A stretch of 64,000 nt of DNA from Stenotrophomonas sp. NA06056 (GTDB lineage: Bacteria; Pseudomonadota; Gammaproteobacteria; Xanthomonadales; Xanthomonadaceae). Under the pieces are notes generated by a model, which saw only the letters and a program-made list of their open reading frames with translations, was not told the origin of the DNA and made no database searches. The stretch's first letter is position 1. Each line of letters starts with the position of its first letter. The stretch covers positions 2,666,001 through 2,730,000 of the forward strand of contig NZ_CP054931.1 of assembly GCF_013364355.1 (NCBI RefSeq). The letters are read 5' to 3'. Shown here one piece after another: positions 1-64,000 of this stretch. Position numbers and translations under genes: made by a program.

Positions 1-1211
1 TGACCTTCGCGCTCAATGGCGGCCCCGGCGCGTCCTCGGTGTACCTCAACCTGGGCGCCATCGGCCCGAAGGTGGTGACCTTCGGTTCGGAAGGCGACAG
101 CGCCTCGGCGCCGGCGAAGCTGCATGACAATCCGGGCACCTGGCTGGACTTCACCGACCTGGTGTTCATCGACCCGGTGGGAACCGGCTTCAGCCGTGCC
201 CGCATCGGCGATGAGGACGCAAAGAAGCAGCTGTACAACCCCAGCGCCGACATCGAGTACCTGTCGCGCTCCATCTACGACTGGCTGCTGCGCAACCAGC
301 GCATGGCGTCGCGCAAGTACCTGACCGGCGAGAGCTATGGCGGCTATCGCGGCCCGCGCATCACCCATTTCCTGCAGACGCGTCTTGGCGTAGCGATGAA
401 CGGCCTGGTGCTGGTGTCGCCCTACCTGAGCCCGACCCTGGAAGACAACGCCGATGTCTCGCCGATGGCGTGGATGCAGACCCTGCCCTCGATCGCTGCT
501 GCGCACCTGGAGCGCCAGGGCAAGCTGACCGACACTGCAATGCGCGAGGTGGTCGAGTACACCCGCGGCGACTACGCCACCGCACTGATGAAGGGCCGCA
601 GCGATCCGCAGGCAACCGAGGCGATGCTGCGCCGGGTGACCGAGTTGACCGGCCTGGACCCGCAGTTCGTGCGCCGCGCCGGTGGCCGCCTGGAGACCCA
701 GGCCTACCTGCGCGAGGTGTTCCGCGACAAGGGCACGCTGGGCAGCCGCTACGATTCCAATGTCACCGCGTTCGATCCATTCCCGAATGATCCGGAGCAG
801 CGCGCCAATGATCCGCTGCTGGACAGCATCATCGCGCCGACCACCACGGCGATGGTCGACTTCGTCACCCGTGAGGTTGGCTGGAAAGTGGATGCGCGCT
901 ACCAGGCGCTGAACTACGACGTGAACCGTCTGTGGGATCGCAATGGCGACCTGCGCGAGGGTGCGGTGACCCAGCTGCGCCAGGCCGTTGCGATCGACCC
1001 GCACCTGCAGGTGCTGATCGTGCACGGCTGGAACGACCTGTCGTGCCCGTTCATGGGTTCGATCCTGACGGTGGACCAGATGCCGACGATGGGCAGCAAC
1101 CCGGACCGCGTGCAGGTGCGCAGCTATCCGGGTGGGCACATGTTCTATAGCCGTGCTGACAGCCAGGCGGCGTTCCGCAGGGATGTGCAGGCGCTGTTCC
1201 AGCGTAATTGA
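1..1211 (+). CDS. serine carboxypeptidase, peptidase family S10 (5'-truncated)
   Basis: The reading frame is open from base 3, so the N-terminus lies outside the window; about 402 residues are visible. It opens on NGGPGASS, the S10 oxyanion-hole motif. The nucleophile is Ser about 111 in GESYGGY. The other triad residues are Asp about 345 (GWNDLSCP) and His about 379 (GGHMFYS), in the family order Ser-Asp-His. S10 enzymes remove C-terminal residues at acid pH and are usually exported, but the signal region is not visible. The gene stands alone, followed by a structured repeat and a terminator. The family call is firm; the substrate is unknown. Confidence 0.93.
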   Translation, partial: TFALNGGPGASSVYLNLGAIGPKVVTFGSEGDSASAPAKLHDNPGTWLDFTDLVFIDPVGTGFSRARIGDEDAKKQLYNPSADIEYLSRSIYDWLLRNQRMASRKYLTGESYGGYRGPRITHFLQTRLGVAMNGLVLVSPYLSPTLEDNADVSPMAWMQTLPSIAAAHLERQGKLTDTAMREVVEYTRGDYATALMKGRSDPQATEAMLRRVTELTGLDPQFVRRAGGRLETQAYLREVFRDKGTLGSRYDSNVTAFDPFPNDPEQRANDPLLDSIIAPTTTAMVDFVTREVGWKVDARYQALNYDVNRLWDRNGDLREGAVTQLRQAVAIDPHLQVLIVHGWNDLSCPFMGSILTVDQMPTMGSNPDRVQVRSYPGGHMFYSRADSQAAFRRDVQALFQRN

Positions 1212-1296
1212 GGGGGTTCGGCCGGGCCTGCGGCCCGGCACCCGCCGGATCAATGGCAACGGCAACGGCAACGTCAAAAGCCGGGATACGTGGGAT

Positions 1297-1400
1297 GGCG
1301 GGGTGGGATGGGCTTGCAGGACACGCCGTAAACCCATCCATGGGGGCTCGATGGCGCCATCCATGGCGCCAACGGTCCTGCAAGCCCATCCCACCCCGCC
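1297..1400. repeat. structured palindromic repeat, 26-bp stem around a 52-nt core (copy 1)
   Basis: A perfect 26-bp inverted repeat (1297-1322 with 1375-1400) encloses a 52-nt core that itself holds smaller hairpins (GGCGCCATCCATGGCGCC, and CCCATCCATGGG). Read on the minus strand, the core matches, base for base over most of its length, the 52-nt core of the element at 8611-8710, while the outer stems differ. It fills the 376-base gap between the carboxypeptidase and the pit terminator. The rest of that gap holds imperfect CTGCTGCTG-rich repeats (about 1411-1480) and a small hairpin at 1484-1502. No gene is seen there. Confidence 0.75.
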
Positions 1401-1483
1401 TTCGACAGGTTCCTGCTGCTGATGGTGGGTGATTGACCGACTGCTGCTGTTGATGGTGTCGACTTCCTGCTGCTGTTGGTGGG

Positions 1484-1502
1484 TGCCGACCGTTGGTCGG
1501 CA
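1484..1502. repeat. short hairpin, SMAG-like but without the GTAG end
   Basis: GTGCCGACC is followed, after a short loop, by GGTCGGCAC. It has the size and shape of a SMAG/REP palindrome but no GTAG end. It follows three imperfect copies of a CTGCTGCTG-containing segment of about 27 bp. Function is unknown; it may be a degenerate REP. Confidence 0.4.
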
Positions 1503-1532
1503 CGATGGGTACGGAAAAATGATCTGCCCATG

Positions 1533-1566
1533 AAAAAAGCCCGCCGGAATCCGGCGGGCTTTTTGT
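1533..1566. terminator. bidirectional Rho-independent terminator
   Basis: GCCCGCCGG (1539-1547) and CCGGCGGGC (1551-1559) form a 9-bp stem with an AAT loop, flanked by A6 upstream and T5 downstream. It can therefore terminate in both directions, between the plus-strand carboxypeptidase and the minus-strand pit gene. Confidence 0.9.
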
Positions 1567-1587
1567 TTTCGGCGATGACGTGGACCC

Positions 1588-2709
1588 TCAGGCCCAGCCG
1601 AACAGCTCGAACAGCTTCAGGATCAGGTAGGCGCAGCCGCCTGCCGCCGGGATGGTCAGGATCCAGGCCCAGACGATGCGCTCGATCACGCCCAGGCGCA
1701 GCGAACGCGGGTTCTTGGCGAAGCCAACGCCCATGATCGCGGTCGAGATGCTGTGGGTGGTCGACACCGGCATGCCGAAATGGGCAGCCACGGTCAGCAC
1801 GGTGGCCGAGCTGGTTTCCGCAGCGAAGCCGTGGATCGGGTGCAGCTTGACCATCTTGTGGCCCAGGGTCTTGATGATCTTCCAGCCGCCCGAGGCGGTA
1901 CCGGCGGCCATCACCACCGCGCAGGTCAGCACGATCCACATGGCGATGCCCTCACCGGCATGCGCGTCCGGATGCATGAAGGCCAGCCACGACGGCAGGT
2001 CGTTCAGTGCGCCGGTCGCTTCGGCGCCGATCAGGGTCATGGCGATGATGCCCATGGTCTTCTGCGCGTCGTTGTGGCCATGGGCGAAGCCCATGTAGGC
2101 CGCGGAGGCAATCTGTGCCTTGCCGAAGAACGCATTGACGATGCGCGGGCGGGCCAGTCGACCGATCGCGCCACCGATCTTGGCCAGGCCGGCGATCAGC
2201 GCCCACAGCAGCACCATCACCACGATGCCGAGCAGGAAGCCGGCAATCGGCGAGGTGATCATCGGCACGAACACCTTCCACAGCAGGCCCTTGTTCTGTG
2301 CCCAGCTGCCGAGGCGTTCCGACCAGATCAGCGCGTCCCAGTTGTTGTGGGCTGCGGCCAGGCCGGCACCACACAGACCGCCGATCAGCGCGTGCGAGGA
2401 CGAGGACGGCAGGCCCTTCCACCACGTGATCAGGTTCCAGATGATGCCGCCCAGCAGCGCGCACAGGATCACCTGCGGGGTCACGTCGACCACGTTGGTG
2501 TTGAGCAGGCCCGACGCGATGGTCAGGGCCACGGCGGTGCCGGTCAGCGCACCCAGCAGGTTCATGAACGCGGCGAGCATCACCGCCCAACCGGGCGAGA
2601 GCACCTTGGTCGCCACCACGGTGGCGATGGAATTGGCGGTGTCGTGGAAGCCGTTGATGAACTCGAAAACGAGCGCGGCCAGGATCACCACCAGGACGAG
2701 GGTCAGCAT
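1588..2709 (-). CDS. pit: low-affinity inorganic phosphate transporter, Pit/PHO4 family
   Basis: A 373-residue polytopic membrane protein. Two inverted copies of the PHO4 signature are visible: FINGFHDTANSIATV near residue 17 and GFAHGHNDAQKTMGI in the middle. Each lies in a hydrophobic repeat with a short loop between, typical of Pit. Members carry metal-phosphate in symport with protons across the inner membrane. The start ATG lies 13 bp downstream of the stop of the DUF47 gene, so the two form an operon, the usual bacterial DUF47-Pit arrangement. The DUF47 partner is thought to modulate Pit activity. Confidence 0.93.
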   Translation of the reverse strand: MLTLVLVVILAALVFEFINGFHDTANSIATVVATKVLSPGWAVMLAAFMNLLGALTGTAVALTIASGLLNTNVVDVTPQVILCALLGGIIWNLITWWKGLPSSSSHALIGGLCGAGLAAAHNNWDALIWSERLGSWAQNKGLLWKVFVPMITSPIAGFLLGIVVMVLLWALIAGLAKIGGAIGRLARPRIVNAFFGKAQIASAAYMGFAHGHNDAQKTMGIIAMTLIGAEATGALNDLPSWLAFMHPDAHAGEGIAMWIVLTCAVVMAAGTASGGWKIIKTLGHKMVKLHPIHGFAAETSSATVLTVAAHFGMPVSTTHSISTAIMGVGFAKNPRSLRLGVIERIVWAWILTIPAAGGCAYLILKLFELFGWA

Positions 2710-2722
2710 GCTGTGGCGTCCG

Positions 2723-3349
2723 TCAGCTGTTCTTCAACACGATCTGGTACGCCACCACGCCGGCTTCGCGGCAGCGGTCGATGGCCTTTTCCAGGATCTC
2801 GAAGAATTCCTTCAGCAGGAACATCTGCAGGTTGTCCAGGCGACCGGAGTAGATGTCGCGGTACAGCTCGAGCATCAGGCGATCGGCTTCGTTTTCCAGC
2901 GAACGCAGGCGCTCGTTGAGCGCGGTCATCCGGTCCAGGTTCATGTGGCGCAGGTCGGCGACCATCTCCACCACCACGCCGGCGGCCTGCTCCAGCATCG
3001 CCGCGCGCGGCGCGAAGTCGATGTGCTCCAGGTGGGTCGTGGCCAGCGAATAGCGATCGGCGAACTTCTCGATCTGCTTGGGAATCTTGTACAGGGCCGA
3101 GCCCAGCGCTTCGATGTCTTCGCGCTCGATGGGGGTCATGAAGCTGTCCACAAGCGCCTGGCTGATCTTGTCCGAGGCCGCGCGTTCGCGCAGTCGGGCC
3201 AGCTTGAAGGCATCCAGGGCGGGCTGGCGATCGGCCTCGCGCAGCATCGAATGCAGTGCCTTGGCGGCATCGGAAGCCGCGACGGCAGCCTCATCAAGCA
3301 GGGTGTAGAACTGTTTGCCGGAACCGAAAATGGTCTGCAGAGAGAACAT
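2723..3349 (-). CDS. DUF47/PhoU-like phosphate transport accessory protein
   Basis: A 208-residue, mostly helical soluble protein rich in Glu, Arg and Leu, with a PhoU-like antiparallel-helix pattern. I chose the internal start MFSLQTIFGSGK (3349), which fits the family N-terminus; a 12-residue upstream extension is open but looks non-coding. DUF47 proteins pair with Pit transporters and resemble PhoU, which coordinates metal clusters. The following pit gene (13 bp away) supports a role in phosphate uptake control. The family call is confident; the biochemical role is inferred from context. Confidence 0.9.
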   Translation of the reverse strand: MFSLQTIFGSGKQFYTLLDEAAVAASDAAKALHSMLREADRQPALDAFKLARLRERAASDKISQALVDSFMTPIEREDIEALGSALYKIPKQIEKFADRYSLATTHLEHIDFAPRAAMLEQAAGVVVEMVADLRHMNLDRMTALNERLRSLENEADRLMLELYRDIYSGRLDNLQMFLLKEFFEILEKAIDRCREAGVVAYQIVLKNS

Positions 3350-3470
3350 TGAGAAACCTGTCAGCCGTCGCGGGAAGGACGGCACCAGGGCGAATTATGA
3401 CGGCTAGATGACCATCACGGGTATCCCTGCCCCCATTTTGGGGCCAGGAGACCCAAAACTGAACAGGCAT

Positions 3471-3501
3471 TTGCCACCCGACCACGGCCCTTTGCTAAGA
3501 T
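3471..3501 (+). promoter_or_regulatory. putative sigma-70 promoter with extended -10
   Basis: TTGCCA (3471-3476) is followed after 19 bp by TAAGAT (3496-3501), preceded by TGC, making an extended -10 (TGCTAAGAT). Transcription would begin near 3508, about 19 nt before the leader ORF at 3527, inside a small GCGC-rich hairpin. It lies in the divergent gap between the DUF47 gene and the CNNM gene. Eye-based prediction. Confidence 0.5.
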
Positions 3502-3526
3502 GCCAGCGCGCCTTCGGGCGCACCTT

Positions 3527-3640
3527 ATGGACGACGACCCTTATCCCCCTGCGCCGCGCCGGAGCCTGCTCCTGAGCGCCTGCCGCCATCGCAAGCCTCC
3601 GCCCTCCCTGTCACCAACCGGGGATGACGCCCGTGTTTGA
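3527..3640 (+). CDS. candidate Asp/Pro-rich Mg2+-sensing leader peptide (MgtL-like)
   Basis: A 37-codon ORF begins MDDDPYPPAPRRSLLL. This resembles enterobacterial MgtL ([17 protein letters not shown]): acidic residues alternating with prolines, then Arg-Arg and a Leu-rich stretch. In MgtL such Asp/Glu-Pro runs destabilise the ribosome at low Mg2+ and switch expression of the downstream Mg2+ transporter gene. Here the ORF overlaps the start of a CNNM/CorC gene (ATG 3624; alternative GTG 3633) in another frame and stops at 3640, so its translation could gate that gene. There is no clear Shine-Dalgarno; it sits about 20 nt from the predicted transcript start. The codons are seen directly; the sensing role is inferred. 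Confidence 0.5.
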   Translation: MDDDPYPPAPRRSLLLSACRHRKPPPSLSPTGDDARV

Positions 3641-4976
3641 GATCCTGATTGTCCTGGCCTTGATCGTGTTCAACGGCTTCTTCGCCATGTCCGAGATGTC
3701 GGTCATGACCTCGCGCAAGAGCCGGCTGAAACAGATGGCCAGTACCTCCAAGCGCGCGGCCAAGGCGCTTGAGCTGTCCGAGAAGCCCGAGAACTTCCTG
3801 TCCACCGTCCAGATCGGCATCACTCTGGGCGGCATCCTGACCGGTGTCTACGGCGGCGAAGCCATCGGCAACAGCATCGCCCATCACCTGCAGGCGATGT
3901 TCCCCACCCTGGCCGACACCATCACCCTGTTCGGCGAGCCGCAGTCGCTGGCGAACCTGATCGGCAAGACGCTGGCCGTGGCGCTGATCACGTTCCTGAC
4001 GCTGATCTTCGGTGAGCTGGTGCCCAAGCGTCTGGCCATCACCCGCTCCGAGGACATCGCCGGCATGGTTGCGGTGCCGATGGGCTGGCTGGCACGGATC
4101 GCGTTCCCGGCGGTCTGGCTGCTGTCCCATTCGACCCGCCTGGTCCTGCGCCTGATGGGCCTGGGCAAGGACGAGGCCGCCCAGGTGACGGAAGAAGAGA
4201 TCCGCATGCTGGTGGCCGAGAGCCACGAGGCCGGTGTGATCGACAGCCACGAACGCGACATGATGAACCGCGTGATGCGCCTGGGCGACCGCACTGCCGA
4301 CAGCCTGATGACCCCGCGCAACCGGATCGCGTGGCTGGACACGCTGGGTGGCTTGGACAAGAACCTGGAAATCATGGCCGAGCATGAGTTCTCGCGGTAT
4401 CCGGTATACCGCGACAACGACATGGACGTGGTTGGCGTGCTTGAGCTGAAATCGCTGGCCACGCGCATGGCGCGCGGCGACAACGCGCTGTTCCAGACGC
4501 TGCGCGAGCCGCTCTACGTCTCCGAATCCACCCATGCGATGAAGCTGCTGGAGATCTTCCGCGAGGAACAACAGTCGATGGCGCTGGTGGTGGACGAGTA
4601 CGGCGAGATCCAGGGGCTGGTGACCATCAGCGACCTGATGGGCGCGGTGGTGGGTCGCCTGCAGGCAACGGAGAACGCCGACGAGGACGCCCTGGTGGTG
4701 ACCCGTGAAGACGGCTCACTGCTGGTGGACGGCTCACTGCCGATCGAGGACCTGCGCGAGCTGATCGGCAGCAACGACCTGCCCGATGCCGAGGATGGCG
4801 ACTACTACACCCTGGCCGGCATGTGCATCCACTTCTTCGGCCGCATCCCGCATGCGGGCGAATACTTCGACTGGGCCGGCTGGCGCTTCGAGGTGGTCGA
4901 TCTGGACGGCGCGCGCGTAGACAAGCTGCTGCTGCGCACCCTCTCCGACGAGCAGGCCGATGAGCTCACCGCCTGA
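3624..4976 (+). CDS. CNNM/CorC-family membrane protein (DUF21-CBS-CorC_HlyC)
   Basis: A 450-residue protein. Residues 1 to about 185 form the DUF21/CNNM membrane domain, with the signature NGFFAMSEMSVMTSRKSRL and the helices IGITLGGILTGVYGG and FGELVPKRLAI. A tandem CBS pair follows (about 205-330; LMTPRNRI, then VVDEYGEIQGLVTISDLM) and a CorC_HlyC domain closes the protein (about 345-430). The family includes CorB, CorC and MpfA, which export or sense Mg2+; older annotations call it hemolysin-like (TlyC). GTG at 3633 is an alternative start with a better-placed GGGGA. Its 3' end overlaps exoD by 17 bp. The upstream leader ORF suggests Mg2+-dependent regulation. Confidence 0.92.
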   Translation: MTPVFEILIVLALIVFNGFFAMSEMSVMTSRKSRLKQMASTSKRAAKALELSEKPENFLSTVQIGITLGGILTGVYGGEAIGNSIAHHLQAMFPTLADTITLFGEPQSLANLIGKTLAVALITFLTLIFGELVPKRLAITRSEDIAGMVAVPMGWLARIAFPAVWLLSHSTRLVLRLMGLGKDEAAQVTEEEIRMLVAESHEAGVIDSHERDMMNRVMRLGDRTADSLMTPRNRIAWLDTLGGLDKNLEIMAEHEFSRYPVYRDNDMDVVGVLELKSLATRMARGDNALFQTLREPLYVSESTHAMKLLEIFREEQQSMALVVDEYGEIQGLVTISDLMGAVVGRLQATENADEDALVVTREDGSLLVDGSLPIEDLRELIGSNDLPDAEDGDYYTLAGMCIHFFGRIPHAGEYFDWAGWRFEVVDLDGARVDKLLLRTLSDEQADELTA

Positions 4977-5613
4977 GTCCGGCCCCGGCGCTGCGCCGCC
5001 GGAGTACCGCAACGAGGGCATCCGCACCCTGCTGGCGATGTTCGCCTTCGGTGACCCGGCCCAGCACATGAAGCTGGGGCAGATCCTGCAGGATCTGCAG
5101 CAGAGTGCCTTTGGTGTGTTCCTGTTCGTCGCCATCCTGCCGGCCTTCATCCCCATCCCGGGGCTGGGCGGCGCGGTCAGCGGGCCGCTGGTGATCCTGA
5201 TCGGCCTGCAGATGCTGTTCTGCCTGCGCCGGCCCTGGTTGCCGGGGTTCATCGCCCGTCGCGGGCCCAAACGCGGCACCATGCACCGGTTTCTTGACCG
5301 CATCGACGGTGCCCTGCGCCGCCTCGACCGCATGCTCAAGCCGCGCATGCCACAGTTGCTGACGCCTGCGCCCGCTCACGCCTTCAGCGGCCTGCTGCTG
5401 GTGCTGCTGGGCCTGCTGCTGTCGCTGCCCATTCCGTTCACCAACTATCTGTTCGGCTTCCAGCTGCTGTTGTTCGCGCTGGCCCTGCTCGAGCGTGACG
5501 GTGCGCTGATGTTGTTCAACTGGGTGGCTGCGGTGGTGGCGATTGCGTTTTTCGGTTTCAGTTCCGGGCAACTGGTGGGTTACACCGTCGAACTGTTCCA
5601 GCGCTGGTTCTGA
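4960..5613 (+). CDS. exoD: ExoD-family membrane protein
   Basis: A 217-residue protein. A soluble N-terminal segment contains LGQILQDLQQSAFGVFLF, followed by four or so hydrophobic segments (ILPAFIPIPGLGGAVSGPLV, then paired helices near the C-terminus). This is the arrangement of the ExoD family, named for a Sinorhizobium gene affecting exopolysaccharide production and alkaline tolerance; the molecular function is unknown. It overlaps the CNNM gene by 17 bp and is probably cotranscribed with it. A SMAG array follows. Confidence 0.85.
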   Translation: MSSPPESGPGAAPPEYRNEGIRTLLAMFAFGDPAQHMKLGQILQDLQQSAFGVFLFVAILPAFIPIPGLGGAVSGPLVILIGLQMLFCLRRPWLPGFIARRGPKRGTMHRFLDRIDGALRRLDRMLKPRMPQLLTPAPAHAFSGLLLVLLGLLLSLPIPFTNYLFGFQLLLFALALLERDGALMLFNWVAAVVAIAFFGFSSGQLVGYTVELFQRWF

Positions 5614-5638
5614 GCGCAGGTAGTTATCGGGCGCTTCG

Positions 5639-5992
5639 CATCCACGCATGGCGTGGATCTACCTGCGATCAACTGCATCCACGCATGGCGTGGATCTACC
5701 TGCGATCAACTGCATCCACGCATGGCGTGGATCTACCTGCGATCAACTGCATCCACGCATGGCGTGGATCTACTTCGGATCGCGTGCATCCACGCATGGC
5801 GTGGATCTACCTGCGATCAACTGCATCCACGCATGGCGTGGATCTACTTCGGATCGCGTGCATCCATGCATGGCGTGGATCTACCTGCGATCAACCGCAT
5901 CCACGCATGGCGTGGATCTACTTCGGATCGCGTGCATCGATGCGCGGCGCGGATCTACCTTGAACCCAGTAGATCCACGCCATGCGTGGATG
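5639..5992. repeat. tandem SMAG palindrome array, 37-bp period
   Basis: Nine head-to-tail copies of a 24-bp palindrome ending in GGATCTAC occur every 37 bp (starts 5639, 5676, 5713, 5750, 5787, 5824, 5861, 5898, 5935). A tenth, inverted copy lies at 5969-5992. The 13-bp spacers are of two kinds: CTGCGATCAACTG (A) and TTCGGATCGCGTG (B), in the order A A A B A B A B. Copies 7 and 9 carry substitutions. The CTAC (GTAG) end identifies SMAG elements, a REP-like family in S. maltophilia. The array fills the 386-base gap between exoD and the PNPOx gene, where there is no other gene. Confidence 0.92.
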
Positions 5993-5999
5993 GGGTGCC

Positions 6000-6497
6000 T
6001 CAACGCAGGTCGATGAAACCGTTGTCGCCCAACTGTGCCGGCTCGTCCTGCACGGCCGACAACACGAAACTGAGGGCCGAACCCAGCAGCGTGCCCGGCC
6101 CATCCCAGTACTCGGCGGTCTCTGCACGTACGTGTATCAGCCGCAGGTTCGGATCATCCGGGCCACCAGGGAAGAACAGTTTCATCGCCGGCGACCACAG
6201 CTCCTCGACCTTGGCGCGGTCATCGACGATGCGCGCCACACCCGCTACCGACACATACGTGTTCTTCGACGGCGAGGCATAGGCCACGTTGACCCGTGGG
6301 TCGAACGCGATCTCGGCGACCTTCGGGCTGTCGGCAGCGGTGGCGAACCACAGGTCACCATCGAAGGCGACCTGCTGGGTGCCGAGAGGGCGGCTGTAGA
6401 GGCGCCCATCGACACCCCGGGAGGTGAACATCGCCACCTCCACGTCCTTGATCAGTTCGGCCAGCTGGGCAATGTGTTTGGTACGGGATTCGTCCAT
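6000..6497 (-). CDS. pyridoxamine 5'-phosphate oxidase-like flavin-binding protein (general stress type)
   Basis: A 165-residue split-barrel protein. Motifs near the N-terminus (VAMFTSRGVDGRLYSRPLG) and the central GDLWFATAADSPKVAEI and VNVAYASPSKNTYVSV match the PNPOx-like general stress protein 26 group, which binds FMN or a related flavin. The ATG at 6497 is preceded by CCGGAG at good spacing; an upstream in-frame ATG has no such site. It is a single gene ending just after the SMAG array. The substrate is unknown; it is not a true PdxH judging by size and missing motifs. Confidence 0.85.
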   Translation of the reverse strand: MDESRTKHIAQLAELIKDVEVAMFTSRGVDGRLYSRPLGTQQVAFDGDLWFATAADSPKVAEIAFDPRVNVAYASPSKNTYVSVAGVARIVDDRAKVEELWSPAMKLFFPGGPDDPNLRLIHVRAETAEYWDGPGTLLGSALSFVLSAVQDEPAQLGDNGFIDLR

Positions 6498-6564
6498 GGG
6501 GGACTCCGGAGGCATGAGTCCCCATCAGACGCGGCTGCGCCGCAACGCACCGTGACGCAATTGT

Positions 6565-7560
6565 TCAGCCCGCGTGGCGGGCATGCCAGGCATGCATCGC
6601 CAGTTCGAACGAACGCAGGCGCGCACGGTGGTCGTACAGGTTGGCGGTAAGCATCAGTTCGTCGGGCTGGTGGCGCTCGACGAACGCTGCAATGCCATCG
6701 GCCACCTGCTGAGGATCACCCAGCACCGTGCATGCCAGTGCCCTCTCCACGCCCAGCTTCTCGTGGGGCTCCCAGAACGATTCGATGTCATCGATCGGCG
6801 CCGGGATCTTGCCCGGACGGCCGCGACGCAGGTTGACGAAGCTCTGCTGCTGGCTGGTGAACAGCCGGCGCGATTCGGCCTCGCTGTCACTGGCCACCAC
6901 GTTCAAGGCCAGCATCGCATGCGGCTGCTTGAGCGTGGCCGAAGGACGAAATTCGCGGCGGTACACTGCCAGCGCTTCATCCATGGAATCGGGGGCGAAG
7001 TGCGAGGCGAAGGCGTACGGCAGGCCCATCGAGGCGGCCATGCGCGCGCCGAACAGGCTTGAACCGAGGATCCACGTCGGCACCCTCAGGCCGCCACCCG
7101 GTACGGCCTGCACCGCTTGGCCGGGTTGCACCGGTTCGAAGTAGTGCAGCAGCTCGCGTACGTCCTGCGGGAACTGGTCGGCGCTGTCGAAGTAGCGGCG
7201 CAGGGCGCGGGCGGTCGGCTGGTCGGTACCCGGGGCGCGGCCCAGGCCCAGGTCGATGCGATCCGGGTATAGCGAGGCCAGGGTGCCGAACTGTTCGGCC
7301 ACCTGCAGCGGTGCGTGGTTGGGCAACATGATGCCGCCGGCGCCGACACGGATGCGTTTCGTGCCGCCGGCCACATGGCCGATCAGCACCGCAGTGGCGG
7401 CACTGGCGATGCCAGGCATGTTGTGGTGTTCGGCCAGCCAGTAGCGGCGGTAGCCCAGCGCATCGGCATGCTGCGCCAGTTCAAGCATGTTGGCGAAGGC
7501 GGCAGTGGTATCGCTGCCCTCGCAGACCGGGGCCAGGTCGAGGATCGACAACGGGATCAT
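6565..7560 (-). CDS. LLM-class flavin-dependent oxidoreductase (bacterial luciferase-like)
   Basis: About 331 residues from [12 protein letters not shown], the usual N-terminus of this subfamily. Typical segments follow: [43 protein letters not shown] and [21 protein letters not shown]. These TIM-barrel enzymes use reduced FMN to oxidise small substrates. A GTG at 7578 with AGGGG five bases upstream is a plausible alternative start adding six residues. The gene is monocistronic, with a SMAG pair upstream. The specific substrate cannot be read from sequence. Confidence 0.9.
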
Positions 7561-7671
7561 CAGGCGGTTTTCCGTCACAGGATCCCCTGTTGATGGGGTC
7601 GCCCTGCCCCGGCGGCCAGTGCCGGCAGCGGGATGCTGATTCCTGCGGGAAGGATCCAGCACCACCGGCCT

Positions 7672-7741
7672 GTATAGAGCCGAGCCCACGCTCGGCTGCA
7701 TTTCACTGGTGCACAGCAGCCGAGCGTGGGCTCGGCTCTAC
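7672..7741. repeat. inverted pair of SMAG palindromes
   Basis: Two palindromes of the GAGCCGAGC subtype face each other (7672-7699 and 7716-7741) across a short spacer. They can form two hairpins or one long cruciform. They lie between the convergently arranged 3' end of trhO and the 5' region of the LLM gene. The first copy has GTATAG in place of GTAG. Confidence 0.85.
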
Positions 7742-7751
7742 ACAAGGCGAG

Positions 7752-8519
7752 TCAAAACGCGCTGGGGCGCGGTTCCGGCAACGGCTCGTCCACCAGCGGC
7801 TTCAACTCGGCATCCAGCGCCACGCGTTCGTCGAACACGAAGCAGCGGCCTTCGTAGCCCTCACCGCCCACTTCCTCGAAGTAACCGAGGATGCCGCCAT
7901 CGAGCTGCAGCACGTTGTCCATGCCGTCGTTGACCATCCACAGCGCCGCTTTCTCGCAGCGGATGCCACCGGTGCAGAAGCTGACCACGGTGCTGTCCTT
8001 CAGCGCCTCGCGATGGGGGGCGAGTGCTTCTGGCAGATCGGTGAACTTGTGGATGGGCAGTACCAGCGCATCCTTGAAGGTGCCGTACTCGATCTCCTGC
8101 AGATTGCGCGTATCGAGCATCACCACCGGCTTGCCAGCATCATCGTGCCCCTGCCGCAGCCAGCGCTGCACAGTGGCGGGATCGATCGCCGGCGCGCGCG
8201 GGTAGTCCAGCGGCTGGCCATCGTCGCGGCGGAAGCTGATGATCTCGTCCTTGACCTTGGCCTTCAGCCGCGCGAACGGCTGGTGCTCGCTGAAGCTGGT
8301 CTTGACCCGCATATCAGCGAAGCGCGCATCAGCATGCAGTTCCGCGTAGAAGCCATCGATATCGGACGGCGCGCCCGCCAGGAACAGGTTCAACCCCTCG
8401 CCTGCCACCAGGATCGTGCCCTGCAGGCCAGCCGCCTCGGCACGGGCCTGCAGCTGGTCACACAGGGCCTGCGGAGCGTCGATGACGGCGAAATGATAGG
8501 CAGCGGTATTGGCGATCAT
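7752..8519 (-). CDS. trhO: oxygen-dependent tRNA uridine(34) hydroxylase TrhO (YceA, rhodanese domain)
   Basis: 255 residues. An N-terminal alpha/beta domain carries TILVAGEGLNLFLAG. A rhodanese domain (about 125-220) has the catalytic cysteine in VSFCTGGIRCEKA and the motif LDTRNLQEIEYGTF. TrhO hydroxylates wobble uridine in tRNAs on the route to cmo5U and mo5U using O2. It is shorter than E. coli YceA (350) and lacks that protein's C-terminal cysteine-rich extension, but matches the UPF0176 core. No partner gene is adjacent. Confidence 0.9.
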   Translation of the reverse strand: MIANTAAYHFAVIDAPQALCDQLQARAEAAGLQGTILVAGEGLNLFLAGAPSDIDGFYAELHADARFADMRVKTSFSEHQPFARLKAKVKDEIISFRRDDGQPLDYPRAPAIDPATVQRWLRQGHDDAGKPVVMLDTRNLQEIEYGTFKDALVLPIHKFTDLPEALAPHREALKDSTVVSFCTGGIRCEKAALWMVNDGMDNVLQLDGGILGYFEEVGGEGYEGRCFVFDERVALDAELKPLVDEPLPEPRPSAF

Positions 8520-8565
8520 CCCGCCATTTTAGCGCCTGTCCGCCCCTGTATCAGCCTCCACCGTT

Positions 8566-8590
8566 CATCCACGCATGGCGTGGATCTACA
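8566..8590. repeat. single SMAG element
   Basis: TCCACGCATGGCGTGGA followed by TCTAC, identical in type to the units of the array at 5639. It sits just before a large structured repeat. Confidence 0.8.
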
Positions 8591-8610
8591 GACGCCGGAA
8601 ACTGTCGAAG

Positions 8611-8710
8611 GCGGGGCAGTGTGGGTTTGCGGGGTGTGAGCCGCATGGATGCGGCGACCAAGCCCCCAAGGATGGGTTTACGGCGGCCCCGCAAACCCAC
8701 ACTGCCCTGC
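8611..8710. repeat. structured palindromic repeat with 52-nt core (copy 2)
   Basis: A 24-bp stem with one G-U type pair (8611-8634 with 8687-8710) encloses a 52-nt core that contains GCCGCATGGATGCGGC and GGATGGGTTTACGGCG. The core is the same length as, and closely similar to, the reverse complement of the core at 1323-1374. The stems share only part of their sequence but both remain paired. The element lies between trhO and a DUF6164-like gene. There is no coding potential. Confidence 0.75.
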
Positions 8711-8784
8711 CATCCCACGGAAAGCCGCTTGTGATGTTGCTTGAGGGCCTCTGCGGGTGCCGGGTGTAACCCGGCCGAACACCC

Positions 8785-9150
8785 TTACCCCCGCAGCAGC
8801 ATGAACGGCAGCAGCACCAGCGCCGCCGCCACCGCCATGCCCAACAACACCAGCACCACGAACCCAGGGCGGCGCCGGAACAGGCTGCCAAAGGTCTCGG
8901 CGGTGCCATCGCGAAGGGCCTGCTCGCGCTCGGCGCGGACCCGCACTCCGCGGGTCGCTTGGTACTCGGCCATCAGCGCCTTGGCGCGCGCCTGGTCGGC
9001 ATCCTCGCGCAGCCACAGGCCGCCATTGGAAATGCCCCACGGGCTGGGTTCGGTGCGATACCAGGCGATGCCGTGCTGGTCGAGCAGCGTGCAGACATCG
9101 GCATATTCGTCGTCGCCGACATTGCGCAGATTGAGCAGGAGTTTTGCCAT
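8785..9150 (-). CDS. DUF6164-like protein with C-terminal membrane anchor
   Basis: 121 residues. The N-terminal part (MAKLLLNLRNVGDDEYADVC, then HGIAWYRTEPSPWGISNGGLW) looks like a DUF2007/DUF6164-type fold. An Arg/Glu-rich linker follows, then a single hydrophobic helix (FVVLVLLGMAVAAALVLLPF) at the C-terminus. Proteins of this kind are common in Xanthomonadales; the function is unknown. It stands alone, divergent from the FKBP gene 68 bp away. Confidence 0.75.
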   Translation of the reverse strand: MAKLLLNLRNVGDDEYADVCTLLDQHGIAWYRTEPSPWGISNGGLWLREDADQARAKALMAEYQATRGVRVRAEREQALRDGTAETFGSLFRRRPGFVVLVLLGMAVAAALVLLPFMLLRG

Positions 9151-9218
9151 GTGCCCATGATACCCGGCGCCGATGCGCTAACCTTGCCGCCCCTGACTCA
9201 TCACCTCCGGAGACGCCG

Positions 9219-9653
9219 ATGCGCCGCCTGCTGCTTCCCCTGCTGCTGTCCCTCGCCGCCGTTGGTTGCTCGCCGGAACCGTCCGGCCCACCGCCGGGAG
9301 GCACCATCACCGCGTTCGAGCGTATCGACACCCAGCCGGGCAGCGGCGCCGAGGCCGTGCCGGGCCAGAAGGTCAGTGTGCATTACACCGGCTGGATCTA
9401 CGACGAGCGTGCCGACAACAAGCATGGCAAGACCTTCGACAGTTCAGTCGAGCGCGGCGAGCCGTTCACCTTCACGCTGGGCGCAGGCCAGGTCATCCGT
9501 GGTTGGGATGAAGGCGTGGCCGGCATGAAGGTCGGCGGCAAGCGCACCCTGATGATTCCGCCGGAATTCGGCTATGGCGACCGCCAGGTCGGGCCGATCC
9601 CGGCAGGTTCGTCGCTGGTGTTTGATGTCGAGCTGCTCAATGTCCAACAGTGA
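9219..9653 (+). CDS. FKBP-type peptidyl-prolyl cis-trans isomerase lipoprotein
   Basis: 144 residues. The N-terminus is a lipoprotein signal with lipobox LAAVGC, predicting an acylated Cys at 17. One FKBP domain follows (about 45-144) with VSVHYTGWIYD, GEPFTFTLGAGQVIRGWDEG and IPPEFGYGDR, which hold the usual proline-pocket residues. It should catalyse prolyl isomerisation in the periplasm. The ATG at 9219 has CCGGAG upstream. Its last 14 bp overlap the next gene, so the two are translationally linked. Confidence 0.93.
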   Translation: MRRLLLPLLLSLAAVGCSPEPSGPPPGGTITAFERIDTQPGSGAEAVPGQKVSVHYTGWIYDERADNKHGKTFDSSVERGEPFTFTLGAGQVIRGWDEGVAGMKVGGKRTLMIPPEFGYGDRQVGPIPAGSSLVFDVELLNVQQ

Positions 9654-10887
9654 CGTACACCCGCCGCGTCGCGTTGCCGTCATCGGCGGCGGCCCGGCGG
9701 GGTTGTTTGCCGCCGAACGGCTGCGCGCGGCCGGCCTGGACGTTGATCTGTACGAGGCCAAGGGCTCGCCGGGCCGCAAATTCCTGATTGCCGGCAAAGG
9801 TGGGCTCAACCTCACCCACTCCGACCCACGCCCGCTGTTCGACAGCCGCTACCGCGAACAGGCGACTGCCGTAGGCCGTTGGCTGGACGGCTTCGATGCA
9901 CAGGCGCTGCGCGACTGGGCTGCTGGCTTTGGTGTGGAGACCTACGTCGGCAGTTCCGGCCGCGTGTTCCCGGTCGACCGCAAGGCCGCACCGCTGCTGC
10001 GCGGCTGGGTTCGTCGGCTGAAGGAACAGGGCGTGCGCCTGCACGTCAACCATCGCTGGCTGGGCTGGAGCGAAGACGGCGCACTGCGCTTTGCCACCGA
10101 GAATGGTGCGCTGGACGTGCGCGCCGACGCGACCGTGCTGGCGCTGGGCGGCGGAAGCTGGCCGCAGCTCGGCAGCGACGGCGCATGGGTTCCGATGTTG
10201 CAGGCACGCGCCATCGATATCGCGCCGCTGCAATCGGCCAACTGCGGATTCGACGTTGCGTGGACACCGTTCTTCGCACAGCGTCACGCGGGTGCACCGC
10301 TGAAGCCGGTCGTCGCACATTGGCATGACCTCGACGGCGAGCCCCGCATGCTGCAGGGCGAGTGCGTGGCCAGCGAGTACGGCATCGAGGGCAGCCTGAT
10401 CTACGCCCTGTCGGCCGACCTGCGCGACACCCTCAACCGTGACGGCCACGCCACGCTTTGGTTGGACCTGGTTCCGGGCCGTGACGAGGCACGCCTGCAG
10501 GCCGATCTCTCGCAGCCACGCAAGGGTCGCAGCTTCGGTGAGCACCTGCGTCGCCACGCGGGACTGGACGCCGTGAAGACCGCGCTGGTGTTCGAAACGC
10601 TGGGCAAGGATGCCGGCAACGACCTGTCCGCCGTGATCGCCACATTGAAACGCCTGCCGCTGCGCCTGCTGCGCCCGCGACCGATGGCCGAGGTGATCAG
10701 CACGGCCGGCGGCGTGCGCCTGGATGCGCTGGACGACGGATTGATGCTGCGGGCATTGCCGGGCGTGTTCTGCGCCGGAGAAATGCTGGACTGGGAAGCA
10801 CCGACCGGTGGCTACCTGTTGACGGCGTGCTATGCCAGTGGGCTGCGTGCGGCGGAAGGAGCGATCGGGTGGTTGGCCGGGCGGTGA
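9640..10887 (+). CDS. BaiN/HI0933-like flavoprotein (TIGR03862-type)
   Basis: 415 residues from MSNSDVHPPRR. The N-terminal Rossmann motif VAVIGGGPAGLFAAERL binds FAD. The HI0933 signature GSPGRKFLIAGKGGLNLTH follows, and the C-terminal FAD contacts GVFCAGEMLDWEAPTGGY close the fold. The family comprises NAD(P)/FAD oxidoreductases of unknown substrate related to BaiN. It overlaps the FKBP gene by 14 bp. A SMAG cluster follows directly. Confidence 0.9.
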   Translation: MSNSDVHPPRRVAVIGGGPAGLFAAERLRAAGLDVDLYEAKGSPGRKFLIAGKGGLNLTHSDPRPLFDSRYREQATAVGRWLDGFDAQALRDWAAGFGVETYVGSSGRVFPVDRKAAPLLRGWVRRLKEQGVRLHVNHRWLGWSEDGALRFATENGALDVRADATVLALGGGSWPQLGSDGAWVPMLQARAIDIAPLQSANCGFDVAWTPFFAQRHAGAPLKPVVAHWHDLDGEPRMLQGECVASEYGIEGSLIYALSADLRDTLNRDGHATLWLDLVPGRDEARLQADLSQPRKGRSFGEHLRRHAGLDAVKTALVFETLGKDAGNDLSAVIATLKRLPLRLLRPRPMAEVISTAGGVRLDALDDGLMLRALPGVFCAGEMLDWEAPTGGYLLTACYASGLRAAEGAIGWLAGR

Positions 10888-10897
10888 ATCCCGTCCA

Positions 10898-11016
10898 GTA
10901 GAGCCGAGCCCATGCTCGGCTGCTTCTGTAGAGCCGAGCCCATGCTCGGCTGCTTCTGTAGCGTCGTGCCATGCTCGAGCGCTGCTGATTCAAGCCGAGC
11001 ATGGGCTCGGCTCTAC
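10898..11016. repeat. SMAG cluster: three direct copies and one inverted copy
   Basis: GTAGAGCCGAGC-type palindromes start at 10898, 10928 and, in a diverged form, 10958. An inverted copy ends in CTAC at 11016. The two intact direct copies are 30 bp apart with an identical TTCT-containing spacer. They lie between the convergent BaiN-like and GNAT genes and may serve as transcript ends. Confidence 0.88.
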
Positions 11017-11036
11017 AGAAGGCATAACGGGACCGC

Positions 11037-11498
11037 TCACCAAGACCGGCGCATCTTCACCGAAGCCAACGCCACGCCACTGGGGTGCGGATACAGTTCT
11101 TCGCGTTCGGCGACGAACCCCTGCCGCTGGTAGAACGGCACGGCATTGAGCGAGGCCGACAACACCACCTCGCGCGCCGGATCGGCCAGGGCCAGCAACC
11201 GCTGCATCAGCGCCTGGCCGATGCCCTGCCCGCCTTGATCCGGATCGACGAACAGTGCGTCGATCTCGTTGCTCTCGGCATCAAGCACACCGAAACCCAG
11301 CACGCGGCCGTGATCATCCACGGCCACGACGCAGCCGCCCTGCCCCAGCAGCCGCGAATACTGCACCGGTGGCGGCGACGCCGACCATGGCGCGATCACC
11401 TGCGGCGGATAGTGGCTGCTGCACAGCTCGCGTACGCAACGCGTGCGCAGGGCCCACAGCGTGCTTACATCATCGATGGTGCCGGTCCTGAACTGCAT
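11037..11498 (-). CDS. GNAT-family N-acetyltransferase
   Basis: 153 residues from the ATG at 11498, which is preceded by GGAGG. The acetyl-CoA binding motif is VDPDQGGQGIGQALMQRLL, followed by a strand-helix VVLSASLNAVPFYQRQGFV typical of GNAT motif B. The acceptor cannot be predicted. It lies between SMAG repeats; a degenerate palindrome (about 11526-11548) is just upstream. Confidence 0.88.
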   Translation of the reverse strand: MQFRTGTIDDVSTLWALRTRCVRELCSSHYPPQVIAPWSASPPPVQYSRLLGQGGCVVAVDDHGRVLGFGVLDAESNEIDALFVDPDQGGQGIGQALMQRLLALADPAREVVLSASLNAVPFYQRQGFVAEREELYPHPSGVALASVKMRRSW

Positions 11499-11560
11499 GC
11501 ATCCTCCGTGTACAACTGATTGTGCTGCAGCCGAGCATGGGTTCGGCGCAACAACGCGGA

Positions 11561-13183
11561 TCACCGCGACTTGCTGGCCCGCAGCGCCTGGATCTTCGGC
11601 GGCGGCTGGAACGAATCACTGCGCGCGTCGGCCCAGAACGAATGGAACACCGCGTGGTCGGGCACCTTGTGCAGCAGTTCACCGGGTTCCAGGTAACGGT
11701 ACAGCGAAGCCAGCGAACGGATCTCGACCGGCGACACCCGGCGCAGGATGTGTTCCGGGCCAAGCTCGGCCGGATCGTTCAAGCCTGCCGCGCACAGCAG
11801 TTCCTTCAGCGCATGCAGCGTGTGCTCGTGGAAGCTGTACACGCGCGTGGCCTTGTCCGGTGCGTCCAGATGCTTCCAGCGCGCCGGATCCTGTGTGGCG
11901 ATGCCGGTCGGGCATTTGTCGGTATGGCAGCTGAGCGACTGGATGCAGCCCAGCGCGAACATGAAGCCGCGCCCGGCATTGCACCAGTCGGCGCCCATCG
12001 CAATGGTGCGGGCGATATCGAACGCGCTGGTTATCTTGCCGGCCGCGCCGATACGGATGTGCTCGCGCAGGTCCAGTCCCACCAGGGTGTTGTGCACCAG
12101 CAGCAACGCCTCGTGCATCGGCACGCCCACGTGATCGACAAACTCGGCGGGTGCTGCACCGGTACCGCCTTCGGCACCATCAACCACGATGAAGTCGGGC
12201 AGCAGACCGGTTTCATGCATTGCCTTGGCAATGCCGAACCACTCCCACGGGTGACCAATGGCCAGCTTGAAGCCGACCGGCTTGCCACCAGACAGCTCGC
12301 GCAAGCGGGCAACGAACTGCAGCAGTTCCACCGGCGTGGAGAATGCCGAATGGCGCGAAGGCGACACGCAGTCCACGCCCATAGGTACACCACGTGTCAC
12401 CGATATCTCGGCCGTCACCTTCGGCGCCGGCAGCACGCCGCCGTGGCCGGGCTTGGCCCCCTGCGACAGCTTGATCTCGATCATCTTGACCTGATCGTGG
12501 TTGGCGTTCGCGACGAAACGCTCCTCGCTGAAGCCGCCCTTCTCGTCGCGGCAACCAAAGTAGCCCGAGCCGATTTCCCAGACCAGGTCGCCGCCCATCT
12601 CACGGTGATACGGCGAAATCGAGCCTTCGCCGGTGTCGTGGTAGAAACCCCCCAGGCGCGCGCCTTCGTTCAATGCGCGGATCGCGTTGGCCGACAGCGA
12701 GCCGAAACTCATCGCCGAGATGTTGAACACGCTTGCCGAATAGGGCTTGGCACAGTTCGCACCGATCAGCACGCGGAAATCGTGCTTGGCGATGGTGGTC
12801 GGCGCCAGCGAATGGTTGATCCATTCGTAGTCCACCGCGTAGGTGCTGCGCAGGGTGCCGAAGGGCACCGTATCCATCTGGTTCTTGGCCCGCTGGTAGA
12901 TCAGCGCGCGCTGCTGCCGCGAGAACGGCACATCTTCCAGATCGCTCTGCACGAAGTACTGGCGGATTTCCGGGCCGATGGATTCCAGGCCGTAGCGGAA
13001 GTGCGCCATCACCGGATAGTTGCGGCGCAGGGTACTGCGCTTCTGCAGCAGGTCCCAGGTCCCCAGCGCCACCATCGCGGCGGTAAGGCCGACGCCCCAG
13101 TACCAGGCCGGCCAGATGGTGGCCAGCCACAGGCAGGTCGGTAACATCAGGATGGCGAGCAGGTAGACGATATACCGGTGCAT
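11561..13183 (-). CDS. FMN-binding glutamate synthase family protein
   Basis: 540 residues. Two N-terminal transmembrane helices (YIVYLLAILMLPTCLWLATI, then GVGLTAAMVALG) are followed by the GltB-type FMN and Fe-S synthase domain: MSFGSLSANAIRALNEGA, KLSQGAKPGHGGVLPAPKV, VDGAEGGTGAAPAEF and the cysteine motif CHTDKCPTGIATQ. These stand-alone synthase-domain proteins lack the amidotransferase part of GltB, and their reaction is not settled. The start MHRYIV has GAGGAA upstream. There is no gltD neighbour. Confidence 0.9.
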   Translation of the reverse strand: MHRYIVYLLAILMLPTCLWLATIWPAWYWGVGLTAAMVALGTWDLLQKRSTLRRNYPVMAHFRYGLESIGPEIRQYFVQSDLEDVPFSRQQRALIYQRAKNQMDTVPFGTLRSTYAVDYEWINHSLAPTTIAKHDFRVLIGANCAKPYSASVFNISAMSFGSLSANAIRALNEGARLGGFYHDTGEGSISPYHREMGGDLVWEIGSGYFGCRDEKGGFSEERFVANANHDQVKMIEIKLSQGAKPGHGGVLPAPKVTAEISVTRGVPMGVDCVSPSRHSAFSTPVELLQFVARLRELSGGKPVGFKLAIGHPWEWFGIAKAMHETGLLPDFIVVDGAEGGTGAAPAEFVDHVGVPMHEALLLVHNTLVGLDLREHIRIGAAGKITSAFDIARTIAMGADWCNAGRGFMFALGCIQSLSCHTDKCPTGIATQDPARWKHLDAPDKATRVYSFHEHTLHALKELLCAAGLNDPAELGPEHILRRVSPVEIRSLASLYRYLEPGELLHKVPDHAVFHSFWADARSDSFQPPPKIQALRASKSR

Positions 13184-13228
13184 GGCGTTCCTCGGTTGCA
13201 ACTGCCCCCGAGTCTACCGCGCAAGCAC

Positions 13229-14515
13229 CTAGAGGCGATCGTCGACCACGCTGCGCGGCCAGGCGGACTTCACGTCGTAGACCAGTCCACCGGGTGCCAG
13301 CAGGCTGCGGATATCGGCATCGTCCATCGCCTTGAAGCGCTCATGAGCCACCGCCAGCACCACCGCGTCATAGCTGCCTGCCGTCGGCTCGGCCAACCAG
13401 TTCACACCCTCGTCCGCCAGTGCCGCCGGCCCAACCCATGGATCGCTGACGTCCACCTGCGCACCGCTGTCGGCCAACCGCTGGGCCAGTTCCAGCGCGC
13501 GGCTGTTGCGCAGGTCCGGGCAGTCCTCCTTGAAGGTCACGCCCAGCACCAGGATGCGCGAGTGCGCCGGTGCACGACCTCGTTCGGCAAGCATCGTCAG
13601 CACCCGCTTGGCCACATGTTCGCCGACCCGGTTGTTGACCTGCCGCGCGGTATGGATGAGGTCGGGGTGGTAGCCCATGCTTTCGGACTTGTGCAACAGG
13701 TAGTAGGGATCCACGCCGATGCAGTGGCCACCCACCAGCCCCGGCCGGAACGGCAGGAAATTCCATTTGCTGCCTGCGGCATCGAGCACATCCTGGGTGT
13801 CGATGCCGAGGCGATCGAAAATCAGGGCCAACTCGTTTACCAGCGCGATGTTGACGTCGCGCTGGATGTTCTCCACCACCTTGGCCGCTTCGGCGACCCG
13901 CATCGACGGCACCGGGAACGTACCGGCCGTGATGATCCGCTGATACAGGCCATCGACCACCACAGCCACTTCCGGCGTTGAACCGGACGTGATCTTGCGG
14001 ATGTCGGCCAGGCGCCGTTGACGATCACCCGGGCTGACCCGCTCCGGACTGTAGCCGCAGTAGAAATCCTCGTTGAAGCGCAGCCCCGAGCCCTGCTCCA
14101 GCAGCGGCACGCAGACTTCTTCGGTGGTGCCCGGGTAGACGGTGGATTCATAGATCACCAGGTCGCCGGCGCGAAGATGGCTGGCGATCAGTCGCGTCGC
14201 CGAGCGCAATGGCTCCAGATCGGGTTGCTCGTAGGCATCGATCGGCGTGGGCACAGTGACGATGTAGACGTTGCAGGCGTCGAGCTGCGCAGGGTCACTG
14301 CTGTAGTGCAGCAGCGAAGCGCGGGCCAGTTCGTCCGGTTCCATCTCCAGCGTGTGGTCCTGCCCACTGGCCAGTTCGGCGATGCGTGCGGCATCGATGT
14401 CGTACCCCAGGGTGGGCAGCTGCCGGCCGAAGGCCACCGCCAACGGCAGCCCGACGTACCCCAGGCCGATGATGGCCGGAGACGGCGTCCGGGCTGCGCC
14501 GATCGGCGCACTCAT
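13229..14515 (-). CDS. tviB: nucleotide sugar dehydrogenase, TviB/WbpA type
   Basis: 428 residues. An NAD-binding Rossmann fold (AIIGLGYVGLPLAVAFG) is followed by the central dehydrogenase domain with VYPGTTEEVCVP, KVVENIQRDVNIALVNELA and the catalytic cysteine in GLVGGHCIGVDPYYL. The C-terminal UDP-binding domain has GVTFKEDCPDLRNS. Members oxidise UDP-GlcNAc or a related UDP-sugar to the uronic acid for polysaccharide synthesis. No glycosyltransferase genes are adjacent, so the product polymer is unknown. The start at 14515 removes a low-quality 25-residue extension. Confidence 0.9.
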   Translation of the reverse strand: MSAPIGAARTPSPAIIGLGYVGLPLAVAFGRQLPTLGYDIDAARIAELASGQDHTLEMEPDELARASLLHYSSDPAQLDACNVYIVTVPTPIDAYEQPDLEPLRSATRLIASHLRAGDLVIYESTVYPGTTEEVCVPLLEQGSGLRFNEDFYCGYSPERVSPGDRQRRLADIRKITSGSTPEVAVVVDGLYQRIITAGTFPVPSMRVAEAAKVVENIQRDVNIALVNELALIFDRLGIDTQDVLDAAGSKWNFLPFRPGLVGGHCIGVDPYYLLHKSESMGYHPDLIHTARQVNNRVGEHVAKRVLTMLAERGRAPAHSRILVLGVTFKEDCPDLRNSRALELAQRLADSGAQVDVSDPWVGPAALADEGVNWLAEPTAGSYDAVVLAVAHERFKAMDDADIRSLLAPGGLVYDVKSAWPRSVVDDRL

Positions 14516-14626
14516 GCGCGGCGTCCGGCAGCTGGCGACGGTGTCCACTGGGTCATGCGAGGGTCCGGGTGCAGGCAAACATGCCGACAAGGTTAACCGC
14601 GGTGGCGGCGCCAGACCACGCCCGGA

Positions 14627-15079
14627 TCAGGATCCCAGGCTGACGGCGGCGGGCTCGAGCTCGCCGTGCCCCCCTGTCCAGGCCCGCAGCAACAGGCAGA
14701 AGCCGTGGTCCAGATGATTCTGCTCCAGGCTGAAACCGTGCCACGGGGCCGCCACGATGCTGGCCAGCGTCGCCGCATCCACATGACGGTTGGCCATTGT
14801 CCAGCGCGGGAACCAGCGGGCCGGTATCGGGCCGGCGGCAAGCTGGGTGACGCTGCCGTGGCGCCGCGCGTTGCTGATGCGTGCCTGCACCGAGGCCAGT
14901 CCATCGCGCGGACCTTCGATGTACTGCAGGAAGCGGCTGCCATCGAACATCAGCACCCCGGTCACTCCGGCCATCCGGTTGAACGCGGTCGCATCGGCCA
15001 GCAATGCATCGAGCTCGGGCACGTCCAGTCCCGCCCTGGCCGTGCTGACATAGGCGTACGCATGCAACGGCATGTCCAT
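14627..15079 (-). CDS. short BLUF-domain blue-light photosensor
   Basis: 150 residues, consisting of one BLUF domain plus a short helical cap. Key flavin-site residues are present: Tyr in YAYVSTA, Asn in FNRMAGVTGVLMF, Gln in RFLQYIEGP, and Trp and Met in FPRWTMA. Such proteins bind FAD and change hydrogen bonding in blue light, then signal through protein contacts. No output domain is fused. The start has GGAGGGG four bases upstream. It is 58 bp downstream of the TraB/GumN gene, and cotranscription is possible. Confidence 0.9.
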   Translation of the reverse strand: MDMPLHAYAYVSTARAGLDVPELDALLADATAFNRMAGVTGVLMFDGSRFLQYIEGPRDGLASVQARISNARRHGSVTQLAAGPIPARWFPRWTMANRHVDAATLASIVAAPWHGFSLEQNHLDHGFCLLLRAWTGGHGELEPAAVSLGS

Positions 15080-15137
15080 CACTCCCCTCCTGAGTGCAGA
15101 GGAATATGACAGGAAGCACGAGGACTTCAAGCGTTGG

Positions 15138-16160
15138 CTATTCCGGCGGCGCCTCGACCTGGTAGCCGCGCTGCACCAACGCATCAAGATAGCCTTCGCC
15201 CAGCAGCAGGCTGACCGGCACCGTCGCAAAGGTGCCGGCGTGACGGGCCAACGCCGCATCGACGCCCTGCAGCCAACGCATGCGCACCTGCTGCGGCATG
15301 TTGCTCCAGCCACGTCGGCGCACGAAATCCGAGTCCTGCAGCAGTTCGCGGCAGGTCTGCGTCATCGCCGAACCCGACAACCGCCGCAGTGCAGCGATGT
15401 CGCCCAGCGCCCAGGCATTGGCCCGCTCACGCAACACCGGCGCCTGGAATTCCACGGTGTCGAGCGTGCGTTCGAAGCATGCACGGTCATCGACTTCGGT
15501 CGCCTGCAGCTCCTTCAACGTGCCACGGATGTCGTCGACCTTCAGCTTCACCTGCACATCCTCAGGCTTCAGGTCGCGGGCCTTGTAGGCGCGCCCGAGC
15601 GCTTCCGTCACCTGCTTGCCATCGCGCAGGCCGTTGCGCTTGAGGAACGCCTGGTACAAGCGACCGGACGCCACCAGCGGACGGTCCCTTTCTACGCCAC
15701 GATCATTGCCCAGGTAGGTCTGCTTCAGCCCCAGCCAACGCGTGTATGTTGCAGCCGGCAGGATCTGATCCAGCGTGCGCCCCTGCGGATCGCGCGCCGT
15801 CTTCAATGCCAGCGGCAGCAGGGTCAGCCCCTTGAACACACCGATCCTGGCATCGAGGCTGAAGCCCGGATCGCCCAGCACATGGTCGACACCGGCAATG
15901 GTCCGTTCGACGTCGTCGGAGCGCCATTGCACGCCGCTCGGCAGCGGCGAGACCGTTCCGAGAATCCACAGCACATGCCCCTGCGGAGCGGTCACCTTCC
16001 AGAGCCCCGGACCGGGCTGTTCCCCGGTCACCTGCACCGTGGCCATGTCGACCACCGGGCCAGTGGCCGCGGGTGTCTGCTGCGCGGTAGCCGTGCCGAT
16101 CGCCAGCATCAGCCCCAGCACGGCACTGCATCCGATCCATCGCCTGCCACGTGCACGCAT
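15138..16160 (-). CDS. TraB/GumN family protein, exported
   Basis: 340 residues with a Sec signal (about 1-26, ending TATA-QQ). The mature part opens with PGPGLWKVTAPQGHVLWILGTV, the hallmark of TraB/GumN proteins, and continues with a helical body to SLLLGEGYLDALVQRGYQVE. The family is distantly related to EreA/ChaN-type folds and suspected of metal-dependent hydrolysis; GumN sits by the xanthan locus in Xanthomonas. The function is unproven. It ends 58 bp before the BLUF gene. Confidence 0.85.
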   Translation of the reverse strand: MRARGRRWIGCSAVLGLMLAIGTATAQQTPAATGPVVDMATVQVTGEQPGPGLWKVTAPQGHVLWILGTVSPLPSGVQWRSDDVERTIAGVDHVLGDPGFSLDARIGVFKGLTLLPLALKTARDPQGRTLDQILPAATYTRWLGLKQTYLGNDRGVERDRPLVASGRLYQAFLKRNGLRDGKQVTEALGRAYKARDLKPEDVQVKLKVDDIRGTLKELQATEVDDRACFERTLDTVEFQAPVLRERANAWALGDIAALRRLSGSAMTQTCRELLQDSDFVRRRGWSNMPQQVRMRWLQGVDAALARHAGTFATVPVSLLLGEGYLDALVQRGYQVEAPPE

Positions 16161-16273
16161 ATCGCCATTTCCGGAAACGTTGGCGGACTGTACCCAGCCC
16201 CGCGCCCGACTGCGTAAAAGCAGCGTTAGCCGGCGGCAGCGGCAGCGATTCCGTTACAATCGGCGCGCTGCAG

Positions 16274-16360
16274 GCCCGGATGGCGAAACTGGTAGACGCA
16301 TCGGACTTAAAATCCGCCGGGGGCAACCCCATGCCGGTTCGATTCCGGCTCCGGGCACCA
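16274..16360 (+). tRNA. tRNA-Leu (anticodon UAA)
   Basis: 87 nt with encoded CCA. Acceptor stem GCCCGGA pairs with TCCGGGC. The anticodon loop CTTAAAA gives UAA. A long variable arm (GCCGGGGGCAACCCC region) and the T-loop TTCGATT are visible. Confidence 0.97.
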
Positions 16361-16412
16361 AGCAGAGCGGGCACTTCGCCCCGGCCGACAACGATGCACA
16401 AGGAGATTGCGG

Positions 16413-16904
16413 ATGAAGTCGACTGTTCTGAACCGCGCCATTCTGGCCGCAATACTGGGACTGGCCTGCGCATCCGCCTTCGCGCAGTCGTCCTCCAAGC
16501 GCAATGGGCCCTCCAGCAGCAGTAGCCGCCCTGATGCCATCGGTGAGACCCACACCACCTACAGTGATGGCAGCTCCTCGACCTCGCACACGAACGCTCT
16601 CGGCCGCACCCGCACCACCTACAGCGATGGCAGGTACTCGACCTCGCGTACCAACGCCATCGGGGAAACCGAGACCACCTACAGCGACGGCAGCTCCTCC
16701 ATCTCGCACACGAATGCCTTCGGCCGCAACCGTACTACCTACAGCGACGGCAGCTATTCGACCTCGCGCACGGACGCCCTCGGCGAAACCCGGACTACCT
16801 ACAGCGACGGCAGCTACTCGACCTCGCGCAAGGACGGCCTCGGCCGAACCCACACCACAACCAGCGGCGGCATGGCTGCTCGTCGCAACGCCGGCAAGCG
16901 CTGA
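16413..16904 (+). CDS. exported protein of 20-residue tandem repeats
   Basis: 163 residues. The ATG at 16413 has AAGGAG upstream. A Sec signal ends about residue 25 (CASAFA-QSSS). After a Ser-rich linker come about six units of 20 residues with the core TTYSDGSYSTSRTNALG. Units end alternately in GE and GR, giving a 40-residue super-period, and their DNA has a 60-bp period. The mature protein is rich in Ser, Thr, Arg and Tyr and contains no cysteine. I do not recognise a family; the pattern suggests a beta-repeat surface or periplasmic protein. It converges with hemN, leaving 9 bp between the stops. Confidence 0.8.
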   Translation: MKSTVLNRAILAAILGLACASAFAQSSSKRNGPSSSSSRPDAIGETHTTYSDGSSSTSHTNALGRTRTTYSDGRYSTSRTNAIGETETTYSDGSSSISHTNAFGRNRTTYSDGSYSTSRTDALGETRTTYSDGSYSTSRKDGLGRTHTTTSGGMAARRNAGKR

Positions 16905-16913
16905 AGCCTGCGC

Positions 16914-18323
16914 TCAGATCGCCCGCGAGTAGCGAGGCTGCTCCTGGGCGGTACGCAGATAGGGATCGAAACACATCGCCAGCAGGCGCAGCAACGGCCG
17001 CCCCGGCTCGCTGGTGCGCACCACCCCATCACGGTACTCGGCCAGGCCATCCTGCTGCAGGCGCTGCACGGCCTGCAGGTCTTCGGCGAAGTAGGCCTCG
17101 AAGTCGATGCCATGGCGCTGCCCAAGTGACGCTCCATCCACTTCACCCTGGCACATCAACTGCTGGATCAGCTCGGCGCGCAGCTCGTCATCGGCACTGA
17201 GCGCGACGCCACGCCAGACCGGCAGCTGTCCCTGGTCCACCGCGTTTTCCCACGACGGCAGGTCACGCGGGTTCTGGCTGTAGGTGGCACCGATGTGGCT
17301 GATCGCACTGACGCCGAGACCAAGCAGATCGGTGTCGGCATGGGTGGTATAGCCCATGAAATTGCGATGCAGCTGACCGGCGCGCTGGGCACGCGACAGA
17401 TCCTCTTCCGGCAATGCGAAGTGATCCATGCCGATGTACTGGTAGCCGGCTGCGGACAGGCGCTCCACCGCCAGGCCCAGCAGCGCCAGCTTGTCCTCCG
17501 GCGAAGGCATCCGGCTTTCGTCGATCTGCCGCTGCGCACGGAACAGGTGTGGCAGGTGCGCATAGCCGTACACCGCCAGTCGATCCGGGCGCAGCGCCAG
17601 CACCAGTTCCAGGGTGCGGCCGAAGCCCTCCAGGCTCTGCCCGGGCAGGCCGTAGATCAGGTCGACGTTGACCGAACGCATGCCGCTGTCGCGGCACGCG
17701 CGCAGGATATCCAGCGTCTGCCGGACACCCTGTACGCGGTTGATGGACTCCTGCACCTGCGGGTCGAAATCCTGCACGCCCAGGCTGGCGCGGTTGAAGC
17801 CAAGCCGGGCCAGCATCGCTACGTCGCTGGTGTCGATGAAACGCGGGTCCAGTTCGATGGAAAAATCACGCTGCGACGAATCGCTGAAATCGAAGCGGCG
17901 GCGCAGCCCCTCGACCAGCGCGGTCATCGCATCGGCATCCAGGAAGTTCGGCGTACCACCGCCAAGATGCAGCTGGATCACTTCACGGCCGTCGGCGAAC
18001 TGCGGCGCCAGCAGATCCGCCTCGGCCAGCACGCGTGACACATAGCTGTGGCCACGCCCGCGGTCGCGGGTGATCACCCGGTTGCAGCCACAGTAGAAGC
18101 AGGGGCTGGAGCAGAACGGCACATGGACGTACAGCGACAACGCACGCGCCAGCGGGTTGCTGTCGGCGATCGCCTGGCGCAGCGCCGGTGCATCGAAGCC
18201 GTCATGGAAGTGCGGCGCGGTGGGATAGGAGGTGTAACGCGGGCCGGGCCGGTCATGCCGGCGCAGCAGATCGGGATCGAAGGTCCAGGCCAGGCCACCG
18301 GCGGCGGGAGAGAACGTGTCCAT
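16914..18323 (-). CDS. hemN: oxygen-independent coproporphyrinogen III dehydrogenase
   Basis: 469 residues from MDTFSPAAGG. A radical-SAM domain carries FCSSPCFYCGCNRVI (CxxxCxxC for the 4Fe-4S cluster) and LHLGGGTPNFLDADAM; RPGPRYTSYPTAPHF is the HemN N-terminal trip-wire region. It decarboxylates coproporphyrinogen III to protoporphyrinogen IX without O2. An FNR-type box lies 35 bp upstream of the ATG, centred 41.5 bp from it, so anaerobic induction is expected. The upstream gene is a truncated globin, and the two may also be cotranscribed. Confidence 0.95.
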   Translation of the reverse strand: MDTFSPAAGGLAWTFDPDLLRRHDRPGPRYTSYPTAPHFHDGFDAPALRQAIADSNPLARALSLYVHVPFCSSPCFYCGCNRVITRDRGRGHSYVSRVLAEADLLAPQFADGREVIQLHLGGGTPNFLDADAMTALVEGLRRRFDFSDSSQRDFSIELDPRFIDTSDVAMLARLGFNRASLGVQDFDPQVQESINRVQGVRQTLDILRACRDSGMRSVNVDLIYGLPGQSLEGFGRTLELVLALRPDRLAVYGYAHLPHLFRAQRQIDESRMPSPEDKLALLGLAVERLSAAGYQYIGMDHFALPEEDLSRAQRAGQLHRNFMGYTTHADTDLLGLGVSAISHIGATYSQNPRDLPSWENAVDQGQLPVWRGVALSADDELRAELIQQLMCQGEVDGASLGQRHGIDFEAYFAEDLQAVQRLQQDGLAEYRDGVVRTSEPGRPLLRLLAMCFDPYLRTAQEQPRYSRAI

Positions 18324-18357
18324 GGCGCCAGCATCGCGCCAGTCCAGGCGCTGCGCC

Positions 18358-18371
18358 TTGACCCAGATCAA
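18358..18371 (-). promoter_or_regulatory. FNR/ANR-type binding site upstream of hemN
   Basis: TTGACCCAGATCAA matches TTGAT-N4-ATCAA at nine of ten positions. Its centre is 41.5 bp upstream of the hemN start codon, and it overlaps the globin stop codon. A class II activator position (-41.5) would place transcription start at the ATG itself. Confidence 0.7.
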
Positions 18372-18808
18372 TCCTTGGTGCGGACACCCAGCACCGGCAG
18401 CATGACCTGCGGCCAGCGCAGCATCTGGTAGCGCCGCCAGAAGGTTTCGGCGATGCGGGCGGCCACATCGTCGGCCAGCGCCTGCATCGGCGGGTTGTTG
18501 CATTCGGCCGTGGTGATGTGGAACAGCACCAGCCAGCGGTCGAACAGATCCTTTTCCAGGTCGATCGCCATGTGCTTGGACATCGGCGACCCCTTGAAGC
18601 GGCGGGTACCGCGCAGCATCGCCGACCAGAAATCGACGAGCTGGGCCAGGTGTTCCGGCCAATCGTGCACATGGCGTTCGAACACCGGTCCCAGACGTTC
18701 CTCGTCACGCACGCGCGCGTAGAAATCGTGAACCAGCCGGGTCACTTCCTCCTCGCTGCACAGCTCGGGCGACGCAATGGGAGGGACAGTCGTGGGCGTT
18801 GCGTTCAT
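18368..18808 (-). CDS. group III truncated hemoglobin
   Basis: 146 residues. The globin segments LVHDFYARVRDEERLGPVFE, DWPEHLAQLVDFWSAMLRG, KGSPMSKHMAID (proximal His in SKHM) and LFDRWLVLFHITTAE match the group III (Ctb/CtrHb) type. These bind heme and O2 or NO in the cytoplasm, and some protect against nitrosative stress or work in microaerobic respiration. A perfect FNR-type site lies 51 bp upstream of the ATG at 18808. hemN follows 44 bp downstream. Confidence 0.9.
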   Translation of the reverse strand: MNATPTTVPPIASPELCSEEEVTRLVHDFYARVRDEERLGPVFERHVHDWPEHLAQLVDFWSAMLRGTRRFKGSPMSKHMAIDLEKDLFDRWLVLFHITTAECNNPPMQALADDVAARIAETFWRRYQMLRWPQVMLPVLGVRTKD

Positions 18809-18859
18809 CAAGCCACCAAATGCGGATCGGCAGTGTGCCGCATGCCACCACGACCGCTG

Positions 18860-18873
18860 TTGATCCAGATCAA
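18860..18873. promoter_or_regulatory. perfect FNR/ANR-type binding site
   Basis: TTGATCCAGATCAA is a full TTGAT-N4-ATCAA palindrome. It lies in the divergent region between the truncated globin (start 18808, minus) and the small membrane protein plus FixG-like gene (start 18990, plus). It is 51 bp from the globin ATG and 116 bp from the plus-strand ATG, so the globin is the likelier target; the other side is possible. Confidence 0.85.
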
Positions 18874-18989
18874 TGTCAGCGCACGGGGGCGCACCTAGGC
18901 TGGCACGCTTGCAGGAAGCATGCCCTGCGGATGCTGCGCCAACCACGGCGAAGTATACGCGCCGCCCTCTTCTTACGACCCGAACCCGC

Positions 18990-19274
18990 ATGAACACTCC
19001 GTTTTCCAGCCGCCAGCGGCGAATCCAACAGTGGGGCGCAGTGCTGTGGCCCAGCTTCATCGCCGCCGGCCTGGCCTGCGTGGTGTTCTTCGCCTTCGTC
19101 GATCCCGTGCGGCTGCAGGCGATCAGTTTCCCGGGCACAGCCATCAGCCGTGAACTGGGCTACACCGCAGGCTTTTTCATGTTCTGGGCGGTCACCGCAC
19201 TTTCCAGCGCGGTGACCGGTTATCTGCTGCGGCCGATGCCCGACGATGAGGACGAGGAGCTGCCGCTGGGATGA
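18990..19274 (+). CDS. small inner-membrane protein preceding a FixG-like gene
   Basis: 94 residues with two transmembrane helices (SFIAAGLACVVFFAFV, and AGFFMFWAVTALSSAVTGYLL) and an acidic tail (DDEDEELPLG). No family is recognised with certainty. The last four bases overlap the ATG of the 4Fe-4S protein, so the pair is translationally coupled. Possibly an assembly or anchoring subunit for the oxidoreductase; this is inference only. Confidence 0.75.
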   Translation: MNTPFSSRQRRIQQWGAVLWPSFIAAGLACVVFFAFVDPVRLQAISFPGTAISRELGYTAGFFMFWAVTALSSAVTGYLLRPMPDDEDEELPLG

Positions 19275-20320
19275 GTATCTCCGCCTCCCCGCCGCCCCGC
19301 CCATGGCGGTGGCGCCGCGCCCTGGGCGTTGCGCTGCTGGTCCTGTTCCATGCGTTGCCGTGGCTGCAATGGAATGGCCGACAGGCCCTGCTGCTGGACC
19401 TCAACGCGCGTCGCTTCGACCTGTTCGCGTGGACCCTGTGGCCGGATGACATCGGCGTGCTGCTGGGACTGCTGGCGGTGATGGCGGTGAGCCTGGCCCT
19501 GCTCACCCATCTGGCCGGCCGCGTATGGTGTGGACATGCCTGCCCGCAGACACTGTGGACACGGGCCTTCGATGGAATCGCGCAGGCACTGGCCCGCGTT
19601 CTGCCCGCCAAGGTGGCACGGCCGGTCACCCACGTGGTCTGGTTGCTGTTGTCGCTGTGGACCGGAATCACGTTCGTAGGACTGTTCAGCCCGATCCGCG
19701 ATCTGGTCGCCGGAGCGTTCGATGGGCGCTGGAGCGGCTGGGAAACGTTCTGGGTGCTGTTCTATGCCGGCGCCACCTGGGGCAATGCCGGGTTCCTGCG
19801 CGAGCAGGTGTGCCGATCGCTCTGTCCATTCGCGCGCATGCAGCCGTTGCTGACCGACCCGCACACCCCGCGCATGTTGTATGACCCCCGCCGCGGCGAA
19901 CCGCGTGGCGTCCGCCCACCCTCGTTGGGCGGTGTGCTTGGACGCGGCCGCGGCCTGCTCGACCCCACCACTGCGCAGGACTACGTTTTCCGTGCCGCGC
20001 ATCCGCTGCTGGCCGGACCGATGCCCACCTTCAGTGCGGATCGGCTGGGCGACTGCATCGATTGCATGGCCTGCGTGCGCGCCTGCCCGATGCAGCTGGA
20101 CATCCGCCATGGCCCACAGGCCGACTGCCTGGCCTGCGGTGCCTGTCTGGAAGCGTGCACCCAACAGCAGCATCGGGCCGGCTTCGGGCCCGGCCTGGTG
20201 CGCTATAGCAGCCCGCAGGTGATGGCAGGCCAACCGCGCCGGTGGTGGCGCCCCCGCACCACGGCCCTGGCATCAATGCTGCTGGCACTGTTGGTCTGTG
20301 GCGCCTGGCGCCTGTTCTGA
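19271..20320 (+). CDS. CcoG/FixG-like membrane ferredoxin (short form)
   Basis: 349 residues. The N-terminal membrane segments include the CcoG signature VWCGHACPQTLWTRAFD. Two 4Fe-4S motifs follow near 260-300 (CIDCMACVRACP and CLACGACLEACT), with an extra cysteine pair at VCRSLCPF. A final helix (TALASMLLALLVCGAW) ends the protein. Full-length CcoG/RdxA is about 470 residues with a C-terminal Ig-like domain, which is missing here. CcoG reduces copper for cbb3 oxidase assembly; no cco genes are visible nearby. An upstream FNR-type box is consistent with low-oxygen use. Confidence 0.85.
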   Translation: MSISASPPPRPWRWRRALGVALLVLFHALPWLQWNGRQALLLDLNARRFDLFAWTLWPDDIGVLLGLLAVMAVSLALLTHLAGRVWCGHACPQTLWTRAFDGIAQALARVLPAKVARPVTHVVWLLLSLWTGITFVGLFSPIRDLVAGAFDGRWSGWETFWVLFYAGATWGNAGFLREQVCRSLCPFARMQPLLTDPHTPRMLYDPRRGEPRGVRPPSLGGVLGRGRGLLDPTTAQDYVFRAAHPLLAGPMPTFSADRLGDCIDCMACVRACPMQLDIRHGPQADCLACGACLEACTQQQHRAGFGPGLVRYSSPQVMAGQPRRWWRPRTTALASMLLALLVCGAWRLF

Positions 20321-20321
20321 G

Positions 20322-20558
20322 TCAGCCCGGGTCGCCCGGGCGCGGCGGTACCAGCTGGGCGCGACGAACGATGCCCAGTTGTTCGATGATCAGCGCCATT
20401 TCATTGGTGACATCGGTGCGCCCGGTTCCCTGCGGAACCAGACGATCAAGCACCTGCTGATAGGTATCCCAGAACGCCGGACCGCATCCGTGTTTGTGGT
20501 AACTGGCTTCCAGTTCGCGGCGTACCCGTTCAGCCAAGCCATGCATGCCGTATTCCAT
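20322..20558 (-). CDS. small hypothetical protein
   Basis: 78 residues from MEYGMHGLAERV, with GGAGG four bases upstream of the ATG at 20558. It is soluble and partly helical (AERVRRELEASYHKHG, then NEMALIIEQLGIVRRA). No family is recognised. It lies downstream of the Cro-like gene on the same strand, separated by a 351-base gap carrying a perfect palindrome, and converges with the FixG-like gene. Confidence 0.6.
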   Translation of the reverse strand: MEYGMHGLAERVRRELEASYHKHGCGPAFWDTYQQVLDRLVPQGTGRTDVTNEMALIIEQLGIVRRAQLVPPRPGDPG

Positions 20559-20909
20559 ACGACCTCCGTTGGACTTGTTCTGCATCGTTGACGGTCGACC
20601 GATTCACTTGCGAGCTACTGAAAGACTCCCGGCCTTCACAACCGGTTGATGCCAATTAGTCATAGATTTCACGACACGTCAATTACAGCGCGCGACTTTT
20701 GCGATTGAAATTATTAATCGTTCATGAAAGGCCGCAACGACAGGGGTCGGGAATCCCCGTGCCGATACCGACACTGCTCGTCCACGAACCAGGGTACCCA
20801 TCACAGATCCGGCTATTGCGGCTGGCACGTTCATCGATTCTGCCCATTTTGCTAAGCATACTTAGCAAACTGATCGGAGCGCTCTGTCTGCGACAATCCG
20901 CGACGCATC
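20559..20909. other. AT-richer intergenic region with operator-like palindrome
   Basis: This 351-base gap is visibly richer in A and T than its surroundings. It holds the palindrome at 20848-20869, and on the minus strand a GTG-started open frame of 63 codons (20722-20913) that overlaps the Cro-like stop as GTGA but has no recognisable protein features. I see no other gene. Confidence 0.5.
20848..20869. promoter_or_regulatory. repressor-operator-like perfect palindrome
   Basis: TTTGCTAAG (20848-20856), four bases CATA, then CTTAGCAAA (20861-20869): nine-bp perfect arms. Size and symmetry are those of HTH repressor operators. It is 41 bp downstream of the Cro-like gene and about 290 bp upstream of the small gene at 20558. 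Confidence 0.55.
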
Positions 20910-21119
20910 TCACGTTGTTTCATCGTTCGCGTCCTGATCCATCGGGAACAAGGCGGGGTACCGCTGCTGCAGGATGTAACGCCTCAGCGGCGGGATGGGG
21001 AAGCCTCTGGGCCATTGCGAGACAGCGGATCTGCTGATTCCAAACAATCTGGCGAGCTCTGCGTCGGTGGAAAAGCCCAACCGCGTACGGACCTGACGCT
21101 TGCTCCAGAATTCGTCCAT
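20910..21119 (-). CDS. Cro-like helix-turn-helix protein
   Basis: 69 residues. The segment TDAELARLFGISRSAVSQW is a clear HTH with SRSAVSQW as recognition helix, followed by PPLRRYILQQRYPALF, the Cro/YdaS-type dimer end. It is transcribed away from the CI-like gene at 21198 across a 78-bp gap. That geometry is the one of lambdoid genetic switches, yet no phage structural or integration genes are present. Targets are unknown. Confidence 0.7.
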   Translation of the reverse strand: MDEFWSKRQVRTRLGFSTDAELARLFGISRSAVSQWPRGFPIPPLRRYILQQRYPALFPMDQDANDETT

Positions 21120-21197
21120 TTTCGATCCCGTTCATCATCAAACTTATTCTTGCGCCAAGGCCTCTTTCGATTCCACGCGTTAAGCTGGCTTGCATAG
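21120..21197. promoter_or_regulatory. divergent control region of the Cro/CI-like pair
   Basis: A 78-bp gap between the divergent HTH genes. TTTCGAT-CC direct repeats occur at about 21120-21129 and 21166-21174 (TTTCGATCCC and TTTCGATTCC) and are candidate operator half-sites. The plus-strand ATG at 21198 has no Shine-Dalgarno, so that transcript may be leaderless. Confidence 0.4.
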
Positions 21198-21638
21198 ATG
21201 AATACTCTTGGACAACGACTCGCGGTCGCCATGAAGGACGCCGGGCATGCACGCCCGGCCGACCTGGCGCGTGCCGCCGAAACGACGACGGCAACGGTCA
21301 GCAACTGGCTCAACGACCACGTCAAAGCCAACCACGTGAAAGCCGAACAGCTGTTCCGCATCGCCGATGCGGTGAAGCTGGACCCTCGGGAGTTGCTGTT
21401 CGGCCCCCTGGGACGGGGTGTTGGCGAGCGCGGCACGGCCTACATGCACATGCCCAGCGAAGCCCATCTGGATGTCTGGCAAGCGGCCTATGAGCTGGTC
21501 GCCCACATCCTGGCCGAGCGTGGCCTGGAGGTCGGCTACCGGCGCGAGGCCACGCTGGGGCTGATGGCCCATGACCTGCTGATGGAAGGCGTCAGCCGCG
21601 GCAAGGTCGCACGCGTGGTGATGACGGCGCTGCCCTGA
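21198..21638 (+). CDS. XRE-family (CI-like) transcriptional regulator
   Basis: 146 residues. The N-terminal HTH (about 5-65) reads LGQRLAVAMKDAGHARPADL, then AETTTATVSNWLNDHVKANH and ADAVKLDPRELLFG. The C-terminal half is helical (VWQAAYELVAHILAERGLEV) and may dimerise; no Ser-Lys protease signature of LexA/CI is seen. It is probably autoregulated together with the divergent Cro-like gene. A fluoride riboswitch begins 30 bp downstream but belongs to the next gene. Confidence 0.8.
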   Translation: MNTLGQRLAVAMKDAGHARPADLARAAETTTATVSNWLNDHVKANHVKAEQLFRIADAVKLDPRELLFGPLGRGVGERGTAYMHMPSEAHLDVWQAAYELVAHILAERGLEVGYRREATLGLMAHDLLMEGVSRGKVARVVMTALP

Positions 21639-21667
21639 CCCATCGTAGGCTGGTAGCATGGCAGTCG

Positions 21668-21719
21668 ATGGGGATGGGGCTCCCCCGATAACCGCCTGAG
21701 ATGGCTGATGGCTCCTGCT
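21668..21719 (+). ncRNA. fluoride riboswitch (crcB motif)
   Basis: The conserved blocks of the crcB motif occur in order: GGGGATGG, a loop, TCCCCC, then AACCGCC, and GGCTGATGGCTCCTGC. These form the pseudoknotted fluoride pocket. It lies 86 bp upstream of crcB, as expected for fluoride-induced expression. Confidence 0.9.
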
Positions 21720-21805
21720 GCGACGAACCCGGCGTTCGTCGATGGCAGGTCCTGCCCGCCATTGCGTACGCCGTCGAACCTGCGAACACGCACTCGAGGC
21801 AAGCA

Positions 21806-22198
21806 ATGCAGACGTTGAACAACTATGTACTGGTATTCCTGGGTGGCGGTGTCGGCGCCTGCCTGCGCCATGCCTGCAACCTGATCGGCACCCGCCTCGC
21901 CGCTGGCAGCTCCTGGCCCTGGTCGACGTTCCTGGTCAACATCAGCGGCGCCTTGCTGATGGGCGTGGTGGTGGAGGCATTTGCCCTGCGCAACGGCGCG
22001 TCGCCGCAACTGCGCCTGCTGCTGGCCACCGGCATTCTTGGCGGCTACACCACATTCTCCACCTTCTCGCTGGAAACCGGCCTGTTGCTGCAGCGGGGCC
22101 AGCACGGCCTGGCCGCACTGTACGCAGGCGGCTCTGTCGCCCTTGGCCTGGCCGGTCTGTTCGCCGGCATGAAGCTGACCCGGCTCGCGCTGGGGTGA
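21806..22198 (+). CDS. crcB: fluoride channel CrcB/Fluc
   Basis: 130 residues with four transmembrane helices. Family motifs are GGGVGACLRH at the N-terminus, PWSTFLVNISGALLMG (the Asn facing the pore) and GGYTTFSTFSLET (the Phe-box and Na+ site). It exports fluoride passively as an antiparallel dimer in the inner membrane. The upstream fluoride riboswitch gives the regulation. The stop is 3 bp from the convergent AraC gene's stop. Confidence 0.95.
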   Translation: MQTLNNYVLVFLGGGVGACLRHACNLIGTRLAAGSSWPWSTFLVNISGALLMGVVVEAFALRNGASPQLRLLLATGILGGYTTFSTFSLETGLLLQRGQHGLAALYAGGSVALGLAGLFAGMKLTRLALG

Positions 22199-22201
22199 CA
22201 C

Positions 22202-23035
22202 TCAGGCGGCAGCAACGCGGGCCTGTTCCCGCCACTGCCGTGGCGACTGCCCGGTGTGCGCCTTGAACGCCCGCGACAACGCCGCCTCGCTGCCATAACC
22301 AACCTCGTCGGCGATGCGTTTCAACGGTCGGCCCTGGCGCAGTGCCTGCTGCGCCAGACCTACTCGCCACCCCTGCAGATAATGTCCGGGCGTGGTGCCC
22401 ATGGCCTCACGGAAACTGGCGGCGAACACGCTGCGCGACATGCCTGCGACATCAGCCAGATCTTCCAGCGTCCAGGCCTGGGCAGGCGCTTCATGCATCG
22501 CCACCAGCGCCAACCGCAGGCGTGGATGGCCCAGCCCGGCGAACAGGCCGCCGCGCATCTCGCCGCCCTCCATCAACTGTCGCAACACCTGGATCATCAC
22601 CACCTCGAATAGACGGTTGACCATCACCGTGCGCCCGCAGCGTTGCTCGAATGCTTCCTCGAACAGCAGCTCCAAGGCGGCATCGCCGCCGTACAGATCA
22701 GCCAATGGCAGGCAGATGAAGTCGGGCAGCGCTGCACTGATCGGGTTGAGCCTGCCCCCCTCGAAATGGAGATTGGCACAGGCCATGTCCGCACCATGCT
22801 GCGGATCGGTGTGGAAGCGGTGCGGCAGCGGGCGCGGGTACAGCAGCAGGCTGGGAACCTCGACCTGCACCGTCTGCGCCCCATGACTGACCTGCAACGG
22901 GCCGCTCCGCACCAGATGCAGCTGGCCGGCCTCGCCCTCTCCTTCGAGGCTGTTGATGCCACACAGCGCACCGGCATGGAACACCGAGGCGGTGACCGCG
23001 AAGCGTTCAAGCAGGATGGCGAGACGATCGGCCAT
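22202..23035 (-). CDS. AraC-family transcriptional regulator with cupin sensor domain
   Basis: 277 residues from MADRLAILLERF. The N-terminal half (about 1-170) is a cupin-type ligand domain (GQLHLVRSGPLQVSHG, LLLYPRPLPHRFHTD). The C-terminal double HTH reads WTLEDLADVAGMSRSVFAAS and PLKRIADEVGYGSEAALSRA. This type often controls a nearby redox or efflux gene. It is divergent from the DUF6265 and hydrolase genes 133 bp away, which are candidate targets. Confidence 0.9.
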   Translation of the reverse strand: MADRLAILLERFAVTASVFHAGALCGINSLEGEGEAGQLHLVRSGPLQVSHGAQTVQVEVPSLLLYPRPLPHRFHTDPQHGADMACANLHFEGGRLNPISAALPDFICLPLADLYGGDAALELLFEEAFEQRCGRTVMVNRLFEVVMIQVLRQLMEGGEMRGGLFAGLGHPRLRLALVAMHEAPAQAWTLEDLADVAGMSRSVFAASFREAMGTTPGHYLQGWRVGLAQQALRQGRPLKRIADEVGYGSEAALSRAFKAHTGQSPRQWREQARVAAA

Positions 23036-23168
23036 GACGGGACTCCAGATCAAGCGGACAGGTGCAGATGCGCCAGATCGTATCGAATTCAGTGCTGCCG
23101 CGCACGGCACTGGCCGCAGTGCCGGGGCGGCGCTATACAAGCGGCACATCCTGCGCATGGAGGCTGCA

Positions 23169-23663
23169 ATGTCGATCCGTCCCGCCCTGAGTCTGCTGCC
23201 GCTGCTATGCGTCGCGGCCAGCACACACGCTGCCGGGCCGCCTCAACCGATCGAGCACCTGGCCTGGCTGACCGGTTGCTGGCAGCTCGACGGGCAACCT
23301 GCTGGCGCCGGCGAACAGTGGTCGAGTCTGGCCGGTGGAACGATGCTGGGCAGCAGCCGCAGCCTGCGTGACGGACGTACCGTCGGATTTGAGTTCATGC
23401 AGTTGCGGCAGCACGACGATGGTCGCCTGGTGTTCACGGCCCTGCCCTCTGGCCGTGACGCTACCGACTTCACCACCACGCACATCGATGGCAACGAAGC
23501 CGTGTTTGAAAATCCCCGCAATGATTTTCCACAGCGGATCAGCTACCGCCGCATTGACGACCAGCACCTCCATGCACGCATTTCGATCGCGCGCGACAAC
23601 CCTTCCCAGGCGACGGATTTTCCGATGCATCGCATTCCCTGTGGTGTGACGACGGCCAAGTGA
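23169..23663 (+). CDS. exported DUF6265-like protein
   Basis: 164 residues. GGAGG precedes the ATG at 23169. A signal peptide of about 21 residues (ending STHA-AG) is followed by IEHLAWLTGCWQLDGQ, GGTMLGSSRSLRDGRTVGFE and NPRNDFPQRISYRR, all typical of DUF6265 lipocalin-like beta proteins. The function is unknown. Its TGA overlaps the ATG of the next gene (TGATG), so the two are coupled. Confidence 0.82.
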   Translation: MSIRPALSLLPLLCVAASTHAAGPPQPIEHLAWLTGCWQLDGQPAGAGEQWSSLAGGTMLGSSRSLRDGRTVGFEFMQLRQHDDGRLVFTALPSGRDATDFTTTHIDGNEAVFENPRNDFPQRISYRRIDDQHLHARISIARDNPSQATDFPMHRIPCGVTTAK

Positions 23664-24784
23664 TGAAGCCAATGCCAACCACAACGACCGCCACGTCAAT
23701 GCTGCGAGCATTCCAGGGGCTGGCACTGGCGGCCGCGCTGCTGCTACCGCATGTTGCGCTGCCTGCTGTGCCCCGTCCCACACCGTACACAACCAGCGGT
23801 GAACTGCAGGGTGCACGCTGGCGCTTGGACGTACCCGTCAGCTGGAACGGTGAACTGGTGATGCTTGCCCACGGCTATGAACCGGTAGGCGTTCCGCGGC
23901 CTTCACCGATGCCGGCCAACGACAGCACCGCCGGCCTGCTTGCAGCAGGCTACGCCGTCGCGCAGAGCGCCTATGCCAGCCAAGGCTGGGCGGTGGCGGA
24001 TGCGATCGACGACATGGAACGCCTGCGCGTGCACGCCCTGTCCGAGCTGAAGGACGTGCGTCGCACCTGGATCCTTGGCTTTTCGATGGGCGGCGCGGTG
24101 GCCATCGCCACCCTCGAACGCCTGCCGCAGCATTACAACGGTGGCGTATCGCTGTGCGGCGCCAACCTGCCCGGCGAACAGTTGGCCAACGATCTGCTGA
24201 CCACACTGGTGGCGTTCGACTATTTCTTCCCCGCAGCCGAGGGATTGCCCCAGCAGGGCCTGGCCTCGGCAGAAGCTGCAGCACTACCGCAGATGACGCT
24301 CTATCAAGGCGTCGCTGCTGCGCTCCAGGCCCAGCCGGCGGTCGCCGCGCAACTGGCCACTCGGCTGCAGGTAAGCACCGATGCACTGCCGGGCACGATC
24401 AGCCTGCACGCGATGATCCTGCACGAACTGGCCACGCGCGCCGGCGGCATGCCCGTCGGCAACCTTGCGACGGTCTATCGTGGATTCGGCGATGACGATG
24501 CATTCAACGCGGGTGTGCGACGGCACGCAGCGGTTCCACTGGCACAGCGATATGTGCGCGGGAAGCTGGCGTTGACCGGCGTGGTCAATCGACCGCTGGT
24601 GATCCAGTTCAACAACGATGACCCAAGCATCGTGCCGCGCATGCAGTCGGTGTACCCACAACTGGCAGAGCACGCAGGCGCGACGCCATCGCCGCACGTA
24701 TTGCCGAGGGTCGGCGAAGGCCACTGCAGCTTTACGGATTCACAGGTGGTCGAGGCGTTGAAGGCAGCAGCGGCTGCCCGCTGA
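23663..24784 (+). CDS. exported alpha/beta hydrolase
   Basis: 373 residues with a signal peptide (about 1-35, ending LPAVP). The nucleophile elbow is GFSMGGA (Ser about 146). A C-terminal Asp (FNNDDPS) and His (GEGHCSF) complete a probable triad. LAHGYEPVG supplies the oxyanion region. The substrate is unknown; an esterase or peptidase is possible. Start overlaps the stop of the DUF6265 gene. Confidence 0.85.
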   Translation: MKPMPTTTTATSMLRAFQGLALAAALLLPHVALPAVPRPTPYTTSGELQGARWRLDVPVSWNGELVMLAHGYEPVGVPRPSPMPANDSTAGLLAAGYAVAQSAYASQGWAVADAIDDMERLRVHALSELKDVRRTWILGFSMGGAVAIATLERLPQHYNGGVSLCGANLPGEQLANDLLTTLVAFDYFFPAAEGLPQQGLASAEAAALPQMTLYQGVAAALQAQPAVAAQLATRLQVSTDALPGTISLHAMILHELATRAGGMPVGNLATVYRGFGDDDAFNAGVRRHAAVPLAQRYVRGKLALTGVVNRPLVIQFNNDDPSIVPRMQSVYPQLAEHAGATPSPHVLPRVGEGHCSFTDSQVVEALKAAAAAR

Positions 24785-24797
24785 GTACTCGGCCGCA

Positions 24798-25067
24798 TCA
24801 GTGGCCGAGCGTACCCATGGTGAAGGTATAGCCGGAGCGCATGAGGAACTCGCGCATGCGCAGCTCGGCGCGGCGGGGAGACGGAAGATCCGGCGGGCCA
24901 TACAGCGCATAGACCACGCCAGCGCCCTCGATGCGTTCCCGGCGCACATCACATTGACGGCTCTCCGAGGCGAGGACCCAGCCGTCCTTCAGTTGATCGG
25001 GGCCGATGGACTGCCCGTTCTTCAGCCGGAATGTAAGCCAGCGCACATCTGCGGTGGATCTGCTCAT
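24798..25067 (-). CDS. hypothetical protein
   Basis: 89 residues from MSRSTADVRWLTFRLKNGQ. It is a soluble, mixed alpha/beta sequence with GAGVVYALYGPPDLPSPRRAE and a C-terminal RMREFLMRSGYTFTMGTL. No family is recognised, and the Shine-Dalgarno is weak. It converges with the hydrolase gene (13 bp between stops). Longer open frames upstream look like shadow sequence. Confidence 0.5.
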   Translation of the reverse strand: MSRSTADVRWLTFRLKNGQSIGPDQLKDGWVLASESRQCDVRRERIEGAGVVYALYGPPDLPSPRRAELRMREFLMRSGYTFTMGTLGH

Positions 25068-25201
25068 TGCCCGCCAGCTGCATCGTGCATGCAGCCCCTC
25101 ATGTCCTTGCCTGCCATTGCTGCTCCCGAAGACCAGGACTCCGACCATACCCCGTCGCCATGTCGTGGCCGGCTGAGACTGACAGGAGCGCATGGCGGGT
25201 C

Positions 25202-25906
25202 TCAGGCGCCTACATCGAACAACCTGCGGAAGGCCGCCTGCCCGGCCGGCGTGATCCCAAGGTCGCGCCGGCCTTCAAGGCGACGCAGCCAGCGGTTCTG
25301 CAGGAAACTCTCCAGCAGCGCTTCGCCGACCATGCCGGCCATATGCGGACGGCGCTCGGTACAGTCCAGGCACCCTCGGCAGTAGCGCTCTGGCGTCACC
25401 CGCGGCGATCGCTCGATCAGCGCTGCCAGCGGCTCGCCCACGGCGCGCAGGACGTCGGCGCCATGAGCCGTCATCTGCCAATGGTCTGCGGCCGCGACTA
25501 TCGCTCCGATGGCAAGCAGATGATCGGAGATGGCAACGGCGTATTCACCAGCCAGATGCCGATAGCACGTGCGCGCCCGACGGAAGCCGGCATCGACCCG
25601 AACGGTGCGTGGCGAGAGCGGTGGCCGTTGATCGCTGAAACGCAGGATGCCTTCCAGCATGTCAGCGACCTCGCTCGAAGCGAGCCGGTGATAACGGTGC
25701 CGTCCCTGTACCGCCACGGCCAGGATGCCGCCGTCCAGCAACCTCCGCAGATGAGTGCTTGCGGTCTGCGGCGAGATGCCAGCAACGCCAGCCAGTTCGG
25801 ATGCCGTGTGGGCGCAGCCGTCCATCAACGCCACCAGCATGGCCGCGCGTGCGTGGTCACCGACCAATGTGCCGACAGTGATGAAAGCGCGGGAGGTCTG
25901 GACCAT
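25202..25906 (-). CDS. ArsR-family winged-helix regulator with extra C-terminal domain
   Basis: 234 residues. The winged helix (about 10-85) has ARAAMLVALMDGCAHTASEL, AGISPQTASTHLRRLLDGGI and VQGRHRYHRL. A helical and Cys-containing C-terminal region (RYCRGCLDCTERRPHMAG) follows and could bind a metal or cofactor. It is divergent from the flavin reductase gene (93 bp), a common regulator-target pairing. Confidence 0.85.
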   Translation of the reverse strand: MVQTSRAFITVGTLVGDHARAAMLVALMDGCAHTASELAGVAGISPQTASTHLRRLLDGGILAVAVQGRHRYHRLASSEVADMLEGILRFSDQRPPLSPRTVRVDAGFRRARTCYRHLAGEYAVAISDHLLAIGAIVAAADHWQMTAHGADVLRAVGEPLAALIERSPRVTPERYCRGCLDCTERRPHMAGMVGEALLESFLQNRWLRRLEGRRDLGITPAGQAAFRRLFDVGA

Positions 25907-25999
25907 GACCGCATTGTGGCATGCCACCCGCCATGCATTGTTCGACCTGGATCGAAGCTTCCGCGCTCTTGCACAGAGCACAGTGACCGCCCGCAACCC

Positions 26000-26653
26000 A
26001 TGAGTTCAGGCATGCCATCGAACGACACTCAACGCCGCTGCATCACCCCTTCCGTCCTCTACCCGGGAACGCCTGTGGTGCTGATGACCACGCTGAATGA
26101 AGACGGCAGTGCGAACATCAGTCCGCTTTCTTCGTTCTGGGCGCTGGCCGACCGCGTGGTGCTCGGCATCGGCGAACAGGGCCAGGGCTGCAGCAATCTT
26201 CTGGCACGTGGCGAATGCGTGCTGAACTTCGCCGATGCCACGCAGGCGGCACAGGTTGAAGCCATCGCCCGTGCCACCGCGCGCAGCCCCGTGCCCGATT
26301 CGAAACGTGATATGGGTTACGTGCATGTGCGTGACAAATTCGCACTGGGCGGCTTCAGCCGCGTCGACTCGGTGCGGGTTGCACCGCCGGCGATCGCCGA
26401 ATGCCCGCTGCAGGTGGAGGTCGCGCTGCTTGCCTCGCATCGACCCAGCGGAACACCGGATCAGGGTTTCATGATCATAGAGGGACAGATCTGCCGGGTG
26501 CATGCACACGAGGCGATCACCGTTGCAGGTACCCAGCACATCGACGTGCAGCGCTGGGCACCGCTGATCTACTTGTTCCGTCACTATGTGGGCATCACCA
26601 CGCCGGTGGCACGCAACTTCCGTGCTGACACCCCTTCGCAGCTACCTGCATGA
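26000..26653 (+). CDS. flavin reductase family protein
   Basis: 217 residues. A split-barrel FMN-binding fold with VLMTTLNEDGSANISPLSSFWALADRV-type opening (read in parts), LLARGECVLNFAD, and later FMIIEGQICRVHAHEAI. Members reduce flavins or bind FMN for redox reactions. ATG at 26000 or 26012 could start it. Divergent from the ArsR-like regulator, which probably controls it. Confidence 0.85.
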   Translation: MSSGMPSNDTQRRCITPSVLYPGTPVVLMTTLNEDGSANISPLSSFWALADRVVLGIGEQGQGCSNLLARGECVLNFADATQAAQVEAIARATARSPVPDSKRDMGYVHVRDKFALGGFSRVDSVRVAPPAIAECPLQVEVALLASHRPSGTPDQGFMIIEGQICRVHAHEAITVAGTQHIDVQRWAPLIYLFRHYVGITTPVARNFRADTPSQLPA

Positions 26654-26662
26654 CACCTGCGA

Positions 26663-27208
26663 TCAGGAAGAAGACGCTGGCGCGTTCGAGTACTTCTCGT
26701 GCACCTCTTTTTCGCGTTCACGGCGCGCGCTCGAACAGCGCTCGCGGGCCGTCGACATCTGGCTATCGGCCGAGGTGCGCTCCAAGCTCAACGACTGTTG
26801 CAGGCTGGAGATCTGCGCACGGATGCCGGATTCGCTGGTGGCGCCGGCCAGATTGCTGCCGGCAGCAGCCAGTTGCCGGTTCAGATCGGCCACTTGTTGA
26901 TTGACCGCCTGGCTGCGCGATTCGAATGGGCCATAGATGCGCGACTGTTCGCTCTGCAGGCAGTTGCGCTCGGCAATGCCGGCGTCATTCATTTCGGCAG
27001 TGCGGTAGACCGCGGTGCGGTTGGTAAGCTCGCCAACCGATTGCGATGCCGCGCGATTGGAACGCAGCTTCATCGGCTCCGCGCCCGCGGTACAGGCGTT
27101 CTGCGAGTAGACGGTCTCACCGGACGCACCCTTGCACTTGTAGACCTGCGCCGACGCCAGCGGCGCGACCAGCAGCAGCGCCAGCGCGATGCCAGGTTTC
27201 ATGTTCAT
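26663..27208 (-). CDS. exported DUF4124-domain protein
   Basis: 181 residues. A signal peptide (about 1-20, LASA-QVYKC) is followed by the DUF4124 motif QVYKCKGASGETVYSQNAC with two cysteines that likely pair. A long coiled-coil-like Gln/Ala/Ser-rich helix (about 100-165) ends the protein. AGGAGG lies seven bases before the start. Such proteins are frequent in Xanthomonadales periplasms; the function is unknown. It converges with the flavin reductase gene. Confidence 0.82.
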   Translation of the reverse strand: MNMKPGIALALLLVAPLASAQVYKCKGASGETVYSQNACTAGAEPMKLRSNRAASQSVGELTNRTAVYRTAEMNDAGIAERNCLQSEQSRIYGPFESRSQAVNQQVADLNRQLAAAGSNLAGATSESGIRAQISSLQQSLSLERTSADSQMSTARERCSSARREREKEVHEKYSNAPASSS

Positions 27209-27298
27209 GCCAGACCTCCTGTCCGGGGCCCTTCGGCCCGTTTGGCCATACGCTACGACTGATCGTGCGTCCGGGCAAATGCCCTCACGCCCGGCAAA

Positions 27299-27871
27299 TC
27301 AGCGCCGGAATGAACGCAGCTCCAGCGCCGCCAGGGTGTACCAGCCGAACGCGGGTAGCAGCGCAAGGCGCTGGGTGAGGCCGCGATAGGGCTCCGGATC
27401 GAAGCCGGACATCATCAGCCACAGATAAGCCATGCCCAGCAGCGAGCTGGCGCGCGCAAACCATGCCACGCGCGTTGACGCCTGTGGGCCCAGCTCTGCG
27501 AGGAACGGCAGCGGGGTCAGGATCGAGAAGATGCCGATGCCATAGAGGCCATGCAGCGGGCTGCCCGTGGTGAAGACGCCATTGCTGACCATGGACACCC
27601 CGAACAGGCTGGAGGTGAGCACAGTGAGCGCGAAACGGCGGCCGTGGGCGAGCAACGCGAGGCTGAAGAGGATGATGGCCAAGCCACTGACCATCGGGCC
27701 GACCTGCACCGCCTTGGCCGGCAGCCCCGGCATCAGGCCCAGCTCGCTGAGGTGCTGCGAGAGCGGGTGGTAACCGGGCACGCTGAATGCAAAGGCGATC
27801 AGGGCCAGCATGGCACCGAGGGGGAGGTACACGGCCTGCTGGATCGCCAGGTTTCGCACTGCGGCCACCAC
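27299..27871 (-). CDS. DUF998 integral membrane protein
   Basis: 190 residues with about six hydrophobic helices. YHPLSQHLSELGLM near the N-terminus and VFTTGSPLHGLYGIGIF in the middle are DUF998 signatures. The family has no assigned function. It is a monocistronic gene, 90 bp downstream of the DUF4124 promoter region. Confidence 0.82.
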   Translation of the reverse strand: MVAAVRNLAIQQAVYLPLGAMLALIAFAFSVPGYHPLSQHLSELGLMPGLPAKAVQVGPMVSGLAIILFSLALLAHGRRFALTVLTSSLFGVSMVSNGVFTTGSPLHGLYGIGIFSILTPLPFLAELGPQASTRVAWFARASSLLGMAYLWLMMSGFDPEPYRGLTQRLALLPAFGWYTLAALELRSFRR

Positions 27872-28210
27872 TGCTGAAGAGAAGTGCGGCGAAGTTAGCA
27901 GCCGCCCTCGCCGGGTCGCATGTGCATTTTGGTACAGCCTGCCGGTGCCGGATTTCGCGCAAAGAAAAAGCCCTGCCGCAGCCGGCGACGTCGATGACGC
28001 CGAAGTCCCGAAGGACGGCGTTGAGCGTCAAGCGAAGATCAGGAGACACCAATGCCTTGATTAAGTTGGAGCGACTAGTCTTCTTCGCTGTGCTGGCCTC
28101 AACAAGCGGGGGCAGTGATCGAACCCAGACCTGCAGTTGCTCGGCGATAGGTCGCTGCCGATTCCCCGTACTGCGTGCTAATGTCCAACGCCACTAAACA
28201 GGGACGGGTC
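27872..28210. other. intergenic region with a degenerate terminator-like segment
   Basis: 339 bases without a supported gene. At 27958-27975 it carries GCAAAGAAAAAGCCCTG, the same sequence that begins the real terminator before tRNA-Cys (28797-28811), but here the pairing arm is missing. The remainder probably holds the promoter of the lipoprotein gene at 28211. Nothing else stands out. Confidence 0.4.
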
Positions 28211-28630
28211 ATGAAGAAGCGTGTTGCTTGCTTGGCGCTGTTGGGAACGTTGATGGGCTGTTCGACTACTGCGGTCGAGTCGGGTCGGGAACATCCAATC
28301 CCCGCGGAGCGCGTTTTCCTTCCGAATCTCCTGGAGCCGAGTGCTGAGCGATCCGCGCAGATCGTCGTAACAAGGGATCAGGGTGTGAAAGGATCCGCCT
28401 GCGCGTACCTGCTTTTCTTGGACAACGCGAAGGTGATATCAATCAGGTCCAGCGAGAGCGCAACGTTGCACGTCACTCCGGGCGGCCACTTCTTGCGATT
28501 GGAGACGACTGGCGGGTTTTGCGGGTCCAGCGCTACTTCTCAGAACGTAGTCATTGGGGCGGGTGAGCGGCAGGCGTATCGAGCGATTCAGCCGGCCTCT
28601 GGTGAGGCACACCTTTCTCGATCCGAGTGA
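28211..28630 (+). CDS. small lipoprotein, hypothetical
   Basis: 139 residues from MKKRVACLALLGTLMGCSTT. The lipobox is TLMGC, with the acylated Cys at 18. The mature domain is a beta-rich segment with RDQGVKGSACAYLLFLDN and TPGGHFLRLETTGGFCGSS, similar in pattern to small outer-membrane-associated lipoproteins. Codon use is less GC-biased than its neighbours, hinting at a different origin. A hairpin at about 28659-28678 (GACGCCG and CGGCGTT) may terminate it. Confidence 0.72.
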   Translation: MKKRVACLALLGTLMGCSTTAVESGREHPIPAERVFLPNLLEPSAERSAQIVVTRDQGVKGSACAYLLFLDNAKVISIRSSESATLHVTPGGHFLRLETTGGFCGSSATSQNVVIGAGERQAYRAIQPASGEAHLSRSE

Positions 28631-28800
28631 TGGCCGTCACTTCCCCAGGAAGGACGCCGCAAACACGGCGTTCTTCTCGCAGAAATCTTCAAGTCACACG
28701 TATTTTTCAACGCGGGTTCGCCACCCGACAACCGCTGGCAGACCAATGATTTCAGGCCCGAATCAGGGATTCGACACAAGGTTGCCGAACGCCAGGCAAA

Positions 28801-28830
28801 GAAAAAGCCCTGACCGAGGTCAGGGCTTTT
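28801..28830. terminator. bidirectional terminator by tRNA-Cys
   Basis: AGCCCTGACC (28806-28815) pairs perfectly with GGTCAGGGCT (28818-28827); A-run and T-run flank it. It ends the minus-strand tRNA-Cys transcript and possibly the plus-strand lipoprotein transcript. Confidence 0.85.
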
Positions 28831-28834
28831 CAAT

Positions 28835-28908
28835 TGGAGGCCTCAAGCGGAATCGAACCGCTGTAAACGGATTTGCAATCCGGTGCATAGCCACTCTGCC
28901 ATGAGGCC
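28835..28908 (-). tRNA. tRNA-Cys (anticodon GCA)
   Basis: 74 nt with encoded CCA. The acceptor begins GGCCTCA, the anticodon loop is TTGCAAA (GCA), and the T-arm is GCGGTTCGATTCCGC. Confidence 0.96.
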
Positions 28909-28945
28909 AACGTACTGCGATCAGGAACGACGCCCCTGATATGAC

Positions 28946-28963
28946 AAAACCCCGCGATGGGGC
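28946..28963 (-). terminator. weak terminator after tRNA-Gly copy 1
   Basis: On the minus strand CCCC, five bases, GGGG and then TTTTG form a short stem with a T-run. Placement 12 bases after the tRNA supports it; the stem is only four pairs. Confidence 0.45.
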
Positions 28964-28974
28964 CTGTCCGAACA

Positions 28975-29050
<76 letters not shown>

Positions 29051-29170
29051 ATAAGCCGTCATGATACCGGAAGCCCGGGACACACACCAGCCATTTCACA
29101 ACAGTTTTCACTTTTCTGACTGCGCGCAAAGCCTTGTGGCTCAACGTGCCCCGCCTTGCCGCGGCGGGAG

Positions 29171-29196
29171 AAAAACAAGGCCCCAACCGGGGCCCT
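29171..29196 (-). terminator. terminator after tRNA-Gly copy 2
   Basis: GGCCCC (29179-29184) and GGGGCC (29189-29194) pair; the minus-strand transcript then reads TTGTTTTT. Confidence 0.85.
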
Positions 29197-29204
29197 GTGC
29201 AATC

Positions 29205-29280
<76 letters not shown>

Positions 29281-29310
29281 AGATTCTCCGACCTGCGTCG
29301 AAGGAGCGCT

Positions 29311-29339
29311 ATTGTGTCCAAATTCCTTCACGCCGTCAA
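29311..29339 (-). promoter_or_regulatory. promoter of tRNA-Gly copy 2
   Basis: On the minus strand TTGACG, a 17-bp spacer, then CACAAT, followed by the GC-rich discriminator AGCGCTCC expected of stringently controlled stable-RNA promoters. It ends 16 bp before the plus-strand gene at 29355. Confidence 0.75.
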
Positions 29340-29354
29340 CAGCCCACTTATCCG

Positions 29355-29810
29355 ATGAACCCGCCTACGAGACCACACTACGTCCACCTGTTCTGGATCC
29401 TTGTCGCCCTCACCTGGCTGGCGGTGATCGCCGCCTTGGTCAATGCGGGCTTCACGCCGGACTACTGGATGTTGCGGCACTTCGATGGCGGAACACTGCC
29501 CTACCCAACCCACAGCGTTGTCGTATTCGCGCTGTTGAGCACGGTCGAGCTGGTGATCGCTGCGCTGATAGTGCGCCCCTGGAGGTTTGATCGCTTGTGG
29601 CTGCGACTGTTGCTCGCCTTCGCGCTGCTGCTGGCGTGGACCTTCCCGTGGCTGGCCTCAGCCATGCACCAGCCGCCCGTGCAGGGAATGCACCTGCTAT
29701 GGTTGCTGCTCCTGGATGTGGGACTGCTGTTGGCGTTGTGCGTGGTGTCACTGGTCACTGCGTGGCGGGCATTGGCCAGAAGGAAACAAACAGGCCGCGC
29801 GCTCCCATAG
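29355..29810 (+). CDS. hypothetical four-helix membrane protein
   Basis: 151 residues with four transmembrane segments (FWILVALTWLAVIAALVN, SVVVFALLSTVELVIAALIV, LRLLLAFALLLAWTFPWL, GMHLLWLLLLDVGLLLALCV). No family is recognised. It starts 75 bp from tRNA-Gly copy 2 and converges with the efflux operon (14 bp between stops). Confidence 0.65.
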   Translation: MNPPTRPHYVHLFWILVALTWLAVIAALVNAGFTPDYWMLRHFDGGTLPYPTHSVVVFALLSTVELVIAALIVRPWRFDRLWLRLLLAFALLLAWTFPWLASAMHQPPVQGMHLLWLLLLDVGLLLALCVVSLVTAWRALARRKQTGRALP

Positions 29811-29824
29811 AGAGAGCCGCGCGG

Positions 29825-30736
29825 TTACTTCCGGAACTCCACCCGCACGTGCTGGCCGACGCGCGCCTTTGCCGCACTCTCGAACTCCAGCACGCACTCC
29901 ACCACCCTGGCCACGCCACGCCCTGCGTCTTCGGGCAATCGCGCCGCCGCGAACACCGGGCTGATGCGGACCACACGTGCCGCCGGCAGCGCCTTGCCCT
30001 CGGCACCATCGCTGTCGATCACCACCGTCGCACGCATGCCAACCTGCACGGCATCGACATAGGCCGCGCCCAGTTCGGCGCGCACCTGCAACGGTCGAGC
30101 CGGAAGCAATGACATCGCTGGCTTTCCAGCCTGCACGAACGCCCCCACGCCGGGCACCTGGCCAACCACGGTGCCGGCATCCGGCGCGGTCAGCGACATC
30201 TGCCGCAGCTTGAGTCTGGCGTGCTCCAACTTGTGCTGGGCCATCTCGACCTGCGCTCCGGCCACATCGACATCGGCGCGAACCCCAGCCAATTGCTGCC
30301 TGGCTGCGTCGGCCTGCTGATTGGAAGAGACGCCTTCACTGGCGCCGGCAGCCAGCCGGGCGGCATTGCGCTCCAACTCCCGCAGTTGCACCTGGCTGCC
30401 CTTCAGCCGGTCGGTGGCGAGCGCGAGATCGGCGTTGGCCATGCCCACTTCCTGTTCAAGCAGTGCGCCATCCAGGGTGAGCAGGACATCGCCCTTGCGG
30501 ACCACCGCCCCTTCCTTCACCGGCGCGGTGCTGACCGGGCCATCCATCGATGGCACCAGTGCGATCAGCCCGCCCTCCACATCGATGATGCCGCGGGCGA
30601 CGGCCACCTTGTCTGCACTGGTGGACGTGGACGCGGCCGGCTGTGCGGGTACGGGTGCATCCCTGCTGCAGGCACCCAGCAGCAATGCCGCGCCCAAGGA
30701 GATGCTGAGGGAAAACAACGGCGGCATTCTGGTCAT
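29825..30736 (-). CDS. periplasmic adaptor (HlyD/DevB-like) lipoprotein of an ABC exporter
   Basis: 303 residues. A lipobox (LLLGAC, Cys at 23) anchors it. A barrel-sandwich half-motif VSTAPVKEGAVVRKGDVLLT, a coiled-coil hairpin of about 80 residues and a second lipoyl half LTAPDAGTVVGQVPGVGAFV follow. This is the membrane-fusion architecture linking an inner-membrane pump to an outer-membrane channel. The start overlaps the ATPase stop by four bases (ATGA). It is last in the four-gene operon. Confidence 0.9.
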   Translation of the reverse strand: MTRMPPLFSLSISLGAALLLGACSRDAPVPAQPAASTSTSADKVAVARGIIDVEGGLIALVPSMDGPVSTAPVKEGAVVRKGDVLLTLDGALLEQEVGMANADLALATDRLKGSQVQLRELERNAARLAAGASEGVSSNQQADAARQQLAGVRADVDVAGAQVEMAQHKLEHARLKLRQMSLTAPDAGTVVGQVPGVGAFVQAGKPAMSLLPARPLQVRAELGAAYVDAVQVGMRATVVIDSDGAEGKALPAARVVRISPVFAAARLPEDAGRGVARVVECVLEFESAAKARVGQHVRVEFRK

Positions 30737-31461
30737 CGGCTGGGCTCTACGGTTTCGTTCTGGCGGCGGTCATCGCGGACCGTGCCGTCTTCCATGGCGA
30801 TCACCCGATCCGCATGGCGGATCAGGCGTGGATCGTGGCTTACACACAGCACGGTGGCCTGATGCGCGCGTGCATAGCGGTGCAGGATGTCGATCACTCG
30901 CTGGCCGTTCTCGGCGTCAAGTGCGCTGGTGGGCTCATCGGCAAAGATCAGCGTGGGTGACTTGGCGAACGCACGGGCAACTGCCACGCGCTGCTTCTCA
31001 CCGCCGGACAACTGCGCCGGCCGCATGTGGCTGCGATGCGAGAGGCCGACCTCTTCCAGCGCTTGTCGTGCCAACGGTTCGCTGTCGCGGTTGCGCATGC
31101 CGCGATAGCCCAACGGCAGCTGCACCTGCTCCAGCGCGGTCAGCGCCGGGAACAGATTGAAGCCCTGGAACACGAAGCCGACGTGATGCAGGCGGAAGCG
31201 CTCCACCTCGCTGCGGGTCATGTGGCTGACGTCCTGGCCAAGCGCATGCACGCGACCGCCGTCGGGCGTGGAGAGCCCGGACATCAGCGACAGCAGCGTG
31301 CTCTTGCCGCAGCCGGAGGGGCCCGACACCAGGGTCAGTTCGCCAGGGTAGATGTCCAGCGAAAGGCCACGCAGCACGGGAACGTGCACATCGCCGGACA
31401 GGAAGCCTTTGTGCAGCGCGTCGGCACGCAGGGTCGGGGCCATGAGGGAGGTGTTCGTCAT
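30733..31461 (-). CDS. ABC transporter ATPase (MacB/DevA/LolD type)
   Basis: 242 residues. Walker A is VSGPSGCGKSTLL, the Q-loop VGFVFQGFNLFPALT, the ABC signature QLSGGEKQRVAVARA and Walker B LIFADEPTSALDAE; the H-loop follows in CVSHDPR. It powers the permease encoded just upstream (10 bp gap). GAGGG lies seven bases before the ATG at 31461. Confidence 0.93.
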   Translation of the reverse strand: MTNTSLMAPTLRADALHKGFLSGDVHVPVLRGLSLDIYPGELTLVSGPSGCGKSTLLSLMSGLSTPDGGRVHALGQDVSHMTRSEVERFRLHHVGFVFQGFNLFPALTALEQVQLPLGYRGMRNRDSEPLARQALEEVGLSHRSHMRPAQLSGGEKQRVAVARAFAKSPTLIFADEPTSALDAENGQRVIDILHRYARAHQATVLCVSHDPRLIRHADRVIAMEDGTVRDDRRQNETVEPSR

Positions 31462-31471
31462 CGGTCGTCCC

Positions 31472-32611
31472 TCAACGCAACAGCAACGATGGATCGGAGC
31501 GGACAACGCTGCGCACTGCCATGATGCTCGACAGCATGGCCATCACCGCGACCAGCGCCACGCAGCCAAGGACCACTATCGGCGTCAGCTGCACCGGCAC
31601 GCGCTGGGTCTGTGCGGCCAGCAGCACCACCGTGCTGAAGGCTGCGGCCAGCAGCATGCCGACGCCGCCGATCAGCACGGCCTGTTCGAACACCACCCGT
31701 GCCAGCGCATAGCGGCCTGCACCGAGCGCATTGAGGGTGGCGTACTCGCGCACGGAACCGGCCACCACCGCCGCGAACGACTGGTTGGTGATCACCGCGC
31801 CGACGAAGCAGACGATGACCGCCATGAACAGCACCGCGATGCCGGCACCGGTGTCGAACAGCCAGTACTGCTGCGAGCGGCTGGCGAACTCCGGTGCTGT
31901 CCAGAATTCAACGGACGCGGGGTGGCCTGTGGATGCGCTGAGCCGATCACGCACACGACCGGCCAGCTCCGGTGATCGCGTGCCCGCGACGAAATAGGTA
32001 CTGCCTTCATGCGGGTCGGTTCCGGCAATGGCACGCGCAGTGTCCAGTGACGCCAGAACATTTACACCGCCGAGACCGCGCAGGCCGGGTTGCGCGGCAA
32101 CCACGCGCACAGCCTTGCCGTTGATCCAGGCAAGGTTGCTGCGCAGATCGACGCCCAGCGTATCCAGGTCCGCGCTGTCGACGATCACCACACCGGGTTC
32201 GCGCAACTGCGCACGCAGCCCAGGCGGCAGGATGCGCGAGAACATCATCGCGTCGTCCGCGGTGGAGATACCGGACAGATACACCGACACATTGCCGGTA
32301 CCCGGGCCGTTGGAGCGCCACTCGCCGTCGACCCATTCGTAGGGCTCGACGCGGGTGACATCCGGGTCCATGCGCAGCCGGCTTTCGACATCCGCGCTGA
32401 CCGCATGGCCGTAGTTCACGCTCTGCGTTCCAGCAAAACCAGCCCATACATCGGCGCTGGACGCCTTCACGTAAATCGCAGCGGTGCCGAAGATGCCCAG
32501 CACCAGTGCTGCCTGCACGATCAGCAGCACACCGGCAAAACACATTGCCAGCACCACCGGCAGGAACCGGCGCCACTCGTAAACAAGGGTTTTGCGGGCA
32601 AGCGCGATCAT
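31472..32611 (-). CDS. ABC transporter permease (DevC/FtsX type)
   Basis: 379 residues. An N-terminal helix (LPVVLAMCFAGVLLIVQAAL) and a periplasmic domain of about 200 residues are followed by three C-terminal helices with an FtsX-type motif (VREYATLNALGAGRYALARV). This is the MacB/DevC topology. The start codon overlaps the stop of the outer-membrane gene (ATGA). With the ATPase and adaptor it forms a DevBCA-like exporter; the substrate is unknown. Confidence 0.9.
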   Translation of the reverse strand: MIALARKTLVYEWRRFLPVVLAMCFAGVLLIVQAALVLGIFGTAAIYVKASSADVWAGFAGTQSVNYGHAVSADVESRLRMDPDVTRVEPYEWVDGEWRSNGPGTGNVSVYLSGISTADDAMMFSRILPPGLRAQLREPGVVIVDSADLDTLGVDLRSNLAWINGKAVRVVAAQPGLRGLGGVNVLASLDTARAIAGTDPHEGSTYFVAGTRSPELAGRVRDRLSASTGHPASVEFWTAPEFASRSQQYWLFDTGAGIAVLFMAVIVCFVGAVITNQSFAAVVAGSVREYATLNALGAGRYALARVVFEQAVLIGGVGMLLAAAFSTVVLLAAQTQRVPVQLTPIVVLGCVALVAVMAMLSSIMAVRSVVRSDPSLLLR

Positions 32612-34017
32612 TGCGCCTCGCCTTCCGGTTCGACCGGCAAGGGTGCGCCACCCACTGCGCGGTACAGGGATGCGAAGGCGAGCACGCGCGCGCCCTGCGC
32701 GCCAATCAGATCGGCGTGCGCGGACAGCGCCGCACGCTGGCTATCCAGCCCGTCGAACTCACTGGAGAGGCCAAGCTGCACCTGCCGTGCCTGTCGTGCG
32801 ACCTGCTGCCGGGTCGCTTCGTCTGCCACCTGCAGCGAGCGGATGCTGCTGTCCTGGCGAGCCAGGCTGCCCAGTGCGCCTTCCACTTCAGCCACGCCCT
32901 GCAGTACGGCCTGGCGGTAGCCCAGCAACGCCGCATCCAGTTGCTTGTTGTCGGACTGGTAGCGCGCGCGCCGCTGGCCCCAATCCCACAGGGGAATGTC
33001 GATGTAGGGACCGATCGACGGGCTGGAATCGGAATTGGAGCGAGCGTTCTGGGTGAGGTTGTAGGCGTACAGGATGGAACCGCCCAGACTCAGTCTCGGG
33101 AACATCGCCGCGCGAGCACTGCCCTTCTCGGCGGTGGCCTGCAGTACATCGGCCTCGGCCAGCAGGATCTGCGGGCGATGGCGCAGCAGATCGGCGGGCA
33201 CCTCCCGCAGGGTGAAGGCGCTCAACTGCGGCGGCGTGCGGTAGGCATTCCAGGCCGGATCCGGACCCTCGCGCCCCAGCAGCAGCGCCAGCGCACGCGC
33301 GGCGTTGCCTGCGCTTTCATCCGCCTGTGCAATGGCAGCGCGTGTGGCCGCCTGCCGAGCACGCAGGCGATCCAGTTCGCCAGGCTCGTCTAGATGCAGG
33401 CGCTGCCGCACCAGGGCCAACTGTTCGCCGCGCGCATCAACGGCCAGTTGTTTTCCCAGCAGATCTGCCTGTGCCTGCGCGACGGAGAGATCCAGGTAGC
33501 TGCGCACCACATCAGCGATGACCGCCACCTGCGCCGCACCGCGCAGCGCTTCGGCATTTCCGTTGGCCGCCTGCGCGCCCAGACGGGCACTTTCCGCTGC
33601 GCCAAACAGGCCAAGATCCCAGATCGCTTCGACGCCTGCATGGAAGTAGGTGTCGACCGCAGCAGCGTCCTGCACCTGCTTGGCGCTGGCCGTTATCTCC
33701 GGACGGAAACGCGCATCGGAGGTGCCGGATACCAGGCGTACCGCCTGCAGCCGCAGGGTGGCCTGCTGCAGGTCCAGATTGCCGGCGATCGCCTCGTCCA
33801 CCAAGGCGTTCAGGCGCGCATCGGCCAGCACCTTCCACCACTGCCGCGCATCAACCGCCACGCCCTGTGCAGGGGCGGGCTGGCTCCAGACCGCTGGCGT
33901 GCGGTCGGGCAGGTCCGGAACGGGCACCGACATGCAGCCGACCAGCATCATGCTGGCCAGCAGCACGCCTGCTCCCAGCACGATGCGGGGCAGCGCGGCA
34001 CGCCGTCGAACGGACAT
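32608..34017 (-). CDS. outer-membrane efflux channel, NodT/TolC-type lipoprotein
   Basis: 469 residues from MSVRRRAALP. The lipobox is MLVGC. Paired OEP repeats follow: WWKVLADARLNALVDEAIAG and, in the second half, LRHRPQILLAEADVLQATAE and SARAAMFPRLSLGGS. It forms a trimeric channel. It is first in the operon, so the cell has a complete tripartite exporter here. An upstream in-frame ATG (34104) would add 29 residues but has no ribosome site. Confidence 0.9.
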   Translation of the reverse strand: MSVRRRAALPRIVLGAGVLLASMMLVGCMSVPVPDLPDRTPAVWSQPAPAQGVAVDARQWWKVLADARLNALVDEAIAGNLDLQQATLRLQAVRLVSGTSDARFRPEITASAKQVQDAAAVDTYFHAGVEAIWDLGLFGAAESARLGAQAANGNAEALRGAAQVAVIADVVRSYLDLSVAQAQADLLGKQLAVDARGEQLALVRQRLHLDEPGELDRLRARQAATRAAIAQADESAGNAARALALLLGREGPDPAWNAYRTPPQLSAFTLREVPADLLRHRPQILLAEADVLQATAEKGSARAAMFPRLSLGGSILYAYNLTQNARSNSDSSPSIGPYIDIPLWDWGQRRARYQSDNKQLDAALLGYRQAVLQGVAEVEGALGSLARQDSSIRSLQVADEATRQQVARQARQVQLGLSSEFDGLDSQRAALSAHADLIGAQGARVLAFASLYRAVGGAPLPVEPEGEAQ

Positions 34018-34102
34018 CACAGGGGAAGTGAAGCGATTGGCCACCCGCCCACCTTCGTGGAGAGAGAAGCCGAGGAGGCTACGCCGCGATTGTGGAGTGG
34101 AC

Positions 34103-34612
34103 ATGGAGAATCAGTCGGAGCTGCGTTACAGCACGTATGGGGTGCATGCATTGCGAACCCTCGGCCTTTCCGCAGCCTTTCATGGGCGCCGCCAAGCTGA
34201 ACGCTGGACTGTCGGCAGGCGCTGCGGCACATTGGCCGACACACCCCACCGGCAGGCAGTACGTTTGAAATCCAGCCCTCGCCGCATGCTCGGCATCTTC
34301 ATGGCCCTGCTCGTTGTCGGCACGATGGCGATCTGCCTGGCCACGCAACTGGCGTCCAACGCGGCCATGCTGCTGATGGACAGAAGCAACTTCATTCCCG
34401 CGCAGTCGTCGATCTTTTTCTTCGAACCCTCCGTGATCAACGACGGCTCGTCGAACTACTGGCTGTATGGCCAGGACCGGACCTACTACTACCACTTCAC
34501 CTACCAGGCAGACGCGCCGTATCTGTACATCCCGCGGAACAACACCTGCGTCGACTTCGACCGTACGGACGTGCGGACCTGGTGCAGCGCAAGCCGGGGC
34601 CTCCCGCGCTAG
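34103..34612 (+). CDS. hypothetical protein with one membrane helix
   Basis: 169 residues from MENQSELRYS, with GGAG five bases before the ATG. One hydrophobic segment (MLGIFMALLVVGTMAICLAT) is at about 62-82. The extracytoplasmic tail is Tyr/Phe-rich (NYWLYGQDRTYYYHFTYQAD) and has two cysteines (NNTCVDF and TWCSAS). A shorter start at 34286 is possible. It is divergent from the efflux operon and ends near tRNA-Gly copy 3. No family is recognised. Confidence 0.55.
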   Translation: MENQSELRYSTYGVHALRTLGLSAAFHGRRQAERWTVGRRCGTLADTPHRQAVRLKSSPRRMLGIFMALLVVGTMAICLATQLASNAAMLLMDRSNFIPAQSSIFFFEPSVINDGSSNYWLYGQDRTYYYHFTYQADAPYLYIPRNNTCVDFDRTDVRTWCSASRGLPR

Positions 34613-34642
34613 CAGGCTGCACCTCCAGAGCGGCGCGCAAAC

Positions 34643-34668
34643 GAAAAACGCCCCCTTTCGGGAGCGTT
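34643..34668 (-). terminator. terminator after tRNA-Gly copy 3
   Basis: ACGCCCCC and GGGAGCGT pair with one mismatch around TTTC; the minus-strand transcript then reads TTTTTCG. Confidence 0.75.
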
Positions 34669-34679
34669 CTTCTTGAATC

Positions 34680-34755
<76 letters not shown>

Positions 34756-34787
34756 AGATTCCGTTCGACCTGCGTCGAAGGAGCGCT

Positions 34788-34816
34788 ATTGTGTCGGGAT
34801 TGCTGCACGGCGTCAA
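34788..34816 (-). promoter_or_regulatory. promoter of tRNA-Gly copy 3
   Basis: TTGACG, 17 bp, CACAAT on the minus strand, with the same AGCGCTCC discriminator as copy 2. The shared flank extends over about 30 bp (to GACCTGCGTCGAAGGAGC). Confidence 0.75.
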
Positions 34817-34860
34817 CAGGATTCTGCAGCCCTGTCACAGGCCAGCGTTCAGCTTCCGGA

Positions 34861-35967
34861 TCACACCCTCATACCCCGTCGGTGGAAATAGATTTGTTCG
34901 GCCAGCCGGCGCACCGGGCCGGTACGCAGCAGCGCGTCGACCGGCCAGTCCCGCTGCAGGTGGTCCATGGCCCAGCGCAGTACGCGCTTGCGTTGAAACG
35001 TGGGCGCCGACTGCCGTGCCACCTGCTCAGCTGCGGGCCCCTTGCCGCGCCGATGCAGCCCGATCGCATCACCGACCGCCCAGCCGTGCCGCCATGATGA
35101 GTGGATGCCGCCGGCCGACAATGGCGAGACGACACCCGCTGCATCACCGGTAAGGATCACGCCCGGCGCGGTGATCGGGCCATCCGGCAACCCGCAGGGC
35201 ACCAGCCCCGCACGGGTGCCGGCAACCTCGGCCGAGCGCGGAAGGCCCACCACGTCGCGCACATGTTCAAGGAACCCTTCGATATCCGGCGGGCGGGGGC
35301 GTGCGGAATCGTGGCGCTGCGCCAGCCCCACCTGCACACCGGTGGGATTCTGCGCGGCCCAGCCGATGTAACCGGGTGCGAAGCGGCGGCTGACAAAGCA
35401 GTGCAAGGCGTCGCCTTCCGGCAACTGCACGCCGGCAAACTCGCGCTCGACGCCATACAGGTTGTCGCGCACCTGGCCCAGGCCGGTGCGCTGCGCGACT
35501 CGCGAACGGGCACCATCAGCGCCGACCAGATAGCGCGTGCGCCCTACCCCTTCGACCTGCCATGCATCGCCGTCGCGGCAGGCGCCGGTGAACGACTGCC
35601 GCAACCTCAGGTCCACGCCACTTACACGCAGTTCGCTGGCCAGCCAACGCATCAGGTTCGGCGTATCGGTGGTGAGGAAGTAGTAGCCCGGTGCGGCCAG
35701 CAACACGTTGCGCAGGTTTGGCGCGTACAGGCGCACGCGCGCGATGCGTTGCACCAGGTGTTCTGGCATTCGCCTCAGCCAGGTCTGTTCCATCGCCTCC
35801 TTCACCACGATGCCGGTGGTATGCAGCCGCTCGCCGGGGTCGGCCTTGCGTTCAAGCACGCAGACACGCAGGCCGTACTGGGCGGCGGCGAGTGCGCAGG
35901 CGGCACCGGCAAAACTGGCGCCAACAATGACCAGATCGTAGTCGTTGACGGTGGGAGTGAGAGGCAT
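34861..35967 (-). CDS. FAD-dependent oxidoreductase (geranylgeranyl reductase/monooxygenase-like)
   Basis: 368 residues from MPLTPTVNDYD. The N-terminal dinucleotide fold is LVIVGASFAGAACALAAAQY; a middle FAD motif is LVGADGARSRVAQRTGL; the C-terminal FAD contact is VILTGDAAGVVSPLSAGGIH. This set fits the p-hydroxybenzoate hydroxylase-like superfamily, close to geranylgeranyl-reductase-type dehydrogenases. The substrate is unknown. It lies between tRNA-Gly copies 3 and 4. Confidence 0.82.
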   Translation of the reverse strand: MPLTPTVNDYDLVIVGASFAGAACALAAAQYGLRVCVLERKADPGERLHTTGIVVKEAMEQTWLRRMPEHLVQRIARVRLYAPNLRNVLLAAPGYYFLTTDTPNLMRWLASELRVSGVDLRLRQSFTGACRDGDAWQVEGVGRTRYLVGADGARSRVAQRTGLGQVRDNLYGVEREFAGVQLPEGDALHCFVSRRFAPGYIGWAAQNPTGVQVGLAQRHDSARPRPPDIEGFLEHVRDVVGLPRSAEVAGTRAGLVPCGLPDGPITAPGVILTGDAAGVVSPLSAGGIHSSWRHGWAVGDAIGLHRRGKGPAAEQVARQSAPTFQRKRVLRWAMDHLQRDWPVDALLRTGPVRRLAEQIYFHRRGMRV

Positions 35968-36064
35968 CGCGGCATCACCGTTGAAGAAGGAGATGCAGCA
36001 TCGAAACGTCACGTGGTGAGGCGATGGGGTGGCGGTGAAGTGAGTATGAAGCGCGCTGGACGCA

Positions 36065-36096
36065 AACGAGAAACGCCCCCTTGCGGGAGCGTTTTT
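36065..36096. terminator. terminator after tRNA-Gly copy 4
   Basis: AACGCCCCC and GGGAGCGTT pair around TTGC with one mismatch; T-run on one side and A-rich on the other. The stem closely resembles that after copy 3. Confidence 0.78.
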
Positions 36097-36104
36097 CTTG
36101 AATC

Positions 36105-36180
<76 letters not shown>

Positions 36181-36192
36181 TTGGGAGGCGAA

Positions 36193-36220
36193 ATTTTACC
36201 TATTCTGGAAATGGCGTCAA
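36193..36220 (-). promoter_or_regulatory. promoter of tRNA-Gly copy 4
   Basis: TTGACG, 16 bp, TAAAAT on the minus strand. The flank differs from those of copies 2 and 3. Confidence 0.65.
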
Positions 36221-36257
36221 GCGGTTTTTTAGGGGTCTGCGAGGCGCCTTGCACCGC

Positions 36258-36353
36258 GTATCCACGCATGGCGTGGATCTACTCCACGCCCCCACAAATC
36301 GGTAGATCCGCGCGTGGATGGACGCTTCAGTAGATCCACGCCATGCGTGGATG
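36258..36353. repeat. SMAG cluster before pgsA
   Basis: One palindrome ending in CTAC (36258-36282), a shortened one (GTAGATCCGCGCGTGGATG, 36302-36320) and a full inverted one (36330-36353). The middle copy has lost about five bases of its loop side. It is located in the 229-base gap between the pgsA stop and tRNA-Gly copy 4. Confidence 0.85.
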
Positions 36354-36409
36354 GAGACGTCCCCGGTGTCAGAACCCCTACCTGCGGAAAGGGATCCGCC
36401 CCGCCATCC

Positions 36410-37039
36410 TCAGCCGTTGCCCAGCTTCTTCTGCCGCGAACGCTCGCGCGCGGCGCGCTCGTCGTCACGCAGGCTGGGCCAGGCGGCGTGCAGGTACTGC
36501 AGGCCCGACCACAGGGTCAGCACTGCGGCAATGGCCAGGGTCCAGTCACCGATATGGAATACCGGCGGGCCCATCCAGATGTCGTCCACCGGCACATTCG
36601 GCGCCACCGAATACAACAGGCACAGCAGCGCGACCATCTGTGCGGTGGTCTTGACCTTGCCGATCATCGCCACACGCACCTTGGCGCGCTGGCCGAGTTC
36701 GGCCATCCACTCGCGCAGCGCCGACACTGCAATCTCGCGGCCAACGATCACCGCCGCCCAGAACGCCATCCACGGCGTCGGATGCCCCTGCACGATCAGG
36801 AACAGCGCCACCGCCACCATCAGCTTGTCCGCGACCGGGTCGAGGAAGGCACCGAACGCCGACTCCAGGCCGTAACGACGGGCGATCCAGCCATCAAGCC
36901 AGTCCGTGATCGCAGCCAGGCCGAAGATTGCCGCCGATGCGAAGTTGGTCCAGGTGTAGGGCAGGTAGAACACCAGCACCAGCACCGGGATCATCACGAT
37001 CCGCAACAGGGTCAGCCAGGTGGGGAGGGTCAACGTCAT
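36410..37039 (-). CDS. pgsA: CDP-diacylglycerol--glycerol-3-phosphate 3-phosphatidyltransferase
   Basis: 209 residues, integral membrane. The CDP-alcohol phosphotransferase motif is complete: DWLDGWIARRYGLESAFGAF followed by LDPVAD. It makes phosphatidylglycerophosphate, the committed step to phosphatidylglycerol and cardiolipin. It sits 15 bp after uvrC, the common proteobacterial pairing. Confidence 0.95.
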   Translation of the reverse strand: MTLTLPTWLTLLRIVMIPVLVLVFYLPYTWTNFASAAIFGLAAITDWLDGWIARRYGLESAFGAFLDPVADKLMVAVALFLIVQGHPTPWMAFWAAVIVGREIAVSALREWMAELGQRAKVRVAMIGKVKTTAQMVALLCLLYSVAPNVPVDDIWMGPPVFHIGDWTLAIAAVLTLWSGLQYLHAAWPSLRDDERAARERSRQKKLGNG

Positions 37040-37054
37040 GCTGCTTTGTTCTCT

Positions 37055-38899
37055 TTACTCGGCCGGATCCGGCGTGGCCAACCCGTGCAGGTTAGCGTAG
37101 ATGCGTGCCGCGAGGGCGTCATTGATGCCTTCAACCTTGGCGATTTCAGCTTCACCGGCCGCTTTCAGGCCGACCAGACCGCCGAAATGCTTCAACAGGC
37201 TGGCACGTCGGCGCGGACCGATGCCGGCGATGTCTTCCAGCTTGCTGGTCATGCGGGCCTTCTGCCGCCGCCCGCGATGGCCGGTGATGGCAAAGCGATG
37301 CGCTTCATCGCGCACCTGCTGGATGAACTGCAGGGCGGGATTGGCCGCACCCGGGCGCTGTTCGCGACCATCGGGCATCACCAGGGCTTCATGGCCGGCG
37401 CGACGTTCCGCACCTTTGGCTACGCCCACCAGCAGCACACCGTCCACCCCCAGGTCCGCCAGCGCCGCCTGCGCCTGTGCCAGTTGCCCGGCACCACCGT
37501 CGATCAGCAGCACGTCCGGCAACACGCCCTGCTCTTCCACCGCGCGGCGGAAGCGGCGGTCGATGGCCTGGCGCATCGCGGCGTAATCATCACCCGGCTC
37601 GATGCCGCTGATGTTGAAACGGCGGTACTGCGCGCGCACCGGGCCTGCGGCATCGAACACCACGCAGGAGGCCACGGTGGCTTCGCCCATGGTGTGGCTG
37701 ATGTCGAAGCACTCCACCCGCTTCACCGGTTCGGCCAGCCCCAGCATGACCCGCAACGCTTCGCTGCGCGCGTGCTGCGCGGTGCGGCTGTTGATCTCGG
37801 TCGCCAGGGTCAACTGCGCGTTGCGGCTGGCCAGCTCCAGGTAGCCGGCGCGCTCGCCACGGACGTTCCATTTCAACTGCACCTTGCGCTCGGCCGAGGC
37901 CGACAGCGCCGAACCAATCAAGTCGGCATCGGGAATTTCGCGGTCGAGCAGGATCTCGCGCGGCGGCTCGAATTCGATGTAGTACTGCGAAACAAAGGCG
38001 GCCAGTACTTCATCCGCGCTTTCCTCGCCGTTGGTGCGCGGAAAGAATGGACGGGTGCCCAGGTTGCGGCCGTCACGGAAGGCCAGCAGCATCACGCAGG
38101 CCTGCGAACCCTGCATGGCCACCGCCAGCACGTCCAGGTCGGCAGCACGGCCGTCCACGTACTGGCGGGTCTGCATGCTGCGCAACGAGGTGATCAGATC
38201 GCGCAGACGGGCGGCCTGCTCGAATTCCAGCGCTTCGCTGGCAGTCTGCATCTGCTCGCCCAGCTCCCGGGTCAGTTCATCGCTCTTGCCTTCCAGGAAC
38301 ATCGCCGCGCGGCGCACCGACTCGGCGTAGTCCGCGGCCGGCACCAGTTCCACGCACGGCGCGCTGCAGCGCCCGATCTGATACTGCAGGCAGGGCCGCG
38401 AGCGGTTGCGGAACACGCTGTCCTCGCAGCTGCGCAGCTTGAACAGCTTGTGCATCAGGTTCAGCGTTTCGCGCACCGCGGTAACGCCGGGATACGGACC
38501 GAAGTAGCGACCTGGAATCGCACGCGGTCCGCGATGCAGGGCGATGCGCGGCCAGTCCTCGCGGGTCAGCAGCACATGCGGGTAGGTCTTGTCGTCGCGC
38601 AGGGACACGTTGTAGCGCGGCGACAATGACTTGATCAGCTGGTTTTCCAGCAGCAGCGCTTCGGCTTCCGAGCGCGTCACGGTCACGTCCATGCGCACGA
38701 TCTGCGAGAGCATCGACATGATGCGCGCGTTCTTCGGACTGCCGTTGAAATAGCTGCCCACGCGGTTGCGCAGCGCGCGGGCCTTGCCGACGTACAGCAG
38801 CGTGTCATCGGCGGCGTACATGCGGTACACGCCCGGGGCGGTACTCAGCTGGGCCGCGAATGCCTTGCCATCGAAGGGTGGGACGGGAACAACAGTCAT
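37055..38899 (-). CDS. uvrC: excinuclease ABC subunit C
   Basis: 614 residues, the usual length. The GIY-YIG nuclease domain opens with GVYRMYAADDTLLYVGKARA. A UVR motif is near residue 205-235 (ELTRELGEQMQTASEALEFE), the RNase H-like C-terminal nuclease has ECFDISHTMGEATVASCVVF and LLIDGGAGQLAQA, and tandem HhH motifs end it (LEDIAGIGPRRRASLLKHFG). It makes both incisions in nucleotide excision repair. Its ATG overlaps the NHL gene stop (ATGA). Confidence 0.97.
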   Translation of the reverse strand: MTVVPVPPFDGKAFAAQLSTAPGVYRMYAADDTLLYVGKARALRNRVGSYFNGSPKNARIMSMLSQIVRMDVTVTRSEAEALLLENQLIKSLSPRYNVSLRDDKTYPHVLLTREDWPRIALHRGPRAIPGRYFGPYPGVTAVRETLNLMHKLFKLRSCEDSVFRNRSRPCLQYQIGRCSAPCVELVPAADYAESVRRAAMFLEGKSDELTRELGEQMQTASEALEFEQAARLRDLITSLRSMQTRQYVDGRAADLDVLAVAMQGSQACVMLLAFRDGRNLGTRPFFPRTNGEESADEVLAAFVSQYYIEFEPPREILLDREIPDADLIGSALSASAERKVQLKWNVRGERAGYLELASRNAQLTLATEINSRTAQHARSEALRVMLGLAEPVKRVECFDISHTMGEATVASCVVFDAAGPVRAQYRRFNISGIEPGDDYAAMRQAIDRRFRRAVEEQGVLPDVLLIDGGAGQLAQAQAALADLGVDGVLLVGVAKGAERRAGHEALVMPDGREQRPGAANPALQFIQQVRDEAHRFAITGHRGRRQKARMTSKLEDIAGIGPRRRASLLKHFGGLVGLKAAGEAEIAKVEGINDALAARIYANLHGLATPDPAE

Positions 38900-40308
38900 T
38901 CGCTGATCGGCACTTCGCTGAGCACGCCGCTGTCAGGGTCCAGGCGCAGTACGGTGTGGGAATCCGTTTCGGCAATCCATACGGCACCAGCACCGACGGC
39001 CAGCCCGGCCGGGCCGTGCAGGCGCCGCGGCAAGGGCTGGGTGGTCAGTTCGCCGCCCCCCAGACGCAACGTGCGCAGGCGGCCATTGCCGGTATCGGCG
39101 ATCCACAACAACGGGGTATCCGGGCTCAATGCGATCGCCTGCGGGAACTGCAGGCTGGCCTGCGCGCGCGGGCCATCGTCTTCACCGAAGCGCCAGGTGC
39201 CCTGCCCGACCAGGGTCTGCACCAGATCACCGCGCAACTGCAGCGAACGGATCGATGAACCCAGCGCGTCGGCTACGTACAGCACCTGCTGGACCACAGC
39301 CACGGCGGCGGGCTGGGCGAACGCGGCCACGTGACCGCTGCCGTCGCGCTCGTCGATGGCACCGCTGCCGGCGCGCCACTGCAGACTGCGTTGGCCGAGG
39401 TGATAGCTCCAGATGCGGTTGTCGCCGGCCATGGCGATGTGCAGCTGGTTCTCGGCGATGGCCAGGCCAACCGGATGATCCAGCGATACCTGCCGTGGCT
39501 GCGCCACCGGCCCCTCCTCGGGAGCGCCCGGACGTCCGTTGCCGCACAGGGTATCGACCACGCCGGTCAGCAGGTTGATGCGGCGCACGGCATGGTTGCC
39601 GGTATCGGCCACGTACAGCGACTCGCGCTCCAGTGCCAGCGCCTGCGGCCTGTGGAAGGCGGCCTCGGCGAGGTTGCCGTCCATGAAGTCGGCGGTACCC
39701 AGGCCGAACTGACGCAGCACCCGGCCGCCATGACTGCATTCCAGAATACGGTGGCGCCCACTGTCTGCGATGTACAGCCGTTCCTGGTTCACCGCCAGGC
39801 CCATCGGGAATCGCAGCGCCTGGCGCGGCTCGGGGTGCAGTTCACTGCCACCGCGCGAAGGGGCTGACGGCGCCCCCTCGCAGAGGGCATTCAAGGCCCT
39901 CTCCAGCTCGCCCGGCGCGCCCTGGCCAATCAAGCGCTGCTGTTCGCGGCCCTGCGCGTCCAGCAGCACCATGGTCGGCCAAGCGGTGATGCCGAAGCGG
40001 CGCCAGCCATCCCAATCGGCATCAAGCAGCACCGGCATGGTCAGGCCTTGGCGGCGCAGCAGTTTCAACGCAGCACCGGCATCACGCTCGAAATCGAAGC
40101 GTGGCACCTGCAGCACGAGGGGTTGCAGCTTGCCAGGGTGGCGTGACAGCCATTGGCTGAACTCGGCCAACCGTTGCGCGCTCCACACAGAAGCGGCGTT
40201 GAGGAACAACAGCGCGACCGGCCTGCCACGCAGTTCGGTCAGGGTGCAGGGCGCGGCATTGAGCCACGCGGCGAACTCGGGCAGGTCCGGGACGGGCTGG
40301 ATGTTCAT
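38896..40308 (-). CDS. thioredoxin-like/NHL beta-propeller protein (NHLRC2-like) without CxxC
   Basis: 470 residues. Residues about 1-150 form a thioredoxin-like fold (ALLFLNAASVWSAQRLAEF, then ITAWPTMVLLDAQGREQQRL with the cis-Pro). The CxxC site is replaced by SVWS, so no dithiol chemistry is expected. Residues about 165-465 are six NHL blades (GLAVNQERLYIADSGRHRIL and similar). The order matches NHLRC2. No signal peptide is seen. It is located between the phosphatase and uvrC with overlapping ends. Confidence 0.88.
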   Translation of the reverse strand: MNIQPVPDLPEFAAWLNAAPCTLTELRGRPVALLFLNAASVWSAQRLAEFSQWLSRHPGKLQPLVLQVPRFDFERDAGAALKLLRRQGLTMPVLLDADWDGWRRFGITAWPTMVLLDAQGREQQRLIGQGAPGELERALNALCEGAPSAPSRGGSELHPEPRQALRFPMGLAVNQERLYIADSGRHRILECSHGGRVLRQFGLGTADFMDGNLAEAAFHRPQALALERESLYVADTGNHAVRRINLLTGVVDTLCGNGRPGAPEEGPVAQPRQVSLDHPVGLAIAENQLHIAMAGDNRIWSYHLGQRSLQWRAGSGAIDERDGSGHVAAFAQPAAVAVVQQVLYVADALGSSIRSLQLRGDLVQTLVGQGTWRFGEDDGPRAQASLQFPQAIALSPDTPLLWIADTGNGRLRTLRLGGGELTTQPLPRRLHGPAGLAVGAGAVWIAETDSHTVLRLDPDSGVLSEVPISE

Positions 40309-40793
40309 GGCCCGATTATGCCGGAGTCGGCGTGATGCAACAGGCGTGCCACGGTACGTTCGGCAGCAGCGTCCACCAGCGACCAGACCTGTTCGAAATG
40401 ATCGCTGCCACCGGTATAGGGATCGGGAATGGCGCGTTCACCCTGCCCGCCCGACCATGGCAGGTACAGCGCCAAGCGCTCGCGCTGGGCGGCGGTGGCA
40501 AGGCGTGCGGCATCACGCAGGTTGGCTTCGTCGGCGCACAGGATCCAGTCGAAGGCATCGAAGTCCTGCGGCTGCAGTTGTCGCGCGCGCAAGCCCCCCA
40601 GGTCCACGCCATGCCTGGCCGCGCACGCAATGGCGCGCCGGTCGGGTGGCTGGCCCACATGCCAGTCGCCGGTACCGGCCGAATCGACCTGCACCCGCCC
40701 GGCCAGCGCCGAGGCCTCCAGACGGGCGCGCAGCGCACCTTCGGCCATCGGCGAGCGGCAGATGTTGCCGAGGCAGACGACCAGCAGCTTCAT
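40305..40793 (-). CDS. low-molecular-weight protein-tyrosine phosphatase
   Basis: 162 residues. The P-loop [14 protein letters not shown] holds Cys 7 and Arg 13; the general acid is Asp in IPDPYTGG. Members dephosphorylate tyrosine kinases or sugar-pathway enzymes. It overlaps kdsB by four bases and the NHL gene by four bases, so it is embedded in the envelope operon. Confidence 0.93.
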
Positions 40794-41563
40794 CGCGTCG
40801 CCATCGCCTGCAGCAGCGTTTCGGCGCGCTGCAGGTCTTCAGGGGTGTCGATGCCCGGCGGGAAAGGTTCGGGCGAGATCGCCACGGCGATCGGGTAGCC
40901 CGCCTCCAGCACACGCAGCTGCTCCAGCGATTCCATTTGTTCCAGCATGCCCGGCGGCATCGCGGCGAACTGCTGCAGGAAGCCTGCACGGTAGCCGTAG
41001 ATGCCGATGTGACGCAGCCACCGGTGGCCCTCGGGCAGGGCTTCGCGGCTGCGGGCAAAGCCATCGCGATGCCAGGCGATCGGCGCACGGCTGAAGTACA
41101 TGGCCTCGTTGCGTACGTTACGTACCAGCTTGACCACGTTGGGGTCGAACAGCGTGTGTGCGTCCTCGACCGGCGTGGCCAGGGTCGACATCGGCGCGCT
41201 ACCCTCCACCAGTGCCGCAGCCACGGCGCGGATGCCGGCGGCCGGTGCGAACGGCTCATCGCCCTGCAGGTTGACCACGACGGTGTCGTCCGCCCAGCCG
41301 GCGATGCGCGCGCATTCTGCCAAGCGATCGGTACCGGAGGCATGCGAAGCCGCGGTCATCGCCACCTTCACCTCCTCCAGGCCATTCAGCGCGTCGGCAA
41401 TGCGCGGGTCGTCAGTCGCGACCCAGACCTCACCCGCGCCGGCCTGCAGCGCGCGGCGGGCCACATGCAGCACCATGGGCTCTCCACCCAGCAGGCGCAG
41501 CGGCTTGCCCGGCAGCCGCGAAGCGGCATAGCGGGCCGGGATGGCAACAACGAAGTCGGTCAT
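40790..41563 (-). CDS. kdsB: 3-deoxy-manno-octulosonate cytidylyltransferase
   Basis: 257 residues from [20 protein letters not shown], the nucleotide-binding signature. ASGTDRLAE and [10 protein letters not shown] are further family motifs. It activates Kdo as CMP-Kdo for lipid A core synthesis. It follows lpxK (75 bp) and overlaps the phosphatase. Confidence 0.96.
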
Positions 41564-41638
41564 GCGGGCGGTACTCGGCAGGCGCGATACAGCAGGAATG
41601 CGGCCGGCGGCGTGCATTTGCAAGCGCCGCACGGCCCC

Positions 41639-42658
41639 TCAGTTCGGTCGCAGCTTTTCCAGGCGATCGGTCAACGCGATCCAGAAAGCAGCAGGCATCT
41701 CGGCACGCAGCGGCACGGCGTAGTGCCAGTCGTTACCGAATGCGCGGCACTTCACGGCATCCTTTTCGGTCATCAGCACCGGCAACTGGCTGCCAAAGGA
41801 CAGATCCTGCGGCTGGTAGGCGTGATGGTCGGCGAAGGCATGCGGTACCACGCCAATCGCACGCGCGCGCAGCATGTCGAAGAAGCGTTGTGGATGGGCG
41901 ATGCCGGCCACGGCATGCACGCGCTGGCCCGCGAAGTAAGAGAGTGGACGCGCCCGGCCACCGGCCAGAGGCTGTGCGCTGTCGATGTGCAGGGCCATCG
42001 GCCATTGGCCGAAGCCGCAGGCCTGGGCAGCCGTCGCTTCATCCGCCTGGCCAAGGTTGACCACACGGAAATCGCATTCGGCAGCACGGCTGACCGGCTC
42101 GCGCAGCGGGCCAGCTGGAATCATGCGGCCATTGCCATAGCGACGCTGGGCATCGACCACCTCGATCTCGATGTCACGCGCCAGCCGGTAGTGCTGCAGG
42201 CCGTCATCGCAGACGATCACGTCGCAACCGGCGGCGATCAGCGCCTTGCCCGCCGCCACGCGATCACTGTCCACACGCACCGGCACGCCGGTTTTCCAGG
42301 CGATCAGCACCGGCTCGTCGCCACCAAGGGCGGTCGGCGTATCGGCCTCCACCCAACGTGCCTTGTCCGCGTCTTCGCGGCCATAGCCGCGACTGGCCAC
42401 ACCGGGCTTCCAACCGGCGGCCCGCAGGCGCTCGACCAGGGCGATGGTCAGCGGTGTCTTGCCGGTGCCGCCAGCGGTGATGTTGCCGACCACGATGACT
42501 GGCACCGCCAGCGCATGGCGCTTGCGCCAGCCACGCCGATACAGGCGACGGCGCAGCGCGGTGACGCCCGCGTACAGCGGTGCCAGCAACCGCATCGGCC
42601 ACGGAACCGGGCTGCCGTCATACCAGTACGGCGGGGTCTGGGTACCTTTGCCCGCCAT
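41639..42658 (-). CDS. lpxK: tetraacyldisaccharide 4'-kinase
   Basis: 339 residues. The N-terminal membrane-associated helix is followed by the P-loop [14 protein letters not shown], and later by VASRGYGRE and [19 protein letters not shown]. It phosphorylates the lipid A precursor to lipid IVA at the inner-membrane face. Start and msbA stop share one base. Confidence 0.96.
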
Positions 42659-44406
42659 CAGTCCTGCCTTTCGCGGAACTGCATGTTGTGCAGGTGCTGG
42701 TACAGGCCACCCATCGACAGCAGTTCCTGGTGGGTACCGCGTTCAACGATGCGGCCGTGGTCCATCACCAGCACCTGGTCGGCATGCTCGATGGTCGACA
42801 GGCGGTGCGCGATCACCAGCGTGGTGCGCTCAGGCATCAGCCGCTGCAGCGCATCCTGCACCAGGCGCTCGGATTCGTTGTCCAACGCCGCAGTGGCCTC
42901 GTCCAGGATCAGGATCGGCGCATCGCGCAGGATCGCGCGGGCGATCGCCAGGCGCTGGCGCTGGCCACCGGACAGCAGCGCGCCGTTCTCACCCACCGGC
43001 GTCTGCAGCTGCTGCGGCATGCGTGCGATGAACTCCCAGGCGTTGGCCGCTTCGGCCGCCGCGCGGATCTGCTCGTCGGTTGCATCCATGCCGTAGGCGA
43101 TGTTGGCGGCGATGGTGTCGTCGAACAGCATCACCTTCTGGCCGACGATGGCCACCTGCCTGCGCAGATCGGCCAGCGGGTAGTCGTCCAGGGCAACGCC
43201 GTCGAGCAGGATGCGGCCACCGTTGGGTTCATAGAAGCGCGGCACCAGCCGGATCAGGCTGGTCTTGCCGCTGCCGGAACGACCGACGATGGCGGTGACC
43301 GTACCCGGCCTGGCAACGAAACTGATGTCGTCCAGGGCGATGCCACTGTCTTCACGGTAACGCAGCATGACGTGCTCGAAGGCCAGTTCGCCGCGCACGC
43401 GTTGCACCGTGTGCTTGCCGTCGTCACGCTCGACCGGCATGTCGATGATGCTGAACAGGCGCTCGGCAGCGGCCACGCCGCGCGAGATCGAGGTCTGCAC
43501 GCTGGTCAGACGGCGCAGCGACGGAATGATGGCCATCATCGAGGTCATCAGGCCCATGAACTGGCCCGCATTGAGCTTGCCGGCCAGCGCCTCGCGGGTG
43601 GACACCCACACGATCACCGCCAACGCCAGCGCCGCCAGGAACTGGACCACGCTGGAGGCGGCCGCGCGGGTCACTTCCACCTTCATGTTCAGCGCCAGCA
43701 TGCGGTTGGCCAGGCGCGAGTAGCGTGAGATCTCGTGCTGCTGGGTGCCGTGCACCTTCACTTCCTGCTGCGCGGCCAGCGACTGCTCGGCGGTCTGCGC
43801 CATGGTGCCCATACCGTCCTGGATGCCGCGGCTGATCCGGCGGTAGCGCTTGCCCACGTAGGACACGATGCCACCGATCAGCGGCACCACCAGCAGCATC
43901 GCCAGGGTGACCTTGACACTCATCTGCAGCATCACCGCCAGCATGGCGATGATGGTCAGGGTATCGGCCACCACCGTCTTGAGCGCGTCGGCGCTGGCCT
44001 GGGTGACCTGTTCGGTATCGAAGTTCAGGCGGCTGACCATCACCGGCGTCGCTTCGGCATCGAAGTGCGAGGACGGCAGGTGCAGGTACTTCTGCAGCAC
44101 CTGTTCGCGCAGGTCGCGGACCACGCTGCGGCCGGTCTTGGCCAGCGTGTAGTCGCTGACCCAGGTCGCCACGCTGCGCATCAGGAACAGGCCGAGGATG
44201 GTCAGCGGCAGGATCACCGCCATGCGCGGCTCAGGGTTGACGAAACCCCGGTTGACCAGCGGCTCCATCAGCTTGGTGAAGTGATAGCCGGCCAGGGCTT
44301 CGACCACCATCGCGATGACCGCGCCAACCATGAACACCCAGTAGGTGCGGGTATAGCCCAGCAGACGTTTGTAGATTGGCCACACTGGCGCGTGTTGGGA
44401 ACTCAT
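42658..44406 (-). CDS. msbA: lipid A export ABC transporter MsbA
   Basis: 582 residues. Six transmembrane helices (about 15-310) are fused to an ATPase with Walker [15 protein letters not shown], signature [15 protein letters not shown] and Walker [13 protein letters not shown]. It flips core-lipid A across the inner membrane. Together with lpxK and kdsB it forms an LPS block. The start overlaps the exbD stop by four bases. Confidence 0.96.
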
Positions 44407-44825
44407 GGACGCACCTCTGGCGCTGTTGCAATGGCGATACGACGGAAGCCGAGCTGCCCCAGCGCATCCTGCGCGGTGACTACGGCCTGGTAGGGAGTGC
44501 GGGCGTCGGCACGCAGCAGCACGGTCTGTTCGCGGTCGCTGCCGGCAACGGCGGCGATCGTCTGCTTGACCGACTCGACGTCGCTGCGCAGCACTTCCTG
44601 ATCGTTGACGAAATAGCGACCGTCAGCGTTGATCAGCACGCTGAGCGAGCGCGGCGGCTCGTTGGTCTGCTGCTGGCTGGCGGTCGGCAGCTGCACCTGC
44701 AGCGTCGAACGCGCATCGAAGGTGGTGGTGACCACGAAGAAGATGATCAGCACCAGGATGACGTCGATCAACGGCACCAGATCGATATGCGGCTCATCCT
44801 GGGACCGGTCGTTACCGATACGCAC
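44403..44825 (-). CDS. exbD: ExbD/TolR-family energy transducer
   Basis: 140 residues beginning at GTG 44825, three bases after the exbB stop. The single helix carries the proton-path Asp in HIDLVPLIDVILVLIIFFV. A periplasmic domain follows (PRSLSVLINADGRYFVNDQE). It works with ExbB to pass proton-motive force to a TonB- or Tol-like partner, which is not in the window. Confidence 0.92.
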   Translation of the reverse strand: MRIGNDRSQDEPHIDLVPLIDVILVLIIFFVVTTTFDARSTLQVQLPTASQQQTNEPPRSLSVLINADGRYFVNDQEVLRSDVESVKQTIAAVAGSDREQTVLLRADARTPYQAVVTAQDALGQLGFRRIAIATAPEVRP

Positions 44826-44827
44826 GA

Positions 44828-45490
44828 TCAGGCCTTCGCCGCAGCGGCGGAGGGGGCGCGCGCGGCGGGGGCCGGCGTCATCACCCCGGGGCGGCCATCC
44901 AGCGTATCCAGCAATGCACTGGCTTCCTGCTCCATCTCCACCACGTAACCGTGGATGCGGCCCTTGAAGAAGCGGTGGAACATCAGCGCCGGGATCGCCA
45001 CGATCATGCCGGTGGCGGTGCACACCAGTGCCTTGCCGATACCACCGGCAAGCTGGTTCACGTCACCCACCCCATGGTCGAGGATGCCCAGGAACATCTG
45101 GATCATGCCGACCACGGTGCCGAGCAGGCCCAGCAACGGGCCGGCCGAGGCGATGGTGCCCAGCGCGTTGAGGAAACGCTCCATGCGGTGCACCAGGTGG
45201 CGACCGGTGTCTTCGATGCGCTCGCGGATCTGGTCACGCGGGCGGTTGCGCGCCTCCAGTGCGGCGGCCAACAGGGCGCCCAACGGGGAGTTGGCACGCA
45301 GGGTCTGCAGGTGCGCTGGGTCGAGCTTGCCGCGCGCGGCCCAGTTGCGCACTTCCTGGCCCAGGCCAGGCGGCAGCACCTCGTTACGCCGCAGGGACCA
45401 GAAACGCTCCAGGACGATCGCCAAAGCCAGTACGCCCAACAGCAGCAGCGGCACCATCGGCCAGCCACCGGCCTTGACCAGTTCCCACAC
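44828..45490 (-). CDS. exbB: MotA/TolQ/ExbB proton channel protein
   Basis: 220 residues with three transmembrane helices: near the N-terminus (PMVPLLLLGVLALAIVLERF) and a C-terminal pair with GPLLGLLGTVVGMIQMF and ALVCTATGMIVAIPALMFHR. These are the MotA/TolQ/ExbB motifs. The gene starts 3 bp after the comEC stop and ends 2 bp before exbD. Confidence 0.93.
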   Translation of the reverse strand: MWELVKAGGWPMVPLLLLGVLALAIVLERFWSLRRNEVLPPGLGQEVRNWAARGKLDPAHLQTLRANSPLGALLAAALEARNRPRDQIRERIEDTGRHLVHRMERFLNALGTIASAGPLLGLLGTVVGMIQMFLGILDHGVGDVNQLAGGIGKALVCTATGMIVAIPALMFHRFFKGRIHGYVVEMEQEASALLDTLDGRPGVMTPAPAARAPSAAAAKA

Positions 45491-45493
45491 GTT

Positions 45494-47902
45494 TCAACCC
45501 TCCGGCCCAACGGCCGCTTGTTCGATCGGCGATAGGATAGCAGCCGACCGTGCCCGCCCAGCGGCATCCCACCACCGGGCTGCGTGGATACGCTGTTCAC
45601 GCAGCTGCAGGCCTTGTGCGCCAAGCCATACGCGGATCGCCCCGGACTCGGCGGTGGACAGCACTTCGGCGCCGGCCGCCTGCCAGCGCTGCACCACGTC
45701 ACGCTTCGGGTGTCCAAAGCGGTTCTGGTGCCCGGCCGAGACCAGCGCCAACCGTGGCGCCACCGCCTTCACCCAGCCCGGGGTGGAGCTGCCTCCACTA
45801 CCGTGATGGGGCACCAGCACCACGTCTGCACGCAGCGCATCGGCAGCACCCGCCAACAGCACCTGCTCGCCTGGCCGGCCGATGTCGCCAGGAAGCAGCA
45901 CCACCCCGTGGGCCCCAGCAACCCGCAGCACGCAACTGGTCTCGTTGTCGACGCCTTTCGCAGGCGCTGCTGGGACAGCGGGCGGATGCAGCACCTGGAA
46001 ATCGACCCCGTCCCATTGCCAGCGCAGTCCCTGCTGGCAGGTTCCGGCGCTGGCGATCGCACTGCCCTCGGGAGCCAGTACGTCCAGATCCGGCAGCTGT
46101 CGACGCAAGGCGGCGAGGTTGCCGCTGTGGTCCAGGTGGTCGTGACTGATCATCACGCGCGCCGGCGGCGCCTGTCCCAACGCCCGCATCGTCGGCAGCA
46201 GCACCCGCTCCTCGCCGCCGCTGCCCGCCGGCGGGCCAACGTCGTACCAGAGTGCGTGACGGGCGGTCCGCAACAGCACCGCGGCGCCCTGGCCGACATC
46301 GTGCACCACCAGCTCCAATTCTCCCTGCTGCGGCGCCGAGCGTGCCGGCCACAGCAACGGCAGGCACAGCAATGATCCGGCAAGCACCGCACCCGCACCA
46401 CGCGGCAACAACCACCAGAACACCCCCAGCAACGCCGCCGGCAACGCCCAGGCGGGCCCCTGCGCCAGCCACCACATCGCCTGCGGGTGCTCGGCCAACG
46501 GCTGCATCAGCTGCCAACTGGCATCGAACACCCAGGCTGCCACACGCCAGGGCCACTGCCCTGCCCCGCTGTGCAGGGCCTCCAGAGCGGTTCCCAGCAG
46601 CGCCAGCGGCACTACCAGCAGGCTCCACAGTGGAATGACCGGCAGGTTCACCAGCGGCCCCAGTCGTGCGGTGCCGCCAAACAGCGCCACTGCCAGCGGC
46701 AGCAGAGTGACGCTGGCCACTCCCTGTCCTGCCAGAGCGCCGCGCAGCATTGCGGCCAATCCCTTCGGGCGCCCCTGCGGCAGGCACCACAACAACCACA
46801 GGACGCCGCCAAAACTGAGCCAGAAGCCTGCGGACAGCACCGACAGCGGGGCCGGCAGCACCATCGCCAGCGCAGCCAGTGCCAGGCCCTGTGCCACCGT
46901 CACCGGACGGCGGACGACACGTGCCAGGGCGACCACCGCGATCATCAACGCAGTGCGCACGGTCGGCAGCTCACTGCCCGCGACAACGGCATACCCGGCC
47001 GCTGCCACCGCCGCCGCACAGGCCGCCGCCTGCGGTCGTGGCCAGAACCCGGCAAGCCGCGGCCAGGATCGCCAGAAAGCAGAACACAGCAACGCTGCGA
47101 AGCCCGCCACCAGACCGACATGAAAGCCGGAAATGGCGATCAGGTGGGTCAGGCCCAGCGCGCGCAGCTGCGCCCAGTCGATATCGGACAGGCCACGCGT
47201 ATCGCCCAGCGCCAAGGCCTGGATGAACCGCGCCGAGGGGTGCGCGATCTGCGTGGCAATGGCCGCACTGGTGCGCTCGCGCCAAGCGGGCAGTCCATGC
47301 GCGGGACGCAGCTGCCGCGTGGTGCTGGTATCACGCACGTTGCCACTCGCTGCCAGCCCGTGCAGCAGCGCGTGCCGTTCGCCATCGAAGCCCCCCGGAT
47401 TGATGCGCGAGCGTGGCGGCCGCACGCGCAGCGACAACTGCCAGTCTGCGCCGGCGTGCAGGCGATGTCTCTGCTCAGCCCCGGCGTCGACCGGACCACC
47501 CCGGGGCGCATGCCAGAACACCTGCAGCCGCTTTCCACGCAGCATCGGCGTCGCATCGGACGCATCGACCCGGAACTCGAACCGGGTGTATCCAGACGCT
47601 TGCTTCGGGAGGTCGACGACCTGCCCCCGGACGAGCACATCCTGGGCAGCCGCACCGGCCGGCAGTTGCGCCTGCAGTGCCCAATGCCCCTGGCAGGACG
47701 TCCAGGCCAGGCCGAGCAGCAGCGCAGCCGCCGCACGTCCGCGCCAGCGAAGTACCCAGCCCAACGCGGCCGCGGCGGCCGCCAGTGCTGACAGCCACAG
47801 CGGCGGCAACACCGGCAACAGCACACAGGCAAGCGCGCCGGTAACCAGAGCGGCAGCACACGCGGGGCCCAGCAACGGCGACAACGTCCGATCGGCAGCC
47901 AT
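45494..47902 (-). CDS. comEC: DNA internalisation-related competence protein ComEC/Rec2
   Basis: 802 residues from MAADRTLSPLLG (a TTG start 11 codons upstream is possible). Order: N-terminal helices, the OB-like periplasmic DUF4131 region, the Competence domain (DWAQLRALGLTHLIAISGFH), further helices, and a C-terminal metallo-beta-lactamase domain with VMISHDHLDHSGNLAALRRQ and VLVPHHGSGGSSTPG. It carries transforming DNA across the inner membrane. The exbB-to-pgsA run follows with tiny gaps. Confidence 0.95.
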   Translation of the reverse strand: MAADRTLSPLLGPACAAALVTGALACVLLPVLPPLWLSALAAAAAALGWVLRWRGRAAAALLLGLAWTSCQGHWALQAQLPAGAAAQDVLVRGQVVDLPKQASGYTRFEFRVDASDATPMLRGKRLQVFWHAPRGGPVDAGAEQRHRLHAGADWQLSLRVRPPRSRINPGGFDGERHALLHGLAASGNVRDTSTTRQLRPAHGLPAWRERTSAAIATQIAHPSARFIQALALGDTRGLSDIDWAQLRALGLTHLIAISGFHVGLVAGFAALLCSAFWRSWPRLAGFWPRPQAAACAAAVAAAGYAVVAGSELPTVRTALMIAVVALARVVRRPVTVAQGLALAALAMVLPAPLSVLSAGFWLSFGGVLWLLWCLPQGRPKGLAAMLRGALAGQGVASVTLLPLAVALFGGTARLGPLVNLPVIPLWSLLVVPLALLGTALEALHSGAGQWPWRVAAWVFDASWQLMQPLAEHPQAMWWLAQGPAWALPAALLGVFWWLLPRGAGAVLAGSLLCLPLLWPARSAPQQGELELVVHDVGQGAAVLLRTARHALWYDVGPPAGSGGEERVLLPTMRALGQAPPARVMISHDHLDHSGNLAALRRQLPDLDVLAPEGSAIASAGTCQQGLRWQWDGVDFQVLHPPAVPAAPAKGVDNETSCVLRVAGAHGVVLLPGDIGRPGEQVLLAGAADALRADVVLVPHHGSGGSSTPGWVKAVAPRLALVSAGHQNRFGHPKRDVVQRWQAAGAEVLSTAESGAIRVWLGAQGLQLREQRIHAARWWDAAGRARSAAILSPIEQAAVGPEG

Positions 47903-47972
47903 CCATACAGCGTGCCGAAGTACAGCCTCACGCAACCATCAGGCAACGCCTTGTGGTTCTGTCAGCGCCCCA

Positions 47973-49316
47973 CTAGCGACGGACGCTGCCGCGGTGGAAG
48001 TTGACCCGGAAACTGGCGCCCCCTCCGACCGCCTCGCCCACGCTCACCGTGCCACCGTGGTGCTGCACGATCTCCTTGACCAGGTGCAGGCCCAGGCCGC
48101 TGCCGCTGCCAGCAGCGCGCAAGCGATGGAATGGCTCGAAGATCGCCTCGCGGTCACCGACCGGCACGCCGGCGCCCTGGTCGCTGACTTCCAACAGGCC
48201 CTGCCGGTCCAAGCGCACGCAGATGGTGCCGCGCCCTCCACCATGGACAATGGCGTTGTGCACCAGGTTGGCGATCACCCGGCCCAGGGCCAGGCCATCA
48301 CCATGGATCCAGACCGGCGTCTCCGGTGCATCCACCTCGAAGCCGTAGCCGGCGCCGACAACCAGCGGAGCGAGGTCGGCGGCCGCTTCGCGCACGACAT
48401 GCGCCAGGTCCAGGCGCTGCAATGCGGCGATGTTCCTGTCCAGGCGCTGCAGGTCGAGCAGGTGTTCGGCGACGTTGCCAAGGCGGGCGACATCGGTCAG
48501 CAACTGTGATTTCAGCTCACCCTGCGGCAACTGCGACAGACGCGCCTGTACCACCGCAATCGGCACCCGCAGCTCGTGCGCGGCGTCGGCCAGGAACTTG
48601 TCGCGAGCTGCGTAGCCCTGCTGCACCTTGTCGATCGCATCGTTGAACGCTTCGACCAGAGGCGCCACCTCGGTCGACACCAGCTGTGCGTCCAGGCGCG
48701 CACCGGGTTGGCCGATATCCAGTTCCTTGGCCTGCTGCGCGGACCGGCGCACGCCACGCATGGCGCGATGGATCACCGTCGGCATCACCAGCAGCGTGAC
48801 CACGATCAATGGCAGGAAGAACCACAGGCCGATCAACCGCAGCACCATCAACGCGCCATCCAGCAGGCCACCCTTCGGCGCTCCGCCCACCATCACCGTG
48901 ATGCGGCGACCGTCTTCATTGCGGATCATGACCCGGGCCACGTCCAGGTACGGCGGTACCAGCGAACCCAGTTCGGTGGCGCCCAGTGTCGGCAGACGGG
49001 CCAGCAGCGGAGCATGGATGGCAGGCAGGGTGCCGCGCTGCAACCACGCACCACGATCATCCACCGCGGCAAACCACAGGTTGCCACCGGCACGTGCGTC
49101 GAGCTTCTGCCAGCGTGCTTCATCCAGCACCAGCCGGCCGCCTTCGCTGTGCACGGCGTTGGCGGCGCTCTCGGCCATGAACATGTCCATGCCCCAGGTG
49201 TCCTTGTCGCCCCAGGTCAGGATCAGCGCGACAACGGCGAACAACACCGTGAAGGCCTGCGCCAGGAACAGCCGCCAGGCCAGGCCCAGGGTGATCGAAC
49301 GGATCGGTCGTGCCAT
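47973..49316 (-). CDS. membrane sensor histidine kinase
   Basis: 447 residues from MARPIRSITLGL. Two helices (about 10-35 and 165-190) border a periplasmic sensor of about 120 residues. A HAMP-like stretch, the H-box LADAAHELRVPIAVVQARL, N-box NLVHNAIVHGGG and G-boxes VSDQGAGVPVGD and GSGLGLHLVKEI follow. It phosphorylates the response regulator, whose stop is one base from this start codon. The stimulus is unknown. Confidence 0.94.
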   Translation of the reverse strand: MARPIRSITLGLAWRLFLAQAFTVLFAVVALILTWGDKDTWGMDMFMAESAANAVHSEGGRLVLDEARWQKLDARAGGNLWFAAVDDRGAWLQRGTLPAIHAPLLARLPTLGATELGSLVPPYLDVARVMIRNEDGRRITVMVGGAPKGGLLDGALMVLRLIGLWFFLPLIVVTLLVMPTVIHRAMRGVRRSAQQAKELDIGQPGARLDAQLVSTEVAPLVEAFNDAIDKVQQGYAARDKFLADAAHELRVPIAVVQARLSQLPQGELKSQLLTDVARLGNVAEHLLDLQRLDRNIAALQRLDLAHVVREAAADLAPLVVGAGYGFEVDAPETPVWIHGDGLALGRVIANLVHNAIVHGGGRGTICVRLDRQGLLEVSDQGAGVPVGDREAIFEPFHRLRAAGSGSGLGLHLVKEIVQHHGGTVSVGEAVGGGASFRVNFHRGSVRR

Positions 49317-49317
49317 C

Positions 49318-49989
49318 TCAGGCCTCCGCCAGCAAGTAACCGACGCCACGGATCACGTGGATCTCCACGCCCGCCCCGGCCTGCTGCAGCGCCTTGCGCA
49401 GCTTGGAGATATGCGCATCAAGCGCATTTGACTGGATCTCATCATCGAACCCGTACACCGCCGCTTCCAGTGCACTGCGGGTTACGGTGCGACCCTGCCG
49501 CATCGCCAGCGCCTGCAGCACCAGCACCTGCCGCCGCGGCAGTGCGACCGGTTGTCCATCCACCTGCGCCTGCAGCGATTCGAAATCAAACTCCAGCCGG
49601 CCCAAGCGCAAGCGAGGGGTCACCATGGCCGACGGTCGACGCGATACGGCGCGGATGCGCGCCATCAGTTCTTCGATCGCCACCGGCTTGACCAGGTAGT
49701 CGTCAGCACCGACATCCAGCCCTTCCACTTTGTCCAACAGCCCGCCTTTTGCGGTGAGCATGATCACCGCAAGGTTCGGTCGCAGGGCGCGGGCAGTCGC
49801 CACGAAGCCCACGCCATCGCCGTCTGGCAGCTGCCGATCAAGCAGCATCAGCTGGTGTACCGGCTCGCGAAGGGCGAGCGCCGCTTCGGCCAGGCTGCCG
49901 ACCACGTCGGCGACCACACCCTGGCGCTCAAGCCCGGACTGCAGGGCTCGCGAGAGATCGGGATCATCTTCGACCAGGAGAATGCGCAT
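49318..49989 (-). CDS. OmpR-family response regulator
   Basis: 223 residues. The receiver domain has the acidic pair in VEDDPDL, phospho-Asp 51 in LMLLDRQLPDGDG, and Lys in YLVKPVA. The C-terminal winged helix has RRQVLVLQALAMRQGRTVTR and LDAHISKLRKAL. It is paired with the downstream kinase and divergent from the MipA/OmpV gene (143 bp), a plausible target. Confidence 0.95.
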   Translation of the reverse strand: MRILLVEDDPDLSRALQSGLERQGVVADVVGSLAEAALALREPVHQLMLLDRQLPDGDGVGFVATARALRPNLAVIMLTAKGGLLDKVEGLDVGADDYLVKPVAIEELMARIRAVSRRPSAMVTPRLRLGRLEFDFESLQAQVDGQPVALPRRQVLVLQALAMRQGRTVTRSALEAAVYGFDDEIQSNALDAHISKLRKALQQAGAGVEIHVIRGVGYLLAEA

Positions 49990-50132
49990 CGGGGGCTCGG
50001 CAACCGGAAACGGTGCCGATCATAGTGCCTTCGGCGTGGAAGTGGCGCCGATAGAGCAGATTGCGCCTGCGCAATGTTCCGACAATGTTGTGCGCGCAGC
50101 ATGCATCGCCACCCCTGCAATGCACCACATCG

Positions 50133-50900
50133 ATGACCTCATTGTCCCCCGCCCTGCTGCGCCCCCTGCTGTGCACCGTCGCCCTCTCCACGCCGCTGCT
50201 GGCAACCGCGCAGGAGCAGGCCCCGGGCGTGCAGGCCGGTATCACCGTCGGTGCGACCACCGGCGCCTACGCGCACTATGACGACAAGCCGCTGGTACTG
50301 CCGGCGTTGTCCTGGCAGGGCAAGCGTTTCTTCGCCAGCCCCGGATCGCTGGGCATGAACCTCTACAAGGCCGATGGCCTGCGTCTGTCGGCGGTGGCGA
50401 CGCCCTACACGCTGCGCTTCAAAACCGACGACGTGAACGATCCGCAGCTGCGCCGCCTGCACAGCCGGCAGATGTCTGCGATGGTCGGCATCAATGCCGA
50501 CTACAACGCGGACTGGGGTGCACTGGCGGCCAGCGTAAAGCGCGAAGTGAGCGGTCACGGTGGTGGTGTTGAATCAAGCCTGCATTACAGCTACCCGATC
50601 CAGGCCGGTCGCTTCACCTGGGTGCCGCGCGTGGGCGTGGTGCATTCCAGCGCCCGCCTGCTCGACTACTACTACGGCATCAGCGATGAGGAAGCCCTGC
50701 GTTCAGGGCTGGCAGCCTACAAACCCGGCAGTGCCACTTCGCCGAGCCTGCAGATCGCAGTCAGCACACCGTTGGGTACGAAATGGCGCGCGACCGGGAT
50801 CGTCGCCAACCAGTGGTTCGGTGATGCCGTCGAGGACAGCCCGATGGCACGACGCAGCAGCCAGACATCCGCTTTCATCTCGCTGATGCGCACGTTCTGA
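50133..50900 (+). CDS. MipA/OmpV-family outer-membrane protein
   Basis: 255 residues. A signal peptide (about 1-26, LLATAQ-EQA) is followed by a beta-barrel with GITVGATTGAYAHYDDKPLV, alternating hydrophobic strands and a terminal Phe (ISLMRTF), the outer-membrane signature. MipA links murein enzymes in E. coli; OmpV-like members are often under two-component control, here the divergent pair at 47973-49989. Confidence 0.87.
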   Translation: MTSLSPALLRPLLCTVALSTPLLATAQEQAPGVQAGITVGATTGAYAHYDDKPLVLPALSWQGKRFFASPGSLGMNLYKADGLRLSAVATPYTLRFKTDDVNDPQLRRLHSRQMSAMVGINADYNADWGALAASVKREVSGHGGGVESSLHYSYPIQAGRFTWVPRVGVVHSSARLLDYYYGISDEEALRSGLAAYKPGSATSPSLQIAVSTPLGTKWRATGIVANQWFGDAVEDSPMARRSSQTSAFISLMRTF

Positions 50901-50939
50901 CCGAACCCGCATCCGCCCCACGGAAAACAAGGATTCCGC

Positions 50940-51227
50940 ATGGCCGCCGCCTCCCCTACCGCCGATGCCCACGCGATCCTGCGCGCGCCGGACCTGGACA
51001 GCGCCGAGCGCGCCTACCTGGGCCTGCTGCCGGACATGGACCATGTGGATGCGCTGACCCGACGTGCACTTGGGCTGTCGCGCGCTGCCGATGCGGCGCG
51101 CGGATATGCGCTGTCGATGACCCTGGTGGGACTGCGCCTGCAGGAACTTGAGATGGGCGAGGCGTGCGCGGCCGAACAGCGGCAGGCAACGCTGCGCAGC
51201 CTGCGGCAGGCCTTCACCGCTGCCTGA
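50940..51227 (+). CDS. hypothetical small helical protein
   Basis: 95 residues, soluble, Ala/Leu-rich helices (SAERAYLGLLPDMDHVDALT, YALSMTLVGLRLQELEMGEA). AAGGA lies six bases before the ATG. It is 39 bp after the MipA gene on the same strand. No family is recognised. Confidence 0.62.
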   Translation: MAAASPTADAHAILRAPDLDSAERAYLGLLPDMDHVDALTRRALGLSRAADAARGYALSMTLVGLRLQELEMGEACAAEQRQATLRSLRQAFTAA

Positions 51228-51235
51228 GCACTGCG

Positions 51236-51376
51236 TCAGCGGAAGGTTGTCCAGGCCAGGACCGCAGACAAAAGTGCGACCCACACCACCGCTTTGAAGG
51301 TGCCTTCCAGCATGTTGCCGCCGAACAGCAGATCGATGATCGGGTTCGGCCGTGAAACGGGAGCATGGTCACTCAT
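51236..51376 (-). CDS. 46-residue single-helix membrane peptide
   Basis: From MSDHAPVSRPNPIIDLLFGG, then a C-terminal hydrophobic helix (FKAVVWVALLSAVLAWTTF). AGGA is eight bases before the ATG at 51376. It is convergent with the 95-residue gene and divergent from the thioredoxin-like gene. No family is recognised; such short proteins are easily missed. Confidence 0.55.
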   Translation of the reverse strand: MSDHAPVSRPNPIIDLLFGGNMLEGTFKAVVWVALLSAVLAWTTFR

Positions 51377-51423
51377 GGTGGCGTCCTGTGGTTTGGGAAC
51401 TGCGTCACCGATGATACAAAAGC

Positions 51424-51454
51424 TTGACAATCCTGTTGTCATTTCCGGTATGGT
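51424..51454 (+). promoter_or_regulatory. promoter with overlapping inverted repeat, before the Cys-peptide operon
   Basis: TTGACA (51424-51429) and TATGGT (51449-51454) with 19 bp between. An inverted repeat TGACAA-N5-TTGTCA (51425-51441) covers the -35 box, so a repressor could sit on it. It is 30 bp upstream of the ATG at 51484, whose ribosome site is AAGGA. Confidence 0.5.
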
Positions 51455-51483
51455 CGATGCAACGCGGCGTTCAAGGATGATCG

Positions 51484-52053
51484 ATGCTCAAGCGTGCACT
51501 GTTTCCCGTAGTCGCCCTGCTGTTGGCCGCACTGGTCATCATGCTCTCCTGGCAGAACCGCCAGTTGCGACAGGTCAACGAACAGATGGCGGCCCAGCTG
51601 CAGCAGACCCAGCTGGATGCGCACGGTCTTGCAACCGGCACCCGACCTGAACTGTTGACGCTGCGGACGACGCAGCAGGCCCATGTCGATATCGGCGGCG
51701 CACGCGCCGTTCCGCAGATCCTCTACTTCTTCTCTACCGCATGCCGCTACTGCCTGGCCTCGGTGCCACAACTGCAGCAGATCGCGGCGGCGCGTGGCAG
51801 CGCCGAGCTGGTGGGCGTCGGCCTGCCACCGTATGACCAGCTTGCCGAGTACGCCGGCAAGCACGCGCTGGCGTTTCCGATCGCCATCGACGATCAGGGC
51901 GAAGTCTCCAAGCGCTACCGCGCCACGCTGACACCGATGCTGATGGTGCTCGCCGCAGATGGCAGCGTCGCCTACAAGCATGTCGGCCAGCTCGACACAG
52001 AGACGGTACAGGCCGTCGCCAAGGCAATGAATCCGGGAAGCCACACCAACTGA
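51484..52053 (+). CDS. membrane-anchored thioredoxin-like protein (CxxC)
   Basis: 189 residues. One N-terminal helix (FPVVALLLAALVIMLSW) anchors the protein, and a Gln-rich linker leads to a thioredoxin-like domain (about 70-185). The redox site is CRYC in YFFSTACRYCLASVP and the cis-Pro lies in ATLTPMLMVLAAD. The domain should face the periplasm, where it could form, isomerise or reduce disulfides. The first of three Cys-rich peptide genes begins 11 bp downstream, so those peptides are the likely clients (inference). Confidence 0.85.
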   Translation: MLKRALFPVVALLLAALVIMLSWQNRQLRQVNEQMAAQLQQTQLDAHGLATGTRPELLTLRTTQQAHVDIGGARAVPQILYFFSTACRYCLASVPQLQQIAAARGSAELVGVGLPPYDQLAEYAGKHALAFPIAIDDQGEVSKRYRATLTPMLMVLAADGSVAYKHVGQLDTETVQAVAKAMNPGSHTN

Positions 52054-52064
52054 AGGAGATACAC

Positions 52065-52259
52065 ATGATCGGGAAGAAAACGCTGTTCTCGTCCGTCGCC
52101 GGTATCGTCATCGTTGCTGCAATGTCATTCGGTGCAGCACAGGCCTTCGCCACCCCGGTGAAGACCGGCTTTGCACCGGGTTGCGTGGACACCCCCGGAT
52201 GCATGTTCGGCGGCAACGGCCGCGCCGGCGGCACGCGCATCTGCTGCGTCGCCAACTGA
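52065..52259 (+). CDS. small exported four-cysteine peptide, copy 1
   Basis: 64 residues. The leader MIGKKTLFSSVAGIVIVAAM continues to a probable signal cleavage after AFA (about residue 29). The mature part of about 35 residues has GFAPGC, five residues, C, then 13 residues and a final CC followed by VAN. AAGGAG precedes it. Copies 2 and 3 share the leader almost exactly. A RiPP-like, bacteriocin-like or signalling peptide, or a DUF6289-type protein, are all possible; no family can be asserted. Confidence 0.78.
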   Translation: MIGKKTLFSSVAGIVIVAAMSFGAAQAFATPVKTGFAPGCVDTPGCMFGGNGRAGGTRICCVAN

Positions 52260-52324
52260 TTCCGCTTCGACACCGCCCCGCATGCGGTGACTTCATGTTC
52301 CATCGCCACTGCAAGGAGATACAC

Positions 52325-52516
52325 ATGATCGGAAAGAAGAAACTGTTCTCGTCCATCGCCGGCATCGTCGTGGTCGCCGCCATGTCATTCGGTGCCGCGC
52401 AGGCCTTCGCTACTCCAGTGAAGACCGGCTTTGCGCCGGGCTGCAAGGAACATCCCAGCTGCCCCTACGGCAATGCCGGCTCCCACGGCCTGCTGGTCTG
52501 CTGCGATCCCATGTGA
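52325..52516 (+). CDS. small exported four-cysteine peptide, copy 2
   Basis: 63 residues. The leader MIGKKKLFSSIAGIVVVAAM differs from copy 3 only beyond residue 30. The mature part has GFAPGCKEHPSCPYG and ends LLVCCDPM: C, five residues, C, 12 residues, CC. It has its own AAGGAG, 65 bp after copy 1. Confidence 0.78.
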   Translation: MIGKKKLFSSIAGIVVVAAMSFGAAQAFATPVKTGFAPGCKEHPSCPYGNAGSHGLLVCCDPM

Positions 52517-52547
52517 TCCACCTCGACGCTCTGCAAAGGAGATTCAG

Positions 52548-52742
52548 ATGATCGGAAAGAAGAAGCTGTTCTCATCCATTGCCGGCATCGTGGTAGTTGC
52601 CGCCATGTCGTTCGGTGCCGCGCAGGCCTTCGCCACGCCGGCCAAGGCCGGGTTCGCCCCGGGCTGCGAATACACCCCGGGCTGCCCGTACGGCGGTTCA
52701 GGGCATTGGTCCGGCCCTCGCATCTGCTGCGATCCGCTCTGA
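52548..52742 (+). CDS. small exported four-cysteine peptide, copy 3
   Basis: 64 residues. The same leader as copy 2; the mature part has GFAPGCEYTPGCPYGG and ends PRICCDPL: C, five residues, C, 13 residues, CC. AAAGGAG precedes it, 31 bp after copy 2. A strong terminator follows, closing the operon. Confidence 0.78.
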   Translation: MIGKKKLFSSIAGIVVVAAMSFGAAQAFATPAKAGFAPGCEYTPGCPYGGSGHWSGPRICCDPL

Positions 52743-52818
52743 GCCCGACTGAAAGTTCCAGCCAAGTCGTGACCTGAGCCCAGGCTTCCCGGCCAACGCG
52801 GTCACTTCCGGGCAAACG

Positions 52819-52853
52819 GGCCGGACTACCTTCACCGGTAGTCCGGCCTTTTT
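52819..52853 (+). terminator. strong terminator of the Cys-peptide operon
   Basis: GGCCGGACTACC (52819-52830) pairs perfectly with GGTAGTCCGGCC (52837-52848) around TTCACC, followed by T5. Confidence 0.92.
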
Positions 52854-53004
52854 CATGGCCGTGCTCTGCAGCCACCACTGATCCGCCCCGGATTCATCCT
52901 TGCTGGCTCCCGTTGGCACGCGCTTTTCCAGCCTTCGTCGCATACCGGTTTCACGCCGCAGGCCACGGTGCAACGCTGGACTCCCTTCTCCGGAGCACCG
53001 TGCC

Positions 53005-53337
53005 ATGCCGATGCTTGCCTTGCTGCTGTTGATGGCCGGCCTATGCAACCGCGACGCCGGCACCGGACACGATTCGCTGCGATTGCAGATCCGGCAGGCC
53101 GAGGCCCAACGCGTCGCCCGCGAGCCCGGTGCACATGGGCAGACGGGCCACCAGAGCGTGCAGATTCTGCGCCTGAGCGCGGATCGCGTGCTGCAGGTGG
53201 CCTATGGTCGCGTGCACGGTGGAGCACCAGGGGAGCAGCATGGGCAAGCGCACAGCCGAAGCCTCATGCAACTGTGGCAGCGCGTGGATGGCCACTGGCA
53301 GCTGCAGCGTAGCGCCAGTGTCGAACAACGCGGTTGA
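53005..53337 (+). CDS. hypothetical exported protein
   Basis: 110 residues from MPMLALLLLMAGLC, with CCGGAG upstream of the ATG at 53005. A short hydrophobic N-terminus suggests export; it is not a clean lipobox. The rest (LRLQIRQAEAQRVA, then SVQILRLSADRVLQVAYGRV and LMQLWQRVDGHWQLQR) has an NTF2-like rhythm but no firm family. It ends 44 bp before a tRNA-Val terminator. Confidence 0.5.
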   Translation: MPMLALLLLMAGLCNRDAGTGHDSLRLQIRQAEAQRVAREPGAHGQTGHQSVQILRLSADRVLQVAYGRVHGGAPGEQHGQAHSRSLMQLWQRVDGHWQLQRSASVEQRG

Positions 53338-53383
53338 CGGCGGCAGCCACAGGCCCAACTGAAACGCGCGCAGACCGCAGGCA

Positions 53384-53412
53384 CAAAAAAACCGGCCCAG
53401 GGCCGGCTTTCA
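53384..53412 (-). terminator. terminator after tRNA-Val copy 1
   Basis: CCGGCC and GGCCGG (53392-53406) with a CAG loop; the minus strand continues into a T7 run. Confidence 0.85.
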
Positions 53413-53449
53413 TCGTGTCCACCGTTATTCCGGCAATGCCGGGAACCGG

Positions 53450-53524
53450 TGGTGGGCGGTACAGGGTTCGAACCTGTGACCCCTACCATGTCAAGGTAGT
53501 GCTCTACCGCTGAGCTAACCGCCC
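53450..53524 (-). tRNA. tRNA-Val (anticodon GAC), copy 1
   Basis: 75 nt with CCA; acceptor GGGCGGT, anticodon loop TTGACAT. Confidence 0.96.
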
Positions 53525-53561
53525 AAAAATTCCGTGCAGCCCGCAGGCTGGTGCTTTTACG

Positions 53562-53590
53562 TAAAAACCCGGCGCCAAGGCCGGGCTTTT
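53562..53590 (-). terminator. terminator after tRNA-Val copy 2
   Basis: CCCGGC (53568-53573) and GCCGGG (53580-53585) pair; A5 on the plus strand gives the minus-strand T-run. Confidence 0.75.
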
Positions 53591-53621
53591 CATCCCCACG
53601 AAAGCCCTCTGGAGGACTTCG

Positions 53622-53696
53622 TGGTGGGCGGTACAGGGTTCGAACCTGTGACCCCTACCATGTCAAGGTAGTGCTCTACCGCTGAGCTAACCGCCC
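53622..53696 (-). tRNA. tRNA-Val (anticodon GAC), copy 2
   Basis: 75 nt, identical to copy 1, with encoded CCA. Confidence 0.96.
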
Positions 53697-53803
53697 GTTT
53701 GTTGCGTCTGCAGCGCCGCGATTGCGTCGGTGCAGGCCGCGTATATTACGGACGCCGACCGACAAGCGCAATACTTTTGTGAAGAAAAGCCGCTTTACCG
53801 TGT

Positions 53804-55828
<2,025 letters not shown>

Positions 55829-55978
55829 GGTGTTGCCAGGTCTCGGGGAAGGTGAGTATACGGGGCGTCCGGTGACGGTCGGCTGAGGGGAAGCCTGCCT
55901 CAAAGATGGGGGTCAGGCTGATGGTGGCAACCCGGTATCGAAGTCCAGGTTGGGACCTCCACCGCTGGAGCGCATTCC

Positions 55979-56512
55979 ATGCCTTTCCCACCCCGCTACC
56001 GCCGGCATCCTCTGGGTGTCACCGTTGTCGAGCTCGCCGCCGTCATGGCGTTGCTGGCGATACTGCTCGCCCTGGGATTGCCGGTGCTGCTGGAGCCTCT
56101 GGAGCGCAGCAGGGCGGACACAACCCGGCTGCGCCTGGTATCGGTGTTCAACTCCGCCCGCGCCATGGCCATCACCCATCGCCGCGTAGTCACCGTATGT
56201 CCCAGCATCGATGGAACCGGCTGCGATGCCGACTGGGCCAGTGGCTGGCTGATCCAGGCGGACCGCTCAGCCGGGCCGGACGAAGCGGTGGGACCGCGCC
56301 AGTTCCTGGCTGGAACGAGATCGCCGCGGATACGCGCCAGCAGCACTCAAAGCCGCAGATACCTGCGATTCCAGGGCGACGGCCGCAGTGGTGGCAGCAC
56401 GCTGACTGTAAGGATCTGCGTCGGAGCGCAGCTGCACAGCGAGGTGATCGTCAACAACGTCGGCCGCACACGCTCGGTCCGTCAACGAACGCCCGCCCCT
56501 TGCCCCTTCTGA
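55979..56512 (+). CDS. fimT: GspH/FimT-family pseudopilin, orphan
   Basis: 177 residues. A prepilin-type N-terminus (HPLG-VTVVELAAVMALLAIL, Glu at +5) is followed by a GspH-like beta domain with a cysteine pair (VTVCPSIDGTGC). GGAG lies eight bases before the ATG. It is separate from the minor-pilin operon at 56707-63570 and points towards it. Probably a minor pilin of the same type IV pilus. Confidence 0.83.
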   Translation: MPFPPRYRRHPLGVTVVELAAVMALLAILLALGLPVLLEPLERSRADTTRLRLVSVFNSARAMAITHRRVVTVCPSIDGTGCDADWASGWLIQADRSAGPDEAVGPRQFLAGTRSPRIRASSTQSRRYLRFQGDGRSGGSTLTVRICVGAQLHSEVIVNNVGRTRSVRQRTPAPCPF

Positions 56513-56532
56513 GCGGTGGCGGCGCAGACGCA

Positions 56533-56564
56533 GAAAAGCAAAAGCCGCGATTTCTCGCGGCTTC
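56533..56564 (-). terminator. terminator after tRNA-Asn
   Basis: AGCCGCGA and TCGCGGCT pair around TTTC (56543-56562), followed on the minus strand by TTTTGCTTTT. Confidence 0.88.
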
Positions 56565-56576
56565 TGCAGGATCTTG

Positions 56577-56650
56577 CGCCCGAAGTTGGACTCGAACCAA
56601 CGACCCCCTGATTAACAGTCAAGTGCTCTAACCGGCTGAGCTATTCGGGC
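56577..56650 (-). tRNA. tRNA-Asn (anticodon GUU), CCA not encoded
   Basis: 74 nt. The acceptor GCCCGAA pairs with TTCGGGC, and the anticodon loop is CTGTTAA. The 3' end reads G then CAA, so CCA would be added by the nucleotidyltransferase, unlike the other tRNAs here. Confidence 0.94.
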
Positions 56651-56706
56651 GGGGAGGCGCATTTTAGATGCTCATCCGCGACGATGCAAGCCTCTTCTGC
56701 AACCAC

Positions 56707-57147
56707 TCACCAGCAGGTCAGGCTGCTGGAGTTGGCCGGGGTCTTCACGCCCGCCTGGTTGAGGGTCAGCGTGCCGCACTTGTCCTTGGCCTGGTTGCCC
56801 TGCGGCACTGCCGTGATGGTGTAGGCCGTGGCGGTCGGCACGATGGTGACCGCGTACATCGTGGTCCCGCCTTCGCGCGGCGAATTGATCTTGGTGCTGC
56901 TGGTCTCGCCGAAGGTGAACGAGGCGTAGCTGTTGTTCAGCGTGTGATGACGTTCGGCGCGCTGCGCGTACTCCACCATTTCCGCCTTTGCCGCTGCACG
57001 ACGCGACTTGCGCACGTGATCGGTGTAGTTGGGATAGGCGACAGCGGCGAGGATGCCGACGACGATGACCACGATCATCAGTTCGATCAGGGTGAAGCCC
57101 TGGGCGGCCGACCGCAGCGAGCGAGGGGAAAGAGAAGGTCTGCTCAC
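56707..57147 (-). CDS. pilE: type IV minor pilin PilE
   Basis: 146 residues from GTG 57147. Prepilin cleavage lies before QG-FTLIELMIVVIVVGILAAV, with Glu at +5. The globular part ends with a cysteine pair (DKCGTLT and SLTCW). The GTG overlaps the pilY1 TGA as GTGA, so it is translationally coupled. It is last in fimU-pilV-pilW-pilX-pilY1-pilE, encoding the pilus priming complex. Confidence 0.9.
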   Translation of the reverse strand: MSRPSLSPRSLRSAAQGFTLIELMIVVIVVGILAAVAYPNYTDHVRKSRRAAAKAEMVEYAQRAERHHTLNNSYASFTFGETSSTKINSPREGGTTMYAVTIVPTATAYTITAVPQGNQAKDKCGTLTLNQAGVKTPANSSSLTCW

Positions 57148-60100
57148 TGGATCTGTCTCCACGATTGGCGACCGCATGGATAAGGAACGTAGAGCGTTTC
57201 ATCGCCCTTGTTGATCGGCTGCACGCAGGCCGGGGTCGGCGGCGCCGGCGGATTCTCGCTCCCCGGCACACCCGGCACCATGTTCGGCGGCGTGTCCCGT
57301 GACAACGCACCGGCCTTGATGTCGCGCACGACACCGCCACTGCCGCTGGTCGAGTTGATCTTCAGCGCCGCTGTGCCGGACGCCACCGGCGTGCCGTCAG
57401 GCGAATTGATCGTCGCACGACCCAGTGCACCGCTACCGGTCAATGCCTGCAGGCCGAACAGCCAGTTGTTGCCCGACGAGGCGCAGCCGGTACTTCCCAC
57501 CATCGGCACGTAGGTCGGCATGTAGACGATGCCGTTGGACAGCGTCGGGTTGCCGACGAAACGCTCGCCGGTCGGCAGATCGATGTACCAGCCGCGCGCA
57601 TTGGCAGGTGGCGTCCCCTGCGACAGCATGCGCTGATCACCGGTAGTGCTCACTGCACCAGAGGTCAGGCTGGCACGGGTAAGCGTGCCGGTCACGGGGC
57701 CATTCACCGTGTCATTGACGGCGTACAGGCTCTGCAGCGAGGTATCGGTCGGATCACCAACGAAAGAGAAGCTGCCACTGCCGAAGTACAGCATCACGCC
57801 GCCGGTGGCGCCATTGCCTGCAGTGATGCCGCCGGTGATCGGCTGGCGCAGTGTCCGCCCGCCTTCCGTGTAGGAGCGCGTGGTGAACAGCGGCGTGGTC
57901 AGGCTGGTGGAGGTATCGCGCAGGTCGAATTTCCAGACTGCACCCTTCTGGTCGGTGCCGTACACGGTATCGGAATACCCGTCACGACGACGTTCGTTCT
58001 GCTTGCTGCCGCCCCAGCGGTCAACCACCACGATGCTGCCCAGACCATTGTTGCCAGCCGGTGCGGCCGCCTCCACCGCTTCGATCATGGTCACCCGCGG
58101 CGTACCGGTGCCGATGTCGACCATGAACAGCACCGCCTTCTGGTTGGCACTGTTGAAGCCATTGCCGAAGATCGCCTTCCACACCGGCGCACCATTCTCG
58201 AGCACCGGCACGATCACCGGCTTGCCCAGCACGTGGCCGATGTTCTTGCGCACGGCCTCCGGCAGGTTGCTGTCCAGATCGCTGATTTCCCACAGCTTGT
58301 TGCCGGCGCCGAAAGCGGTTCCCGCCGTGACATCAAGCGCGAATACGCTGCGTCCACCGGCGCCGGCTGCACCGACCAGGGTGGTATGCCAGCTACGGCC
58401 GTAGTAGCTGTCACCCACCGATATCTGGCCATCAACGTAGTAGCGATGATCGAACTTCTGATCATTCAGATCGGTCGCGTTGTAGGGGAACAGCAGGTTG
58501 CCCATGTGCCCCAGCGCGGTGGCCGGGATATAGGCGAAGTCCTCGCTGCCACCACCGCCAAGAACTTCGCCCTTGGCGTTGATGCCGCCGTTGAAGGCAT
58601 GCAGCATGCCATCGTTGGCACCCACGTAGACCATGTACTTGGCTGACCTGGCCTTGCCATCCAGGTACAGGCCGTAGCTGGTGCCCAGGTCGCCGCTGAA
58701 GCGCCGGTAGCCGTAGTCGTCGATCGGCGCGCTGACCACCGGGCTGGAGGTGACGATGTCACCCAGCCGCGTGGTGCGATCACGCAGCTTGCCGCCACTG
58801 CGTTTTTCGCCCGCGGTGTCGCCCAGCAGATAGTTCACGGCTGAGGCGGCATCTGCCCCCAGTTTCTCCAGTTCGGCCTTGTTGCAGCGGGACATGCCTG
58901 GATACAGCGTAGCGGGCTTGGTGCACAGGTCGTCCAGGGTGACATTCGAACCGCTGAACTTGCTGGTGGCGCCGTTCTTGGTGAAATACACCGAACGCGC
59001 CGTCGCTGCCGGCAGCTGTGCACTGGCTTCCCATATCGGGGTGGAGATCACGGTGCGTGTCTTCTGGTCGACCGACAGCGTGCTGGCGGTCAGCCGGCTG
59101 AACCAGTCGGTACCTTCATTGGCGATCTCATAGCTGGGCGCCACCGAGATCGAGCCGGCACCAATGCGCGCACCACTGGAACCAACACCACCAGACGGCG
59201 AGGCGCCACTGGTCACCGCCGACAGCACACGGCGCATCGCCGTTGTGATTTCCTCCGGCGTACGCGCGTTGATGTATTCGCCACGGGTGTTGACCGCCGC
59301 ATGCCAGATGTCATCGACGGTGCTGCGGTTGTCGTCCTGGCTGGCCGGCCAGTTCGAGTAGATCGAGGCGTCGGTGTAGGCGTCCTGCTTCAGGTCGGGG
59401 TTGAACAGGTTGCCACGCGCGCCCAGGGTGACGCCGTAGAAATTCAGGTGCAGATTGGTCTGGCAGTCCAGGCGCTTGTCCGGGTTGCCAGCCTTGCACG
59501 CGTTCACCACCGGCACCTGGCCAGCCAGCAGGTCCGCGCGCAGCGGCGGTTGCCCGGATTGGTTGTTGTAGTACTGGCTGACGATGTCGGCCATGGTGTT
59601 GAAGTTGCCGTCGCTGAACGGAATGCCCATGGTGCCGTCGGCGTTTCCGGCGGTGGTCGGTCCGCCCTGGTTGCTGAAGCCGTCGGTGAACAGCATCACC
59701 GCGTTCTTCTGGCAGGCGAGCTGGACCGGCGCGGTCGAATCAGTCCGGGTGAACTGCAGGGCCGCCGCATTGACGGCGAAGCGGTTGGGCGTACCGCCAC
59801 TGGCGGTGAGCGCGATCATGTCCGTGTACAGCGCGGCCTTGTCGTTGGGCACCGCCATGTCACGCATCGCCAGGCGCTTGTTGTTGTCGGTGCCACTGTT
59901 GTAGCTGCCGTACTGGTTGATACGGAAGTAACCCACGCGAAGATTGTTGACGTCGGCCAGGGAGCGCGTCATGCCAGCGATCATCGCGCGATTGCGGTTT
60001 CCGTAATAGGAATACCAGTTTGCGAAATTCTGCAGTGCCGCGGTATTGCTCGACTTGATCGTATATTTCCACAGCGCGCAGCCGCTGCCGCAGGCATCGT

Positions 60101-60869
60101 TCACCTTTGTGCGAGCGACACTCGAATAGGCATTCGCCGTGCCGTCCAGCTGCGGATAGGGATCGTTGTTGGAGGACCAGGGCGTGAAGAACGTTGCCGG
60201 CCAGTACTGCATGTAGACCGTTGCCGCGCCATTGTTCCAGGTGTAGTCGTAGTTGAGGTTGTAGTTGCTGTTGCCATACCGGAACGGCGTATTGGCGGGA
60301 ATCACCATGCCGTTCTGCATGCGGAAGCTGTTGTTGGCGTTGGTGGTGTAGTAATTCCCCGCCAGCGCCACAGTGTCGGTGTTGCGCGGGTCGATCTTCG
60401 TCGCCGCCTGTGCTGCGTTGGGATACGGCGCGCCGGTACCATCGACCCACGGCCCGTAGTTCACCGCCGGGTTGAAGTAGGTCGGGTTGTACGCGGAAGA
60501 CCGCGCGAAGCCCAGCGAATCAAGCGGAGGGATCCCGTAATAGTTGTTGATACGGGCGCCCGGCAGGACGTAGAAGTAATCGCAGCTGCCCGAGGTGTTG
60601 ATGTTGCCGTTGCGGTCGAAGAAGCTCTGCCGGCTGGTATCCCAGCAGCCTTCGCCATCCTGGCCCGGGAACTGGGTCTGGAAGGTCATCGAGCCGGAAT
60701 CATCCACCGCCATGATGAAGGCAGGCGGCGTCTGCACCTGGTTGTTGAGCGGCGCCTGTGCCAGCACGCCCTGCGCCTGCGCGGCGGTCAGGTTGTAGGC
60801 GACCACTGCCAGACCGGCGACCACGACCGCCGAACCGGCAGCCATCCATTGGGTTCTACGCGTAGCCAT
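57144..60869 (-). CDS. pilY1: type IV pilus tip adhesin/assembly factor PilY1
   Basis: 1241 residues from MATRRTQWMAAGSAVVVAGL, with a Sec signal (ends about 34). The N-terminal von Willebrand A-like part has the metal site FIMAVDDSGSM. The C-terminal PilC/PilY1 beta-propeller (about 700-1150) includes VGANDGMLHAFNGG and YGTDQKGAVWKFD. It rides on the pilus tip with minor pilins and can act in adhesion and surface sensing. An open frame upstream to 61292 belongs to another frame of pilX. Confidence 0.93.
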   Translation of the reverse strand: MATRRTQWMAAGSAVVVAGLAVVAYNLTAAQAQGVLAQAPLNNQVQTPPAFIMAVDDSGSMTFQTQFPGQDGEGCWDTSRQSFFDRNGNINTSGSCDYFYVLPGARINNYYGIPPLDSLGFARSSAYNPTYFNPAVNYGPWVDGTGAPYPNAAQAATKIDPRNTDTVALAGNYYTTNANNSFRMQNGMVIPANTPFRYGNSNYNLNYDYTWNNGAATVYMQYWPATFFTPWSSNNDPYPQLDGTANAYSSVARTKVNDACGSGCALWKYTIKSSNTAALQNFANWYSYYGNRNRAMIAGMTRSLADVNNLRVGYFRINQYGSYNSGTDNNKRLAMRDMAVPNDKAALYTDMIALTASGGTPNRFAVNAAALQFTRTDSTAPVQLACQKNAVMLFTDGFSNQGGPTTAGNADGTMGIPFSDGNFNTMADIVSQYYNNQSGQPPLRADLLAGQVPVVNACKAGNPDKRLDCQTNLHLNFYGVTLGARGNLFNPDLKQDAYTDASIYSNWPASQDDNRSTVDDIWHAAVNTRGEYINARTPEEITTAMRRVLSAVTSGASPSGGVGSSGARIGAGSISVAPSYEIANEGTDWFSRLTASTLSVDQKTRTVISTPIWEASAQLPAATARSVYFTKNGATSKFSGSNVTLDDLCTKPATLYPGMSRCNKAELEKLGADAASAVNYLLGDTAGEKRSGGKLRDRTTRLGDIVTSSPVVSAPIDDYGYRRFSGDLGTSYGLYLDGKARSAKYMVYVGANDGMLHAFNGGINAKGEVLGGGGSEDFAYIPATALGHMGNLLFPYNATDLNDQKFDHRYYVDGQISVGDSYYGRSWHTTLVGAAGAGGRSVFALDVTAGTAFGAGNKLWEISDLDSNLPEAVRKNIGHVLGKPVIVPVLENGAPVWKAIFGNGFNSANQKAVLFMVDIGTGTPRVTMIEAVEAAAPAGNNGLGSIVVVDRWGGSKQNERRRDGYSDTVYGTDQKGAVWKFDLRDTSTSLTTPLFTTRSYTEGGRTLRQPITGGITAGNGATGGVMLYFGSGSFSFVGDPTDTSLQSLYAVNDTVNGPVTGTLTRASLTSGAVSTTGDQRMLSQGTPPANARGWYIDLPTGERFVGNPTLSNGIVYMPTYVPMVGSTGCASSGNNWLFGLQALTGSGALGRATINSPDGTPVASGTAALKINSTSGSGGVVRDIKAGALSRDTPPNMVPGVPGSENPPAPPTPACVQPINKGDETLYVPYPCGRQSWRQIQ

Positions 60870-60879
60870 CGCCGCGTCC

Positions 60880-61413
60880 TCAGAGCTTGAAAATGGTATC
60901 GACCACCGACGACGAGGTCGGATTGGTCGGATCATCGGCGGCGAAGGCCGTGATCTGGTAGGTGCCAGTCGCCTGGTCGTCAGGCTGTCCTTCATCGATG
61001 GCATTACCACCGGGGCCACCACACTTGTCGATGCGACGCACGTTGACGCTGGGCACCGACGCAACCGTCTGCTTCTGCGCCCACGCAATCGCATCGAACT
61101 GGTCTTCGCAGTCGTAGCTGATCGAACTGGAGCTGATGAGGCTGCCCTTCGGCAGATCCTTGCGGTCCAGGATCGCTTCGGCGGCGCGCTCGGCGTTGCG
61201 GACCACCGCCTCGGAATTCTGGAAGGATCGATTGGCGGCGCGATAGTTGGAGGCCATCTTTTCCTGCATGCCTGCCACCTGCATGCCGGCAATGCCGATC
61301 AGCGCAAGCAGCAACAGCATGATCAGGGCCACGTACAGCACCACGCCACGCTGCCGCTGCGGCAACTGCGGCGGGCGGCGGCTTGGGCGGCGCACGGTCG
61401 GGATAGGGCGCAT
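60880..61413 (-). CDS. pilX: type IV pilus minor pilin PilX
   Basis: 177 residues. The basic N-terminus QRQRG is followed by VVLYVALIMLLLLALIGIAG (no Glu at +5, as common in PilX), then GMQVAGMQEKMASNYRAANR, a PilX signature. A disulfide is possible (YDCEDQ, DKCGGP). It precedes pilY1 by 10 bp. Confidence 0.9.
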   Translation of the reverse strand: MRPIPTVRRPSRRPPQLPQRQRGVVLYVALIMLLLLALIGIAGMQVAGMQEKMASNYRAANRSFQNSEAVVRNAERAAEAILDRKDLPKGSLISSSSISYDCEDQFDAIAWAQKQTVASVPSVNVRRIDKCGGPGGNAIDEGQPDDQATGTYQITAFAADDPTNPTSSSVVDTIFKL

Positions 61414-61415
61414 GG

Positions 61416-62567
61416 TCAGTTTCCGAACAGTCGGTTGCGCAAGGCGATGCTCACTTCATACGAAGTGCGGTAGCGCCCGTCAGTGACACCGTCCTGGTCG
61501 TAGGTCATCCCCAGCACGCCGAGCTTGGCGGCGGCATCCTTCGGTTTGGACGCCGATGCCGAGGATGGGCTGCGGGCGATCAGCCCCACCTGCACCTGGC
61601 CAACGCGCCGCCATTGGTTGGCGCCGGCCGCGTTGGCCTGGGTCGTCACCACCGAGGCCGTGTTGAGCGTGGTGATGTTGCCCACCGGTGGCGTCGCCGT
61701 GGTGATGTTGGTGGTGGTATCCAGGCCGAACAGCACCTGCATGTTCTCGATGCCTTCCACCAGTTCTTCGTTGATGGCGTAGGCGCCGGCCGAATTGGCC
61801 CGCGCACGGCGCAGGCCAGGCCCGCTGGCACCGTTGCCGATGTAGTAGACCAGCGATTCGGCGCGATAGACCATCGTCGGTTCCGGCTGTGGCGCATAGC
61901 GCGACAGGTCCACGCCGGTGGCGGTGATGGTGCCGGCGCTGGTTGTGCCGCCGAAGAAGTCCACCGACTCGCAGTTGGCCACGCCGAACAGCGTCGGTGC
62001 CGCCACGCCGCCGCCGGTCAGGCGCTGCCAGCGGGTTGCGTCCACGGTCAGTTTCGATCCGGCCACACCGAGTACCGGCACACCTTCCGGCGCGAGGAAA
62101 CGCAGGACAAGGATGTCGCTGCCCGGCATGGGTGCCGGATTGAGGTTGGCGATTGAGCTGGGCAGACCCGTGGGCACGTTGCCCTTGCCCACCGCCAGCG
62201 TTGCCGCCGGGCCGGTACCGGGTGCTTCATAGCCCTGCACCGCCACGCTGAAGTCCAGCGGACTGCCGCTGCCGGTGGTCGCGCCCAGGTTGTAGTGCGG
62301 CTCACCCAGCCCCAGCGTCATGTGGGCCTGGTCATTGACGCAACCGGTGTGGCCCGCCATGCGGATGTCGCGCTCGAGGAAGTCGAGTGCGAAGCGACCA
62401 TTCTCCTGCGCGCGCGCCACGCCCTCCGACAGCCGTGACGCCGCCTGCGAGGCAATGAATATCTGGATGACGCCCAGCATCAGCAACAGGCCGATGACCA
62501 TGGACACCATCAACTCGATCAGCGACAGCCCTGCCTGCCGGAACCGGGAGGAGTACGGGAGACTCAT
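61416..62567 (-). CDS. pilW: type IV pilus minor pilin PilW
   Basis: 383 residues. The prepilin segment is RQAG-LSLIELMVSMVIGLLL with Glu at +5, followed by the PilW domain (ARAQENGRFALDFLERDIRM). The gene overlaps pilV's stop by four bases. It is part of the priming complex under PilY1. Confidence 0.92.
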   Translation of the reverse strand: MSLPYSSRFRQAGLSLIELMVSMVIGLLLMLGVIQIFIASQAASRLSEGVARAQENGRFALDFLERDIRMAGHTGCVNDQAHMTLGLGEPHYNLGATTGSGSPLDFSVAVQGYEAPGTGPAATLAVGKGNVPTGLPSSIANLNPAPMPGSDILVLRFLAPEGVPVLGVAGSKLTVDATRWQRLTGGGVAAPTLFGVANCESVDFFGGTTSAGTITATGVDLSRYAPQPEPTMVYRAESLVYYIGNGASGPGLRRARANSAGAYAINEELVEGIENMQVLFGLDTTTNITTATPPVGNITTLNTASVVTTQANAAGANQWRRVGQVQVGLIARSPSSASASKPKDAAAKLGVLGMTYDQDGVTDGRYRTSYEVSIALRNRLFGN

Positions 62568-63043
62568 AGCTGGGTCTCCAGGGCGAAGGTGGTCGGCGTA
62601 TCCGGGTTCTTGGCGTTCCAGCGCTCATCGGCCCAGGTGATCGCCACGGTGGCCACACCGTTGTTGACGGTGACCGTAGCGGCGGCGTTGTCGCCCAGCG
62701 CCTTGACCACCTTGCACTGCCAGGCGGCCACGTTCTGCGCGATGGTGACCGCAGCGACCGGACGGCCGCAGACGCCGGTGGCGCTCTTGCTGCCGGCGGA
62801 GAAGGTGGCGGTGGAATACCACGCGGCCTGGTAGCGGTTGCTGCGCATCTGCTCGGTCAGGTCGTACGCCAGGTTGGTCGCCTGGGTGCGGTAGTTGGAG
62901 CTCTGCACGTAGCGCACGTTCATGGTCTGCAGCAGGGCGAAGCCCAGCAGGCCGAAGGCCAGCACGACCATCGCGATCAGCACCTCCAGCAGGCTGAAGC
63001 CGCCCTGTTGGCGCGGGGCGTGGAATGAGGTGCGATGTTTCAT
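62564..63043 (-). CDS. pilV: type IV pilus minor pilin PilV
   Basis: 159 residues from MKHRTSFHAPRQQGG, with FSLLEVLIAMVVLAFGLLGF (Glu at +5) and the PilV tail (VCGRPVAAV). ATGA overlaps with fimU and pilW show tight coupling. Confidence 0.9.
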   Translation of the reverse strand: MKHRTSFHAPRQQGGFSLLEVLIAMVVLAFGLLGFALLQTMNVRYVQSSNYRTQATNLAYDLTEQMRSNRYQAAWYSTATFSAGSKSATGVCGRPVAAVTIAQNVAAWQCKVVKALGDNAAATVTVNNGVATVAITWADERWNAKNPDTPTTFALETQL

Positions 63044-63570
63044 GGGCAGGGTCCCTTGGTGCTGCTGGCCTGGCCGGAGGCGTTGATGGTGATCGTCCTC
63101 ATCAAGGGGTCCTTGCCGCACTGCACCGGTCGCAACGTGATGGTCTGGTCACCCGCGGCGCGACGTCGGCCGCGGGCATCGAAAGCGATCAGTGCCTGCG
63201 GACCCGTCGCGACCATGCCGGGGTTGATCGGGTTGAAGCGCAGCACGGTTTCACCACTGTCGAACTGGCCGTTGCCGGAGCTTGCACTGTTGGTGGAGGC
63301 GTCACTGAAAGCCAGCATTCCGGCCGACCAGTTGCCGTCGCAGCTGGTTCCATTGCTGCTGCCACAGACACCACCGCCCTGGTTGTTGCGCACCGCATCG
63401 CTTCGCGCCAGGTTGACCAGCCCGATCAGCTCGTTGTGACCTGCGGCAACCCGGTTGGAGCGGATGAGGCCCTGGAAGGCAGGAAAGGCCGTAGTCACCA
63501 GGATTGCCAGTACGGCAATGGTGACCACCAACTCGACCAGCGTGAAGCCATTGGACCGGCGCGATGACAT
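63040..63570 (-). CDS. fimU: type IV pilus minor pilin FimU (GspH/FimT family)
   Basis: 176 residues from MSSRRSNG, with FTLVELVVTIAVLAILVTTA, Glu at +5. The beta domain holds a Cys-rich loop (GGVCGSSNGTSCDGNW) and ends KGPCP. GGGGAG precedes the ATG at 63570. It is the first gene of the operon. Confidence 0.9.
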   Translation of the reverse strand: MSSRRSNGFTLVELVVTIAVLAILVTTAFPAFQGLIRSNRVAAGHNELIGLVNLARSDAVRNNQGGGVCGSSNGTSCDGNWSAGMLAFSDASTNSASSGNGQFDSGETVLRFNPINPGMVATGPQALIAFDARGRRRAAGDQTITLRPVQCGKDPLMRTITINASGQASSTKGPCP

Positions 63571-63743
63571 TGGACGCTCCCCAGCGTGTTGGTGGCCACG
63601 ATGGCGCACCGGCCTGCCGCCGGCAAGCGGCGGCAGGATGAACGGTCAGATCCGGGCGACGGGCGTCAAAGCCTTGACGTGCCGCTCTCCCCTGGCCGGC
63701 CCGGCGCAGCCCCCGCCGCGCCGCCCAGCCACCCTCGCCTGGC
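63571..63743. promoter_or_regulatory. upstream region of the minor-pilin operon
   Basis: A GC hairpin (63613-63621 with 63629-63637) lies in the probable 5' untranslated region. On the minus strand TTTGACG near 63667-63673 could be a -35 element; the -10 is unclear. No sigma-54 site is evident. Confidence 0.35.
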
Positions 63744-64000
63744 TTACGCCAGCACCTGGTAGCAGGGCTGGTACTCGCCGGAGATCTTCATCCGGCGCTG
63801 CTCGACAAAGGCGCGCAGCAGTTCGTCCAGGGCCTGCATCATGTCGGTGTCGCCATGGATCTGGAACGGTCCGAACTCCTCGATGCGGCGCATACCGTCT
63901 TCCTTCACGTTGCCGGCGACGATGCCCGAGAACGCCCGGCGCAGGTCAGCCGCCAGCGCATGCGGCGCACGCCCGTGATGCAGGTCCAGTGCAGCCATCG
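63744..64000 (-). CDS. hypothetical protein, possibly truncated by the window end
   Basis: At least 84 codons; the frame is open to the edge, and ATG at 63998 may be internal. The visible part is HHGRAPHALAADLRRAFSGI, then EDGMRRIEEFGPFQIHGDTD and EQRRMKISGEYQPCYQVLA. It is soluble and helical. I do not recognise the family. It is upstream of fimU on the same strand. Confidence 0.55.
   Translation of the reverse strand, partial: MAALDLHHGRAPHALAADLRRAFSGIVAGNVKEDGMRRIEEFGPFQIHGDTDMMQALDELLRAFVEQRRMKISGEYQPCYQVLA

Follow-up and report, generated by a model that had tools for sequence, protein, structure and literature searches.

A thioredoxin gene paired with genes for small, apparently exported cysteine peptides recurs in nine genera of Xanthomonadaceae and suggests a dedicated folding enzyme

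Four adjoining genes of a Stenotrophomonas genome, located in a stretch of 64,000 nucleotides that was analysed as a whole and is here termed the window, encode a thioredoxin-like protein followed by three small peptides with four cysteines each. The locus raises the question of whether such a cassette constitutes a dedicated oxidative-folding pair, composed of a periplasmic oxidoreductase and its own disulfide peptides. We favor this reading, with a probability of roughly 0.6. The enzyme-peptide pairing is uncatalogued and recurs in nine genera of one family, which, as judged from sequence, suggests a dedicated folding enzyme. The elements of the locus are the following:

Approximately 51378-52883 (limits approximate): presence/absence cassette, consisting of promoter region, trx, three peptide genes and terminator
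51424-51454, forward strand: promoter-like TTGACA-N19-TATGGT upstream of trx, with spacing off consensus
51484-52053, forward strand: trx, a TlpA/ResA-like thioredoxin of 189 aa with active site CRYC
52065-52259, forward strand: 64-aa precursor of peptide A, whose mature part has four Cys
52325-52516, forward strand: 63-aa precursor of peptide B, whose mature part has four Cys
52548-52742, forward strand: 64-aa precursor of peptide C, whose mature part has four Cys
52818-52849, forward strand: intrinsic terminator, a 13-pair stem followed by a T run

A preliminary description of this DNA had placed the four genes at these positions on the forward strand, as the ORF coordinates confirm, and had held that a strong terminator closes the unit. 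The 13-pair stem, which sits just beyond the end at 52742 noted for the unit, bears this out, in a segment containing 6 terminator-like sites versus 2.0 expected (50800-53800, both strands). The gap between trx and the peptide A gene spans 11 bases, and an AAGGAGA-like ribosome site lies ahead of each of the three peptide genes. The promoter-like element upstream of trx was not picked up by a standard promoter scan; a TT(A/G)ACA ... TATG(T/G)T counterpart is visible by eye upstream of trx in 19 same-site Stenotrophomonas loci. A TGACAA-N5-TTGTCA palindrome upstream of trx was considered as an operator and discarded, its full form occurring in the window's own locus only among the upstream stretches compared. 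In many loci of Xanthomonas and of the genus labelled g8, the motif TTGACC occurs roughly 50-90 bases upstream of the trx start and may be a -35 box that these loci share. A pattern joining the signal motif to the Cys tail, drawn up after the family had been seen, occurs three times in the 64 kb, and all three occurrences are peptides A, B and C; since the unit also recurs in 25 of 91 genomes of the genus, the cassette is not a chance arrangement.

The three peptides share the GFAPGC-x5-C-x12/13-CC pattern originally reported for them, preceded by a leader made up of MIGKKK, a hydrophobic core and FGAAQAFA. The proposal that this leader is selected, and not merely copied, is supported by comparison of A, B and C: leader codons 1-29 show pN of 0-0.054 at pS of 0.37-0.55, whereas the mature parts show pN of 0.21-0.30 at pS of 0.36-0.68. 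The leader is probably a signal peptide for Sec export, with AxA at its end, and not one that serves a RiPP enzyme. The likeness to precursor families that had been put forward therefore survives in part, through the conserved leader, the variable core and the tightly linked redox gene, but not in the leader type, nor in the enzymes of the unit, for no RiPP modifying enzyme was seen; the cassette consists of trx and peptides, and no other longer gene is generally shared among 15 loci compared. Membership in DUF6289, also raised in the preliminary description, is not supported: the three window peptides and ten relatives give no match at E <= 10. A search of the genome for DUF6289 (PF19806) returned nothing, with control searches equally empty, and the name is absent from the literature searched. 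Among the three window peptides, 16 other family members and the metagenomic peptides P0085, P0087 and P0088, none exceeds a Pfam or NCBIfam cut-off except P0088 (Pfam), some weaker matches lying below; none of the enzyme-linked peptides scanned reaches either cut-off. PADLOC reported nothing above cut-off for the three window peptides, P0033 and P0040, and a PDB sequence-profile search gave no match for the peptides.

The enzyme had been described as a membrane-tethered CRYC thioredoxin standing first in the unit, an account with which its predicted structure agrees. Trx matches the Pfam profiles Redoxin (1.9e-9) and AhpC-TSA (1.9e-8), and its AlphaFold2 model, obtained with a 12-sequence alignment (pLDDT 88.3), displays a thioredoxin fold and a long N-terminal helix (2-45), the probable membrane anchor. 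With its CxxC, a cis-Pro whose position is read from the alignment, and the Redoxin/AhpC-TSA profile, it belongs to the TlpA/ResA-like thioredoxin fold, and the best PDB matches of the model are StoA and ResA (Foldseek prob 1.00). It shares this fold with ResA, StoA and TlpA, a family with the same membrane-tethered layout, and differs from them in its CxxC dipeptide (RY, RF, KF, PY, PH and others), in the location of its gene beside exported peptides and in falling below every NCBIfam cut-off (StoA, 41.2 of 210 bits; ResA, 37.4 of 170; DsbE, 31.7 of 123.15). The CxxC, the following C-x-AS-x-P residues and the presumed cis-Pro are invariant in the 12-enzyme alignment, and members vary at the active site (CRYC, CRFC, CKFC, CPYC, CPHC, CPVC, CPIC, CPRC, CQFC, CAHC). 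A Thr before the cis-Pro was dropped as a sign of isomerase activity, the residue being Val or Ser in other members.

Matches to peptide B are found in 25 of 91 Stenotrophomonas genomes, and trx (E <= 1e-20) matches in the same 25, adjoining the peptides in every case; each genome carries one to three peptide copies. Nineteen of these cassettes occupy the site of the window, while the other six lie elsewhere and have a trx approximately 42% identical; the two off-site cassettes examined for their surroundings lie between other genes. At the window's site, two small conserved ORFs with no Pfam match are located upstream of the cassette (51236-51442, reverse strand; 50940-51227, forward strand), and two tRNA-Val genes with the same anticodon downstream of it (53450-53696). 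Twelve cassette-free genomes were searched with the upstream gene and seven gave the locus; in all seven loci read, the cassette is absent and its flanks adjoin. The upstream match ends at 51376-51377 in six of them and at 51229 in one (L242), where the small ORF beside the cassette is also missing, and the downstream match starts at 52884 (four loci) to 52992. The forward-strand ORF is present in 7 of the 12 cassette-free genomes searched, the reverse-strand ORF in 6 of those 7 loci, and both tRNA-Val stretches are kept in all seven. Because such empty sites are found, it is clear that the cassette comes and goes. Carriage by a plasmid or phage was considered and dropped, no plasmid record containing trx (E <= 1e-15) and no phage record containing peptide B (E <= 1e-5).

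To follow the pairing through the family Xanthomonadaceae, enzyme and peptide profiles were run against the same 395 genomes, scoring the best 8 candidates per genome for trx and the best 15 for peptides, so that absences are soft. The 12 enzymes behind the trx profile were themselves peptide-linked. Matches of at least 96 bits were counted (96, in 88 genomes), and 29 matches scoring 58-65 bits were taken for general TlpA-like proteins and left out. Among the candidates scored in these 395 genomes, a Cys peptide lies within 1.5 kb downstream of 92 of the 96 enzyme matches, 64 being recognized by the peptide profile and 28 of the other 32 by reading the DNA; the remaining four (L149, L155, L175, L177) have no peptide downstream. 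Linkage to thioredoxin-like genes across genomes, which the preliminary description had named as a check on its proposal, is hence documented in both the genus and the family. The pairing occurs in nine genera (g1, g5, g8, g9, g10, g16, g18, g28 and g104), with g16 represented by one atypical pair (L176); g5, g18 and g10 most likely correspond to Xanthomonas, Lysobacter and Luteimonas, and g104 includes one genome deposited as Lysobacter sp. Titles on such an enzyme-peptide pairing are absent from the literature searched, in which coverage of subscription journals is thin, and this is hence not proof of novelty.

The link is not absolute. An adjoining trx is lacking for 36 of 110 peptide matches, some of which look like leader-only matches. 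Several Lysobacter loci hold tandem four-Cys peptides without a neighboring trx, as in L080, where they lie beside an EF-hand gene; in two Luteimonas genomes (G357, G402) trx and peptides lie apart from each other; and G628 and G643 yield peptide matches and no trx among the matches listed for the best 8 candidates per genome. Since real unlinked peptides exist, enzyme and peptides may work in trans, or one half may have been shed. Unlinked homologues with unconserved cysteines had been named as the observation that would speak against the original proposal; the unlinked homologues that were read retain their cysteines. A gene for a small EF-hand protein lies after the peptides in Lysobacter, both with and without trx (L080, 2012-2883; L077, 5855-6202). 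Beyond the family, an order-level search with a four-Cys profile matched 15 of 398 genomes, and at least L069, L070 and L073 among these matches are without a Cys peptide of the family.

Peptides and enzymes also agree in type. A pattern demanding three or more Cys and a CC close to the end retrieved 78 distinct mature sequences: 42 with four cysteines, 36 with six and none with an odd number. The six-Cys peptides, with a typical spacing of C1-x4-C2-x3-C3...C4-x-C5-C6, account for many of the enzyme-linked peptides outside Stenotrophomonas. Alignment A4 (25 sequences) shows no variation at C1, C3 and the C-terminal CC, and in it the four-Cys class lacks C2 and C4 jointly, as expected if these two cysteines pair; a C2-C4 disulfide is thus predicted in the six-Cys class. 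One exception (L137) lacks C4 and carries two additional cysteines, the first ahead of C1 and the second between C1 and C3. In a protein database, 76 of 88 matches contain four or six Cys after the signal motif, five contain 3, 5 or 7 (P0025, P0010, P0013, P0079, P0039) and the remaining seven are truncated, frameshifted or without the motif. When peptide class (six, four or none) is mapped onto a tree of 82 distinct enzymes, the label changes 4 times against a shuffled mean of 28.6, with 0 of 200 shuffles as low, a contrast inflated by near-copies; enzyme type is co-inherited with peptide class.

For the peptide cores, mean mature pN/pS is 0.039/0.33 in genus g8, 0.096/0.47 in Xanthomonas, 0.17/0.37 for six-Cys and 0.094/0.32 for four-Cys peptides of Lysobacter, and 0.13-0.20/0.38-0.51 in three Stenotrophomonas groups, whose cores diverge more than their leaders. 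By this crude measure there is no indication of an arms race, no peptide group mean having pN above pS. Mosaic precursors in L006 and L014, in which one genome combines an A-type leader with a B-type core and the other has a second peptide mixing A and C features, suggest recombination within the peptide array.

Under the folding-pair reading, the peptide would be exported by Sec and its signal removed at the AxA site, leaving in the periplasm a mature form of some 34 residues whose cysteines are even in number. The membrane-tethered thioredoxin would face the same compartment and make, proofread or isomerize the peptide disulfides, of which there would be two from the four Cys of the window class and three in the six-Cys class found in Xanthomonas, Lysobacter and their relatives. 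This reading is supported by the linkage (25/91 in the genus; 92/96 in the family), the even Cys counts, the shared tree and the combination of a constrained leader with a diversified core. It is weakened by a link that is not obligate, by the four of 96 enzymes with no downstream peptide and by the odd cysteine counts in 5 of 88 database matches. Proteins of the TlpA/ResA/CcmG type are usually reductases and the active site of this family varies, so the enzyme could reduce rather than oxidize. The general Dsb system might fold such peptides too, so that the conservation of a private enzyme suggests that the pattern, with its adjacent CC, is hard to fold, or that redox state is part of peptide function.

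Dedicated folding enzymes are familiar from bacteriocin systems, among which pediocin has a leader of the double-glycine type. According to the portion of the source available, pediocin PA-1, from Gram-positive bacteria, is a small exported peptide with four cysteines and two disulfides whose potency is raised by the neighboring thioredoxin-fold CxxC protein PedC, in an operon that also encodes an ABC exporter and an immunity protein (PMC4919988). BdbA of sublancin and BlpGst of thermophilin are grouped with PedC. The cassette likewise sets a small, putatively exported four-Cys peptide beside a thioredoxin-fold CxxC protein, but is Gram-negative, has a probable Sec-type signal, lacks an exporter or immunity gene and encodes an enzyme of the TlpA/ResA type with a probable membrane anchor. 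The Gram-positive TMcin cluster similarly contains a dedicated oxidoreductase gene, for the DsbA-like TmcD that makes a disulfide needed for activity; unlike the cassette, it involves, in the excerpts available, a transmembrane peptide, an intramembrane protease, an ABC exporter, an escort protein and an enzyme of the DsbA family (PMC13252029). The feature common to PedC and TmcD, an oxidoreductase gene linked to a disulfide-peptide gene, is found in the cassette, with the disulfides as a prediction. Neither an immunity gene nor an exporter common to the loci in general turned up in the window cassette or in the 15 loci compared. That comparison took ORFs of at least 90 aa and the best six matches a pair; given the length limit, a small immunity gene could escape it. 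Outside same-site relatives, trx is the sole longer gene common between genera in these loci, except for ABC-type genes upstream in two genera. One Luteimonas and two g104 genomes have these ABC-type exporter genes immediately upstream of trx (L183, 468-2483; L182, 318-2222; L181, 3563-5443), the g104 pair being alike by eye and the Luteimonas one approximately 35-38% identical over 326 residues.

Other explanations of the same observations must be weighed against oxidative folding. TlpA-type proteins keep cysteines reduced for copper-center and heme assembly, and the peptides might accordingly be periplasmic copper or zinc binders, or metallochaperones, maintained in reduced form by the thioredoxin. 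The TlpA/ResA fold of trx would suit this role, as would the fixed C-terminal CC and the CxxHPxC of peptide B and its orthologues as possible ligands, and the strong purifying selection on g8 cores. Even Cys counts and the joint absence of C2 and C4 nevertheless point to disulfides more than to a set of ligands, alignment A1 shows no conserved His, and the few neighbors identified by Pfam are not metal genes, except perhaps the ABC gene upstream in g104, which we take to be Atm1-like; we judge metal binding unlikely. A peptide acting as redox partner or regulator of the enzyme, such as a small thiol carrier, instead of as its folding substrate would agree with the single-copy, strongly conserved pair of g8 (mature pN 0.039) and with the vicinal C-terminal cysteines. 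Tandem copies with diverging cores in Stenotrophomonas argue against it, as do the invariant mature residues of alignment A1, which amount to four Cys, one Pro and one Gly, and render it quite improbable. Redoxin-family genes are common, as the 29 weaker matches illustrate, and other ORFs match the leader part alone, so that an ordinary thioredoxin gene might come to lie beside unrelated small exported proteins; such a coincidence is already refuted as an account of the linkage by the 92 of 96 enzymes paired in 395 genomes, the co-occurrence in the same 25 of 91 genus genomes and the shared tree, and retains next to no probability.

Compatible with oxidative folding, to which it adds a fold and a role, is the possibility that the peptides are defensin-like (CS-alpha-beta) bacteriocins, with the four-Cys window peptides as a stripped derivative. 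We hold this to be possible but doubtful. In its favor, the six-Cys class contains the C2-x3-C3 and C4-x-C5 elements of the helix/strand pairing of the CS-alpha-beta fold, and P0088, which has a like leader (SFGAAQALA), passes the arthropod Pfam model Defensin_2 (22.2 versus 20.4 bits, E 1.3e-4), with scorpion toxin and insect defensins as its best, if weak, PDB matches (E 0.006). Modelled with AlphaFold2, a six-Cys relative shows a short helix (14-17) and a hairpin (strands 25-27 and 33-35) at pLDDT 72 and pTM 0.36; its best fold match is drosomycin at prob 0.04, none being significant. A profile comparison gave 40%. The window peptides, with four Cys, and the six-Cys relatives scanned give no match to defensin models, the metagenomic P0088, which is not known to be linked to a trx, being the sole sequence to pass. 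Like bacterial defensins, these are small, Cys-rich and apparently exported peptides, with CxxxC and CxC elements in the six-Cys class; unlike them, the window peptides lack a third cystine pair and a GxC gamma-core. As far as the available portions of the sources extend, actifensin clusters encode ABC transporters and a protease (PMC6989792), and the main text on the five defensin classes of Cardoso et al. 2024 mentions neither Xanthomonas, Stenotrophomonas, Lysobacter nor thioredoxin (PMC11561630). A defensin-related ancestry is possible but weakly supported. For the tandem, diversified arrays of Stenotrophomonas our preferred guess is an antagonistic (bacteriocin- or defensin-like) role, at about one in three. 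A broader scenario, tentative and on the whole rather unlikely, would unite these elements. Xanthomonadaceae would harbor an undescribed, family-wide class of cystine peptides, each exported by Sec and passed on together with a folding thioredoxin of its own. The ancestor of the class would have been a defensin-like peptide with six Cys; the four-Cys arrays of Stenotrophomonas would have lost the whole C2-C4 disulfide, and duplication and exchange of cores would later have diversified them into an antagonistic repertoire.

If the enzyme does fold the peptides, the cassette would provide a compact two-part unit in which oxidoreductase and substrate can be studied together, enzyme and peptide class having evolved in step, and the substrate specificity of periplasmic thioredoxins would become directly testable by partner swaps. 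If the peptides also act on other organisms, Xanthomonas, Stenotrophomonas, Lysobacter and Luteimonas would harbor a large family of peptides that has gone uncatalogued and that may bear on the origin of defensin-like folds.

Some further observations concern peptides in public records. The metagenomic peptides P0085, P0087 and P0088 have a like leader and six Cys in a defensin-like frame; when this type was sought beside a trx in 299 and 316 genomes, most of what came back was peptides already known or matches to the leader alone. Source annotation of the peptide relatives reads 'hypothetical protein', with 'Transmembrane protein' and 'Secreted protein' appearing once each. P0013, P0015, P0032 and P0086 look frameshifted after the leader, P0032 coming from a named S. 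maltophilia record, and intact and broken public copies both appear to circulate.
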